This document shows, piece after piece, positions 1-47,916 of a DNA stretch of 47,916 nucleotides (position 1 is the first letter of the stretch; every line of letters starts with the position of its first letter). The translations under genes were made by a program, and so were the position numbers. Below the pieces are notes generated by a model that had not been told where the DNA came from, did no database searches, and saw nothing but the letters and a program-made list of their open reading frames with translations. Source of the stretch: Acidobacteria bacterium RIFCSPLOWO2_02_FULL_67_21 (GTDB lineage Bacteria > Acidobacteriota > Vicinamibacteria > Vicinamibacterales > UBA2999); the NCBI GenBank assembly GCA_001767195.1, contig MEKU01000007.1:1-47916 (forward strand). Direction: 5' to 3'.

Positions 1-264
1 CGCCGCGCCGTCATACGTCACGCTGTACGGCGTCACCGTCACCACCGCGTTCGCCTTCGCAATCGCGTCGGCCACCGTCCCGGTCGCCGCGGTGTGGTTC
101 GCATCCCCGGCAAAGCTCCACGCATCGGCGCCGTAGCTGCCGGCGGCCGTGTGCGTCGTCCCCGCCAAGTCGAGCAGGCTCGTCAGGGTCTCCCCCGCCG
201 CGCCCGTGGCCGTGCCGGTCGCCGTGTGCGCCGCGCCGTCATACGTCACGCTGTACGGCGTCAC
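1..264 (-). repeat. 76-codon tandem repeat at the truncated end of the giant protein
   Basis: The 36 bases at 1-36 recur exactly at 229-264, an offset of 228 bases or 76 codons. Both copies encode the start of a repeat unit containing SVTPYSVTYDGAA or VTVTPYSVTYDGAA. The unit between them resembles the YDG/MBG-type repeats of secreted bacterial proteins. Because the second copy is cut by the window edge, the array probably continues to the left. Confidence 0.85.
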
Positions 265-3200
265 GCTGATGACTGCGTCGGCCTTTCCGATCGTGAAGCT
301 CGAGGTGTTGTAAGTGACGTCGTAGTTTCCCAGGACATCCGCCGGGGCGAGCGTCGCCGAGATCGTGTACGGACTGCTTCCCACCGTCTCTCCGGCCGTC
401 CGGCTGTAGGCGGCAGTCACGCTCTCGCCCGCCAGGAAGCCAGTCAGCGTCCCACTGAAGCTCGGGTCGCCAGCTCCGTAGATCTTCGACGCCGGATTCG
501 GGGTAACGCTTGCCGCCTTCGGGTCGATCGTGAGGGTCGCCGCCGCACTGTCGCCCGCCAGGTAGTTGTCGTTCCCTGCAAAATGCGCCACGACCGTGTA
601 GCTGCCCGCAGTGACCGGCGCCTGGGGATTGCCGCTGTAGGTCAGCGTCACCGGCCCGAGCACCTCCGCCGGCGTCAGCACGCCCGCCGCCGTCCCGGTC
701 CCCGCGTGCGCGGTCCCGTCATACGTAAACGTCCCGCCCGTCGCCGTCACCGTCGGCGTCGCCTTGTTGATCAGCAGCGTGCCGTTGACGAAGCTGAACG
801 TGTAGTTTCCGGCGGCCAATGAGCCGAGCGCCGCGGCAATCGGGTAGCTTCCGACTCCACTCGTCTGCATTGCGGTCGTCGTCAGGGCTGGCGCCCCGCT
901 CACGCCGCTCGTCGTGAGCGTCTCGCCGTTCTTGAACCCGCTGTAGGTCGCCGTAAATGTAGGATTGCTGCCGCCGTACTCCCGCGACTTGCTATCGGCG
1001 GCCACCGTGAGCGTCGCCTTGTTCACCGTCAGCGTGCCGTTCACGAAGACGAAGCTGTAGTTTGCGGACGCCAGCGATCCGAGGGCAGGAACAATCGAGT
1101 AGGTGCCCACCGGACTGGCCGCCGTTGCCGCAGTTGCAAGCACCGGCGCCCCGATAACGCCGCTCGTCTCAAACGTCTCGCCGTTTATGAACCCGCTGTA
1201 GGTCCAGGTGAATGGCGAGTCTGCGTCTCCATAGATCCGCGACTGGTTGTCAGCGGTCACCGTCAACGCCGCCCTCGTGATGTTGAAGGCCTGCACGACG
1301 TCCACCGCGGCGTTGTAGTTGGTATTCCCCGCCTGCGACGCCGTAATCGTGCACAGGCCGGCGCCTGTCAGGTGCACGGTCGCTCCGGACACCGTGCACG
1401 GTCCGGTGGCAGTAAGGCTCACGGCCAGACTGGAGCTAGCGGTTGCCAGTACCTCGAAATCGGGATCACCAAATGTCCTGTCGCCCAGCGGCGCACCCAA
1501 GTCGAGCGCCTCGACAGTCTTGAAATGACTGCTTGCGGTGTACGCGTCGCCGTTATATCCCGCAAAGGCGTACAGCGTGCCGTTGACGGCCGCCGCACCC
1601 GCCGACGCGCGGGCAGTGTTCAGCGCCGGCATTACGGACCACTGATTGGCGATCGGGTCGTAGGCGAATACCGAGGCAAGCAGACCGCCGGTTCCGGCGC
1701 CGCCGATGATGTAGATCCTTCCGTCGGCGGCCACGGCCGCCGCGCTGTAACGGCCCACCGGCATCGGCGCCCGCAGGCTCCAGCTGTTCGTCGCCGGGTC
1801 GTAGGCTTCCACCGAGCTGGTGACCACCCCACCCGCCGAGTAGTCGATCCCGCCAAGAACGTACAGCTTGCCGCTTGCCGCGGCGACCGTCGGCGCGGCG
1901 CGGCTGACGAGCATCGGCGCCTTGGTGCTCCAGCTGTCCGCGCCAATGTCATAGGCTTCCACGAGCGTTCCGCCCCCGCCACCCACGGCGTAGAGCACGC
2001 CGTCGACGACGCCGACGCCATGGCTCGACCGGGCCGTCGGCATCGAAGCGCGCGTCTGCCACGTGTTCGTCGCGGGGTCATACGCCTCATTAGCCCCGGT
2101 CACAGGACCGCAGCCGAGGGACCCGCCGACGACATACAGCTTGCCGTTCCAGACGCCCGCGCGCGCGGCCTCGCGCGCCGTCGGCATCGCCGCCCGCGAG
2201 CTCCACGTATTGGTGGCTGGATCGTACGCCGTCAGCAGGTTCAAGTAGCTGCACAGGTGGCCGGCGTCCCAGCCGCCGGCGGCGTAGACCAGCCCGTTGA
2301 GCGCAGCATACGCAGGCGCGGTTTGCGGCGCCGGCAGATTCGCCTTATAGGTCCACTGCGTCGGTAAGCCGAGCGTAACCGTCTGATCCGCCTTCACGAC
2401 GGTCAGCACGCCATTGACGAACGCAAACGCATAGTTGGCTGAGGCCAGGGTCCCGAGTGCCGGGGTGATGGGATACGTCCCCACCGCACTCGCCGGATTC
2501 GCCGTCGTCGTCAGCAGTGGTGCGCCCGTCACTCCGCTTGTGGCGAGGGACTCACCGCTGACGAATCCGCTGTACGTAGCGCCGAATGTGGGATTCGCCG
2601 TTCCGTAGGGGCGTGATGCGCTGCCGGCGGTCACCGTCAGCAACGCCTTGTTGACCGTCTGCGCGAAAGCGCCGCTGCTCGGGTCGAATGTCGAGTTGCT
2701 ACTGTAATCAGCCGTGATCGTGTGGCTTCCAGCGGTCAGGCTCGATGTACTGAAACTTGCCTGCCCGGCGGCATTGAGCGCCAGGGGCCCCGCAAGCGTC
2801 GTCGTGCCTTCTTTGAACGTCACGGTCCCCTGTGTAACCGCCGAGCCAAAGGATGCGACCGTCGCCGTGAACGTGACGGATTGGCCGAAGATTGACGGGG
2901 TGGCGCTCGATGTCACGGACGTCGTGGTTGCGGCCGACACGGTCAGGCTCGCATTTCCACTGAGCACGCCATTGGATGCTGTGATCGGTGTCGTTCCGGG
3001 CGCGAGGCCCGTGGCGACGCCACTCAGGTTGATCGTGGCGACAGCCGGATTGCCGCGGCTCCAGCTCACCTCGCCGAGCGCCAGCGCATCGTTGGTCCCC
3101 ACCGCCGGATAGCAGAAGCTGGGCGGACAGCCGCCAATCGTGTAGACGACGCCGCCGATCGCGACACTCACCGCGCTGTGCCGGGGATTGATCATCGCCG

Positions 3201-6200
3201 GCCCGGCCGACCATGTGTTGGTCGCCGGATCGTACACGTCTACGCGGCTCATCACCGTGCCGTCGTAGCCGCCCGCCACGACAATCTTCCCGTTCACCCC
3301 GGCTGCCGCGGCATAGCCGCGCCCGGTCGGCAACGGCGCCGAGGTCGACCAGGTGTTTGTGCCGGGGTCGTACACCTCCACCGTTGTCTGCAACGGGAAG
3401 CCGCCCATGGCGTACAGGCGGTCGTTGACCACCGCCACGGCAAAGTCCGTGCGCGCGGTGAGCATCGGCGCCAGCGTTGTCCAGCTGTCAGTCGCCGAGT
3501 CGTAGGCCTCGAGATTCCGATAGACCGTCGTCTGTGTGCCGTTCTGCCCGCCCAGCACGTAGAAGAGCCCGTTGATCGCGGCTCCCTGTGCGCCAAACCG
3601 CGCCGTCGGCATCGGCGCCAGCGTTGTCCACGTGTTCGTTACCGGGTCGTAGGCATCCAGCGCTGCCGTTGTATTGCCGTTGCACACGCCGGTGCAGCCG
3701 CCCGCGGCATAGAGCACGTTATCCACGACCCCGACGGCACCTTGGTACCGCGGCCGCGGCATCGCCGGCTTGCTGCTCCAGCTGTTCGCCCCCGGGCTGT
3801 AAGCATCCACATTCGCCGTTATGCCCGTCACGTTGCTGGCAATACCGCCCACCGCATAAACCTGCCCCTGCAGCCCTGCGGCGGCAAACGAGGTCCGCGC
3901 CGGCATCGCCGCCTTGTTCGTCCACGTCCCAGGCCCCGCTGCCAGCGGCCGCGACGACCCGTCGCTGAACGTCCCGGTCGCCGTAAACGCCTGCGTCCCG
4001 CCCGGCTGGATCGTCGCGTCCGCGGGCGTCACCGCAATCGCCTGCAGCTGCGGCACATCCCGTACCGTGATCCGCACCGTCTCGCTGTCCACCCCGCCAA
4101 AGCCATCGCGCACTTCGAAGACGACATCAAAGAACGCCGAGGGGCCGGTCGAGACGTTGAACCCGGGCGTCCACCGAAACGCCTTGGTGCTCGCATCGAA
4201 TGTCGCGCCAGCGGGCAGCGGCGCTGCTGTAAACGTCAACAGATGGCCGTCCGGGTCCGACGCGCCCACGACAAATCCCAGCAAATCGCCTTCATTGACC
4301 GCCTTGTTGCCGATCGTCCCGAGAACGGGCGGCTGATTGACCACAAGGTGCGCGGCCGATCCGCTGCTCGAATTGAAGTTCGTGCTGCCGCTGTAGTCAG
4401 CAGCGATGGTGTGGCTTCCGACGGAGAGCGTCGATGTGCTGAAGCTCGCCTGCCCTGCCCCATTCAACGCGATGGGACCTGCGAGGACGGTCAGACCGTC
4501 CCTGAACGTCACCGTCCCCTCGGTGACGACCGATCCGGTGAGCGTGGCGGTAAACGTAACCGGCTGGCCGGACGTCGAGGGATTCGCGCTCGACGTGACC
4601 GCGGTGGTGGTGTTCGCCTTGTTCACCGTCTGCGCCAGCGAGGAGGACCCGCTTGGGTTGAAGTCTCCGTCGCCGTCGTACGAAGCCATGATCGAATGCG
4701 ACCCGACTGCCAGGCTGGCGCCGCTGAACGTCGCCACACCGCCGCTCAGCATGCCCGTGCCCAATGTCGTCGCGCCGTCCTTGAAGGTCACCACTCCACC
4801 GGGCGTCCCTGACCCCGGCGACACGGCTGCAACCGTCGCGGTGAACACGACCTGGCCGAAGACGGATGGGGTGGCCGAGGCGACGAGGGCCGTCGTCGTA
4901 TCAGCTTTGTTGACCGTTTGAGCAAGCGCCGCCGTCGCGACACCCGAAAAGCTGCCGTCGCCCGAGTACGTCCCCGTAATCGAATGGGGGCTGCCGGACG
5001 CCATCAGCGCAGATGTCGTCAGCGTGGCCTGTCCAGAGGCGTTGAGCGGTGCGGATCCTAGGTTCGTCGCTCCGGCAAAGAAGTCCATGCTGCCGGTAGG
5101 CGTGCCAAGCCCGGGTATCACCGACACAACGGTTGCGGTGTACGTGACCGGCTGCCCTGACACAATCGGAGCGGGATCGGCACCTTTCAGGATATAGAGC
5201 TTGTTGACGCCTGATTCCCGGTACAGCAGCGTCAGTCGATTGGCGACGATGTCGTAGGCGGCGTTGAAATTGTCCTGGATGGCAGCCGCGGCGGGCGGCC
5301 CGCCGCTGGGCGTGAGATGGGTGTACGACGTCGTGCCCCCCAGGCCGTTGGCGTTATTGATCTGCCAGATGCTCGAACCGTTTTCGATCAGGAATGCACG
5401 GTTGTTCACCGGATCGTAGGCCGATGGCTTGTACAAGAATCCGGCGGGCGAGCCCACTGCGCCTTCCGGAATGAGGTTGATCCAGGTCGGCGCCCCGCCG
5501 AGCCCGTTTGCGTTGGTCAGTACATAGACCGCATTGGTTGCCGTTCCTGTTCCCTGGGCTCCACCACCGGCAACGATCAGTCGATTATTCGCAACGTCGT
5601 AGAACGAGCTCGGTCCATACTGGCCGGGCGCCATTGTGCCCGTGGTCGTGAGCTGACTCCAGACGGCCGGCCCGCCGTAGCCGTTCGCATTCGTCAGCAC
5701 CCAGACATCAGGAAACGTCGCGCCACCCGATCCGCCGCCGTTCTGGCCCCCGAAGACAATCAGCCGGTTGTTGATCGGGTCGTAGCCACGCGCCATCGCG
5801 TGGCGGGATCCGGGCGGCCCACCAGTCGTCTGCAGTTTTGACCAGGCAGGAGCTCCGCCGACGCCATTGGCGTTTTTGAGCAGCCATACCTCGTTGATGA
5901 TCGGGAAACAGCCGCCAAAGCACCCGCCATAGATCATCAGCGTGTTCGTGTTTGGGTCGTACGCCGAGGCTGCATTCTTCTGCGCTGGATGACCCGAGGC
6001 CGTGTACTCCGTCCATGAAGATGGACCAAAGCCGTTCGCGCCGCTGATCACGTACGGATTCGAGGTGTCAGCACTGGACACGATTAACGTGCCCGCACCA
6101 TCGCTGGTGACAGAGGGACCGTAATTACCGAATGCCGGGCCCGCGCCGCTCGGCGTCACCTGCACCCACGACTGCATCGCCGGACTCGTATACAGGCCGG

Positions 6201-8700
6201 CGGTCGTGCTGACCTGCGTGACCATCTGGTCCGGGCTGAGGGTTCCCGTACTCCCGAAGAACGAGCTCGTGCCGTTGTACGTGGCTCTCACCGGGTGGTT
6301 GCCGAGACTCAAGGAGTTCGTCGAATACGATGCCTGTCCCGCGCTGTTCAACGCCGTCGTCGCGACCGGAGTTCCATCAACAACGAAAGTCACGTCTCCG
6401 CCCGCTGCCGGCCCGCCGCCGGCTGACGTCACGGTCGCCGTGAGATACACAGGCTGGTTGAGCGCCGACGGGTTCGCCGACGAGGAGAGCGTGGTTGTCG
6501 TGTTTGCCTGATTGACCGTGAGAGCCGCCGAGCCGCTGCTCGCGCCAAAACTCCCGTCGCCTGCGAAGCTGGCCCCGACGCCCGTTGGATATATGCCGGC
6601 GTTCACCCCAACGAGGCTGACGTTGTTGAGCGTCGCGACGCCGCTGGCGTTCGTCGTTGCGCTGCCGACCCCTGTGCCGTTCCGCGTAAAGTTCACCGTC
6701 TTGCCGGCGACCGGCGAGCCGCTCGAGGTCAGTTGCGCCTGGAAGGTTGTCGTTCCGCCCGCGAGCCCGGTGGCCGGGGAGACCGACAGGGTGGTGGCCA
6801 CCGGCGCGCTGACATTCAGTGTGAACGTTGTGCTTCGGGTGAGTCCAGCGCAGGCGTAGTACGGGTACGTCCCCGACACCGTAACGGTCACTGGATAGGA
6901 TCCGGTGGGTGTTGTACTGCTGGTGCTGATGGTGATCTTCAGATTGCCAGGACCAAACCAATAGTCGGTGTCCCGGTAGAAGTACTGGTAGTAATAGTTA
7001 AACGAGTAATAGTTCATGCTGGCCGAAGCGCCGGCCGGCAGCCCGGATGGGTATGCGATGTTGGGAAAGCAATAGTTGTTGAAATCCGTTGTCAGCCGGA
7101 GTGTGTACGTTGCCGAATTGCCTCGGATGACCGGATTCGGGGTCTGCGTTCCGATAGCGATCGTCAACGAATTGTCGGTGAAGGTCATCTGGGCCGTCGA
7201 CACAGAGCCGGTGGCTGTCAGGATGAAGCGAACGCCAAGATCGTGTTCCTCGGGCTGAAAGCCGTCGTCGACAATCCGGCCGGAGCCGTCCGCCATGACC
7301 ACCCATGTGCGGTCACCGTGCGTCAGCGGGGATTCCTGCAGCACCAGAGTCACAGGCTCATTCGGCTGCCAGCCGGCGCCGCTGATCGTCACCGTTTCGC
7401 CTGGCATGTAGTCGGCTTTGTCGGTCGTCACCGTGGCGAATCCGTACAGCTCCGCACTCGTCCGAGGGCTGCTGCCGTCCGCGGATGCGCTACCGCCAGC
7501 GATCAGCAGCAAACCGTCCGCAGGTCCGGTTCGAACGAAGTTGTCGGGTGCGAAGCTCAGCGACGCGGCGGTGGCCCATGCGCGCGCACTGGTTGGTACC
7601 TGGGCCGCGACAAAAGTGCCCTCGCCCTCCCAGGGAATGTACAGCTCCGCTGTGGCCGTGGCGACACCGCCGCCGCTGCCGCCAAGAATCAGCACCGTAT
7701 TGTTGTGCGGCAGGCGAAACGCCAGGTGGTTCTGCCTGGGCGTCAGTAACGCGGATCCAGCGGGGACAAACGCGGCAGTCTCCGGATCGAAGATCTCAGC
7801 CGAACTCAGATCGCCGCTGTTGTTGGTGCCGCCGGCCACGAGCACCCGACCATCAAGCAGCGTCGTTGCCGAATGTCCCGCTCGCGAGGTGAAAAGCGAG
7901 GGACCGGCCGTAACGCTGCCATCCATCGGGTCATACACATCGACTGAGGCGAGGGCATTGGTACCATCGTGGCCACCAACAATAAACAGACGGCCGCCGC
8001 CAATGAAGGCAGCGGCATGCGCCGTGCGGGCGGTGCTCAACGTCCCGTCTAGAACGACGAAAGTCTCGATCGACGGGTCGAAGACCTCCAGCGTTGCCGT
8101 GGGTACCTCGCTATCCTCCCCACCGGCCACGAGAACCTTGCCGTCCGGGAGCAGCGTCGCCGTATGGCTCGATCGTGCCGTCGACATCGCCCCCGCGGCC
8201 GACCATGCGTTCGCCGACGGGTCGTAGAGTTCTGCGGACGTCACGGCACGGCCGTCGGCCCCGACACCCCCGACGACGAGCACACGCCCGTCGGTCAGCA
8301 GCGTCGCCGTATGATGCGCGCGCGCTTCGGCCATCGGCGTAACGGCCAAGAAGCCTTCCGCGTCGGGACTGTATCGCTCCGCCGAGGTGGTCACACCCGC
8401 GCTGGTGATCCCGCCTGTCACGAGCACCTTGCCATCCAGCAGGAGCGCGGCCGCAGCGCCCACTCGCCCCTCGGCCATCGGGCCGGTAGCGCTCCACGTG
8501 TTGGAAGGAACGCTGGGAAATGACGCCCTCACCGAGACAAGGAGGCCGTACGAGGCCACCACCAGCACGGCTCCCGCCAGGGGAATCCTGCCCCGCCAGC
8601 GCCGCCATGTGGCACGACATGCCGCGACAGGTCGCATGACGAGTGGAAACCTGCGCACACCGGCAGGGTGGCGCGTTAGTGAAGGGGGAGCTTCGCGCAT
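1..8700 (-). CDS. Giant membrane-anchored surface protein with Ig-like/MBG domains and four Kelch propellers (partial, C-terminus outside window)
   Basis: The minus frame is open for 2900 codons from an ATG at 8700 (GGAGAGG ribosome site about 6 bases upstream) to the window edge; I checked every codon and found no stop. Residues about 39-57 are a hydrophobic anchor after an Arg-rich start. Order: a Kelch block of seven blade motifs such as DGRVLVVGG (about 66-421); a TDKADYMPGETVTISG-type domain (about 422-); Bacterial Ig-like domains; a second propeller (about 833-1173); more Ig-like domains; an He_PIG-like domain with NEGDLLGF; a Big_2-like domain interrupted by a third propeller (about 1586-1876); an MBG domain; a fourth propeller (about 2109-2399); then MBG/YDG-type repeats to the edge. 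No catalytic domain is visible. Likely a cell-surface adhesion or display protein; its ligand is unknown. Its regulator candidate is the divergent gene at 9129. Confidence 0.9.
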   Translation of the reverse strand, partial: MREAPPSLTRHPAGVRRFPLVMRPVAACRATWRRWRGRIPLAGAVLVVASYGLLVSVRASFPSVPSNTWSATGPMAEGRVGAAAALLLDGKVLVTGGITSAGVTTSAERYSPDAEGFLAVTPMAEARAHHTATLLTDGRVLVVGGVGADGRAVTSAELYDPSANAWSAAGAMSTARSSHTATLLPDGKVLVAGGEDSEVPTATLEVFDPSIETFVVLDGTLSTARTAHAAAFIGGGRLFIVGGHDGTNALASVDVYDPMDGSVTAGPSLFTSRAGHSATTLLDGRVLVAGGTNNSGDLSSAEIFDPETAAFVPAGSALLTPRQNHLAFRLPHNNTVLILGGSGGGVATATAELYIPWEGEGTFVAAQVPTSARAWATAASLSFAPDNFVRTGPADGLLLIAGGSASADGSSPRTSAELYGFATVTTDKADYMPGETVTISGAGWQPNEPVTLVLQESPLTHGDRTWVVMADGSGRIVDDGFQPEEHDLGVRFILTATGSVSTAQMTFTDNSLTIAIGTQTPNPVIRGNSATYTLRLTTDFNNYCFPNIAYPSGLPAGASASMNYYSFNYYYQYFYRDTDYWFGPGNLKITISTSSTTPTGSYPVTVTVSGTYPYYACAGLTRSTTFTLNVSAPVATTLSVSPATGLAGGTTTFQAQLTSSGSPVAGKTVNFTRNGTGVGSATTNASGVATLNNVSLVGVNAGIYPTGVGASFAGDGSFGASSGSAALTVNQANTTTTLSSSANPSALNQPVYLTATVTSAGGGPAAGGDVTFVVDGTPVATTALNSAGQASYSTNSLSLGNHPVRATYNGTSSFFGSTGTLSPDQMVTQVSTTAGLYTSPAMQSWVQVTPSGAGPAFGNYGPSVTSDGAGTLIVSSADTSNPYVISGANGFGPSSWTEYTASGHPAQKNAASAYDPNTNTLMIYGGCFGGCFPIINEVWLLKNANGVGGAPAWSKLQTTGGPPGSRHAMARGYDPINNRLIVFGGQNGGGSGGATFPDVWVLTNANGYGGPAVWSQLTTTGTMAPGQYGPSSFYDVANNRLIVAGGGAQGTGTATNAVYVLTNANGLGGAPTWINLIPEGAVGSPAGFLYKPSAYDPVNNRAFLIENGSSIWQINNANGLGGTTSYTHLTPSGGPPAAAAIQDNFNAAYDIVANRLTLLYRESGVNKLYILKGADPAPIVSGQPVTYTATVVSVIPGLGTPTGSMDFFAGATNLGSAPLNASGQATLTTSALMASGSPHSITGTYSGDGSFSGVATAALAQTVNKADTTTALVASATPSVFGQVVFTATVAAVSPGSGTPGGVVTFKDGATTLGTGMLSGGVATFSGASLAVGSHSIMASYDGDGDFNPSGSSSLAQTVNKANTTTAVTSSANPSTSGQPVTFTATLTGSVVTEGTVTFRDGLTVLAGPIALNGAGQASFSTSTLSVGSHTIAADYSGSTNFNSSSGSAAHLVVNQPPVLGTIGNKAVNEGDLLGFVVGASDPDGHLLTFTAAPLPAGATFDASTKAFRWTPGFNVSTGPSAFFDVVFEVRDGFGGVDSETVRITVRDVPQLQAIAVTPADATIQPGGTQAFTATGTFSDGSSRPLAAGPGTWTNKAAMPARTSFAAAGLQGQVYAVGGIASNVTGITANVDAYSPGANSWSSKPAMPRPRYQGAVGVVDNVLYAAGGCTGVCNGNTTAALDAYDPVTNTWTTLAPMPTARFGAQGAAINGLFYVLGGQNGTQTTVYRNLEAYDSATDSWTTLAPMLTARTDFAVAVVNDRLYAMGGFPLQTTVEVYDPGTNTWSTSAPLPTGRGYAAAAGVNGKIVVAGGYDGTVMSRVDVYDPATNTWSAGPAMINPRHSAVSVAIGGVVYTIGGCPPSFCYPAVGTNDALALGEVSWSRGNPAVATINLSGVATGLAPGTTPITASNGVLSGNASLTVSAATTTSVTSSATPSIFGQSVTFTATVASFGSAVTQGTVTFKEGTTTLAGPLALNAAGQASFSTSSLTAGSHTITADYSSNSTFDPSSGAFAQTVNKALLTVTAGSASRPYGTANPTFGATYSGFVSGESLATSGVTGAPLLTTTANPASAVGTYPITPALGTLASANYAFAFVNGVLTVVKADQTVTLGLPTQWTYKANLPAPQTAPAYAALNGLVYAAGGWDAGHLCSYLNLLTAYDPATNTWSSRAAMPTAREAARAGVWNGKLYVVGGSLGCGPVTGANEAYDPATNTWQTRASMPTARSSHGVGVVDGVLYAVGGGGGTLVEAYDIGADSWSTKAPMLVSRAAPTVAAASGKLYVLGGIDYSAGGVVTSSVEAYDPATNSWSLRAPMPVGRYSAAAVAADGRIYIIGGAGTGGLLASVFAYDPIANQWSVMPALNTARASAGAAAVNGTLYAFAGYNGDAYTASSHFKTVEALDLGAPLGDRTFGDPDFEVLATASSSLAVSLTATGPCTVSGATVHLTGAGLCTITASQAGNTNYNAAVDVVQAFNITRAALTVTADNQSRIYGDADSPFTWTYSGFINGETFETSGVIGAPVLATAATAASPVGTYSIVPALGSLASANYSFVFVNGTLTVNKATLTVAADSKSREYGGSNPTFTATYSGFKNGETLTTSGVSGAPALTTTAMQTSGVGSYPIAAALGSLAAGNYTFSFVNGTLLINKATPTVTATGGTFTYDGTAHAGTGTAAGVLTPAEVLGPVTLTYSGNPQAPVTAGSYTVVAHFAGNDNYLAGDSAAATLTIDPKAASVTPNPASKIYGAGDPSFSGTLTGFLAGESVTAAYSRTAGETVGSSPYTISATLAPADVLGNYDVTYNTSSFTIGKADAVISVTPYSVTYDGAAHTATGTATGAAGETLTSLLDLAGTTHTAAGSYGADAWSFAGDANHTAATGTVADAIAKANAVVTVTPYSVTYDGAA

Positions 8701-9128
8701 GGCTGCCTCTCCGTGGGGAAAAAACCTCGCATGCCCGGTTCGCAGACAGGATCTGAGCGCCGAACGGCAACGAATGTGCCGCGGCGAACGCCGCGATCTC
8801 CGGACCTTGTGGACGGAAACGGACGGCTCTCGATGCGCAGGGCCGCAGAAATCCACAGGGCGCGCGAACTATCCGACAGACTTCGGTCGCCGGACCGCGC
8901 TTTTCGCGTACAGTTCTGTCGCCGCAGTGCGATGCGCATCACCGTTTTGAATTCGTGTGAACGGATCTGATCCGAGGCGCAGCATCCTACCAATAGGCGC
9001 ACGGCTAGAGCAACGGATCAGTGATGACAAATCACGACAACCACCTGTTTTCTGGCCGGACATTACGAATCTGTCGGCCGATCGGCGGGGCGATTCGCAG
9101 TTGTTGTAATCTGTCGCCGAACGCCTCC
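8701..9128. promoter_or_regulatory. Divergent intergenic region with four TCTGTCG sites
   Basis: This 428-base region separates the start of the giant surface protein from the start of the transmembrane regulator and contains no convincing gene. TCTGTCG occurs on the plus strand at 8915-8921, 9070-9076 and 9110-9116 and on the minus strand at 8874-8880. The three plus copies extend to TCTGTCG(G/C)CG. Such density is unexpected by chance for a 7-mer in this length, so an operator role is plausible. I could not assign a clear -35/-10 pair. Confidence 0.5.
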
Positions 9129-10484
9129 ATGTCAGAACGAGCGCGCCTCGATTCGTGGAAGGAGATCGCCAGGTATCTGGGGCGCGATGTTCGCACCGTC
9201 CTCCGGTGGGAGCGCCGGCGGGGCCTCCCTGTCTACCGTGTGCCCGGGGGCAAGCTTCCCCGTGTGTTCGCGTACCGGGACGAACTGGATCGGTGGCTGG
9301 AGGGCCCGGGAATCTCCGAGGTACCGGCCAGCGCTGCCCCGCCGGTGCTGCAGGAGAGGGACGGCGATTCCCCGGCTCTCCCGCCACAGCCGGTGCTCAC
9401 CATACCGCTCCAGAACGACTCCGCACGCGTTTCGTTGACGACGTCGGCCCGGTGGCGCTTTGCCGCGTCCACCCTCTTTGCCGCCACACTGCTTGCAGCG
9501 GCCGCCGCGGGACTCTGGGCCTGGACAAGGCCGCCCGTGCCGCTGGCGCGACTCGTGGCAGCCGGCAACGAACTGCAAGGGATCGATGCGATGGGCGCGA
9601 CGCGGTGGACGCATCGAGACGCCTCCGCAGCGCTGGCCGTCCTGGCCTCGAAGATTGCCGACACCGACGGCGACGGCCGCGACGAAGCGCTCGCGTCGAT
9701 CGAGCTTACCGACAGCAGCGGGGCGCACCGCGGCGGCGTGCTGACGGCGTTTGACGCAGGCGGCCGGGTACGGTGGTCCTATGCCGCCGACGATCGCATC
9801 CTGTTTCGCGACGGCACCTACGGCCCGCCATGGGCGGCCGCCGAGCTGTCGGTCTACCGGACGGGCGGTCGCACGCGGATTGCCTGGGCCGTCCACCACT
9901 TCACCTGGTGGCCCAGCCTGCTCCTGACGTTCGATGCTTCTGGCAACCGGCTTGGGATGTTTGTCAACTCCGGCTGGATCCGCGGCGCGTCTCCCTCGGC
10001 GGACGGCCGATTCCTGCTGGCCACTGGTGTGGCTAACAGTTGGCAGGCGTACTTCGTCGCGGTGCTCGACGCCGACAACCCCACCGGCCATTCCCCTGAG
10101 CCGGCGGGCAGCCCCATGGAATGCCTCAAGTGTCCGGCAGGCGATCCCGTCGCCTATTACGTGCTCCCCCGCACCGACGTCAGCCGTCATCACACGTTCC
10201 CGTCCTTCGGGCCGAGCGTGATGACGTTTCGCGACGGAACCCTGCAGGTACACTCGCCGCAGAACGATGGGCCGACCGTCGCGGCCGTCATCTATGAATT
10301 CGCCACGGATCTGACGCTGCGGCAAGCGCGGTTTGCCGATTCCTTCTGGGAGTGGCACCGTCTGCTCGAGGCGGACGGCAAGCTGGATCACCCCGCCGAC
10401 CGCTGTCCCGAGCGTCAGGGTCTGCAGGTACAGCTCTGGACGCGGACCGCGGGCTGGCAGACCATCAACGTGCCCGTGCGCTGA
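9129..10484 (+). CDS. Transmembrane one-component regulator: N-terminal HTH, one TM helix, extracytoplasmic VCBS-like sensor region
   Basis: The protein has 451 residues from the ATG at 9129. An in-frame ATG at 9021 would add 36 residues unlike the family and would absorb two of the TCTGTCG sites, so I prefer 9129. Residues 1-58 form a MerR/excisionase-like DNA-binding domain (DSWKEIARYLGRDVRTVLRW, then a basic wing and AYRDELDRWL). Residues about 109-132 form one membrane helix. The remainder should be periplasmic and includes DTDGDGRDEAL (about 178-188), a calcium-binding VCBS/FG-GAP-like loop, and aromatic-rich segments. The domain order is ToxR-like: membrane-bound transcription control by an extracytoplasmic signal. 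It is divergent from the giant surface protein, which makes that gene its likeliest target; this is inference. REP-like hairpins follow the stop codon. Confidence 0.75.
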   Translation: MSERARLDSWKEIARYLGRDVRTVLRWERRRGLPVYRVPGGKLPRVFAYRDELDRWLEGPGISEVPASAAPPVLQERDGDSPALPPQPVLTIPLQNDSARVSLTTSARWRFAASTLFAATLLAAAAAGLWAWTRPPVPLARLVAAGNELQGIDAMGATRWTHRDASAALAVLASKIADTDGDGRDEALASIELTDSSGAHRGGVLTAFDAGGRVRWSYAADDRILFRDGTYGPPWAAAELSVYRTGGRTRIAWAVHHFTWWPSLLLTFDASGNRLGMFVNSGWIRGASPSADGRFLLATGVANSWQAYFVAVLDADNPTGHSPEPAGSPMECLKCPAGDPVAYYVLPRTDVSRHHTFPSFGPSVMTFRDGTLQVHSPQNDGPTVAAVIYEFATDLTLRQARFADSFWEWHRLLEADGKLDHPADRCPERQGLQVQLWTRTAGWQTINVPVR

Positions 10485-10486
10485 GG

Positions 10487-10580
10487 AGGCTCGGCTAAAG
10501 CCGAGCACTACGTACCCGTCCGAGGCTCGGCTAAAGCCGAGCACTACGTACGTGTACGTAGTGCCCACCTTCAGGTGGGC
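10487..10580. repeat. REP-like hairpin elements, locus A (two direct, one inverted copy)
   Basis: Copies lie at 10487-10515 and 10523-10551 (period 36), each a GCTCGGC/GCCGAGC hairpin with AAA-containing loop followed by ACTACGTAC. A third copy in opposite orientation at 10554-10580 keeps the TACGTAGTG flank but has a different stem, GCCCACC/GGTGGGC. The hairpins lie between the convergent ends of the regulator and the aminotransferase and could also act in bidirectional transcription termination. Confidence 0.85.
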
Positions 10581-10586
10581 CCACGA

Positions 10587-11873
10587 CTACAGCAGTTCCC
10601 GCACGGCGGCGACGAAGCGGGCGATCTCTTCGACCGTCGTGTAAATACCAGGAGTCACCCGCAGGCCGCTGAAGTCGAACACCGGGCCCGGCAGGCGCTG
10701 GCTGACGGCGGCGCTGATGACGATGCCGTGCTTCTCGAGCAACTGCGGGACGAGCGTCGCCGCGTTCACTCCTTCAATCGCGAACGTCGCCAGCCCCCAG
10801 CCTTCCCCCTGATCGAGGTTGGTCAGGAGCCGGACACGCGGATGCCCGGCCAGGGCGTCGGCCCACCGCCGTGTCAGATACCTGAGCCGGGCAGCCTTGC
10901 GCGCGGCGCCAACCGTGCGGTGAAAGGCCAGCGCCTCCGGGATTGCCGCCCGTGCGGCCGCGGGGTGCGTCCCAATCTCCTCGAACTTGTGAATGTCGCC
11001 GCGCAGGCTGTCGAGCGCCGCATACAGCGGCCAGAGCCGCTCGACCCGATCGCGCCGCACGTAGAGGAACCCGGTGCCGTGCGGCGCCATCAGCCACTTG
11101 TGGAGGCTCGTGCCGTACAGGTCGCACTCGAGATCGCGGATGGCGAACGGAAAGTGGCCGACCGCCTGCGCCCCGTCGACAATCGTGATGATCCCGCGCT
11201 CGCGCGCCAGTCTCGCCAGATCTCGAACCGGGAACAGCTGCCCGGTCACATTCGTCAGGTGGCAGAAGTGCAGCACCCTGGTGCGCGGCGTGATCGCCTG
11301 CTCGAACCGCTGCACCAGCTCGCCCGATCCGGCCGGCACAGGAAACTGTACCCGCCGGATGATGATGCCCTCCCGGCGCGCGCGCTGGTCCCAGAGCCAG
11401 AGCATCCGCGGATAGTCCTGGTCCGTCGTCACGACCTCGTCGCCGGCACGCAGGTCGATCCCGTACTGCGCGACATGCAGCGCCTCGGTGGCGTTGCGGG
11501 TCAGCGCCAGCTCGCCCGGATCGCATCCGAACTCGGCGGCCACCTGCTGCCGGACGGCGTCGAAGCGCTGTTCGAGCAGCGTCCGGTAATGCACGGGAAG
11601 CCGGTTCGTCTCGTCGAGATACCGCTTGAAGACTTCGTGGACAACCAGCGGGGACGGGGAGCTGTTGCCGTTATTGAGGTTGATGAGCGCCGGGTCGAGC
11701 ACGAAGGCGCGGCGTACTTCGCGCCAGTACGACTCGTCCTGCGCCACCGCGTCGGCGTCCCGATCGCCCAGTGCGGTCGTCGCCTGACCGAGCGCCGAGA
11801 GGCGGACCGACGTCGCAACGGTCGCCCCACCCAGTACGGCCGATGCACGCATGAAGCCCCGCCTCGTCCACAT
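10587..11873 (-). CDS. Tat-exported class V PLP aminotransferase (isopenicillin-N epimerase-like)
   Basis: The protein has 428 residues and starts at the ATG at 11873. It opens with a twin-arginine signal (TRRGFMRASAVLGG) followed by a hydrophobic stretch, so export of the folded PLP enzyme to the periplasm is predicted. The fold-type I, class V signature is clear: NATEA at 127-131 (phosphate binding), VDGAQAVGH at 232-240 (the Asp that holds the PLP ring nitrogen), and TSLHKW with the Schiff-base Lys at 259. The family contains cysteine desulfurases, isopenicillin-N epimerases and related lyases; no persulfide Cys loop stands out, so the epimerase-like branch fits best and the substrate is unknown. 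The gene stands alone, convergent with the regulator and divergent from the DinB-like gene. Confidence 0.85.
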   Translation of the reverse strand: MWTRRGFMRASAVLGGATVATSVRLSALGQATTALGDRDADAVAQDESYWREVRRAFVLDPALINLNNGNSSPSPLVVHEVFKRYLDETNRLPVHYRTLLEQRFDAVRQQVAAEFGCDPGELALTRNATEALHVAQYGIDLRAGDEVVTTDQDYPRMLWLWDQRARREGIIIRRVQFPVPAGSGELVQRFEQAITPRTRVLHFCHLTNVTGQLFPVRDLARLARERGIITIVDGAQAVGHFPFAIRDLECDLYGTSLHKWLMAPHGTGFLYVRRDRVERLWPLYAALDSLRGDIHKFEEIGTHPAAARAAIPEALAFHRTVGAARKAARLRYLTRRWADALAGHPRVRLLTNLDQGEGWGLATFAIEGVNAATLVPQLLEKHGIVISAAVSQRLPGPVFDFSGLRVTPGIYTTVEEIARFVAAVRELL

Positions 11874-11954
11874 GGCCGCCCAATCGTATCCGATGCGCTC
11901 GGGCCGGCGTATTGGACTACGATCGGACTTCAGAACCCTTCAGGAGGACGCACC

Positions 11955-12500
11955 ATGACGTACTACGGGCCGAAGGAACTGGCTGCCAGCTACCGCCAGG
12001 TTCGCGGCAATACCCTTCAGATCGCTGACGACATTGCCGAAGCGAAATACGATTTCCGCGCCGCGCCCGACTGCCGCACGGTGGCCCAGACGCTCGTTCA
12101 CATTGCCTTTGGGCCGGCGGTCCAGCTTCACATGCAGCGCAATCGCGTCACCGACCTGCAGACCGTGAATTTTCTGGAGCTGATTCAGCCGCTCGCGGCC
12201 GAGGAGGCCAGGCCGAGGAGCAAGGCGGAGATCGTGGCGCTCCTTCGCGCGAAAGGCGACGAGTTCGCCTCGTATCTCGAGAGCCTCCCCGAGCCGTTCC
12301 TGGCCGAACCGGTCACGATGCCCCCGGGATCCCAGCCGGTCACGAAGTCACGCTTCGAGATGCTGCTCTCACCCAAGGAGCATGAGATGCACCACCGCGC
12401 CCAGCTGATGGTGGCGCAGCGGATGATGGGGCTGACCCCGCATCTCACGCGCCAGATGCAGGAACGGATGGCGCAGCGGGCTGCCGCAGCGGGCCGGTAG
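11955..12500 (+). CDS. DinB-like putative metal-dependent protein
   Basis: The protein has 181 residues; the ATG at 11955 is preceded by AGGAGG at 11942-11947. Its sequence fits the DinB/YfiT four-helix family: an early His in TLVHIAFGP and the late HEMHHRAQLM motif supply the three His residues that usually bind a divalent metal. Known relatives include thiol-dependent transferases and damage-inducible proteins of unknown function, so no reaction can be assigned. The C-terminal tail is Met/Gln/Ala-rich. REP-like hairpins begin 3 bases after the stop. Confidence 0.85.
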   Translation: MTYYGPKELAASYRQVRGNTLQIADDIAEAKYDFRAAPDCRTVAQTLVHIAFGPAVQLHMQRNRVTDLQTVNFLELIQPLAAEEARPRSKAEIVALLRAKGDEFASYLESLPEPFLAEPVTMPPGSQPVTKSRFEMLLSPKEHEMHHRAQLMVAQRMMGLTPHLTRQMQERMAQRAAAAGR

Positions 12501-12503
12501 GTT

Positions 12504-12562
12504 GGCCGGGCTGAAGCCCGGCACTACGGTCGGTACGTAGTGCCCGGCTTTAGCCGGGCTCC
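12504..12562. repeat. REP-like hairpin elements, locus B (facing pair)
   Basis: One copy at 12504-12527 reads as a GCCGGGC-type hairpin followed by ACTAC; the second at 12533-12562 is inverted, starting GTACGTAGTG and followed by a GCCCGGC/GCCGGGC hairpin. The pair forms a larger palindrome between the DinB-like gene and the ABC operon. Confidence 0.8.
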
Positions 12563-12594
12563 GCGTCGCGTGTAAAGTACACTCACTCATCGCA

Positions 12595-13482
12595 ATGGGC
12601 TGCTGCGAAGCCACCAATCCGAACCTCTCCGGCGTCCCCGACCGGCGCGGGTGGCTGACCGAGGGACCGTCGTTCGACCGCCGCACCGCCCTGAAGACAA
12701 TGGCGGCGGCGGCCGGCGCCGCCGCCCTCAGCGCCTGTACCGAGCGTGGACCGGCGGGCGCGCCGACGCGCGTCCGGCTGGCATTCTGCGGACAGCTCCT
12801 GTGCGTCATTCCGTACGAGGTCGCACGGGCGCGCGGGCACTTCGCCGCCGAAGGGCTCGAGGTGGAGCTCGTGTACACCCGCGGCTGCAATGCCGCCATG
12901 CAGGCGCTGGTCGGTGGCGCCGTCGAGTACGCGGGCACGTCCTTCGACGTAGTGCTCCAGGCGGCCAACGGCGCGGTGATCCGCCGTTTTGCCTCCACCG
13001 GCCGCCTGCCGCTCTTCGCGCTCGCCACCGCTCCGTCGCGCAGCGCGCAGATCGACGCTGTGACCGATCTGACGGACACGACCGTCGCCATCTCCGGGCC
13101 GGGCAACGCCGACCATGCGCTGCTCCTCTTTCTCCTCGATCAGGCGGGCGTCGATCCGGAACGCGTGCGCATGGCCACGATCGGCACCAACGTCTTCGAC
13201 GCGCTGCGCCTCGGGCAGGTGGATGCCGCCATGGTGCAGGAACCGGCGCTGACGCTCATCGTGGCGGCATTGCCCGACGCGCTGATCGCCGGCGGAGACG
13301 TGGCACAGCTCACCGGCATCATCGAGCGATACCGGTTCTCGCTCTACCCGGAGCGCGTGACGGTCGAGCTCGAACCGGCCGCTCGTGTGGCCCGCGCACA
13401 GGAGATCGCCGGCATCCTCGACGCCGGCCGCGTCAATCTCGCCTCGCTACTAGACACTGGGATTTACGAATCTACGAATTGA
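12595..13482 (+). CDS. NMT1/THI5-like ABC transporter substrate-binding lipoprotein, apparently internally shortened
   Basis: The product has 295 residues. A Tat-type lipoprotein signal is visible: DRRTALKTM, a hydrophobic stretch, then lipobox LSAC at about residue 45. The mature part matches the NMT1/THI5/SsuA periplasmic binding family, e.g. VRLAFCGQLLCVIPYEVARA at its start and DAAMVQEPALTLIV at about 200-215. Directly after that motif the sequence jumps to AALPDALIAGGDVAQL, which looks like the late part of the family, so a segment of perhaps 60-80 residues seems missing; the size is inference. The last residues (IYESTN) and the TGA come from an 8-base repeat. It is followed by an ATPase and permease, defining an importer whose substrate (sulfonate, pyrimidine or other) cannot be told. 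Confidence 0.75.
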   Translation: MGCCEATNPNLSGVPDRRGWLTEGPSFDRRTALKTMAAAAGAAALSACTERGPAGAPTRVRLAFCGQLLCVIPYEVARARGHFAAEGLEVELVYTRGCNAAMQALVGGAVEYAGTSFDVVLQAANGAVIRRFASTGRLPLFALATAPSRSAQIDAVTDLTDTTVAISGPGNADHALLLFLLDQAGVDPERVRMATIGTNVFDALRLGQVDAAMVQEPALTLIVAALPDALIAGGDVAQLTGIIERYRFSLYPERVTVELEPAARVARAQEIAGILDAGRVNLASLLDTGIYESTN

Positions 13483-13500
13483 CGGATTGACGAATTTCGT
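13461..13500 (+). repeat. Degenerate 8-base repeat at the end of the binding-protein gene
   Basis: Five near copies of ATTTACGA/ATTGACGA follow each other with period 8. The repeat provides the last codons and the TGA (13480-13482) of the binding protein, and a further ATTCGTCAATG lies in the gap before the ATPase start. Confidence 0.7.
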
Positions 13501-13532
13501 GACCCCACATTCGTCAATGCCTTGAGCGATCG

Positions 13533-14273
13533 GTGCTCCGGATCCGCAATCTCACGATCGCGTATGACCATGTCCCCGTGCTCGAACGGATCAATCTCGA
13601 TGTGGCGCGGGGGGCGTTCGTCGGGCCGTCCGGCTGCGGCAAGACCAGCCTTCTGAGGGCGATCACCCGCCTGCTCCAGCCCCAGACCGGCACGGTCGAT
13701 CTCGACGTCGCGCCTGCCGACATCGGCTTTCTCTTTCAGGATGACGCGCTGCTGCCCTGGCGGACGGCGCGTGAGAATGTCGCGCTGGGCCAGCGCATCC
13801 GCGGGGTCGCGAGTCCGGCGGCCGAGGAGCAGGCCTCGCAGTGGCTGGCGTCGATCGGTCTGGCGGGATTTGAAGCGAGGTACCCGCGGCAACTCTCCGG
13901 CGGGCAGCGCAAGCGTGTGGCGCTCGCGCAGGTGCTGGCGCTCGAACCGCGGCTGCTGCTGATGGACGAGCCGTTCGCCTCGCTCGATGCGATCGCCCGC
14001 ACGCGCATCACCGAGGAGCTGATCCGGTGGGTCGAGCGCCAGCACCTCACGGTGCTGCTCGTCACCCACGACTTCGAAGAAGTCATCACGCTCTCGGATG
14101 TCGTGTACGTGCTGTCGCAGGGGCCGGGGGCCGGAATACAGGCCCGCCATGCCATCGACATTCCCCGCCCCCGCCACGTGCTCGAGTCGCGCGGCCACCC
14201 GCGCTTCGCGCCGCTGCTGCAGGAGCTCTGGGACGAGCTGGCCGGAGCGGACGTGGCCGGAGACAGCGCATGA
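13533..14273 (+). CDS. ABC transporter ATP-binding protein (SsuB/TauB/ThiZ type)
   Basis: The protein has 246 residues from a GTG at 13533. Nucleotide-binding motifs are all present: Walker A GPSGCGKTS, Q-loop FLFQDDALLPW, signature LSGGQRKRVALAQ, Walker B LLLMDEPFASLD and H-loop LLVTHDFEEV. The Q-loop sequence with LPW is typical of nitrate/sulfonate/taurine-type importers. Odd: the strand before the P-loop reads ARGAFVGPSG, where relatives have about three more residues (GEFVxxxGPSG), consistent with a 9-base in-frame deletion. The stop overlaps the permease ATG (ATGA), indicating translational coupling. Confidence 0.85.
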   Translation: MLRIRNLTIAYDHVPVLERINLDVARGAFVGPSGCGKTSLLRAITRLLQPQTGTVDLDVAPADIGFLFQDDALLPWRTARENVALGQRIRGVASPAAEEQASQWLASIGLAGFEARYPRQLSGGQRKRVALAQVLALEPRLLLMDEPFASLDAIARTRITEELIRWVERQHLTVLLVTHDFEEVITLSDVVYVLSQGPGAGIQARHAIDIPRPRHVLESRGHPRFAPLLQELWDELAGADVAGDSA

Positions 14274-14743
14274 TCCGGCCTGCGGGGCGCCCCCTCCGTC
14301 GCGCCACGGCACTGCTCCTGATGGTGCTCGTCTGGGAGACAGCCTCGCGGCTCGGATGGGTGAACCCGTTCTACGTGCCCGCGCCGTCCGCCGTCGCGTC
14401 AGTCCTCGCGACGCTCGTGGCCGGCGGCGAGCTCTGGCCTCACCTGCAGGCGACGCTGGTGGCCGCCTTCGCGGGGCTCGCGGGCGGACTGCTCATCGGC
14501 ATCGCGCTCGGCTTCACGGCGGCGCTCGTCCCGCTGGCGGCCGAGCTGCTCGAGCCGATCATGATGCTGCTCAACGCGATTCCGCGCGTGATTCTGGCGC
14601 CGCTCTTCGTGATCTGGCTCGGGATCGATCTCGCCTCCAAGGTGGCGCTCGCGCTCATTCTCGTCGTCATGGCCTTCGCGCTGCTGCTCTTCGCGGCGGC
14701 GGAGCGGTTGGAGCGGCGGCTGCTCCGCTGGAGGCAGGAATAG
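14270..14743 (+). CDS. ABC transporter permease, internally deleted (probably non-functional)
   Basis: Only 157 residues, while SsuC/TauC-type permeases are about 250. The N-terminal two thirds look normal (VLVWETASRLGWVNPFYVPA, then membrane segments and IPRVILAPLFVIWLGIDLAS), and the C-terminal RLERRLLRWRQE also matches the family's end. Between them the cytoplasmic EAA loop, which docks on the ATPase, and its flanking helices are absent; the sequence runs directly from ALALILVV into MAFALLLFAAAERLERR. That looks like one in-frame deletion of roughly 90-100 codons. The ATG overlaps the ATPase stop. Transport by this subunit is doubtful without the EAA loop. Confidence 0.75.
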   Translation: MIRPAGRPLRRATALLLMVLVWETASRLGWVNPFYVPAPSAVASVLATLVAGGELWPHLQATLVAAFAGLAGGLLIGIALGFTAALVPLAAELLEPIMMLLNAIPRVILAPLFVIWLGIDLASKVALALILVVMAFALLLFAAAERLERRLLRWRQE

Positions 14744-14751
14744 CTGCGCGT

Positions 14752-14835
14752 GTCAAATCCCAAATCCCACACTCCAAATCCCAAGCAGCTTGGGACTCCG
14801 GAACCACTTTGGGATTTGGGCTTTGGGATTTTCTC
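14752..14835. repeat. Heptamer-repeat hairpin between the permease and DUF5666 gene
   Basis: The left half is built from CAAATCC-like 7-mers and the right half from the complementary TGGGATT-like 7-mers, with AGCAGCTTGGG near the centre, so the segment can fold into a long imperfect hairpin. It lies between convergent genes and ends one base before the stop codon of the DUF5666 lipoprotein; a terminator role is possible. Confidence 0.75.
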
Positions 14836-14836
14836 C

Positions 14837-15661
14837 TCAGTCGTCCAGCTCCACTTTCGCCGCCACGAGCGTCGTGCCGCTCAGCGTCCCCTCGACTTCC
14901 ACCCTGAGGTTGTTGGCGAGCGTTGCGCAGGTCACGCCCTCATAGATCGTGGTGCTGCTCGTGGTCACGGTGGCGGTGCCGATCGTGAACGTCACCGACG
15001 GACACGCCGGGCTGGGCGTGAGGCCGGCGACGGTCCCCTTCAGCTCGGTCTCGTCGTCTTCGTCATCGTTGTCGTGGCCCGTGTCCTCGACCTTCACTTC
15101 GGTTGCGACGAGGACGGCTCCGTCATAGGTGCCGCGTGCCTGCGCGTGGTCGCCCGCGTGCACGTCGGCCAGCGTGAGCCGGCGATGACCGTGGCGAATG
15201 ATGGTGTCTTCCGTGACTCTCACGGTGATGCCGCGAATCGTCAGCGTGTCGGCGCCGACCGCGCTCACGAAGCCCGACAGTTGACGGCGATCCTGACGGC
15301 CGGGGCCTTCATTGTCGTCGTCCTCATCTTCCTCTTCGCCTTCCTCATCGTCGGCATCATCATCATCATCGGCGTCGGCGGAGTCGCGAGTCTTCTCCTT
15401 GCCCTTGCCGTTCCCTCTCTCGAGGTCGTCGCCATGCCCGTGGCCGCCGCCATTTCCGCCGCGGCCGAGCGTGCCAGACGCGTCCGCGGTGGCTGCCATG
15501 GCCGCGAGGTCGGCGGTCTCGTCCAGACTGAGCGCAGCGGAGCCGAGAGCGCCGGTCGGCGCCGTTGGATGAAGGGCCGTACTGCCCGAGCCACAGGCAG
15601 CGCTCACGATGGCCGCCGCGCCAAGAGCGACGAGCCAGGAACAGAGACGAACCACCCGCAT
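14837..15661 (-). CDS. DUF5666 lipoprotein with Asp/Glu-rich linker
   Basis: I chose the ATG at 15661 because AGGAGG lies about 8 bases upstream and a signal peptide begins there; an upstream in-frame ATG would add 14 residues. The protein has 274 residues. A lipoprotein signal (LVALGAAAIVSAAC) is followed by a Ser/Ala/Thr-rich segment, a Gly/His stretch and a run of Asp/Glu (about 25 of 35 residues near 105-140). Two DUF5666-like beta domains follow: SGFVSAVGADTLTIRG to EVKVED, and ELKGTVAGL to AAKVELDD. DUF5666 proteins are common exported proteins of unknown role in Acidobacteriota. The acidic linker could bind cations. The gene is divergent from the TonB-dependent receptor. Confidence 0.8.
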   Translation of the reverse strand: MRVVRLCSWLVALGAAAIVSAACGSGSTALHPTAPTGALGSAALSLDETADLAAMAATADASGTLGRGGNGGGHGHGDDLERGNGKGKEKTRDSADADDDDDADDEEGEEEDEDDDNEGPGRQDRRQLSGFVSAVGADTLTIRGITVRVTEDTIIRHGHRRLTLADVHAGDHAQARGTYDGAVLVATEVKVEDTGHDNDDEDDETELKGTVAGLTPSPACPSVTFTIGTATVTTSSTTIYEGVTCATLANNLRVEVEGTLSGTTLVAAKVELDD

Positions 15662-15977
15662 ATCGATGCCCTCCTGGGGGAGGAAGCGCAAGACGTGGGG
15701 CAATAGGCGTTCCGGCGGCCTCGTCTTGTCTACAACTTCAACTTGGGCTGGATCTTACGGCGCAAGTCTGTGCGTGCCACGACCATTCGAGGGCGGCTGG
15801 AGGAGTGCAGGAATTTCCCGTGGCATACAAAACCGGGCCAGGACGACAAGGCTGAAGCAGCCGCCGGTCGGGCCATCTTTGGCTGCGCCGCCGCCGCACG
15901 GTTGTTGTAGACTGCCGCCACTTTCCACCGGTCGTTGGTCAGCGGCACAGCCCCGGTGCCGCTCTGATGGGAGAAAC
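15662..15977. promoter_or_regulatory. Divergent intergenic region between DUF5666 lipoprotein and TonB receptor operon
   Basis: No gene is visible in this 316-base stretch. The 9-mer GTCTACAAC at 15728-15736 recurs inverted as GTTGTAGAC at 15904-15912. The second copy is part of GTTGTTGTAGACTGCCGCC, which resembles GTTGTTGTAATCTGTCGCC at 9100-9118 upstream of the membrane regulator, so it may be a core promoter element. The receptor ribosome site GGGAGA is at 15969-15974. Confidence 0.4.
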
Positions 15978-18971
15978 ATGATGTCTACAGTACGTGCCGG
16001 TCGGTTGATGTTCCTCCTCCTGCTCCTCGGCATGTTCCCGGCAGCCGCGTCGGCCCAGACGGCCCTGTCGGGTGCCATCGCCGGGGTTGTCCGAGACACG
16101 TCGGGCGGCGTGATGCCCGGCGTCACTGTCGAAGCGTCCAGCCCTGCGCTGATTGAGAAGGTACGCACTGCCGTCTCCGATGACCAGGGGCTGTACCGGA
16201 TCGTCGACCTCCGGCCGGGCACCTACACCGTCACCTTCACGCTGCCGGGGTTCGGAACGTTCATCCGCGAAGGCATCGAGCTGACGACCGGCTTTACGGC
16301 CAACGTCAATGCGGAAATGCGCGTCGGATCGCTGGAGGAAACGATCACCGTCTCGGGCGCCGCGCCGCTCGTCGACACGCAGAACGTGATGGCGCAGAAC
16401 GTCTTCTCGCGCGAGATGCTTGACCGGCTGCCGAACACCAAGACGATTCGAGGCTACGTGCCGCTGATCCCTGGCGCAACGATGCCACCGGCAAATCAGG
16501 ATGTGGGCGGCAACACCGGCGAGTCGGTCAGCTTCATCGGCATTCATGGCAACCGGGGCTCTGACATGGTGTACACCGTCAACGGCATGCGTCCCGGCAA
16601 CATGATGGGCGCCGGCGGCGGGTTCCGCACCTTCTCAATCAATGCCGCGGCGACACAGGAGGTTACGTTCCAGACCGGTGGCATTTCGGCCGAAAGCGAG
16701 ACTGGGGGCATCCAGATGAACGTGGTCCCCAAGGAAGGCGGCAACCAGTACTCTGGCTACTTCAGCTGGAGCCTTGCCAACGGCGACATGCAGAGCTTCA
16801 ACGACACCCCCGAGCTCGTCGCACGTGGGCTCCGGCCGCAGCTGAAGCTGCGGAAGATCTACGACGTCAACCCGGCGTTCGGCGGACCGATCAAGCGTGA
16901 CAAGCTCTGGTTCTTCCTCTCGCAGCGCTCGTGGGGGACCGAGGTTCCCCGGCCGACTCCCGGCGACTACTTCAACGCGACCCAGGGCACGGCGTTCTAC
17001 ACGCCCGACCTGAGCCGTCCCTTCTACGCCCGCAGCCCGCGCAAGAGCAACATGGGCCGGATCACGTGGCAGATCAACGAGAAGAACAAGCTGACGCTCG
17101 GCAACGACTTCCAGTTGAACTGCAACTGCCCGCTGCCGTCCAACACGAATGCGGCGCCAGAGGCGCAGGGCTACCACAGCTATCACGAGAACTTCGCCGA
17201 CATCGCGTGGACCTCCCCCATCACCAACCGGCTGCTCTTCGAGGCGGGAGGCGGGTTCTACAACGCCGGCTACGATTACGAGCCGATCGAGGGTGTCCGC
17301 TTCCAGGCGAGCGACATTCAGGTGACGGAGCTCACCACCGGCTGGCGCCACAATTCACGCGCGACGCAGACGAACACCGACGGCGGCTACGGCTACATCT
17401 ACCACCAGAACTGGAACCAGAAGGTCTCGGTGTCGTACGTCACGGGCTCGCACGCCTTCAAGACCGGGCTCTTCATCCAGGAGGGCGCGCGTGAGCACTG
17501 GTCCATCATGGTTGGCGACCGTAACTACTCGGTGCGCAACGGCGTGCCGACGCAGGTGACGATCTTCGCGCTGCCCGCGGTCAACGACAACCGGTTCACC
17601 AACGTCGGGATCTTCACGCAGGATCAGTGGACCATCCGGAGGATGACGCTGAATCTCGGGCTGCGATTCGACTACATCAACGGCTGGGACCCGGAAGACA
17701 CGGTGGAAGCGGGTACCTTTGTGCCGGCCCGCACCTATCCACTCACGAAGAACCTGCCCAACTTCAAGGACCTGAGCCCTCGCCTTGGCGCGGCGTACGA
17801 CCTGTTCGGCAACGGCCGGACGGCGGTGAAGGCGTCGCTCGGCCGGTACGTCGCGCTCGAAGGGCCGCGGCTCGCGCAGACCTACCACCCGGCCAACCAG
17901 CAGGTGAACAGCGCGTCCCGAACCTGGAACGACGCGAATGGTAATTTCGTGCCGGACTGCGAACTCAACCGCCCTGCGGCCCATGGCGAGTGCGGTCCCC
18001 TCTCGCCGTCGACGTTCGGTCAGCCGCGTATCATCAACAAGCCGGCCGACGACATCCTCACCGGCTTCGGCAATCGGACGTACAACTGGCAGGCGTCGGC
18101 CTCGGTGCAGCACGAGCTGCAGTCCGGCCTCGGCATCAATCTGGGCTACTTCCGGACGTGGCACGGCAATTTCGTCGTGACCGACAACCAGGCCGTTGGA
18201 CCGCAGGACTACTCGCCGTTCTGCATCAGCGTCCCCGCCGACAGCCGGCTGCCGAACAGCGGCGAGCAGCTCTGCGGGTTCTACGACATCCTGCCCTCCA
18301 GATTCGGTCAAACCGACAATCTCGTGACCCAGGCCTCGCACTTCGGCAAGCAGACCGACGTCTACAATGGGTTCGACGCCACGCTGAGTTACCGGTTCGG
18401 CCAGGGCGGTCTCGTGGCCGGCGGCTTGAGCACCGGACAGACGGTCACGGACAACTGCGACGTGCTGACGAACCTGCCGGAGAGCCGTACGCTTCCCGCC
18501 GGGCAGGAGACATTCTGCCAAAACACGCTGCCGTTCGCGGGGCAGACGCAGCTGAAGCTGTCGGGCTCCTACCCTCTGCCATGGAGCATGCAGGTCAGCG
18601 CCACCTATCAGGATCTGCCGGGTCTGCCGATCATCGCGACCTATGTCGCAACGAACGCCCAGATCCGGCCGTCACTCGGCCGTAATCTCGGCCAGTGCGG
18701 CACCGCCGCCACGTGCAACGGCACGGTGACGATCGCCAACCTGTTCGAGCCGAATACCCTCTACGAAGATCGGATTCGGCAGCTCGACCTGCGCTTCTCC
18801 AAGAGCGTCCGCGTGGGGCGGCTGAGCCTGGAAGGCATGCTGGACATCTACAACGCCCTCAACGCGAGCCCGATTCTCGCCATGAGCACGCGCTACGGCC
18901 CGAGCTGGCTCACGCCGCAGCAGGTTCTGGCGGGACGCCTGCTGAAGATCGGAAGCCGCGTCACGTTCTGA
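15978..18971 (+). CDS. TonB-dependent receptor with carboxypeptidase-regulatory-like N-terminal domain (Oar-like)
   Basis: From the ATG at 15978 (GGGAGA just upstream) the protein has 997 residues. A Sec signal peptide ends at about AASA/QTALSG (residue 28). Residues about 30-110 form a CarboxypepD_reg-like domain (GVVRDTSGGVMPGVTVEASS and GLYRIVDLRPGTYTVTFTLPGF). A plug region follows (VSGAAPLVDTQNV to GGIQMNVVPKEGGNQYSG), then a long outer-membrane barrel with alternating aromatic strands ending in LKIGSRVTF, a terminal Phe typical for BamA recognition. These receptors take up large or scarce ligands using TonB; the ligand is not predictable. Two Tat-exported redox flavoproteins follow on the same strand, suggesting that the ligand or its product is oxidised or reduced in the periplasm. 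Confidence 0.92.
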   Translation: MMSTVRAGRLMFLLLLLGMFPAAASAQTALSGAIAGVVRDTSGGVMPGVTVEASSPALIEKVRTAVSDDQGLYRIVDLRPGTYTVTFTLPGFGTFIREGIELTTGFTANVNAEMRVGSLEETITVSGAAPLVDTQNVMAQNVFSREMLDRLPNTKTIRGYVPLIPGATMPPANQDVGGNTGESVSFIGIHGNRGSDMVYTVNGMRPGNMMGAGGGFRTFSINAAATQEVTFQTGGISAESETGGIQMNVVPKEGGNQYSGYFSWSLANGDMQSFNDTPELVARGLRPQLKLRKIYDVNPAFGGPIKRDKLWFFLSQRSWGTEVPRPTPGDYFNATQGTAFYTPDLSRPFYARSPRKSNMGRITWQINEKNKLTLGNDFQLNCNCPLPSNTNAAPEAQGYHSYHENFADIAWTSPITNRLLFEAGGGFYNAGYDYEPIEGVRFQASDIQVTELTTGWRHNSRATQTNTDGGYGYIYHQNWNQKVSVSYVTGSHAFKTGLFIQEGAREHWSIMVGDRNYSVRNGVPTQVTIFALPAVNDNRFTNVGIFTQDQWTIRRMTLNLGLRFDYINGWDPEDTVEAGTFVPARTYPLTKNLPNFKDLSPRLGAAYDLFGNGRTAVKASLGRYVALEGPRLAQTYHPANQQVNSASRTWNDANGNFVPDCELNRPAAHGECGPLSPSTFGQPRIINKPADDILTGFGNRTYNWQASASVQHELQSGLGINLGYFRTWHGNFVVTDNQAVGPQDYSPFCISVPADSRLPNSGEQLCGFYDILPSRFGQTDNLVTQASHFGKQTDVYNGFDATLSYRFGQGGLVAGGLSTGQTVTDNCDVLTNLPESRTLPAGQETFCQNTLPFAGQTQLKLSGSYPLPWSMQVSATYQDLPGLPIIATYVATNAQIRPSLGRNLGQCGTAATCNGTVTIANLFEPNTLYEDRIRQLDLRFSKSVRVGRLSLEGMLDIYNALNASPILAMSTRYGPSWLTPQQVLAGRLLKIGSRVTF

Positions 18972-19001
18972 CGCGTTGGCGGAGCCGCTCAGGAGGGCTC
19001 T

Positions 19002-20258
19002 ATGGTCGAACATTCGTCCGATCGGCGCGCGTTTCTGCGATTCCTGGCCGCCAGCCCCGTGCTGGCGGCCGCAGGCCTCAGCTCGGACTGGTTCAGCGGG
19101 CTGCTCTCGGAGCCGATCAGCGCGCAGGAGCAGAACACCTACATCATCAAGACCGTCCGTGAGGCGCTCAACGTGTTCGACTTCCGGGCGGCTGCCAGGG
19201 CCAAGCTCTCGCTGCCGCACTTCACCGAGTTCGACGAGGGCGTCTTCAACCAGGAGACCCAGATCGCCGACCGCAACGCCTACGCGCGCTACCAGCTCAA
19301 GGTGCGGCGGCTGCTTGGCATCAGTCAGGTGGATCAGTCAACGCAGCTCTTCGGGAGGACGTGGGAGTCCCCGCTCTACCTCTGCCCGGTCGGACGCCTG
19401 CGCGCCATCCACCCGGACGGCAATCTCGCGATTGCGCCGGCCGCCAACCGAAAGCGGACGCTCGAGATCATGTCGGGCACTCAGGATCTCGAGAAGGTGA
19501 ATCAGCTCCGGGGCGAGCCGGTCTGGATCTGCGGGGGCCGGCCGAGCGCCGAAACGATCAAGCGGCTCGAATCGGTGGGCACGCCGGCCTACGTCTGGAC
19601 CGTCGACACGGTGGGTGGCGGCAATCAGATCGGCGCGCGCGCCGTGCAGCGGGCGGGGGTCCCGAACCTCGAGCGCAGGAACGACGCGCGCTGCAGCAGC
19701 TGCCACGACAGCGAAGGGCGCATCACGCTCTCCGACTCGATGGCCGAGGTCATCGGCGCGCTCGGCAGCCTGCGGGGCAATGACACGTCCACCTGGGCCG
19801 ACGTGCGGCGCGTGCGCGACTTGACCAAGATGAAGCTGATCCTGAAGGGCGTCGTGGCGCCGGAGGACGCCGAGCTGGCGATCAAGGCCGGCGTCGACGG
19901 GATCGTGGTCTCGACGCACGCCGCGCACGAGGACGCCAGCGGCCGCGGCTCCCTCGAGTGGCTTCCGGAGGTCGTCGCGGCGGTCGGCGGCAAGATCGCG
20001 GTCTTCCACGACAGCGGCATCCGTTCGGGCGCCGATATCTTCAAGGCGCTGGCACTCGGGGCGAACGCCGTCGGCATCGGCCGGGCGCAGGCCTGGTCGC
20101 TCGCCTCGTTCGGCACCGAAGGCGTGGAAACGGTCATCGAGCTGCTCCGCCGGGAGCTGCAGGTCGCCATGGTGCAGACGGGCGCCACGTCGATCTCCCG
20201 GATCAGCAAGTCGATGCTCATCCCGGTTAGTGGTTCCGTCAGCAGCCGCATGCAGTAG
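19002..20258 (+). CDS. Tat-exported FMN-dependent alpha-hydroxy-acid dehydrogenase-like protein with a CxxCH motif
   Basis: The protein has 418 residues; AGGAGGG at 18991 precedes the ATG at 19002. A Tat signal (DRRAFLRFLAASPVLAAAG) predicts export after FMN insertion. The body follows the FMN_dh TIM barrel: FDFRAAARAKL at 59-69, VDT at 201-203, LKGVVAPEDAELAIKAGVDG at 281-300, and the phosphate-binding segment DSGIRSGADIFKALALGANA, then VGIGR. The catalytic His is probably His306 in STHAAHE, but the family Arg three residues later that binds the substrate carboxylate (HGxR) is His309. CSSCH at 231-235 is a perfect single c-type haem motif located in the variable loop-4 region. In an exported protein haem attachment is possible, which would give a flavocytochrome c; this is inference. 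The substrate is unknown. Confidence 0.85.
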   Translation: MVEHSSDRRAFLRFLAASPVLAAAGLSSDWFSGLLSEPISAQEQNTYIIKTVREALNVFDFRAAARAKLSLPHFTEFDEGVFNQETQIADRNAYARYQLKVRRLLGISQVDQSTQLFGRTWESPLYLCPVGRLRAIHPDGNLAIAPAANRKRTLEIMSGTQDLEKVNQLRGEPVWICGGRPSAETIKRLESVGTPAYVWTVDTVGGGNQIGARAVQRAGVPNLERRNDARCSSCHDSEGRITLSDSMAEVIGALGSLRGNDTSTWADVRRVRDLTKMKLILKGVVAPEDAELAIKAGVDGIVVSTHAAHEDASGRGSLEWLPEVVAAVGGKIAVFHDSGIRSGADIFKALALGANAVGIGRAQAWSLASFGTEGVETVIELLRRELQVAMVQTGATSISRISKSMLIPVSGSVSSRMQ

Positions 20259-20270
20259 AGGACGAACATC

Positions 20271-21968
20271 ATGAAGAAGGACGATCAGAAGCCTCAGTTC
20301 TCGCGAAGAGATTTCGTCAAATCCGGGGCCGCCGGCGTCGGCGGCATGGCGGCAGCGCTGGCGTCGCTCGATCCCAAGCAGCTGGAAGCGGCGGAGCCTC
20401 CGAAGCGATGGGACAAGGTGGCCGACGTCGTGGTCGTTGGCTCGGGAGCGGCCGGCCTGCCGGCGGCGATCTCCGCCGCCGAGAACGGCGCGACGGTCAT
20501 CCTGATCGAGCAGAACTACGACATCGGCGGGCACGCGATCCAGAGCGGCGGCGCGATGGCGCTTGGCGGCGGCTCGAAGAACCAGAAGAAGTGGGGCGTC
20601 GAGGACTCGCCGGAGAAGTGGTACACCGACCTGATCAACTGGCACGACTACCGCTTCAGCGATCGCGAGATCGTCTGGGCGTTCGCCCAGGAGAGCGCGG
20701 CGACGCTCGACTGGCTCGTCGAAAAGGGCGGGGTGACGCTGCGCGACACCAAGCCGGGCAACCCGGACGGCGGGCCGGCGACGACGCCGCGCGCGCAAGG
20801 TCCGGTGCTGGCCGGCTGGGACGGCAACGCCGGCGGGATCTCACCGACCGGATCGAATGGGACCGCGTTGATGCGCCCGCTCGAGGCGACCGCTCGCAAG
20901 ATGGGCGTGCAGATCCTGCTCGAGCACAGCCTCACCGACGTCTACCGCCAGGGGGAGTTCACGGGGCGGGTCGTCGGCATCCGGGCGACAACGAAGGGAA
21001 AGCCGGTCACGATTCAGGCGCGGCGCGGGATCGTCATCGCCACTGGCGGCCATACGAGCAACGTCATCTTCCGCAGAGCCTACGACCCTCGACTGACCGA
21101 AGAGTACCAGGTGGTCGGCGAGCCCTACTCGCTGCAGACTGGCGACGGCGAGCTGGCCGGGGTCCGCGTCGGCGCGGCGCTCTGGGGCGCGGCCAACCAG
21201 ACCAACGACACGCGCGCCCGCACCCACGTGATGGAGAAGCCGGTGCTCATCGGCAACCAGTTCGGGTACCTGCGGCCGGGTACGCGCTCGACCGACGACC
21301 TCGTCAAGAGCCCCGTCTTCAGCAGGTTCCGCGCAACGGGTCTCGCGGTGAAGGACTTCCAGAACGTCATCCACGTCAACATGGCGGGCGTCCGGTTCGT
21401 GAACGAGGAGGCGACCGGCTGGACGTGGTGGAACGCGTGCATGGCGCCGAACGCCAAGACACCGCCCGGCGCCAACGGGGGCGGGCCGATCTGGGCGATC
21501 TTCGACGCGGAAGGGGCCACGCGCGAAGAGTGGGTCTGCAAGCCGCCGTATGTCGATCTCGACGGCTGGTTCTTCAGCGCCGACACGCTCGAGGAGCTTG
21601 CCCGAAAGGTGACCTGCAGGTACCAGAAGGAGCCGCTCCCCTCTGATGCGCTGGCCGCGGCCGTGCGGCGCTACAACTCATTCGTCGATGCCGGCAAGGA
21701 CGGCGACTTCGGCAAGACCAGCCCGAAGTTCAAGATTCAGACCGCGCCGTTCTATGCGGCCTGGTCGACGCCGTGCGCGCACGATTGCCTGTCGGGTCTG
21801 CGCATCAACGGGCGTGCGCAGGCGATCGACTGGTCCGGCGCGGTCATCCCCGGGCTCTACAGCGCGGGCGAGTCGGCCGGCGGCTTCATGCAGCACGGGC
21901 TGGCGAAGTGCCTGACGTTCGGGCGGATCGCCGGTCGCGAGGCCGCGCGCGGCACCGCGAGGACCTAA
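20271..21968 (+). CDS. Tat-exported FAD-binding fumarate-reductase/ketosteroid-dehydrogenase-like flavoprotein
   Basis: The protein has 565 residues, starting 12 bases after the FMN protein with GAGGA upstream. A Tat signal is present (SRRDFVKSGAAGVGGMAAAL). The FAD_binding_2 fold begins with VVVVGSGAAGLPAAISAAE at about 53-71 and ends with GLYSAGESAGGFMQHGLAK, the second FAD contact typical of fumarate/urocanate reductases, flavocytochrome c and 3-ketosteroid dehydrogenases. No haem motif and no FMN-binding domain is visible, so electrons would come from or go to a separate partner, possibly the preceding CxxCH protein. The reaction is probably reduction or dehydrogenation of a carbon-carbon bond in the periplasm. 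Its stop overlaps that of the convergent NHL-repeat gene by a few bases. Confidence 0.88.
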   Translation: MKKDDQKPQFSRRDFVKSGAAGVGGMAAALASLDPKQLEAAEPPKRWDKVADVVVVGSGAAGLPAAISAAENGATVILIEQNYDIGGHAIQSGGAMALGGGSKNQKKWGVEDSPEKWYTDLINWHDYRFSDREIVWAFAQESAATLDWLVEKGGVTLRDTKPGNPDGGPATTPRAQGPVLAGWDGNAGGISPTGSNGTALMRPLEATARKMGVQILLEHSLTDVYRQGEFTGRVVGIRATTKGKPVTIQARRGIVIATGGHTSNVIFRRAYDPRLTEEYQVVGEPYSLQTGDGELAGVRVGAALWGAANQTNDTRARTHVMEKPVLIGNQFGYLRPGTRSTDDLVKSPVFSRFRATGLAVKDFQNVIHVNMAGVRFVNEEATGWTWWNACMAPNAKTPPGANGGGPIWAIFDAEGATREEWVCKPPYVDLDGWFFSADTLEELARKVTCRYQKEPLPSDALAAAVRRYNSFVDAGKDGDFGKTSPKFKIQTAPFYAAWSTPCAHDCLSGLRINGRAQAIDWSGAVIPGLYSAGESAGGFMQHGLAKCLTFGRIAGREAARGTART

Positions 21969-22912
21969 GGCCTGATCGGCGTGTAGCGCGAGAACCGGTC
22001 GGCGAGACCGGCGGTGTACAGGTTTCCGGCTGAATCAACCGCGAGCCCGTGCCCGCCGGCCTTCTCGATCGTGCCGCGAACCTGGCCCGTCCGCGCGTCG
22101 GCAATCGACACGCGGCCGTTGCCGATCACGTAGAGCGTGTCGTCCGGCGTGATGGACAGCGTTCCCCCGCCCATGTGGGTCCACTGCTCCAGGAACCGGC
22201 CGTCGCTGTCGAAGATCTGAATCCGGTTGTCGGTGCAGCCGGTGGCCGCCAGCCCGCACCGGTCGCCCACGATCAGCCGCCCGCGCGAGTCCCGCACGAT
22301 CGTGTGAGGCAGGCGGAACTGTCCCGGCCCCGCGCCCTTCGAGCCCCAGGCCTTGAGAAACCTGCCCTGCCGGTCGAACTTCACGACGCGCTGGTTCTGG
22401 TACCCGTCGGTGACGAAGACGTCCCCGTTGGGTGCGACGGCCACATCGGTCGGCTCGTTGAACGTGTCGGGGCCTTCGCCCTTCACGTCGTACTGACCCA
22501 GCGCCAGTACCAGGCTCCCGTCCGTGCGCAGCTTCTTGACCTGGTGTCCTCGCGAGTCGACGGTCCAGATGAACCCTTCGCGGTCGACGCGAAGGGTATG
22601 TGCCTCCCGGGCTACTCCCCGTCCCCACTCGCGCACAAAGGTGCCTGCGGGATCGAAGGTCCAGATGCTGCTCGGCGCCTCGCCCGGCTTCGGGTGATCG
22701 CAGATCTCCGGACACCGGCGGAAGACGTGCACGAAGCCCCTGGCATCGACATCCACGCTCGAAAGGGTTCCAAACGTCTGGCCAGCGGGCGCGCGAAGCC
22801 AGTTCTCGACACGCTGGTACCTCGAAGTGCCGGTCTGGGCGGCGTCAGGGGCCGTCGCGAACGGTACCAGGCACAGCAGCGCGCACGCGCCGGCGGCAAA
22901 GCGCATGGTCAT
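21965..22912 (-). CDS. Secreted NHL-repeat beta-propeller protein
   Basis: I start at the ATG at 22912, which gives a clean signal peptide (MTMRFAAGACALLCLVPFAT) and has GAGGA upstream; an in-frame start at 22954 would only add 14 residues. The mature protein of about 290 residues is a string of NHL repeats: SSVDVDARGFVHVF, TLRVDREGFIWTVD, PTDVAVAPNGDVFVTDGYQN, HTIVRDSRGRLIVGDR and GLAVDSAGNLYTAG. That number fits one six-bladed propeller. Similar exported proteins include peptidyl-alpha-hydroxyglycine alpha-amidating-lyase-like proteins, but the lyase metal ligands cannot be confirmed. Four Cys in two pairs may form disulfides. It converges on the flavoprotein operon. Confidence 0.85.
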   Translation of the reverse strand: MTMRFAAGACALLCLVPFATAPDAAQTGTSRYQRVENWLRAPAGQTFGTLSSVDVDARGFVHVFRRCPEICDHPKPGEAPSSIWTFDPAGTFVREWGRGVAREAHTLRVDREGFIWTVDSRGHQVKKLRTDGSLVLALGQYDVKGEGPDTFNEPTDVAVAPNGDVFVTDGYQNQRVVKFDRQGRFLKAWGSKGAGPGQFRLPHTIVRDSRGRLIVGDRCGLAATGCTDNRIQIFDSDGRFLEQWTHMGGGTLSITPDDTLYVIGNGRVSIADARTGQVRGTIEKAGGHGLAVDSAGNLYTAGLADRFSRYTPIRP

Positions 22913-22987
22913 GGGTCGGTCCTCACGAGGATGGAGGGACTGAAAGGGCGCCATCCTACCACGTCAGTCGACAGGCGACTTGAACGA

Positions 22988-23173
22988 CCGCCAGCCGGAT
23001 TCGGCGGCAACGCGCAGTTCACCGGCCCCTGCCCGACCGACAACGGCCTGGGCGTTCGTGGCGCGAATTTCACGGGAACGATCACGGCGAGCCCGAGAGC
23101 CGGCGGCGGAAACTCACAGTGCGTGGGGGGAAGTGCCGTCCGAGGGACATGGCGGATCTCCAACGCCAGGTGA
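22988..23173 (+). pseudogene. C-terminal remnant of an unidentified secreted protein
   Basis: The plus frame from about 22988 to the TGA at 23171-23173 reads like genuine protein: PPAGFGGNAQFTGPCPTDNG, LGVRGANFTGTITASP, NSQCVGGSAVRGTWRISNAR. Gly/Asn/Thr-rich beta sequence, two Cys and the WRISNAR end suggest an exported beta-rich domain. No start codon or N-terminal part fits; the frame upstream crosses the antisense of the NHL gene. I do not recognise the family. It ends 11 bases before the convergent TPR pseudogene. Confidence 0.4.
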
Positions 23174-23184
23174 TGTGGAGTGGT

Positions 23185-23846
23185 CTAGAAGCGAGACGAT
23201 CGAATCCAGACCTCCGATCGCGCCCAGCTTGCCTCCAGGTCCTTATCCACATCCGGCGACGGGATCCCCCGCGCGCCTTCAGTGCCTGCTGCAACCCGAG
23301 CAAAGACCACCCGTTGTGCGGGTGATCCTCGAGCTCGTCGCGATAGACCCGTTCCGCGTCGGCATAGGCGCGATCCTGTTCGATGCGCCGGGCCGGGTCG
23401 AAGTCCTTGACATAGCGGACGGCCATCGCACCGATGAACGCCTGCTCCTTCGCTGTCGCATGCGCTTTCATCGCAATCGCCTTCTGGATCGCGGCGTACG
23501 CGCCAGGCGCCTCCTCTGCGGTCATCGGACCGTTCAGATAGGATCCCCACGCCCAGGCCTCGCCCCAGTAGCAGATCGCGCAGGTCGGATCCCGCTTCCA
23601 TGACTCGCGGAACGATCGTACGGCGTCCACCTTGCCGAAGGCGTACATCAGTTGAAAGCCCTGATTGAAGAACGCCTGCGCATCGGCGGTGGTCGATGAG
23701 ATGGGCCGGACAAACGACCCGAGCGCGGCCGGATGCAGTGCAATCGGCGCGACGTACCGGGCCGGCACCGCTGGCGCGGCGGCCGCGCGGCCGCCGTACG
23801 ACAACAGGAAGGCGAGACATACGAATCGAATGAGGCTGCCTGTCAT
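23185..23846 (-). pseudogene. TPR-type protein pseudogene with large internal deletion and frameshift
   Basis: From the ATG at 23846 a signal peptide and the family's start are clear (AFFNQGFQLMYAFGKVDAVR, CAICYWGEAWAWGSYLNGPM), TPR-like repeats that occur in exported proteins of about 500-600 residues. At about residue 170 the sequence passes from DRAYAD straight into AERVYRDELEDHPHNGWSLL, which belongs near the end of such proteins, so several hundred residues seem deleted in frame. Then the frame breaks at a run of five C at 23266-23270 (G on the coding strand); the correct end, SPDVDKDLEASWARSEVWIR then SSRF and TAG at 23185-23187, is in another frame. The homopolymer makes a sequencing error possible for the frameshift but not for the deletion. 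Confidence 0.7.
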
Positions 23847-23965
23847 GGGGATCTCCTGCCGGCTGTCACGCCGATTCTATTCGAGCGGCGGGCGGAGAGG
23901 AGCAACACAGTGACCCCCTTTGCCCAACATGGCCGCGAATCGGCGGCTACCGCCAGCCGCTGCCC

Positions 23966-24247
23966 TTAGCGGCCAGCGGCACGCTTCAAATCCCGCGGTA
24001 GTTCCTCACGGAGGACGCGCCGCAGGGTCGCCTCAAGCGGTTCGTGTTTCGTCTGGACGTACTCTCGGAGAGGAGCGTTGATCAGGGTTTGATAACTCCC
24101 ACCGCCGGCCGCGTGTACCTGCTTGCGAAACCACTGGAGCACATCGTCATCGATTCGGCTCGTGATCCGTGTCTTCCCTGCCGGAGCCTTCAGCACCAGC
24201 CCGCACCGTGCCTTTTCAGGTTCGCGGCCGCCTTCCGAGGGTCCCAT
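23966..24247 (-). CDS. brnA: BrnA-type antitoxin (N-terminus altered)
   Basis: The C-terminal 75 residues match the BrnA antitoxin family: KTRITSRIDDDVLQWFRKQV and AGGGSYQTLINAPLREYV are the ribbon-helix-helix part, followed by a helical tail (LEATLRRVLREELPRDLKRA). BrnA normally neutralises the RNase BrnT and represses the operon. Here the frame opens inside the remnant of brnT, and the first about 20 residues (MGPSEGGREPEKARCG) are out-of-frame brnT sequence, so the native BrnA N-terminus is lost or replaced. An orphan antitoxin may still bind DNA. Confidence 0.7.
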   Translation of the reverse strand: MGPSEGGREPEKARCGLVLKAPAGKTRITSRIDDDVLQWFRKQVHAAGGGSYQTLINAPLREYVQTKHEPLEATLRRVLREELPRDLKRAAGR

Positions 24248-24264
24248 TCGACGTCGTCGTTCAT
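24190..24264 (-). pseudogene. brnT: brnT toxin remnant
   Basis: The ATG at 24264 starts MNDDVEWDPRKAAANLKRHG, which is the conserved start of BrnT toxins, but the frame stops after 24 residues at 24190. BrnT is normally about 90 residues and carries its RNase residues further on. The rest of the gene is missing and the sequence continues into brnA, so a deletion joined the first about 20 codons of brnT to brnA. Confidence 0.65.
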
Positions 24265-24295
24265 CGCCAAAACGTCGCCGGCGCTAGAATGCCCT

Positions 24296-24733
24296 ATGAC
24301 ACTGAAGGCTCGAGTCAAGGCCGGCCGGCTGGTCGTTGATGAACCCACCGACCTGCCCGAAGGAACGGAAGTCGACCTCCTGCCTCTCGACCCGGGAGAT
24401 TGGCTCGGCGACACGCTGGCGACGCTCCGGACGTGTCCGCACGGCGTTCAGGACGAAGTCGGTTACGCGCTTTACTTGGCGCAGATTGGCGAACAGTACG
24501 CGGGCGCGAAGCCGCTCAAGGGACTCGGTCCCGGCGTCCTGGAGGTGGTTGCTGATCATCGAGGCGACACGTATCGAGCCGTTTACACGGTGCGGTTCGC
24601 CGAGCGGGTGTACGTTCTTCACCTCTTCCAGAAGAAGTCGAAGAAAGGCATCGCGACACCGCAATCAGAAATCGACTTGGTGCGACAGCGGCTCAGGCGA
24701 GCTGCGGAGTTGGACCAGAAGCGGGAGCACTGA
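24296..24733 (+). CDS. Fusion of an antitoxin-like N-terminus to a HigB/Gp49-like RelE-superfamily toxin
   Basis: The product has 145 residues. Residues 1-32 (MTLKARVKAGRLVVDEPTDL then PEGTEVDLLPLD) match the start of small AbrB/DUF104-like antitoxins. From about residue 34 it is a phage-derived Gp49-like/HigB toxin: WLGDTLATLRTCPHGVQDEV, YALYLAQIGEQYAGAKPL, GVLEVVADHRGDTYRAVYTV and LHLFQKKSKKGIATP. HigB toxins are ribosome-dependent mRNA interferases; that is family knowledge. The join looks like an in-frame deletion between two neighbouring toxin-antitoxin loci. The stop is followed after 2 bases by its XRE antitoxin gene, so toxin control may persist. A short 31-base gap separates it from the divergent brnT remnant. 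Confidence 0.75.
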   Translation: MTLKARVKAGRLVVDEPTDLPEGTEVDLLPLDPGDWLGDTLATLRTCPHGVQDEVGYALYLAQIGEQYAGAKPLKGLGPGVLEVVADHRGDTYRAVYTVRFAERVYVLHLFQKKSKKGIATPQSEIDLVRQRLRRAAELDQKREH

Positions 24734-24735
24734 CA

Positions 24736-25059
24736 ATGGCCACGAAGAAGGACTACGTCATCGGAAGCGGCAACGTCTTCGCGGATCTCGGATATGCACG
24801 GCCAGAGGAGGCGGCGGCGAAGGCGGAATTGGCCCACAAGATCACGACAATCATCGAGCGACGGAAGCTGACGCAGGCAGAAGCCGCCAACGTTCTCGAG
24901 GTCGACCAGCCGAAGGTCTCCGCGCTCACACGCGGCAAGCTCTCTGGCTTTTCGCTGGATCGTCTCGTGAGATTTCTGGTTTTGCTCGGAAGCGACGTCG
25001 AGATCGTCGTGAAGGATCAGCCGCGCAGTCGGCGCCGCGCGAAGCTGCTTGTCGCGTAG
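24736..25059 (+). CDS. XRE-family HigA-like antitoxin
   Basis: The protein has 107 residues and starts 2 bases after the toxin fusion. It has the HTH of the HigA/HTH_37 group: KAELAHKITTIIERRKLTQA, then EAANVLEVDQPKVSALTRGK, followed by LSGFSLDRLVRFLVLLGSDV and a basic tail. Such antitoxins bind the preceding HigB-like toxin and repress their own operon. The order toxin-antitoxin is the usual one for this type. Full length, with no sign of decay. Confidence 0.85.
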   Translation: MATKKDYVIGSGNVFADLGYARPEEAAAKAELAHKITTIIERRKLTQAEAANVLEVDQPKVSALTRGKLSGFSLDRLVRFLVLLGSDVEIVVKDQPRSRRRAKLLVA

Positions 25060-25101
25060 CTGATGGTGGATACCGAAGACCACTGTGGAGAGGGCAACGT
25101 C

Positions 25102-25317
25102 ATGAGCTACTACGTATCTGGATCGTCTCTCTCATATAGGGATTACTTGCAGGTGGGCGCTCCTCTTTGCGATGAGTGTCGTTACCTCAGCGAGCAGCAA
25201 CACGTCATCACCTACGACGACCAACGGTGCGACGCGCGGTGGAGGCATCGGAAAACGGTCCGGATCGGCCGCGAACAGTCTCGCCAGGCGGCTAAGCGCC
25301 CGACGAAGAAAAACTAG
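25102..25317 (+). CDS. Small hypothetical protein (71 residues)
   Basis: GGAGAGGG at 25087-25094 lies 7 bases before the ATG at 25102, an excellent ribosome site for an otherwise unremarkable frame. The product begins MSYYVSGSSLSYRDYLQVGA, contains CDEC and a later Cys, and ends in a basic tail (RPTKKN). I do not recognise a family. It follows the toxin-antitoxin cluster in the same direction and may be an island gene; it could also be a chance frame. Confidence 0.35.
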   Translation: MSYYVSGSSLSYRDYLQVGAPLCDECRYLSEQQHVITYDDQRCDARWRHRKTVRIGREQSRQAAKRPTKKN

Positions 25318-25379
25318 CGGCGGGCCGACGGTCCATGGCATGCGTGGCGAGGTGCTCGGCCTTGGGAAGGCCGATTCAG

Positions 25380-25455
25380 CACAGGGTAACCACAGGGTAA
25401 CCATTTGCCCCCGTATACGCCCGATCACGACCGACTATCGCCGGTCATGACCGAT
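25380..25455. repeat. Tandem 11-mer and palindrome next to tRNA-Pro(CGG)
   Basis: CACAGGGTAAC occurs twice in tandem at 25380-25401. A perfect 10-base palindrome GGTCATGACC lies at 25443-25452, close to related GATCACGACCG at 25423-25433. The stretch is downstream of the tRNA 3' end, a common integration site, but no copy of the tRNA end is present to define an attachment site. Confidence 0.45.
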
Positions 25456-25483
25456 CGTATTTACCAATGGTTTTTGGATTTAG

Positions 25484-25560
25484 TGGTCGGGGCGACTGGA
25501 TTCGAACCAGCGACCCCTCGGTCCCGAACCGAGTGCTCTACCAGGCTGAGCCACGCCCCG
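25484..25560 (-). tRNA. tRNA-Pro (anticodon CGG)
   Basis: The minus strand folds as a complete cloverleaf: acceptor CGGGGCG/CGCCCCG, D-arm with GCTCAGCCTGGTAGAGC, anticodon stem CTCGG/CCGAG with loop TTCGGGA (anticodon CGG), T-arm GCTGG TTCGAAT CCAGT, discriminator A and an encoded CCA at the 3' end (25484-25486 in plus coordinates). It reads the proline codon CCG, frequent in this high-GC genome. It follows surE on the same strand by 14 bases. Confidence 0.97.
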
Positions 25561-25574
25561 ACAAACAAGGCAGT

Positions 25575-26333
25575 CTAGCGTACTTCCACAGGGGTCACCA
25601 GCGGCAGCCCTTCCACGTACGACAGCGCATCGTGCGCCGTCATGTCGGGTTGCAGCGGCGTCACCGACACGTAGCCGTCGCGGACCGCCTGATAGTCGGA
25701 CCGGTCGTGCGGCTCCCAGGCGTTCTCCCCTTCTTCAATCCAGTAGTACGGCCGGCCGCGTGGATCGATCCGCTTGTCCACCACGGTCACGTGGTTTCGC
25801 TTCGCCTGCACCGTCGCCCGGAACCCCTTGTTCGGCCCGAACGGGGCGTTCACGTTCAGAAACGCCAGGCGCGGTATCCCGCGCTCGAGCACCGCCTCGG
25901 CCACGAGCCGCGCGGCCCGCGCCGCCGGCTCGAAGTCGAACTGATTGCGGTTGTTCTGCGTCGACACCGCAATGCCGGGGATCCCGAGCAGCGCGCCCTC
26001 CAGCGCGCCCGACACGGTGCCCGAGTACGTCACATCGTCTCCGAGGTTCCACCCCTTGTTGATCCCGGACACGATCAGATCCGGCTTGCCGCGCAGCACG
26101 TGGCTGATCGCGACGTTCACACAGTCGGTCGGCGTGCCGTCGACCGAATAGATCGCAGGCGCGACCCGCTCGAGACGCAGCGGCCGGCGCAGCGTGAGAG
26201 CATGGCCGATCGCGCTGGCCTCCTGGACCGGCGCCACGATCGTCACCTCGCCGAGCGGCGCCAGCGCCTCGGCGAGCGCGCGGATCCCCTCGGAGGCCAC
26301 TCCATCGTCATTGGTCACGAGAATCTGAGGCAT
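25575..26333 (-). CDS. surE: 5'/3'-nucleotidase SurE
   Basis: The protein has 252 residues, the usual length. It begins MPQILVTNDDGVASEGIRAL with the metal-binding Asp pair of SurE, and continues with APVQEASAIGHALTLRRPL, GTPTDCVNVAI and VSGINKGWNLGDDVTYSGTV, all family hallmarks. SurE is a divalent-metal phosphatase that removes phosphate from nucleoside monophosphates, often linked to stationary-phase survival; it acts in the cytoplasm. The MFS transporter gene lies 6 bases upstream on the same strand, so they are probably cotranscribed. Confidence 0.95.
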   Translation of the reverse strand: MPQILVTNDDGVASEGIRALAEALAPLGEVTIVAPVQEASAIGHALTLRRPLRLERVAPAIYSVDGTPTDCVNVAISHVLRGKPDLIVSGINKGWNLGDDVTYSGTVSGALEGALLGIPGIAVSTQNNRNQFDFEPAARAARLVAEAVLERGIPRLAFLNVNAPFGPNKGFRATVQAKRNHVTVVDKRIDPRGRPYYWIEEGENAWEPHDRSDYQAVRDGYVSVTPLQPDMTAHDALSYVEGLPLVTPVEVR

Positions 26334-26339
26334 TGGAAC

Positions 26340-27539
26340 CTACGATCTTAACATCCCGTCACGCGCGGCCTGATCCGGCGTCCGAATCAGCATCAACAGG
26401 AGCGCCGCGGCGGCGGCCAGCGCCGCCCCCGTCCCGAAGGCTGCGGGTGCGCCGACGCGCTCATACAGGAATCCGAAACCGATGCTCGCCGCGAGCGTGC
26501 CAGCGCCAAGCGTCGCGTTGTAGGCGCCGAACGCCAGGCCATGGGTCGCCGCGGCCGCGAAGTCGGCGACGAGCGCCTTCTCGGCACCCTCGGTCAATGC
26601 GAAGTAGCCGCCGTAGATCAAGAACCACATCAGCAGCATCGGCGCACTGTCAGCCGTGGCAAAGCCGATGTACACCAGCGCATACAGCAGCCAGCCGAAC
26701 GCGATGACGCGCCGGCGGCCGAGCCGATCCGACAGCGCCCCTCCCCATGTCGACAACGATGCCTTCACGACGTGGTGCGCCGACCACAGAAGGGGAATGT
26801 ACGTGGCGCTCCCAAGCGCATCGGAGATGCGCAGCAGCAGAAACGCGTCGGCCGAGTTGCCCAGGCTGAATACGAGGAGCACGGCGAGAAACGCCAACAG
26901 ATTCCGTGGCAGGCGTACGGCCACAGGTCGGTCGAGCGCTGGATGGTCCTCGCTCGACGGGACCCGCCGCACGTCCGGTGGCTCGCGCACGAGAAACAGC
27001 AAGGCCACGGCAATGGCGCCGGGGATAATCGTCAACCCGAACACCAGCCGGTACTCGCCCGGCGCCAGGAACAGAATGAGGCTGGCCACAAGCGGCCCGA
27101 CAATCGCGCCGGTGTGATCCATCGCCCGGTGAAATCCGAAGATGCGGCCGCGCGATCCGGCCGATGCCGACGCGGCCAGCATCGCATCCCGCGGCGCTCC
27201 CCGAATGCCCTTCCCGGTTCGGTCCAGCGCACGGACCAACAGCACGTGGGGCCAGGCGGTCGCCAGCGCGATCAGGGGGCGCGCGAGCGACGACAGCGCA
27301 TATCCGGTAATCACAATCGGCCTGCGGCGACCGACGCGATCGGACAGGCGGCCCGACGCGATCTTCAGCGCGCTGTTGACCGCCTCCGCGACCCCCTCGA
27401 CAATGCCGAGCGCAAACGCGCCCGCTCCAAGCACCCGCGACAGGTAGACCGGGAGCAGCGGATAGATCATCTCGGTGGCGGCGTCCGTGAACAGGCTCGC
27501 CCAGCCGAGGAACCACACGGAGCGGGGAATCGGGTTCAA
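26340..27539 (-). CDS. Major facilitator superfamily transporter
   Basis: The conserved part starts at NPIPRSVWFLGWASLFTDAA, so I propose the TTG at 27539 (399 residues). The frame stays open to 27629, but that would overlap the divergent radical SAM gene and translate an 8-base repeat. Twelve hydrophobic segments are visible. MFS signature loops are RLSDRVGRRRPIVIT (after helix 2) and SDRLGRRRVIAFG (between helices 8 and 9), and DRTGKGIRGAPRDAMLA lies between helices 4 and 5. This last loop is typical of the group of putative antiporters often annotated as MFS resistance-type exporters. The substrate is unknown. It precedes surE in an operon. Confidence 0.85.
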   Translation of the reverse strand: MNPIPRSVWFLGWASLFTDAATEMIYPLLPVYLSRVLGAGAFALGIVEGVAEAVNSALKIASGRLSDRVGRRRPIVITGYALSSLARPLIALATAWPHVLLVRALDRTGKGIRGAPRDAMLAASASAGSRGRIFGFHRAMDHTGAIVGPLVASLILFLAPGEYRLVFGLTIIPGAIAVALLFLVREPPDVRRVPSSEDHPALDRPVAVRLPRNLLAFLAVLLVFSLGNSADAFLLLRISDALGSATYIPLLWSAHHVVKASLSTWGGALSDRLGRRRVIAFGWLLYALVYIGFATADSAPMLLMWFLIYGGYFALTEGAEKALVADFAAAATHGLAFGAYNATLGAGTLAASIGFGFLYERVGAPAAFGTGAALAAAAALLLMLIRTPDQAARDGMLRS

Positions 27540-27540
27540 G

Positions 27541-27583
27541 TTGAGGAAGTAGAGAAGTGGAAAAATGGAGAAGTAAGTCTCAA
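27541..27583. repeat. Degenerate 8-base repeat at the start of the MFS gene
   Basis: GAAGTAGA, GAAGTGGA, AAAATGGA and GAAGTAAG follow with period 8 between the divergent MFS and radical SAM genes. The repeat is purine-rich on the plus strand, unlike the GC-rich surroundings. Confidence 0.55.
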
Positions 27584-27622
27584 GTGGGCTCGGGGCGTTG
27601 ACCGATATCGTACGATGAAAGT

Positions 27623-28771
27623 GTGCCAACCCTCGAAGAAGTGCTTGCCGTCCGGACGCGCGAGGCGGCGCCCGAGCTCGTGGAGGTCATCCCCGCGGGC
27701 CCGGGCGCGAGGGGCGGCAGCGCGCGCCTGCGGTGCCATGCGTGCGGCCATCAGTGCCCCATCCCCGATGGCGCGCGCGGGGTCTGCAAAGTCCGCTACA
27801 ACGAGGGCGGCCGGCTTCACGTGCCATGGGGATATGTCGGGGGCGTGCAGTGCGACCCGGTCGAGAAGAAGCCGTTCTTTCATGCGTACCCGGGCGCACT
27901 GGCCTACAGCTTCGGGATGCTGGGCTGTGACCTGCACTGCAGCTACTGCCAGAACTGGGTCACCTCGCAGGCGCTTCGCGATCCCCGTGCGGTGGCGGCG
28001 CCGCGCGACACCACACCGGCCTCACTCGTGCAGGACGCCCTTCGCCAGGGCGCACGCCTCGTGGTCTCGACCTACAACGAGCCGCTGATTACCGCCGAAT
28101 GGGCGGTGGCCATCTTCGCGGAGGCGCGCGCGCAGGGGCTGGCTACGGGGTTCGTCTCCAACGGCAACGGGACCACACGGGTCCTCGAGTACCTGAGGCC
28201 GCAGATCGATCTGTACAAGGTCGATCTCAAGAGCTTCGATGACCGGCGCTATCGGGAGCTCGGCGGACGACTGCAGCCGATCCTCGAGACCATCGCGTGG
28301 CTGCACGCGCACCAGGTCTGGGTCGAGATCGTCACGCTGCTCGTGCCCGGGTTCAACGACAGCGACGAAGAGCTGCATCGACTCACAGACTTCATTGCCG
28401 GCGTGTCCGTGGACATTCCCTGGCACGTGACCGCCTTCCATCAGGACTACAGGATGACCGGCCCGCAGAACACGACGCCGGCGACGCTGCGCCGCGCGGC
28501 GGGGATCGGCCGTGAGGCTGGGCTGCGGTACGTCTATGCCGGCAACCTGCCGGGACGCGTCGGCGATCTCGAGCACACCTACTGCCACCACTGCGGCCGG
28601 CGGCTGATCGCCCGCTACGGGTATCTCATCCAGGAATACGGCCTGACGCCCGAGGGCGCCTGTCCCGACTGCTCAACGCCGCTGCCGGGCCGCTGGAGCC
28701 GCACGTTCGAAGGCCAGCGGACGGCGGCCCCGTACCTCCCGCACGACCGGACACGCCTTTCGGCGATCTGA
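27623..28771 (+). CDS. amrS: AmmeMemoRadiSam-system-type radical SAM enzyme (PflA-like)
   Basis: The protein has 382 residues from a GTG at 27623. The radical SAM cluster motif is CDLHCSYCQ (Cys 102, 106, 109). An N-terminal Cys group (CHACGHQC and GVCKVR, residues 38-56) and the PFHAYPGALAYSFGMLGC-like approach are typical of the AmrS/YjjW-related group, as are STYNEPLI, FVSNGNGT and DLYKVDLKSF. A C-terminal CHHCGRRL and CPDCSTPL pair probably forms a zinc or extra cluster site. AmrS is usually found with AMMECR1 and Memo proteins, which are not in this window; its physiological substrate is poorly known. It is 43 bases upstream of moaA, another radical SAM gene. Confidence 0.85.
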   Translation: MPTLEEVLAVRTREAAPELVEVIPAGPGARGGSARLRCHACGHQCPIPDGARGVCKVRYNEGGRLHVPWGYVGGVQCDPVEKKPFFHAYPGALAYSFGMLGCDLHCSYCQNWVTSQALRDPRAVAAPRDTTPASLVQDALRQGARLVVSTYNEPLITAEWAVAIFAEARAQGLATGFVSNGNGTTRVLEYLRPQIDLYKVDLKSFDDRRYRELGGRLQPILETIAWLHAHQVWVEIVTLLVPGFNDSDEELHRLTDFIAGVSVDIPWHVTAFHQDYRMTGPQNTTPATLRRAAGIGREAGLRYVYAGNLPGRVGDLEHTYCHHCGRRLIARYGYLIQEYGLTPEGACPDCSTPLPGRWSRTFEGQRTAAPYLPHDRTRLSAI

Positions 28772-28774
28772 CTG

Positions 28775-28804
28775 AGTCGAGGCTCGAAGGTCAAAAGTCG
28801 AAGT
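28775..28804. repeat. Degenerate heptamer repeat between amrS and moaA
   Basis: TCGAGGC, TCGAAGG, TCAAAAG and TCGAAGT follow with period 7, beginning 4 bases after the amrS stop codon. It is a short member of the same gene-end heptamer class found elsewhere in the window. Confidence 0.6.
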
Positions 28805-28814
28805 ACAGGGCATA

Positions 28815-29840
28815 ATGCCGTCAGTGCTCGTCGACCAGTACCAGCGCCCGCTGCGGAACCTGCGGCTGTCGGTGACGGACCGCTGCAATCTGCGCTGCAG
28901 CTACTGCATGCCGGAGCCGGAGTACGTCTGGCTGCCGCGCGGGGACATCCTGCAGTTCGAGGAGATCGAGCGGCTCGTCGACGTCTTTCTCGACCTCGGT
29001 GTCGACAAGGTCCGCCTGACCGGCGGCGAGCCGCTGGTCCGGCACGATCTGCCGGTGCTCATCGCCGCCCTCGCCCGCCGGCCGCGCGTCCGCGACCTGG
29101 CCATGACCACTAACGGCGTGCTGCTGGCGGACCAGGCGCAGGCGCTCGCCGACGCGGGCCTGCACCGCGTGACCGTGAGCCTCGACACGCTGCGGCCTGA
29201 CCGGTTCCGCGATCTGACGCGGGCCGACGATCTCGATCGCGTGCTCCAGGGCATCGCCGCGGCCGCGCCGCTCTTTCGCGGCCTCAAGCTCGACACCGTC
29301 GTCATCCGCGGCGTCAACGACGACGAACTGGACGCGATGATCGAGTTCGGGCGATCGTGCGGCGCCGAGGTCCGGTTCATCGAGTACATGGACGTGGGCG
29401 GCGCGACGCACTGGTCACTCGAGCGGGTCGTGCCGAGGACCGAGATGCTGGAGCGGCTGGCACAGCGATTCGGGCCCGTGGTGCCGGTGGACGAAGCCTC
29501 GTCCGCGCCCGCCGACCGCTACCGGCTTTCGGACGGCACCCTGTTCGGGATCATCGCGTCGACCACGAGCCCGTTCTGCGCCGACTGCGACCGCGCGCGG
29601 CTGACCGCCGACGGGATGTGGTACCTGTGCCTGTACGGCACGGCGGGCCTGGATCTGCGACGTGCGCTGCGGCGGGGCGCCGACACGGAGGAGATGGGGT
29701 CGATGATTCGGTCGGCCTGGCTGAGCCGCCGCGATCGAGGCGCCGAAGAGCGCCTGGCGCTGCGCGACCGCGCGGCGCTGATTCCAGTCGACACGCTCCG
29801 CCGCGACCCGCACCTTGAAATGCACACGCGCGGCGGCTGA
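28815..29840 (+). CDS. moaA: GTP 3',8-cyclase MoaA
   Basis: The protein has 341 residues. The N-terminal SAM-cleaving cluster motif CNLRCSYC (Cys 24, 28, 31), LTGGEPLVRHDL, and the second C-terminal cluster FCADCDRARLTADGMWYLCL (two close Cys and a third 14 residues on) together identify MoaA. The essential C-terminal Gly-Gly is present (HTRGG). MoaA turns GTP into 3',8-cyclo-7,8-dihydro-GTP, the first step of molybdenum cofactor synthesis, with MoaC acting next. No other moa gene is in the window. Small odd point: the conserved early MPEPEYVW replaces the more usual MPAEG-type loop. Confidence 0.95.
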   Translation: MPSVLVDQYQRPLRNLRLSVTDRCNLRCSYCMPEPEYVWLPRGDILQFEEIERLVDVFLDLGVDKVRLTGGEPLVRHDLPVLIAALARRPRVRDLAMTTNGVLLADQAQALADAGLHRVTVSLDTLRPDRFRDLTRADDLDRVLQGIAAAAPLFRGLKLDTVVIRGVNDDELDAMIEFGRSCGAEVRFIEYMDVGGATHWSLERVVPRTEMLERLAQRFGPVVPVDEASSAPADRYRLSDGTLFGIIASTTSPFCADCDRARLTADGMWYLCLYGTAGLDLRRALRRGADTEEMGSMIRSAWLSRRDRGAEERLALRDRAALIPVDTLRRDPHLEMHTRGG

Positions 29841-29854
29841 CGGCCGGCCGCGGC

Positions 29855-30844
29855 TCAGCCGCTGACGACGGCGCTGAGCCGTAGGCTGTCGAGGAACGCC
29901 TCCACGTGGAGCTTCGAGAACTTCCGGCGCTCCACCTCGCTCAGCAGATGCCGGGAGGCCGCATCCGGATCGATGGCCGTCCGGTACGGACGGTCTGACG
30001 TCAGCGCGTCGTACACGTCGACAATGCCGACAATCTGCGCCAGCAGCGGGACCTCGTCCCCGCGCAGACCTCCCGGATATCCGCTGCCGTCGAGACGCTC
30101 GTGGTGGCATCGGATGATCGGGCGGACGCCGCGCAGCGACTGAAGCGGCGCGCAGAGCGAATCGCCGATCTCGGTGTGCCGCTTCATCACGGCGAACTCC
30201 GCGTCGGTCAGCGGCCCGGGCTTGAGGAGCACCGAATCGGGCACGCCCACCTTGCCGACATCGTGCAGATACCCGCCCCTGTGCAGCGCGTCGAGATCGT
30301 CGGCGGGCAGCCCGAGCCCGCGGCCGAGCAGCACCGCCCAGTGCGCCAGCCGCTCGCAGTGCCCTTTGGTCATCGGATCGCGCGCCTCGATCGTCAACGC
30401 GAGTGCGACAAACGCCGCCTCGGCCGAGTCGAGCTCGTCGGTCAGGTGCTTCATGCGCGAGAGCGAGGCGACGCGCGCCCGCAGCTCGTGCGGGTGGACC
30501 GGCTTGGTCAGAAAGTCGTCGGCGCCCGCTTCGATCCCCCTGATGCGATCCGGAAGCTCCGACAGTCCGGTCACCAGCACCACCGGCGTCAGACGTGTCG
30601 CGGCGTCCGCCTTCAGGCGGCGGCATACCTCGATCCCGTCAATACCCGGCATGCCGACGTCGAGCAGGATGACGTCCGGGTGCTGCGCGCGTACCGCCTC
30701 CAGCGCCGCCACGCCGTCGACAACGCTCACGACCTGGTAGCCGTCGCTGGTGAGCAACTTCTCGAAGAGCGCCCGGATGCTTTCGGTGTCGTCCGCCACC
30801 AGCACGCGCGTCCGGCGAGGCGGCGGCGTGTGCGTTCCGATCAT
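29855..30844 (-). CDS. Response regulator with receiver and HD-GYP phosphodiesterase domains
   Basis: The protein has 329 residues. Residues about 12-125 form an intact receiver: acidic pair D18/D19, phospho-acceptor D62 in LLDVGMPGIDG, T92 and K114 (FLTKPVHP). An HD-GYP domain follows: HDVGKVGVPD with HD at 194-195, HH at 247-248, and GSGYPGG at 253-259, with metal ligands intact, so c-di-GMP hydrolysis is predicted. The start overlaps the stop of the preceding Fis-type regulator (ATGA). The cognate kinase is not in the window. Confidence 0.93.
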   Translation of the reverse strand: MIGTHTPPPRRTRVLVADDTESIRALFEKLLTSDGYQVVSVVDGVAALEAVRAQHPDVILLDVGMPGIDGIEVCRRLKADAATRLTPVVLVTGLSELPDRIRGIEAGADDFLTKPVHPHELRARVASLSRMKHLTDELDSAEAAFVALALTIEARDPMTKGHCERLAHWAVLLGRGLGLPADDLDALHRGGYLHDVGKVGVPDSVLLKPGPLTDAEFAVMKRHTEIGDSLCAPLQSLRGVRPIIRCHHERLDGSGYPGGLRGDEVPLLAQIVGIVDVYDALTSDRPYRTAIDPDAASRHLLSEVERRKFSKLHVEAFLDSLRLSAVVSG

Positions 30845-31278
30845 GGCCGCCGCTCCATGGCGGCACCCGACGCCCGCGCGATCGGCACGCGCTCATGCAG
30901 GCCGTGGCGCTCCAGCTGCCGGTAGAGCGCCCGCCGGCTGACGCCGAGCAGACGGGCCGCGACAGCCTTGTTGCCGTGGGCGATCTCGAGCGTGCGTGCG
31001 ATGTGGTCGCGCTCGACGGCGAGAAGCGAGGCGGGAGCGGCCGCCCCGGATGCGCCGGCGCCAGGCACTGAGGGAGCCTCGGAGGCTCTGATGCTCCGGC
31101 TGAGTGCCTCAACCGCCGACTCAACGTTCTTGTAGCCGGTCATCAGCACGGCCTCACACTCGGGACTGAGGTTCTGAAGCGCCCGGAGCATGTCGAGGCA
31201 TGTGAGACCGGTGCCCGCGATCGACAGGACGGCGCGGTCGTCGTCGACGACAAAGAGCTTAGGGTATTGCGTCTGCAT
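30841..31278 (-). CDS. Fis-type HTH regulator with a collapsed receiver domain lacking the phospho-acceptor Asp
   Basis: The product has 145 residues; the ATG at 31278 has GGAGGT upstream. The N-terminus is a receiver start (PKLFVVDDDRAVL), but after a few residues the sequence reaches LDMLRALQNLSPECEAVLMT and GYKNVESAVEAL, the alpha3-beta4-alpha4 part of a receiver. The stretch with the phospho-acceptor Asp (normally LDxxMPxxDG) and later the Lys-Pro-Phe end are absent. The C-terminus is a normal Fis-type helix-turn-helix (DHIARTLEIAHGNKAVAARL, LGVSRRALYRQLERHG). It resembles ActR/PrrA-type regulators with two internal deletions, so it may bind DNA without phosphorylation control. It overlaps the HD-GYP gene, implying one operon. 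Confidence 0.75.
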   Translation of the reverse strand: MQTQYPKLFVVDDDRAVLSIAGTGLTCLDMLRALQNLSPECEAVLMTGYKNVESAVEALSRSIRASEAPSVPGAGASGAAAPASLLAVERDHIARTLEIAHGNKAVAARLLGVSRRALYRQLERHGLHERVPIARASGAAMERRP

Positions 31279-31522
31279 GGCGGGGGGACCTCCAGCGTAC
31301 GAACCGCTCATGCTCATCAGCAAGCCAGACTCCAGAACGGCAGTGTCCCCCTTCCCCCTATATATCGACGCAAGTTCAAGTGCCTGCATGGCTTGTACGC
31401 CTGAAAAGCCGCCTCTCCTGTACAGCTCCGCGTCACGGAACGGGTCACTACCGCCCGCCTGTGTGCGAAGATGGCACAGTCCCGCACAAAAGCGTAGGCG
31501 ACCGTAAGGTACCCTACGAGCT

Positions 31523-32566
31523 GTGACAGAGGTCGTGGTGGTCGACGCGGCGCGGCCCGACGAGCACGCCATTGAGCGGGCGGCCGCCTGTCTCCGGAGC
31601 GGCGGGCTGGTGGCCTTTCCGACCGAGACGGTGTACGGCCTTGGCGCCCACGCGCTCGATCGGGAGGCGGTTCGCCGGCTCTTCGAGGTCAAAGAGCGCC
31701 CGGCCCACGACCCCCTCATCGTTCACGTGGCCGGCCTCGCCGATGTGGCGCCGCTGACGGCCGGCGTTCCCCAGGTGGCATCAACCCTGGCCGCGCGTTT
31801 CTGGCCCGGGCCGTTGACGCTGGTGCTCCGGCGGGCGCCGATCGTTCCGCCGGAAGTGACGGCCGGTCTCGATACCGTAGCGATCCGGGTGCCCGCCCAT
31901 CCGGTCGCACGGGCGCTGCTCCTCGCGGCGCGCATCCCTGTCGCGGCGCCGAGCGCCAATCTGTTCTCGCGGCCGAGCCCTACGCGCGCCTCCCATGTCA
32001 TGGACGATCTCGCTGGCCGCATTGACATGGTCGTCGACGCCGGCGCGACCGGTGTGGGTGTCGAATCGACGGTGCTCGACCTGACGACCGATCCGCCGAC
32101 GGTCCTGCGGCCCGGCGCCGTGAGCGTTGAGGACCTTCGCTGCGTGCTGCCGGATGTGCGACTCCGCGAGGCGCCCCGGGGCCAGGTGCTCCCCTCTCCA
32201 GGCCTGCTCGAGCAGCACTATGCGCCCCGGACGCCGCTGACGCTGTATCGCGGCGAGGCCGGCGCGGTGCTGACCGCGCTGCGGCGCGAGGCCGAAACCG
32301 CACGCGCCGGCGGGCGGCGGGTCGGCGTGCTCGGCACGCGCGAGACGGTGGCGGCCCTGCATGCAACCGCCGCGGCGGTCGCCGACCTCGGGCCTGAGAC
32401 CGACGCGGGGCAGGTGGCCTCGCGGCTGTACGCCGCGCTCCGCGAGCTCGACGCCGCCGGCCTCGATGCCATTCTGGCGGCAGACGTCGCCCACGATCAC
32501 GGCCTCTGGCGAGCCGTCCGCGATCGGCTGCAGCGCGCGTCGACAGAGGTCATCCGCGTCTCCTGA
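31523..32566 (+). CDS. L-threonylcarbamoyladenylate synthase (Sua5 type)
   Basis: The protein has 347 residues from a GTG at 31523. The YrdC/TsaC domain covers about residues 10-205: GGLVAFPTETVYGLGAHAL, KERPAHDPLIVHV, RFWPGPLTLVL, TVAIRVPAHPVARALL and VAAPSANLFSRPSPT. The additional C-terminal Sua5 domain (from about 230) makes this the long Sua5 form rather than short TsaC. It makes threonylcarbamoyl-AMP from threonine, bicarbonate and ATP for the t6A37 modification of ANN-decoding tRNAs. Its 3' end overlaps the convergent DUF3810 gene by 17 bases. A 244-base spacer upstream separates it from the divergent regulator gene. Confidence 0.94.
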   Translation: MTEVVVVDAARPDEHAIERAAACLRSGGLVAFPTETVYGLGAHALDREAVRRLFEVKERPAHDPLIVHVAGLADVAPLTAGVPQVASTLAARFWPGPLTLVLRRAPIVPPEVTAGLDTVAIRVPAHPVARALLLAARIPVAAPSANLFSRPSPTRASHVMDDLAGRIDMVVDAGATGVGVESTVLDLTTDPPTVLRPGAVSVEDLRCVLPDVRLREAPRGQVLPSPGLLEQHYAPRTPLTLYRGEAGAVLTALRREAETARAGGRRVGVLGTRETVAALHATAAAVADLGPETDAGQVASRLYAALRELDAAGLDAILAADVAHDHGLWRAVRDRLQRASTEVIRVS

Positions 32567-33641
32567 CGCGCCGCACGGGCTGCCAGCCGGGGTCGAAGCG
32601 CGCGCGAAGAATGAGCGTGACGACGGCGCCGTAGCGGCGAACGCCTTCCTCCACGCGGTTGGCTTTCAGATACTGGTCGTAGGCGCGCCAGCCCGCATCG
32701 CGCAGCCACGGCCACTCTCCCTGGCGCACGCGCGCCGCCACCGCCTCGAGATCGTCCCTGGGGCCCGCCGCAAGCGCATCGGCGAGACGGGCGCGCTCCG
32801 AGTCGTTCAACTCCGCCCGGACCTGCCAGTAGAGCGCCAGCCAGGCGCTGTATCGGGCCGGAGCATCGGCGGCCAGGCACGCCAGCCATCCGACGAAGCT
32901 CGCCTCCGCCTCGTCCGCGTATCCGGCGAGATGCGCCCACTCATGCGCGGCGACGAACGGCCGCTCGAAGGGCAGGAGATCCGGATTGACAAGCACCTCC
33001 AGACCGAACGGATTGATCATTCCGTCGACGCTGGTCCATCGGAAGTACGGCCCGAGCAGCGAGCGCTTCAGCCTGCCCGGGGTAGCCGGCGTCACGTCGC
33101 CGAGCGCACGCTGCACCCGCACAAAGGCGCTGCGCAGTGTCGGGTCTTCCCAGGGCCGCTCGCGCCACCCGGCGCGGTGCGCGCCGGTGTGCAGCGCGTT
33201 CAGCTCGGACGCCGCGGTCAGCCCGAGCTGCACCACCGCTGCGGCAGACGGCCCACCCGGCTCGACCACGAGCCGGTCTTCGATCGGCAGGCGCCGGTAG
33301 TTGAAGCCCCAGAGCAGCAGAAATGCGAGGTACAGAGCCGCGCCACCGGTCGCGAGGTGCCGGACGAGTCGCAGCAGGGGCGCGGCCGTCCGCGCCCTTC
33401 GGGCCGCACGCACAGCGCCGGCGGATGCGATGGCCGTCGCGACAAGCGCAGCCACAAGCAGGAGGTCCAGCAGCGCGAACGGCAGCGCGTTGGAGACCGG
33501 CGTCAGCGCCCGCTGAATGCCGGGGTAGATCCCGGCCGCAAACCACGCTTCGACCAGCGCCGGCGCCGGCGGGATCGCCGCGGCGCCGATCGCCGCGCCA
33601 ATCACGCATCCCTCCGCCAGCACGGCCCGAGGCACTCTCAC
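32550..33641 (-). CDS. DUF3810-type membrane protein with HEWAH metalloprotease-like motif
   Basis: I start at the GTG at 33641, which has GTGAGGA just upstream and lies 11 bases after the sulfatase-like gene; the longer open frame to 34157 is antisense-like sequence within that gene. The 363-residue protein has three membrane segments in its first about 120 residues, then GFNYRRLPIEDRL, PYFRWTSVDGMINPFGLEVL and AAHEWAHLAGYADEAEASFV. HEWAH followed by a downstream Glu fits a zinc HExxH site facing the periplasm. DUF3810 proteins are of unknown function; peptidase activity is inference. Confidence 0.8.
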   Translation of the reverse strand: MRVPRAVLAEGCVIGAAIGAAAIPPAPALVEAWFAAGIYPGIQRALTPVSNALPFALLDLLLVAALVATAIASAGAVRAARRARTAAPLLRLVRHLATGGAALYLAFLLLWGFNYRRLPIEDRLVVEPGGPSAAAVVQLGLTAASELNALHTGAHRAGWRERPWEDPTLRSAFVRVQRALGDVTPATPGRLKRSLLGPYFRWTSVDGMINPFGLEVLVNPDLLPFERPFVAAHEWAHLAGYADEAEASFVGWLACLAADAPARYSAWLALYWQVRAELNDSERARLADALAAGPRDDLEAVAARVRQGEWPWLRDAGWRAYDQYLKANRVEEGVRRYGAVVTLILRARFDPGWQPVRRVRRRG

Positions 33642-33652
33642 GTCCTCACCGC

Positions 33653-35140
33653 CTATTGCGCGGAGGCGATCGCCTGACCGGAGGCACACGCCTCCGCGAT
33701 CACGTCTTTGAGGAGGGCCTCGCCCGCGCGCGGCGCGACGATCTCCGCCCTCGCCTGCTGGCCCGCCGTCTTGACCAGAAACGGGATGTGGAGCGGATCG
33801 CGTTCCCGCCCGCCGAACCGGTAGCCGTGATCGGCCAGCACCACCACCGTAGTGTCGTCGTAGAGTCCCTGCCGGCGTAAGTCCTCCAGCAGCTCTCCAA
33901 TCATCCGATCGACATACCGGAGCTGGCGCACGTACGGTGCGTCCGGCGACGTCTGCAGCGGATTCAGCGGGGGATCGTAGCCGCCGGCGTCGAAGACGAA
34001 CGGCAGGTGCGGAACGCTGAAGTGCACGAGCCTGAACACCGGCCGGCCGCCGCCGAACGGCCGCCGCGCAAACGCCGAGAGCTCCTCGACCAGATCGCGC
34101 TGGTGAATCGCGAAGGCCCGATTCTTCAGCAGGCCAAAGGGAAACTGGCGGGGCCACAGCACGAGCGTGGTCAGCACAGGGTCGAGCGGTGAGAACCGAT
34201 CGCCGCGCACGTTGACGTTGTAGAAGCTGCGCGAGCGGCAGGCGTCGACGAGCCCGGCGAGCAGCTCGCAGTAGGCCAGGTAATACCCTCCCATCTCGCT
34301 CCGGAATCCGCGATCCCGCGCCGCGGCAAACAACCCGTCACGCGTCGCGGCGTCGAACGGCCTGAGCGTGCCGTCTGCGACCTCCATCAGCCTGTCGTTC
34401 TCGACGCGCATGCCCTCGACGCGCCGTGCGGCCAGCAGCGACGGCACCGCGCTCAGCGTTTCCCGGCCCGGAGCGCTGACCGTCAGGTAATGCGTCGCGG
34501 AGGCGCCGAACCGCCGCAGCGATGGGAACTCAGGAGCGATCGCTCCGCCGGTGTACACGTACGAAAATGACAGCTCATCGAACAGGAGCGCCAGCACGGG
34601 AGAACAACCCGAGCCCGGCCCGGCGGCCGGCTCCGCTCGCTCGAAGGCGACGAGCGTCGAGCCCTGAGGGGCGGCGGTGACGAAGGCGCCCGCAACGACC
34701 AGTGACACCGGCGACACGAGCACGAGGCTGCGCCGGATCCAGCGGCCGAACGCTTCGGGCCGCAGCAGAAACGCCAGCGCAAACGCGGCCGCCAGGATCG
34801 CGGGCACGGCGAGGCGCAGCAGCCGATGCTCCCACGCCGCCCGCATCACATCGTCGTAAGGCAGCTCGCGCGCCACGCCGGCCGCCAACGAGGCGAGCGG
34901 CAGCGCCGCCACCAGCACCAGGATGGCCGCCGCCGATCTCGTCGGACGCGGCCAGACAACGAAAAGGATGCCCGCGAACACGAGCGCGAGCACCAGCCAC
35001 GCCGCCACCGCTTCCGCCATGTCGGCGGTCTGCCACTGCAGGTAATAGAGGTTTGAAGCGAGCGCCGCCGCCAGCGGGTAGAAGAAAAGCGCCGCGAGCG
35101 CGAACCCAAGCCATAGCGAGACCAAGGTCCGCCGGGCCAT
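33653..35140 (-). CDS. Membrane-bound sulfatase-like protein (alkaline phosphatase superfamily)
   Basis: The protein has 495 residues. The first about 170 carry five or so membrane segments, and the rest is an extracytoplasmic domain of the LTA-synthase/sulfatase type: ALLFDELSFSYVYTGG (metal Asp), PGRETLSAVPSL (candidate Thr/Ser nucleophile region), LVHFSVPHLPFVFDAGGYDP and VVLADHGYRFGGRE (metal-binding DHG). Such enzymes move phosphoglycerol, phosphoethanolamine or sulfate groups on envelope molecules; the substrate cannot be assigned. The 74-residue membrane protein precedes it by 11 bases and DUF3810 follows, forming a three-gene envelope cluster. Confidence 0.83.
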   Translation of the reverse strand: MARRTLVSLWLGFALAALFFYPLAAALASNLYYLQWQTADMAEAVAAWLVLALVFAGILFVVWPRPTRSAAAILVLVAALPLASLAAGVARELPYDDVMRAAWEHRLLRLAVPAILAAAFALAFLLRPEAFGRWIRRSLVLVSPVSLVVAGAFVTAAPQGSTLVAFERAEPAAGPGSGCSPVLALLFDELSFSYVYTGGAIAPEFPSLRRFGASATHYLTVSAPGRETLSAVPSLLAARRVEGMRVENDRLMEVADGTLRPFDAATRDGLFAAARDRGFRSEMGGYYLAYCELLAGLVDACRSRSFYNVNVRGDRFSPLDPVLTTLVLWPRQFPFGLLKNRAFAIHQRDLVEELSAFARRPFGGGRPVFRLVHFSVPHLPFVFDAGGYDPPLNPLQTSPDAPYVRQLRYVDRMIGELLEDLRRQGLYDDTTVVVLADHGYRFGGRERDPLHIPFLVKTAGQQARAEIVAPRAGEALLKDVIAEACASGQAIASAQ

Positions 35141-35151
35141 GCTGCTCCGGG

Positions 35152-35376
35152 TCAGTGCTGCTGGGTGTCGACGCTGCCCGACGAGGACTGCCGGCCGCCG
35201 AGGCGCTTCACGAAATCGACGACCGAACCGCGCACGCGGCGGAACACGAGGCCGAGGCCGAGCACCACGGTCAGCGCGGTCTGATAGAGAAGGCTCCCGG
35301 TTCCGGGATCAACGTAGGCCGATGCCGGCAGCTCGCCGAGGAGAAACACGGCAATCGTGAGACAGGGGATGAACAC
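35152..35376 (-). CDS. Small membrane protein with YVDPGTGS motif
   Basis: The product has 74 residues and uses a GTG start at 35376; no strong ribosome site is visible. A first hydrophobic segment (CLTIAVFLLGELPASA) resembles a signal peptide, followed by YVDPGTGSLLYQ, a second membrane helix (TALTVVLGLGLVFR) and a basic/Ser-rich cytoplasmic tail. YVDPGTGS proteins are short conserved proteins of unknown role that commonly sit next to sulfatase- or envelope-synthesis genes, as here. It probably belongs functionally to the following sulfatase-like gene. Confidence 0.75.
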   Translation of the reverse strand: MFIPCLTIAVFLLGELPASAYVDPGTGSLLYQTALTVVLGLGLVFRRVRGSVVDFVKRLGGRQSSSGSVDTQQH

Positions 35377-35407
35377 GCCACACCACTTTACACCGAAACC
35401 GCCGCTC

Positions 35408-35504
35408 CGTACGTAGTGCCGGGCTTCAGCCGGGCCTCTCGTACGTAGTGCCGGGCTTCAGCCGGGCCTCTCGTACGTAGTGCCCGGCTTCAGCCGGGCC
35501 TACC
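35408..35504. repeat. REP-like hairpin elements, locus C (three tandem 32-mers)
   Basis: Three copies with period 32 begin at 35408, 35440 and 35472. Each starts CGTACGTAGTG and continues with a hairpin of GCCGGGC/GCCCGGC type around TTCA. The third copy differs slightly at the start of the stem. They lie upstream of the YVDPGTGS gene and downstream of tRNA-Pro(GGG). Confidence 0.9.
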
Positions 35505-35568
35505 GACGACGACGGCGGCTGTCGCGAAATGATCTGTCAACAAACATTGCAGTGCGGCGGATGTGAAA

Positions 35569-35642
35569 TCGGGACGACAGGATTCGAACCTGCGACCCCC
35601 TGACCCCCAGTCAGGTGCGCTACCAGGCTGCGCTACGTCCCG
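35569..35642 (-). tRNA. tRNA-Pro (anticodon GGG)
   Basis: The minus strand forms acceptor CGGGACG/CGTCCCG, D-arm with GCGCAGCCTGGTAGCGC, anticodon stem CCTGA/TCAGG with loop CTGGGGG (anticodon GGG), and T-arm GCAGG TTCGAAT CCTGT, with discriminator A. The 3' CCA is not encoded, unlike tRNA-Pro(CGG) in this window. It directly abuts the stop codon of the MerR-type gene. Confidence 0.96.
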
Positions 35643-36203
35643 TCAGTACTGCCGCCGTACCCGCTTTCGCTTGCCCGCGTCCTTCCGCGCCGCCGTCCCG
35701 CGTGTGGACGCGGCCTTGCGCGGCTTCGAGGCGAGCGCGCCGGGGCGCCGCGCCTTCAGCGGCTTGCGCGCGCCCGGTGAGGCGCGGCGCTGTCCGCCTG
35801 ACGATCCGTTCCTCGGAAGCTCCGCCAGCGCCACCGCGCCGGCGCGCTTCGACAGCACGTCGAGAATCGACCGCAGCCCCTGGCGGACCAGGTCGATCCG
35901 CGCGCGCGCGTCGGCGTCGAGCGTGTCGAGCACCTCGGCCATCCCGGGCTCGCTGCCCGGCGTCGGCGCCGGCATCGCCTCCTCCAGCCGCCGGCGCGCG
36001 CCCGACAGCGTGAGCCCCTCGCCGAACACCAGCTGCTTGATGCGGAGCACCTGGTCGAGATCCGACTGCCGGTACAGACGCGTCGAGTCCTGCGACTTCT
36101 GCACGCCGATCCCCGGAAACTCCTTCTCCCAGGACCGGAGGACGTACGGCTGCAGGCCGGCCGCGTCGCAGACTTCCGAAGCCTTATACAGCTTTGGAGT
36201 CAC
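35643..36203 (-). CDS. MerR-family HTH regulator with basic C-terminal tail
   Basis: The protein has 186 residues from a GTG at 36203. Residues about 5-75 are a MerR-type HTH and wing: LYKASEVCDAAGLQPYVLRS, WEKEFPGIGV, TRLYRQSDLDQVLRIKQLV. A coiled segment follows (about 75-120), then a long Arg/Lys/Ala/Pro-rich tail (about 130-186) that could bind nucleic acid nonspecifically. No effector-binding domain or metal-binding Cys cluster is seen. Homologues often stand near tRNA-Pro and ihf/pheT genes; an HU/IHF gene lies 1.6 kb away here. The target is unknown. Confidence 0.85.
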   Translation of the reverse strand: MTPKLYKASEVCDAAGLQPYVLRSWEKEFPGIGVQKSQDSTRLYRQSDLDQVLRIKQLVFGEGLTLSGARRRLEEAMPAPTPGSEPGMAEVLDTLDADARARIDLVRQGLRSILDVLSKRAGAVALAELPRNGSSGGQRRASPGARKPLKARRPGALASKPRKAASTRGTAARKDAGKRKRVRRQY

Positions 36204-36220
36204 CTCGGAAAGTATAGCCC

Positions 36221-36282
36221 GGCCCGGCTGAAGCCGGGCACTACGAACGACCTCCGGCCCGGCTGAAGCCGGGCACTACGTA
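36221..36282. repeat. REP-like hairpin elements, locus D (two direct copies)
   Basis: Copies at 36221-36245 and 36256-36282 (period 35) are GCCCGGC/GCCGGGC hairpins followed by ACTACG or ACTACGTA. They separate the MerR gene from der, both on the minus strand, so they stand downstream of der and upstream of MerR. Confidence 0.85.
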
Positions 36283-36304
36283 CTGCTGTCACTGCGAACC
36301 GCTG

Positions 36305-37693
36305 TCACTTGCGGCGCCGCCGTACGTGCAGCCGGATCGGCGTGCCCATGAAGCCGAATTCGTCCCGGAGCCGGTTCACCAGAAACCGCTCGTACGAGAA
36401 GTGGAACTTGATCGCGACGTTCGTGAAGAGCACGAACGTCGGCGGCGCCACACCGGCCTGCGCCGCATACATGATGCGCACCTCCGATCGGCCCTGATGC
36501 GGAGGCGGCTGCTGGGCGGTGATCTTCTTGATGAACGCATTCAGCTCGGCCGTCTTCACGCGCGTCATGCGCGACGCCGCGACCCGATCGATCATCTCGA
36601 GCAGCCGCGGCGTCCGCTCGCCCGTCACCGCCGACACGTGCATGACCGGCGCATAGTCCAGGAACTTCAACTGCCGCCGGAGCGCCTCGTCAAACTCCTT
36701 GACGAACTCCGGCCCGCGCCCTTTCATCAGGTCCCACTTGTTGGCCGCGACGATCACGCCGCATCCCGTCCGCTCCGCCTCGCCCGCAATCGCGGCGTCC
36801 TGGTCGGTCGCGCCCTCGACGGCATCGATGACGACGACCGCCACGTCGGCAGACTGCATCGCGCGGCGCGCCAGCAGCACGCTGATCGACTCGATCTGTC
36901 CGCTTCTGGCCACGCGGCCGGGCCGCCGGATGCCGGCCGTGTCCACGAGGCGGAATCGGCGCCGGTGCCACGTGAGCAGCGAGTCGACCGAGTCCCGCGT
37001 GGTACCGGGCATCTCGCTCACGATCATCCGCTCCTCCCGCAGCAGCCGGTTCACGAGCGACGACTTTCCGGCATTGGGCCGCCCGATGACGGCAATGTTG
37101 ATCTCGGAAGCGGCAGCAGGGGCGTCTGCCGCGGCGCCTTCGTCGGCGGCTCGCGCGGTACGGCTCGCGGGCCCAAGCTGCTCGACCACCGCGTCCAGCA
37201 GGTCTCCGGTGCCCTGGCCGTGCTCGGCGGAGATTTCAAACACCGGATCGAAGCCGAGCTGATAGAACTCCAGCACGCTCCGCTGCGCGCGGCGATCGTC
37301 GGTCTTGTTGATCGCCAGCACCGCAGGCTTGCTGGCTTCGCGAATCGCCCTGGCGATCTCACGGTCCCCGGGCATCAGGCCTTCCCGGCCATCTACCACG
37401 AGCACAACGAGATCCGCGTCGGCCACCGCCCGGTGGCCCCGCTCCAGCACCAGTTCGTGCAGCGGATCCTCGCTCGCCCCAAACATGCCGCCGGTATCGA
37501 CGAGCTCGAACGGCACACCACGCCACTCCGCCGGCAGCGCGATCACGTCGCGTGTCGTCCCGGCCACTGGCGTCACGATGGCGCGGCGCTGTCCGGTCAG
37601 CCGGTTGAAGAGCGTCGATTTGCCGACGTTCGGACGGCCGACCAGTACTACAGAGGGCAGCCGGCGGCGGGCGCGCCTGGGAGTCAACGGCAT
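36305..37693 (-). CDS. der: Ribosome biogenesis GTPase Der (EngA)
   Basis: The protein has 462 residues with the two tandem GTPase domains unique to Der: GRPNVGKS at 19-26, DTGG and NKTD in the first; GRPNAGKS at 204-211, DTAG and NKWD in the second. A KH-like C-terminal domain follows, containing NAFIKKITAQQPPP and FVLFTNVAIKFHFSYERFLV, and the protein ends in RLHVRRRRK. Der is needed for late maturation of the 50S subunit. An Ala/Asp-rich linker of about 25 residues separates the two G domains. Confidence 0.97.
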   Translation of the reverse strand: MPLTPRRARRRLPSVVLVGRPNVGKSTLFNRLTGQRRAIVTPVAGTTRDVIALPAEWRGVPFELVDTGGMFGASEDPLHELVLERGHRAVADADLVVLVVDGREGLMPGDREIARAIREASKPAVLAINKTDDRRAQRSVLEFYQLGFDPVFEISAEHGQGTGDLLDAVVEQLGPASRTARAADEGAAADAPAAASEINIAVIGRPNAGKSSLVNRLLREERMIVSEMPGTTRDSVDSLLTWHRRRFRLVDTAGIRRPGRVARSGQIESISVLLARRAMQSADVAVVVIDAVEGATDQDAAIAGEAERTGCGVIVAANKWDLMKGRGPEFVKEFDEALRRQLKFLDYAPVMHVSAVTGERTPRLLEMIDRVAASRMTRVKTAELNAFIKKITAQQPPPHQGRSEVRIMYAAQAGVAPPTFVLFTNVAIKFHFSYERFLVNRLRDEFGFMGTPIRLHVRRRRK

Positions 37694-37706
37694 GGAGGGG
37701 TGCGAT

Positions 37707-37736
37707 TTGACAGCGTAAATGGTTCTTTTCTATAGT
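37707..37736 (+). promoter_or_regulatory. Sigma-70-type promoter for the HU/IHF gene
   Basis: TTGACA at 37707-37712 and TATAGT at 37731-37736 are separated by 18 bases and lie about 35 bases before the HU/IHF ATG. The spacer is AT-rich compared with its surroundings. This is the clearest consensus-like promoter in the window. Confidence 0.7.
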
Positions 37737-37770
37737 AGTTACGGTTTTTCACGCTGAGGACTACCCCTGA

Positions 37771-38040
37771 ATGATCAAGGTCGACATCGTCAACGAGGTC
37801 TCGAAAACCGCTGACATTACCAAGGTGAAGGCTGAGTTGGCCGTCGATGCGGTCTTCGATGCCATGCGCCTGTCGATGCAGCGAGGAGACCGTATCGAGC
37901 TGCGCGGTTTCGGCGTTTTTCAGGTGAAGCCCCGAAAGCGCGGAATCGGCCGCAACCCCCGGACCGGTAAGGAAGTGCGCATCCCACCCGGCCGGACGAT
38001 CCGGTTCAAGCCCGGCAAAGAACTCCAGAATATCGGGTAA
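37771..38040 (+). CDS. HU/IHF-family DNA-binding protein
   Basis: The protein has 89 residues, full length for the family. It begins MIKVDIVNEVSKTADITKVK, and contains GDRIELRGFGVFQVKPRKRG and IGRNPRTGKEVRIPPGRTIR, the beta-arm that bends DNA, with the intercalating Pro in the RNPRTG segment. It acts as a nucleoid-associated dimer. GAGGA lies about 10 bases before the start and a strong promoter precedes it. The M50 protease gene follows after 9 bases. Confidence 0.96.
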   Translation: MIKVDIVNEVSKTADITKVKAELAVDAVFDAMRLSMQRGDRIELRGFGVFQVKPRKRGIGRNPRTGKEVRIPPGRTIRFKPGKELQNIG

Positions 38041-38049
38041 TCGGCCCGC

Positions 38050-39024
38050 ATGGGCTCTTCTTCGTTCGACAGCGCTCAGGCGGGTCCGCCCGCCGAATGG
38101 CCATATACGCCGCCACCGCCCCGCCGCTCCTCGCCGCGGGCCTGGCGGCAGCTCATTCTGTTCCTTCTCACGGTGGCATCGACGATGCTCGTCGGCGCGG
38201 ACCACTTCGCGAGCTTCCACCTCGATTTCGGCAGCAGCCGGACGATCGAAATATCGAGCCCGCTGTTCCTCCTGAACGGCCTGTGGTACAGCGCGTCGAT
38301 CCTCGCGATCCTCGGGGCGCATGAATTCGGACACTATTTCGCCTGCCGATACTACGGCGTCGACGCGTCGCTCCCCTACTTCCTGCCGGCGCCGCTGCCG
38401 CTGACCGGCACGCTCGGCGCGTTCATCCGGATCCGCCAGGTCATACCCACCAAACGCGAGCTGTTCGATATCGGCATCGCAGGACCGATAGCGGGCTTCG
38501 TCGTCGCTGTTCCGGTGCTGCTGCTTGGAATGAGCCTGTCGCGCGTCACCGCGCTTCCAGCCGACACCCGCGGGTTCGTCGAGCTCGGCGAGCCGCTGCT
38601 CTTCCGGGGCGCAGCCTGGCTCTTCTGGGGAACGCCGCCCGAAGGTTACTCGATCAACATGCACCCGATGGCGTTTGCCGCCTGGTTCGGCCTGCTCGCC
38701 ACCGCCCTCAACCTGTTCCCGATCGGGCAGCTCGATGGCGGGCACATCTCCTACGCCGTCCTCGGCCGGAAGAGCACGGTCGTGACGCTCGGCACGCTGG
38801 CGGGACTGATCGGGCTGACATTCGTCTCGACCTCGTGGCTCGTCTGGACGGTGCTGACCGTGGTGATGCTGCTGGCGTTCGGGCCGAGGCACCCGCGCAC
38901 CTTCGACGAAGAGATCCCCCTGGATCGCGGGCGCCTCTGGCTGGCCGGCTTCGCGCTCATCATGTTCATCCTGTGCTTTACGCCCGCGCCGATCGAGCCG
39001 ATGGACATCATGACGCGGCCCTGA
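38050..39024 (+). CDS. Site-2-protease-type M50 zinc metalloprotease
   Basis: The protein has 324 residues with about seven membrane segments. The zinc site HEFGH is at 91-95 within a membrane helix, and the third ligand motif NLFPIGQLDGGH follows at about 225-236. Between them lies a second region with GPIAGFVVAVPV. A Pro-rich cytoplasmic N-terminus (about 30 residues) precedes the first helix. There is no PDZ or CBS domain, so this is a minimal S2P of the group often annotated as site-2 protease family; S2Ps cut membrane-bound regulators such as anti-sigma factors. It is probably cotranscribed with the HU/IHF gene. Confidence 0.92.
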   Translation: MGSSSFDSAQAGPPAEWPYTPPPPRRSSPRAWRQLILFLLTVASTMLVGADHFASFHLDFGSSRTIEISSPLFLLNGLWYSASILAILGAHEFGHYFACRYYGVDASLPYFLPAPLPLTGTLGAFIRIRQVIPTKRELFDIGIAGPIAGFVVAVPVLLLGMSLSRVTALPADTRGFVELGEPLLFRGAAWLFWGTPPEGYSINMHPMAFAAWFGLLATALNLFPIGQLDGGHISYAVLGRKSTVVTLGTLAGLIGLTFVSTSWLVWTVLTVVMLLAFGPRHPRTFDEEIPLDRGRLWLAGFALIMFILCFTPAPIEPMDIMTRP

Positions 39025-39029
39025 TCGAC

Positions 39030-39102
39030 TCCACACTCCCAATTCCCAAGAACGCACTTCCCAATTCGCTTGGGAGTTGGTGTATTGGGAGTTGGGGGTT
39101 GT
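39030..39102. repeat. Heptamer-repeat hairpin between the M50 protease and priA
   Basis: The left half consists of ACTCCCA/ATTCCCA-like 7-mers and the right half of complementary TTGGGAG-like 7-mers, giving an imperfect hairpin over about 73 bases. It lies exactly between two convergent stop codons, starting 5 bases after one and touching the other, so it probably also works as a transcription barrier. Confidence 0.75.
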
Positions 39103-41319
39103 CTACAGGACGTTGAGCGGATCCACATCGACCGTTACCTTCCGCCTGACTTCAGGCATGCGCGCCAGCGCGTCTCTGAGGGCCTGCCGCATCGCGGCAC
39201 GCCGGCTTCCCTTCAGGAAGAACTGCACGCGGTGCTCGCCGCGAAGCTTGACGAGCGGCGCAGGCGCGGGCCCGAGAATGCTGAACGGGGCCTGTGCAGC
39301 CGCCGGCTGCAGACCGCGCACCACGGCTGCCGCCGTCTGCATCGCCTCCTGCAGCGTTCTGCCGCGCACCAGCGTATTGATCAACCCGACGGTTGGCGGG
39401 TACCGCATGCTGCGCCGATAGACGAGCTCCCGCTCGAAAAACGCCTGGTAGTCCTGCCGGCAGGCCACCTGGATGCTGTAGTGCTCCGGATAGAGCGTCT
39501 GGACGATGGCTTCTCCCGCCTGCTCGCCGCGCCCGGCCCGTCCCGCAACCTGCGTGAGCAGCTGAAAGGTGCGCTCGGCGGCCCGGAAGTCGGCCAGGCC
39601 GAGGCCCACGTCGGCCGAAATCACACCCACGAGCGTCACGCGCGGAAAGTCGTGTCCCTTGGCGATCATCTGCGTGCCGACGAGCACGTCGATGCCGCCG
39701 GTGGCGAACTTCGACAGGACTGCTGCGAGCGCGCCTTTGCGGCGCATCGAGTCGCGATCGACCCGGCCCACGCGCGCGCCGGGAAACCGCTCGATGATCT
39801 GCTGCTCGATCTTCTCGGTGCCGAACCCCGCATGTTCCAGGTATGGCGCTGCGCACTTCCGGCAGCTCTTCGGCACGTCGACGGCGTAGTTGCAGTAGTG
39901 GCAGCGGGCCTTCCAGCCGCTCCCCTTTCGATGCACGGTGAGCGAGATGCTGCAGTTCGGGCATTCGAAAGTGTCGCCGCACTGGCGGCAGAAGACCGCG
40001 GTCGCATACCCGCGCCGATTCAGGAGGATCACGACCTGCTCGCGCCTGGACAGACGCTCCTCGATGGCGGCTGCGAGCGCCCGGCTGATGACGACGTCCG
40101 GCCCGGCGTCCGCGTACTCGTCGCGCATGTTCACCAGACGGACCGTGGCCAGCTGCCGATCCAGGACGCGGCGCTCGAGCGTCAGCCGCGTGTACTTCCC
40201 GGCCAGCGCGTTCTGGTACGTCTCCATGGAGGGCGTGGCCGAGCCGAGCACGACCAGCGCGCCGGCCGACTGCGCCCGCACGATGGCGACGTCGCGGCCG
40301 TGATAGCGGGGCGCCTCGTCCTGCTTGTACGACGTGTCGTGCTCCTCGTCCACGACGATCAGGCCCGGATGCGCCAGCGGCGCGAAGACCGCGGATCGCG
40401 TGCCGACGACCACATCGACCTCGCCCCGGCGGATGCGCTGCCACTGATCGTGGCGCTCCCCGTCCGACAGGGCGCTGTGCTGAATGGCGACCCGCGCCCC
40501 GAAGGCCGACCGGAAGAGCCCTGCGACCGACGGCGTCAGCGCAATCTCCGGCACCATGAGCAGCACTTGCCGGCCCTGGCGGCAGACGCGGCCGGCAAGC
40601 CGCAGGTAGATTTCGGTCTTCCCGCTCCCCGTCACGCCGTGGAGCAACGCCACGTGGAAGGCCCTGGTGTCGGCCAGCGCGTCCAGACGTGACAGCGCCG
40701 ACTCCTGCTCGTCGCTGAGCGCCCGGGAGCCGTCGTGCGCGACATGGGCCAGCACCGAGCGCTCGAAGGGGTCGCGTTCGTCCGCTTCGGCCCGGATCAC
40801 GACCAGCCCCTGCGACGCCAGACGCCGGACGACGTCTGATCTCACCCCACGGTCGCGGAGCGCCGATGCGGGAAGGCCGACGGGGACGGCGGCGAGCGCC
40901 TCCAGCACCGCACGCTGCTTTGGAGTGACTCCGGCGCCGGCGAGCACCGAGAGGCCGTGGGAGGTCGCCGCGACCACGCGCCGTGTCTTGAACGCCGAGG
41001 CCCGCCTGGAGCCTGGAGGCATGGCCACCCCGATGGCATCGCCGACGCCGGCGAGGTAATAGTCCGCGACCCAGCGGCACAGGGCGACGACATCGGCCGG
41101 AAGAAACGGCTCCTTGTCGAGAACCCCGACGACGTCCTTGGCGCCGCTGGCCGGGGCCGGCGATGCGTCGTGCCCCACCACGCACCCCACCACCGTCCGC
41201 GATCCAACCGGGACGCGGACACGGGCGCCGACCGGCGGAAGGTCAGGCCAGCGGTCCGGAACGTTGTAGGTGAGCGGCTCGAGATATGGAACGGGAACGG
41301 CGACGGAGATTAGACGCAA
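39103..41319 (-). CDS. priA: Primosomal protein N' (PriA helicase)
   Basis: The protein has 738 residues from a TTG at 41319. The N-terminal 3'BD domain (VAVPVPYLEPLTYNVPDRW) is followed by a superfamily-2 helicase: GVTGSGKTEIYLRLA at 228-242, DEEHDTSYKQDEAPRYHGRD and GSATPSMETYQNA. Eight Cys in CRQCGDTFECPNC and CHYCNYAVDVPKSCRKC form the two zinc sites. PriA restarts stalled replication forks by loading DnaB. It is the last gene of the long minus-strand run, 15 bases after the uracil glycosylase. The N-terminal start lacks an obvious ribosome site, suggesting coupling to the gene upstream. Confidence 0.96.
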   Translation of the reverse strand: MRLISVAVPVPYLEPLTYNVPDRWPDLPPVGARVRVPVGSRTVVGCVVGHDASPAPASGAKDVVGVLDKEPFLPADVVALCRWVADYYLAGVGDAIGVAMPPGSRRASAFKTRRVVAATSHGLSVLAGAGVTPKQRAVLEALAAVPVGLPASALRDRGVRSDVVRRLASQGLVVIRAEADERDPFERSVLAHVAHDGSRALSDEQESALSRLDALADTRAFHVALLHGVTGSGKTEIYLRLAGRVCRQGRQVLLMVPEIALTPSVAGLFRSAFGARVAIQHSALSDGERHDQWQRIRRGEVDVVVGTRSAVFAPLAHPGLIVVDEEHDTSYKQDEAPRYHGRDVAIVRAQSAGALVVLGSATPSMETYQNALAGKYTRLTLERRVLDRQLATVRLVNMRDEYADAGPDVVISRALAAAIEERLSRREQVVILLNRRGYATAVFCRQCGDTFECPNCSISLTVHRKGSGWKARCHYCNYAVDVPKSCRKCAAPYLEHAGFGTEKIEQQIIERFPGARVGRVDRDSMRRKGALAAVLSKFATGGIDVLVGTQMIAKGHDFPRVTLVGVISADVGLGLADFRAAERTFQLLTQVAGRAGRGEQAGEAIVQTLYPEHYSIQVACRQDYQAFFERELVYRRSMRYPPTVGLINTLVRGRTLQEAMQTAAAVVRGLQPAAAQAPFSILGPAPAPLVKLRGEHRVQFFLKGSRRAAMRQALRDALARMPEVRRKVTVDVDPLNVL

Positions 41320-41334
41320 TGCACAATGCTCAGA

Positions 41335-42012
41335 CTATTCACCCTGCAGGATCTCACGAACCCGCTTCATGTCCTCCCACACCTCGCGCTTGGCCGATGG
41401 AGCGCGCAGCAGGTACGCGGGGTGGTACGTCGGCATCAGGATGGCGTCGCGGTACGTGTACTCGCGCCCGCGCAGCCGCGTGATCGGCTCGGTGGTGCGA
41501 AGCAGCGACTGTGCCGCGAACTTGCCGAGCGCCACGATGACCCTCGGCTTGATGGTGTCAATCTGCCGGAAGAGGAACGGCTCGCATTGCTCCACCTCGT
41601 CCGGCTCCGGGTTCCGGTTGCCGGGCGGCCGGCACTTGATGACGTTGGCGATGTAGACGTCCTCACGCGTGAGGCCGATCGCCCCGATGATCTTCGTGAG
41701 GAGCTGGCCGGCCCGGCCGACAAACGGCTCTCCCTGCAGGTCTTCGTCCGCTCCGGGGGCCTCACCGACGAACATCAGCTCCGCGTGGGGATTGCCGACG
41801 CCAAACACGATCTGGCGGCGCCCGAGGCCGTGCAGCTTGCAGCGGACGCAGTCGCCCAGATCGGCACGGATGGCGGGAAGCGTGTCCGGAGGCGCAACCG
41901 CCGACGCCGCCTCGCCATTCGCGCGGGCACGCCATTCGCGCTCCCGGCGAACGCCGTCGACGCCCAGCTCGCCGAAGAACTCGAGATGCGCCCGGAGGTC
42001 GTCGGCCGGCAT
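41335..42012 (-). CDS. Family 4 uracil-DNA glycosylase
   Basis: The protein has 225 residues from the ATG at 42012, which overlaps the coaBC stop (TGATG). The four iron-sulfur cluster Cys are at 55, 58, 127 and 143 ([24 protein letters not shown]), the active-site motif GEAPGADED lies at 83-91, and the second motif is [11 protein letters not shown]. This identifies the iron-sulfur type family 4 enzyme, which removes uracil from DNA. The first about 45 residues are an extension of Arg/Ala-rich sequence common in these proteins. Confidence 0.93.
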
Positions 42013-43292
42013 CACGCGCGGGCGGGCGCCGCGGCGCGCGCGCGCAGCAGGTCCTCGACCTCGTCGAGAATCGCCGCGGCCACGCGCTCCTTGCTCTGCA
42101 GAGGAACCTCGCGCTGCCGCTCGTCGCCGATGACCGTCACGACATTGGTGCCGACGTCAAAGCCGGCGTCGGCCCGCGACACGTCGTTGGCCACGATCAG
42201 ATCGAGGCCTTTCCGGGTCCGCTTCTCGCGCGCCCGGGGGATCACGTCGGCCGTCTCCGCGGCAAAGCCGACGAGAATCGGCGAGCCCGACGCGCGGCGC
42301 GGTCGTGCCCGGCCGAGCTCGGCCAGAATATCGGGCGTCCGCTCGAGCGTGAGCGTCAACGGGCCGTCCTGCTTCGACACCTTGTGGGAGGCCGGGTCGG
42401 CCGGCGTGTAGTCGGCGACGGCCGCCGCCATGATCACCACGTCCGCCCCCTCCGCGCCGCCCAGGACGGCGGCATGCATCTCCGCCGCGCTGCGCACGCG
42501 GACGATCTCGTCGGCGGCGGGCGGCGCCAGGCGCGTGGGGCCGGCCACGAGCGTCACGCGGGCGCCCCGCCGGCGGGCTTCGGCGGCCAGGGCAAACCCC
42601 ATCCGGCCGCTCGACCGGTTGCCGATATAGCGGACCGGATCGATGTCCTCGTAGGTGGGGCCGGCGGTCACGAGCACGCGGCGGCCGCGCAGCAGCGAGT
42701 CGGCGGGCGCCAGCGCCCGGACCGCCGCGCTCACGATCTCGGGCGGTTCGGCCAGCCGGCCCTTGCCGATCCAGCCGCAGGCCAGATACCCCTCCCCCGG
42801 CTCGACAAACCCCACACCGCGGGCGGCCAGCACCTGCAGGTTCCGCTGCACGGCCTCGTGCGCCAGCATGTTGGAGTTCATCGCGGGCGCGAGGAGCACC
42901 GGAGCGCGCGTGGCCAGATAGAGGGACGTCAGAAAGTCGTCTGCGATCCCGTTGGCGAACTTGCCGATGACGTTGGCGGTGCAGGGCGCCACCAGCAGCA
43001 GGGCGATGCCGTCGGCAATTGCGATGTGTTCGATGTCGCCCCGACTCCGCCAAGGCTCCGTCGAGGCCTCGTCGGAGCGCTCCGCGCGTAGACGGGTGTT
43101 GATGCCCGGCTTCCACTGCGACGTGATCACCGGCCGCCGGGTAATCGCCTCGAACGTGACGGGGCCGACAAAACGCGCCGCCGAGCGCGTCATGACGGCC
43201 ACCACGTCGTGTCCGTGCTTCTGCAGGCCGCGACACACCTCGACCGCCTTGTAGGCGCCGATCCCGCCGGTCACGCCGAGGGCGATGAGCAT
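42012..43292 (-). CDS. coaBC: Bifunctional phosphopantothenoylcysteine decarboxylase/phosphopantothenate-cysteine ligase CoaBC
   Basis: The protein has 426 residues. The N-terminal CoaC half has [18 protein letters not shown], the catalytic His in IEHIAIAD (His89) and APAMNSNML (flavoprotein substrate clamp). The CoaB half has [28 protein letters not shown] and [10 protein letters not shown]. It makes 4'-phosphopantetheine for coenzyme A. Unusual: about 19 residues (67-85, [19 protein letters not shown]) are inserted just before the catalytic IEHIA motif, where relatives run directly from WxPG into DIEHIA. The inserted DNA contains a near-perfect palindrome. It overlaps the downstream glycosylase start. 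Confidence 0.95.
43038..43094. repeat. In-frame palindrome-containing insertion within coaBC
   Basis: These 57 bases code for residues 67-85 of CoaBC and interrupt a conserved segment. A 24-base palindrome lies at 43055-43078, starting GCTCCGTCGAGG and perfect except for one mismatched base pair. The length is a multiple of three, so the reading frame is kept. It resembles in principle the palindromic elements that enter protein genes in Rickettsia; the sequence is not claimed to be related. Confidence 0.65.
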
Positions 43293-43379
43293 AGTAGACA
43301 GTAGGCAGTAGGCAGTAGGCAGTGGGCCAGGCAGCAGCCGGGATTGTGCTGCCTACTGCCCGCTGTCTACTGCCAGCTT
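43293..43379. repeat. Heptamer-repeat hairpin between coaBC and rpoZ
   Basis: The left half is GGCAGTA-like 7-mers (GACAGTA, GGCAGTA three times, GGCAGTG) and the right half complementary TACTGCC-like 7-mers, with a GC-rich centre. It follows rpoZ closely and starts one base after the coaBC start codon region in plus coordinates. Its right half encodes the last residues and stop of RpoZ. Confidence 0.75.
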
Positions 43380-43529
43380 CTCCACTTTCCGCCGCAAGAT
43401 CTCGCGCTGCGCGATCGTCACCTTCTTCTCGCCGCTCTCGCGCGGCAGCGCGCCGGCGAGCAGCTGCCGGGCCCGCTGGCCCGCCAGGACGACGAATTCG
43501 AACCGATTCTGCTTAGGTGTCTTTTCCAT
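43353..43529 (-). CDS. rpoZ: DNA-directed RNA polymerase omega subunit
   Basis: The product has 58 residues from the ATG at 43529, inside the 3' end of gmk. KQNRFEFVVLAGQRARQLLA matches the core of omega, which binds the beta' subunit; PRESGEKKVTIAQREILRRK is the following segment. The position directly after gmk is the classic one for rpoZ. It is shorter than the common 70-90-residue forms, but short omega proteins are usual in this phylum. The last residues (KLAVDSGQ) and the TAG come from a heptamer repeat, so the native C-terminus may have been replaced. Confidence 0.85.
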   Translation of the reverse strand: MEKTPKQNRFEFVVLAGQRARQLLAGALPRESGEKKVTIAQREILRRKVEKLAVDSGQ

Positions 43530-44148
43530 CTGCAAATGTCCCGATAATCTCTTCGGCGCGGCGCCGCATCATCTTCACCCGCGCCCGTTCGGCGAGCACG
43601 ATGGCCGCCATCCGGTCCACGGCCGCGTCCAGCTCGTCGTTGACCACCACGTACTCGTATCCGGAGAACTCGTGCACCTCGCGGCACGCCACCTCCAGGC
43701 GGCGCCGGATCTGCTCTTCGGAGTCCTTGCTGCGGCCGCGCAGCCGCTGCTCCAGCACCGACGCGGACGGCGGCAGGACGAAGACACCGACGGTCTCGAT
43801 CCCGCGGCTGCGGACCTGCCGCGCCCCCTGCACGTCGATCACCAGTACCACATCGTGGCCCTGCGACAGCAGCGTGTCGGTATCGGCGGCGGAGGTCCCG
43901 TAGCAGTGGCCGAATACGTCGGCCCACTCCAGAAACGCGCCGTCCCCGACCATCGCATCGAAGCGCTCGCGGCTGATGAAATTATAGTCGACGCCGTTCT
44001 GCTCCCCGGCGCGCGCGGGGCGCGACGTGTACGACCGCGACATCCGCAGATTCGGCACCAGCTGGACGAGCCGCTCGACCAGCGTGGTCTTGCCGGTGCC
44101 GGACGGCGCCGAGACGATGAACAGCAGTCCGCGGCCGCTATTCGACAT
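43513..44148 (-). CDS. gmk: Guanylate kinase
   Basis: The protein has 211 residues. The P-loop is SAPSGTGKTTL at about 13-23, followed by the GMP-binding signature SRSYTSRPARAGEQNGVDYN and FISRERFDAMV. It phosphorylates GMP to GDP with ATP in the cytoplasm. Its start overlaps the end of yicC by 11 bases and its end overlaps rpoZ by 17, the conserved order yicC-gmk-rpoZ. Confidence 0.97.
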   Translation of the reverse strand: MSNSGRGLLFIVSAPSGTGKTTLVERLVQLVPNLRMSRSYTSRPARAGEQNGVDYNFISRERFDAMVGDGAFLEWADVFGHCYGTSAADTDTLLSQGHDVVLVIDVQGARQVRSRGIETVGVFVLPPSASVLEQRLRGRSKDSEEQIRRRLEVACREVHEFSGYEYVVVNDELDAAVDRMAAIVLAERARVKMMRRRAEEIIGTFADGKDT

Positions 44149-45031
44149 TCTGGACCTGCTCGCGGAGCTTTTCGAGCTCCGCCTTGCCGTTGATGATCAG
44201 CTGCGACACCTGCAGGCCGTCCGCCTTGGCGCCGATCGTGTTGACCTCGCGGTTCATCTCCTGCAGCAGGAAGTCGAGCTTGCGCCCGCACGGCTCGTCC
44301 GCGTCCTGCAGCGCCTCCCAGTGCGCGAGATGCGCGCGGAAGCGCGTGAGCTCCTCGCTGATGTCCGACCGGCCGGCGACGCGGATGATCTCCTGCGCGA
44401 TCATCGCCTGATCGACCGGCAGCTCGAACGTGAGCTCGCGAATCCGCTCCTGCAGCCGCTGCTCCAGCGTGGTGCGGCCCCGATCCGCCGCCGCCGCCAG
44501 CGCCTCGGCCAGCCCGGCGAGCGTCCGCAGACGTGCCTCGAAGTCGGCGCGAAGATGCTCCCCTTCGCGCACCCGCATGGCATCGAGATCCGCCAGGGCC
44601 TGCTCCACCGCCGCCTCGACGCTCGCCGCAAGGTGCGCCTCGACGGCCGGGTCGGTCTCGGCCCCGCGATCGCGTATCGTCACCGCCTGCGGCAGCCGGA
44701 GCAGGTCTCCGGGCGTCAGCGCGCCCGAAATCAGCCCCCGCGCCCGCGCCTGATCGAGCGCCGCCGACAGCGCCTGCGCGAACTCCGCATTCAGTTCCAC
44801 CGTCGGCGTCACCGTGCTGCGCAGCTGCACGGCAATCGCCAGCTCGACGCGCCCGCGCGCCAGCCGCTTCTGCAGCACCGCCCGGATGCGGGGCTCCAGG
44901 CCCGCCAGCGACTGCGGGCTCCGCAGCTGAACGTCGAGAAACCGGTGGTTCACGGCGCGGATCGTGATGCCGATGGTGGCGCGCTCGTCCTCATGGGTGA
45001 GCGAGGCGAATCCGGTCATGGACTTGATCAT
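44138..45031 (-). CDS. yicC: YicC family endoribonuclease
   Basis: The protein has 297 residues. It begins MIKSMTGFASL, the invariant start of the family, then AVNHRFLDVQLRSP. The C-terminal DUF1732 part contains RFRAHLAHWEALQDADEPCG, RKLDFLLQEMNREVNTIGAK and ends near NGKAELEKLREQVQNVE. YicC proteins are RNases that in Escherichia coli influence small-RNA turnover; that is family knowledge. The start overlaps the msbA-type stop by one base (TGATG). Confidence 0.95.
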   Translation of the reverse strand: MIKSMTGFASLTHEDERATIGITIRAVNHRFLDVQLRSPQSLAGLEPRIRAVLQKRLARGRVELAIAVQLRSTVTPTVELNAEFAQALSAALDQARARGLISGALTPGDLLRLPQAVTIRDRGAETDPAVEAHLAASVEAAVEQALADLDAMRVREGEHLRADFEARLRTLAGLAEALAAAADRGRTTLEQRLQERIRELTFELPVDQAMIAQEIIRVAGRSDISEELTRFRAHLAHWEALQDADEPCGRKLDFLLQEMNREVNTIGAKADGLQVSQLIINGKAELEKLREQVQNVE

Positions 45032-46800
45032 CAGATTTCAACTTCCGTGGGCTCGTCCTGGAGCTGCAACTCGTAGAGTTTCGCATATGCGCCGCCGCGC
45101 GCCATCAGTTCGTCGTGGGTCCCCGTCTCCGCGATGCGGCCGCGCTCGAGCACCACGATCGTGTCGGCGCGGCGGACCGTGGACAGCCGGTGCGCGATGA
45201 CGAAACAGGTGCGGTTGAGAATCAGGGTCGAGAGCGCGTCCTGGACGAGCATTTCCGACTCCGCATCGAGCGACGAGGTCGCTTCGTCGAGCACGAGAAT
45301 GGGCGAATCGCGCAGGATGGCCCGGGCGATCGCGATCCGCTGCCGCTGCCCGCCCGAGAGCCGCTGGCCGCGCTCGCCGATCGTCGTGTCGTACCCGTCA
45401 TCCAGCCGCGCGATGAACTCATGCGCGTGCGCGGCGCGCGCGGCCGCCTCGATCTCCTCGCGGCCGGCCTCCGGCCGGCCGTAGGCGATGTTCGCGGCAA
45501 TGGTGTCGTCGAAGAGCACCGTCTCCTGCGTGACGATGCCGATCTGCGACCGCAGCGACGCCAGCGTGACGTCCCGCACGTCGTGGCCGTCGATCAGAAT
45601 CGCGCCGTCCGTTACATCGTAAAACCGCGGAATCAGATTGACCAGCGTCGTCTTGCCGGCGCCGCTCCGCCCGACGACGGCGAGCATCTGGCCCGGCCGC
45701 ACCGCGAAGCTGACGCCATCGAGCGTCGCCCGGCCGGCCTCCCCGGACGCCGCACCCGGGCGCGGGATCGACGCGTAGGAGAACCGGACGTCGCGGAACT
45801 CGATGCGCCCGCCGAACGGGGGCAGCGCGATCGCTCCGGGCCGGTCCTGCACTACGTTGTGCAGATCGAGAATCTCGAAGATGCGCTCGCCGGCCGCCAT
45901 CGCCTGCTGCAGGTCGGCGTTGACGCGGCTCAGCTTCTTGGCCGGGGCGTACATCATGAACAGCGCGGCGATGAACGCGGTGAACTCCCCGGTCGACAGC
46001 CGCCCGGCCGCAATCTCCTGCGTGCCGTACGCCAACGCGCCGACAAACGCCACGCCGCCGATGAACTCCATCAGCGGTGGCAGCACCGACAGCACGCTGG
46101 TGACCTTCATGCTCGTGCGGTAGAAGTGATCCGAGGCGCGCTCGAACTTCGCCGTTTCGCGCCCCTCCGCGCCGAATGCCTTGACGATCCGGTGGCCGGT
46201 GATCGCCTCGGCGCTCACGTGCGACATCTGCTCGAGCGCCTCCTGGCTGCGGCGGGCGGTCCGGCGCACGCGCTGCCCCAGGCGCACGAGCGGGTAGACG
46301 ACGAGCGGCGCGCCGGTGAGGCAGACGAGCGCCAGTCGCGCGTCGTAGTAGAAGAGCAGCGCCGCGAACCCGACGAGCGCCAGCGATTCGCGCGTCAGGT
46401 CTCCGATCGTCTCGGACACCGACCGCTGCACCTGCCCGACATCGTTGGTGATCCGCGACATCAGCCGGCCGGTCGTCTGCACCGAGAAGAAGGCGACCGA
46501 CTGGCCGAGAATGTGGCGAAAGAGCACATTCCGGAGGTCCCGTACGACGCGCTGCCCGACGTCGGTCATCAGGTACCCGGAGACGTACGCGCTCACCCCC
46601 TTGACGAGGTACACGACGAGAATCGTCGCGGCAATCGGCAGCAGGCTCTGGCGGCTCGGCAGGACCTCGTCGAAGATCGGCTGGATCAGCGCCGCGATGC
46701 CGGCCGACGCCGCGCCGTACACCACCATCGCCACCAGCGCCCAGGCCAGCCGCGCGCGGTGGGGCCGCGCGTACTCGAAGAGTCGAAAGAAGACCGTCAC
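45031..46800 (-). CDS. msbA: MsbA-type lipid exporter: ABC transporter with fused membrane and ATPase domains
   Basis: I start at the GTG at 46800, which overlaps the stop of the glycosyltransferase (GTGA) and gives 589 residues, normal for MsbA half-transporters. The open frame continues further but that part is antisense-like. Six membrane helices cover about 15-320 (RPHRARLAWALVAMVVYG onward). The ATPase has Walker A VVGRSGAGKTTLVN, signature LSGGQRQRIAIARA, Walker B SPILVLDEATSSLD, and the late HRLSTVRRAD. MsbA flips lipid A-core or related lipids across the inner membrane as a homodimer. A short Pro/Gly/Ala insertion (about 355-367) lies before the Walker A strand. Confidence 0.93.
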   Translation of the reverse strand: MTVFFRLFEYARPHRARLAWALVAMVVYGAASAGIAALIQPIFDEVLPSRQSLLPIAATILVVYLVKGVSAYVSGYLMTDVGQRVVRDLRNVLFRHILGQSVAFFSVQTTGRLMSRITNDVGQVQRSVSETIGDLTRESLALVGFAALLFYYDARLALVCLTGAPLVVYPLVRLGQRVRRTARRSQEALEQMSHVSAEAITGHRIVKAFGAEGRETAKFERASDHFYRTSMKVTSVLSVLPPLMEFIGGVAFVGALAYGTQEIAAGRLSTGEFTAFIAALFMMYAPAKKLSRVNADLQQAMAAGERIFEILDLHNVVQDRPGAIALPPFGGRIEFRDVRFSYASIPRPGAASGEAGRATLDGVSFAVRPGQMLAVVGRSGAGKTTLVNLIPRFYDVTDGAILIDGHDVRDVTLASLRSQIGIVTQETVLFDDTIAANIAYGRPEAGREEIEAAARAAHAHEFIARLDDGYDTTIGERGQRLSGGQRQRIAIARAILRDSPILVLDEATSSLDAESEMLVQDALSTLILNRTCFVIAHRLSTVRRADTIVVLERGRIAETGTHDELMARGGAYAKLYELQLQDEPTEVEI

Positions 46801-47507
46801 TCGCTGATTCGGTACCGCACCAGGACCCAGAGCGCCACGAACCCGTCGCGCCAGCCGATCTTCTTGCCCTCGTCGTAACCCCGGCCGTCGTAGGTAATCG
46901 GCACTTCGTACACGCGGAAGCCGCGCTTGAAAATCTTCGCGGTAATCTCCGGCTCGATCCCGAAGCCGTTCGAGCGCAGCGTCATCGACCGGAGCACCTC
47001 CGTGCGCATGACCTTGTAGCAGGTCTCCATGTCGGTGAGCATCGTGTTGTACAGCACATTGGTCAGCAGCGTCAGCAGCCGGTTGCCGAGGTAGTGCGAG
47101 AAGAGAAACACCCGGTGACGGCCGAGAAATCGGGAGCCGTACACGACGTCCGCGCGCCCCTGGCAGATCAGCTCGATCAGCATCGGGAGCTCCTCCGGCG
47201 AGTACTCGAGATCGGCGTCCTGAATCACCACCAGATCCCCGCGCACTTCGGTGAACCCGCGGCGCAGCGCCGCGCCCTTGCCGGCGTTCCGGGGCTGCCG
47301 CACCAGCGTGAACCCGAGCTCCTGTCGCAACTCCTCGAGCCGTTCCCGCGTGCCGTCGGTCGAGCCGTCGTCGACGACGATGAGCTGGATCCGCAGCGGA
47401 ATGGCAAGGACGCGCCGCACGATCTCCTCGATGGTAGTCCCCTCGTTGAAGGCGGGCATCACCACCGACAGCAGCGGGTCGTGCAGCGCGCCGCGAATCC
47501 GCGACAT
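46797..47507 (-). CDS. Family 2 glycosyltransferase (DPM1/DPG synthase-like)
   Basis: I start at the ATG at 47507, which overlaps the galE stop by one base (TGATG), giving 236 residues; a start at 47558 would read back into galE. The GT2 core is clear: LSVVMPAFNEGTTIEEIVRR, VVDDGSTDGT, RNAGKGAALRRG, and the metal-binding QDADLEYSPEELP, then VVYGSRFLGRHR. These match the polyprenyl-phosphate mannose/glucose synthase-like group that uses nucleotide sugars at the membrane. There are few hydrophobic segments (about LGNRLLTLLTNVLYN). With galE upstream and msbA downstream it belongs to an envelope glycan or lipid module. Confidence 0.93.
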   Translation of the reverse strand: MSRIRGALHDPLLSVVMPAFNEGTTIEEIVRRVLAIPLRIQLIVVDDGSTDGTRERLEELRQELGFTLVRQPRNAGKGAALRRGFTEVRGDLVVIQDADLEYSPEELPMLIELICQGRADVVYGSRFLGRHRVFLFSHYLGNRLLTLLTNVLYNTMLTDMETCYKVMRTEVLRSMTLRSNGFGIEPEITAKIFKRGFRVYEVPITYDGRGYDEGKKIGWRDGFVALWVLVRYRISE

Positions 47508-47916
47508 CAGACGCGCGCCCCCGCGAACCCGCGTGGATGCGCCGAATGCCACTTCCACGCGTCGGCGACGATCGTCTCGAGCCCCGGCCGGGCGGGGGCC
47601 CAGCCGAGCTCCTCCCGTATGCGCGCCGCCGACGCATAGAGGACCGCGGGATCGCCCGGGCGCCTGCCGGCCGGCCGTGCGGGAACCGGCCGGCCGACCA
47701 CCCGCCCGACGGCCGCGAGCACGTCCCTGACGGAGGAAGGGCGCTCCGTGCCCACGTTATATACCGCGGACGCGCCGCCCGCTTCGAGGTGGCTGAGCGC
47801 GCGTACGTGCGCGTCGGCCAGATCCGCCACGTGCACGTAGTCGCGGAGGCACGTGCCGTCGGGCGTCGGATAGTCCTCACCGCAGATCTCGAACGGCGCG
47901 CCGCCGGCGGCCGCCG
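47507..47916 (-). CDS. galE: UDP-glucose 4-epimerase, C-terminal part (N-terminus outside window)
   Basis: The frame enters from the right edge of the window; about 135 codons are present. FEICGEDYPTPDGTCLRDYV then HVADLADAHVRAL is the substrate-binding signature of GalE, followed by VYNVGTERPSSVRDVLAAV and the end domain LGWAPARPGLETIVADAWKW. GalE interconverts UDP-glucose and UDP-galactose with bound NAD. The NAD-binding GxxGxxG half and catalytic YxxxK lie beyond the window. The last residues overlap the GT2 start by one base. Confidence 0.92.
   Translation of the reverse strand, partial: AAAGGAPFEICGEDYPTPDGTCLRDYVHVADLADAHVRALSHLEAGGASAVYNVGTERPSSVRDVLAAVGRVVGRPVPARPAGRRPGDPAVLYASAARIREELGWAPARPGLETIVADAWKWHSAHPRGFAGARV

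Follow-up and report, generated by a model that had tools for sequence, protein, structure and literature searches.

Does a giant bacterial protein carry whole beta-propellers inside single Ig-like domains, or do its propellers and Ig-like domains simply follow one another along the chain? The first-pass annotation of this locus had claimed such nesting for three internal Kelch blocks. We examined it in the window, the whole stretch of DNA analysed (bases 1-47,916 of contig C7), and in related Acidobacteriota.

The giant reading frame and its propellers

The open reading frame, P0001, lacks its C-terminus because the minus-strand frame leaves the contig at its first base (Table 1). Its start is probably position 8700 or 8637, and after it comes a hydrophobic stretch, IPLAGAVLVVASYGLLVSV, that looks by eye like an export signal; the start region was aligned by eye with an orthologue in L046, and the protein is probably exported. 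No surface anchor appeared in the part of P0001 that could be read. A Pfam search found Kelch_1 (PF01344) at 1.1e-146 in 16 stretches, together with Big_3_5, MBG_2 and Big_2. These matches outline one N-terminal Kelch block and three internal ones. DNA self-comparison gave no strong match between blocks of P0001, which speaks against recent duplication of the window's propellers.

Table 1. Features of P0001 in window coordinates
Feature	Positions	Strand	Basis
Giant open reading frame P0001	8856..1	minus	2952 aa read, open at contig end
Block 1, N-terminal Kelch propeller, un-nested	7447..8499	minus	Kelch_1 matches
Strand-A motif VSTTAGL of Big_3_5, precedes block 2	6193..6213	minus	Intact copies in same protein; outside Pfam model
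Block 2, divergent Kelch propeller of about six galactose-oxidase-like blades	5182..6192	minus	PF24681, 4.6e-16
Remainder of Big_3_5 after block 2, begins ADPAPIVSGQPVTYTATV	4897..5181	minus	PF16640, 67.5 bits, model 3-88
N-half of Big_2, strands A-B	3937..4047	minus	PF02368 model 3-33, E 8.8e-4
Block 3, six-bladed Kelch propeller in Big_2 B-C loop	3073..3936 (P1641-1928)	minus	Kelch matches, AlphaFold
C-half of block 3's Big_2, begins EVSWSRGNPAVATI	2932..3072	minus	PF02368 model 35-79, E 6.3e-6
Strand-A motif KADQTVTLG of MBG-like QTI domain, precedes block 4	2368..2394	minus	Intact L050 copies; conserved in L046
Block 4, six-bladed Kelch propeller	1495..2367 (P2164-2454)	minus	Kelch matches, AlphaFold, Foldseek
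Remainder of QTI domain, begins APLGDRTFGDPDFEV	1270..1494	minus	Own HMM, 102.2 bits, model 10-80

Blocks 3 and 4 had been described as full six-blade propellers, and both their repeated motifs and their AlphaFold models agree with this. Each was modelled as six-bladed, with blades mostly at pLDDT 86-98 in block 3 and 74-97 in block 4 (mostly 84-98 for the two taken together), and the models matched solved Kelch domains at a TM-score of about 0.80-0.90 by target length (by Foldseek for block 4). The closest solved folds to block 3 were NS1-BP, KEAP1 and SAKe6. The same structure-prediction check, which the annotation had proposed, was equivocal for the hosts: the Big_2 halves around block 3 were modelled with low confidence (pLDDT about 30-60) and the host of block 4 with moderate pLDDT, both from shallow alignments. 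The input alignments had 9 and 4 rows, and the C-half had few because added intact Big_2 domains misplaced strand C or C-halves.

Split Big_2 domains in the window and in relatives

Judged by its sequence, block 3 is nested in one Big_2 domain, since its two flanks carry complementary parts of the model. Singly, they scored 19.6 and 26.5 bits against PF02368; joined, they reached 48.3 bits over model positions 3-79 (cut-off 22.8), and only then was the whole model covered. Half-domain models, built from intact domains only, gave 44.5 bits for the N-half and 40.1 bits for the C-half.

These half-domain models separated Big_2 pairs cleanly into 44 intact (gap below 25 aa) and 10 split (288-443 aa), with none intermediate. 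The loop between strands B and C was occupied by Kelch alone in the window, G011, G024 and G085; by a lipocalin-like part plus Kelch in G058, G091, G120 and G089, G085 having two lipocalin-like parts; by a PD40/YVTN-like propeller in G047 and L048; and by an RCC1 propeller in L072. In one protein (G170, L198) two adjacent Big_2 domains are each interrupted at this loop, by different propellers, YWTD/DUF5050-like and Kelch. In every split case found the halves were complementary and their core residues conserved, and the joined flanks of relatives scored 27-55.6 bits, above the Big_2 cut-off. The composite of lipocalin-like part and Kelch could be aligned over about 510 aa among genera of three families, each half of the host keeping some residues invariant, and its Kelch sequences formed one clade (100/99). 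The Kelch inserts overall did not group as a single clade, but support for the deeper forks was weak.

Propellers within Big_2 recur in at least 10 genomes. Kelch in Big_2 is found again in independent genomes, and so reflects neither chance nor a misassembly of this contig. The annotation had also proposed a modular plug-in architecture, an idea strengthened by the finding that at least four propeller types sit in the identical Big_2 loop. Relatives L149 and L050 use the loop of the last strand as an insertion site, and L112 and L115 carry Kelch between whole domains in a BACON/FN3-like context.

Blocks 2 and 4 behind strand A

The nesting of the other two internal blocks was argued from intact copies of their hosts. 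For block 4, the flanks ADQTVTLG and PLGDRTFGDPDF are contiguous as LNQTITFGALADKVFGDPDF in the intact copies of L050, so that the propeller separates strand A from the rest of the MBG-like QTI domain, in line with the split first proposed there; our own QTI HMM matched this host only from model position 10 on, strand A being locally missing. Block 2 had been placed in a Big_3-like domain, and here the comparison with intact copies agreed while the profile score was uninformative. STTAGL and ADPAPIVSGQPVTYTATV, which flank the block, are contiguous as TTTAVTSSANPSTSGQPVTFTATL in intact Big_3_5 copies of P0001, and the remainder covers positions 8-95 of an extended model. PF16640 scored 67.5 bits on the flank alone and 65.8 bits on the joined flanks, and it cannot show the interruption because the Pfam model begins downstream of strand A. 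Besides the intact neighbouring Big_3_5 copies, nesting of block 2 is backed by its relative in G009 (50% identical); a further relative occurs in G085. An automatic search for split Big_3_5 and QTI domains returned none, because a single strand is too short to score, and truncated matches were read by eye. In both blocks just one short strand is split off from the host, and this strand could be a linker.

One claim of the annotation did not hold, namely that the propellers sit in the same kind of loop throughout P0001: block 3 lies between Big_2 strands B and C, whereas blocks 2 and 4 directly follow the first strand motif of other Ig-like families.

The Kelch of block 4 is 81% identical in G011, which belongs to another genus, and the block with both flanks is 79% identical there. 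By codon position, the window and G011 differ by 0.14/0.10/0.43 within the Kelch and by 0.21/0.16/0.48 within its host, which indicates that the protein sequence of both is under constraint. A viral scan found no relatives of block 4. The motif LGAP is duplicated at the junctions of block 4, too short and too old to be called a target-site duplication.

Proposed architecture, its alternatives and known systems

We consider it quite probable that P0001 is an exported multi-Ig protein with whole beta-propellers held in loops of single Ig-like domains, presenting several binding faces on a rod. Each propeller would be an independently folding unit whose first and last strands share one blade; since these strands meet in the same blade, the ends would be close and fit a loop. 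The split host halves would then close around the insert, and the propeller would jut sideways off the Ig-like chain, held on two short tethers and with its orientation fixed. The protein may be displayed at the cell surface and bind ligands, the likeliest role being that of a multivalent extracellular binding protein, an adhesin or a glycan or protein scavenger, with several propeller faces along one rod. Rather more tentatively, though still on the favourable side, we suggest that the Big_2 B-C (CDR1-like) loop is a general socket in Acidobacteriota, filled independently in different lineages by Kelch, RCC1, YWTD-like, PD40-like or lipocalin-like plus Kelch cargo for modular display on an Ig rod. 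In blocks 2 and 4 the insertion site would be the loop after strand A in two other Ig-like families.

An unlikely alternative is that the propellers are beads on a string, placed between domains and flanked by short Ig pieces that are degenerate remnants or mere linkers and form no joint fold. The block 2 host, which gains nothing in score from strand A, AlphaFold's uncertainty about the Ig parts and the few relatives with Kelch between whole domains would fit such an arrangement, but it leaves unexplained the exactly complementary Big_2 halves with conserved core residues in all cases found and the conservation of the lipocalin-like plus Kelch composite across families; moreover, a 30-residue remnant of strands A-B would hardly be retained in so many lineages. 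Somewhat less doubtful, though still unlikely, is a single old insertion, later copied and diverged with its cargo rebuilt in place, so that no repeated filling occurred. The common site, the single clade of the lipocalin-like plus Kelch form and the Kelch orthologues in G011 speak for it; against it stand the four unlike propeller families that share this loop (Kelch, RCC1, PD40/YVTN-like and YWTD/DUF5050-like), the failure of the Kelch inserts to form one clade, weak as the deeper forks are, and the two sockets of G170 with different cargo.

Two further alternatives were weighed. The repetitive gene lies at a contig end in an assembly of 107 contigs, as a misjoining of repeats in metagenome contigs or a binning error might produce; we regard this as scarcely credible, given a frame open across 2952 codons, the presence of block 4 with both flanks in another genome and the recurrence described above. 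The nested propellers might instead be enzymes, galactose-oxidase- or mutarotase-like, and not binding modules. GlxA and YjhT/NanM models matched weakly, and Pfam NANM passed its cut-off on repeats summed over the whole protein (77.5 vs 45 bits), but all the NCBIfam matches fell far under curated cut-offs (for example GlxA, 88 of 800 bits) and the closest solved structures are Kelch domains that bind proteins, which makes catalysis improbable.

The annotation knew of no similar system. Insertion into Ig-like folds as such is known: CnaA/CnaB domains in the pilus and surface adhesins of Gram-positive bacteria accept vWA, thioester or CnaB domains (PMC12617251). There, too, a loop of an Ig-like host houses an entire functional domain within a multi-domain protein, at the surface for CnaA/CnaB and presumably so for P0001, and the CnaA/CnaB inserts are often adhesive. 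These adhesins differ from the present case in host (here Big_2, Big_3_5 and MBG-like), cargo (here a beta-propeller) and phylum (here Acidobacteriota); a Pfam search of P0001 reaching E = 1 gave no Cna family, and hence no sign of a CnaA/CnaB host fold. We found no description of propellers in Big_2, and literature searches on Kelch or other propellers nested in bacterial Ig-like domains returned nothing relevant. Other bacterial Kelch propellers in the same genomes share the blade family but are N-terminal or stand-alone, none lying inside another domain.

In an ECOD survey of domain insertions, 77% of events involved an insert smaller than its host (median lengths 115 and 199 residues), and the sites of insertion were evenly spread (PMC13114784). 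Our cases share the A1-B-A2 architecture and an insert whose ends lie near each other, as expected of a propeller, but here the inserts, at about 288-440 residues, sit at one loop of hosts that measure about 80. If our reading is true, a tiny Ig-like domain hosts cargo 4-5 times its own size in one preferred loop, breaking the usual size rule, and nature has reused that loop for unrelated propellers, offering a ready design for engineered rigid multivalent display. It would also give a handle on poorly known giant exported proteins of soil bacteria, whose annotation by profiles fails because the hosts resemble fragments. Tandem Big_2 domains likewise occur in leptospiral LigA/LigB (PDB 8gyr, 2mqg) and the teneurin-like 9pt5; in contrast to the split domains here, their Big_2 domains matched the joined sequence, freed of its insert, from end to end.

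Block 3 and its split Big_2 host

The giant gene of the window (1-8856, minus strand) stays open in one frame for 2952 codons or more and leaves the contig, because the window begins at base 1 of contig C7. Translation likely starts at 8700 or 8637, followed by a hydrophobic stretch that, judged by eye, resembles an export signal. Pfam matches were to the Kelch, Big_3_5, MBG_2 and Big_2 families, with Kelch block 1 at the N-terminus and blocks 2-4 internal. All 15 Kelch_1 matches of the genome fell within this gene, and a blade of the block 2 type was also found in a second protein, on contig C64. Both the giant gene and its orthologue in G011, a related genome, end at contig ends, as expected of repeat-rich genes, and their full lengths are not contained in these contigs.

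The first-pass annotation held that block 3 splits a Big_2 domain, and this was borne out. The 5' flank matched positions 3-33 of the Big_2 model and the 3' flank positions 35-79, neither contained a whole Big_2 domain, and the joined flanks scored 48.3 bits against a cut-off of 22.8. By sequence, block 3 is thus nested within Big_2. We also trained our own Big_2 models and N- and C-half models on 37 intact domains and scanned 1027 non-redundant ORFs from all fetched loci. N-C pairs lay less than 25 residues apart in 44 cases and 288-443 residues apart in 10, with none between; these loci were chosen for resemblance to the query, and the counts do not represent natural frequencies.

For both block 3 and block 4, AlphaFold predicted a six-bladed propeller with confidence (pLDDT mostly 84-98 in the blades). 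These models matched SAKe designs and solved Kelch domains, among them NS1-BP 5yy8, for which TM-scores by target length were 0.88 and 0.90 for the two blocks. The models did not confirm strand completion of the hosts, pLDDT being about 30-60 in the Big_2 halves and 42-77 in the block 4 host. In the block 3 model the propeller follows strand B (residues 23-28) and precedes strand C (320-324); together with the Big_2 alignment, these low-confidence parts suggest that block 3 sits in the B-C loop. In Kelch propellers the first strand closes the last blade, and therefore the propeller ends are most likely adjacent and would fit into a loop. The strand opening each block ('TWTNK' or 'QWTYK') would close the final blade, and the propellers would be held sideways along an Ig rod. 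Rod shape, ligand binding and surface location of the protein are likewise inferred.

Insertion sites of blocks 2 and 4

In their hosts, blocks 2 and 4 are each preceded directly by the first strand motif. Where intact relatives of the block 4 host read 'LNQTITFGALADKVFGDPDF', 'ADQTVTLG' and 'PLGDRTFGDPDF' are separated in the window by about 290 residues. Cargo and flanks share 79% identity with the G011 orthologue, and in both, third codon positions differ 3-4 times as often as second ones. Block 2 has a relative in G009 (50% identity), inserted at the matching position behind 'TTTTIQ', and probably follows host strand A; the Pfam scores of its host did not discriminate between a nested and a non-nested arrangement. 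The proposal that all three blocks occupy the same kind of loop did not hold: the hosts are three Ig-like families and the loops two, B-C in Big_2 and post-strand-A elsewhere. Read by eye, G085 (L149) also has Kelch blocks ahead of the final strand in one Big_3_5 and one MBG_3-like domain. A concanavalin-like Laminin_G_3 domain, again judged by eye, lies between strands B and C of a Big_3_5 domain in G004 (L050, protein about 1273-1583), apparently a non-propeller cargo in the same kind of arrangement.

Range and frequency of nested cargo

Cargo at the Big_2 site of the window and its relatives, with source loci and, in the last row, the orthologue of block 4
Cargo or feature	Genome or locus	Coordinates	Remark
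Kelch alone	window, G011, G024, G085		
Lipocalin-like domain, then Kelch	G058, G091, G120, G089		
Lipocalin-like/Kelch pair plus second lipocalin-like part	G085		across frame break
Propeller with weak PD40/WD40-like matches	G047 (L048)		
RCC1 repeats	L072, uncultured Acidobacteria contig		2.2e-36
Two adjoining split Big_2 domains	G170		first: propeller matching DUF5050 and Ldl_recept_b below threshold; second: Kelch
Protein with G170's paired split Big_2 domains	L198 (G170:C15:11000-25000)	ORF 2522-11497	2992 aa
Block 4 orthologue	G011, Acidobacteria bacterium RIFCSPLOWO2_12_FULL_68_19 (L046/L069)		

Joined flanks in the relatives scored 27-55.6 bits, above the Big_2 cut-off. The lipocalin-like plus Kelch composite could be aligned along some 510 residues, host and cargo both containing invariant positions, and its Kelch parts formed a single clade (support 100/99). 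The first domain had no Pfam match, and 'lipocalin-like' is a putative label read from its all-beta pattern. Several propeller families at one Big_2 loop argue for repeated insertion, although the deeper forks of the Kelch tree have weak support. G170 belongs to another family of the phylum; its L198 protein ends in a stretch that may be a gingipain-type (C25) peptidase.

The composite was rare among 396 genomes drawn from the phylum and searched with two nested models; full-length matches came from G120 and G058, and also from G000, G011, G024 and G170. By eye, 12 of 19 listed internal or sub-terminal Kelch blocks with at least four blades lay inside Big_2, Big_3_5, MBG or QTI domains, and the other seven between whole domains (BACON/FN3-like context, L112, L115) or behind either a signal peptide or further propellers.

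In Gram-positive adhesins, vWA, thioester and CnaB domains can be inserted into Ig-like CnaA/CnaB folds (PMC12617251), and we found no paper on propellers within Big_2 among the open-licence literature. Insertion into Ig-like folds is therefore already known, and the present case is a variant of that principle. In a survey of 48,551 domain insertions the insert was smaller than the host in 77% and positions were evenly spread (PMC13114784), whereas the inserts described here exceed their hosts about 3.5-5-fold in size and take a fixed position in Big_2.

Additional observations

The conserved, probably all-beta (lipocalin-like) stretch of about 110 aa that follows the Big_2 N-half in L109, L051, L116 and L114, always adjoining Kelch within Big_2, possibly represents a new domain family. 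On G085:C35 (L108/L149), a giant protein has a frame break within its second nested cargo, near L108:5697-5797, either a sequencing error or real. L070 (JAIEMQ010000074.1) is titled 'Cyanobacteria bacterium', yet its genome, G024, was placed in the family of the window's genome, and it is probably mislabelled. In the window, a 949-aa ABC exporter-like protein (45031-47880, minus strand; ABC_membrane and ABC_tran) has about 380 additional N-terminal residues without a Pfam match. The divergent gene adjoining the giant ORF (9021-10484, plus strand) gave no Pfam match at 1e-5; with its helix-turn-helix-like N-terminus and membrane stretch, it is possibly a regulator.
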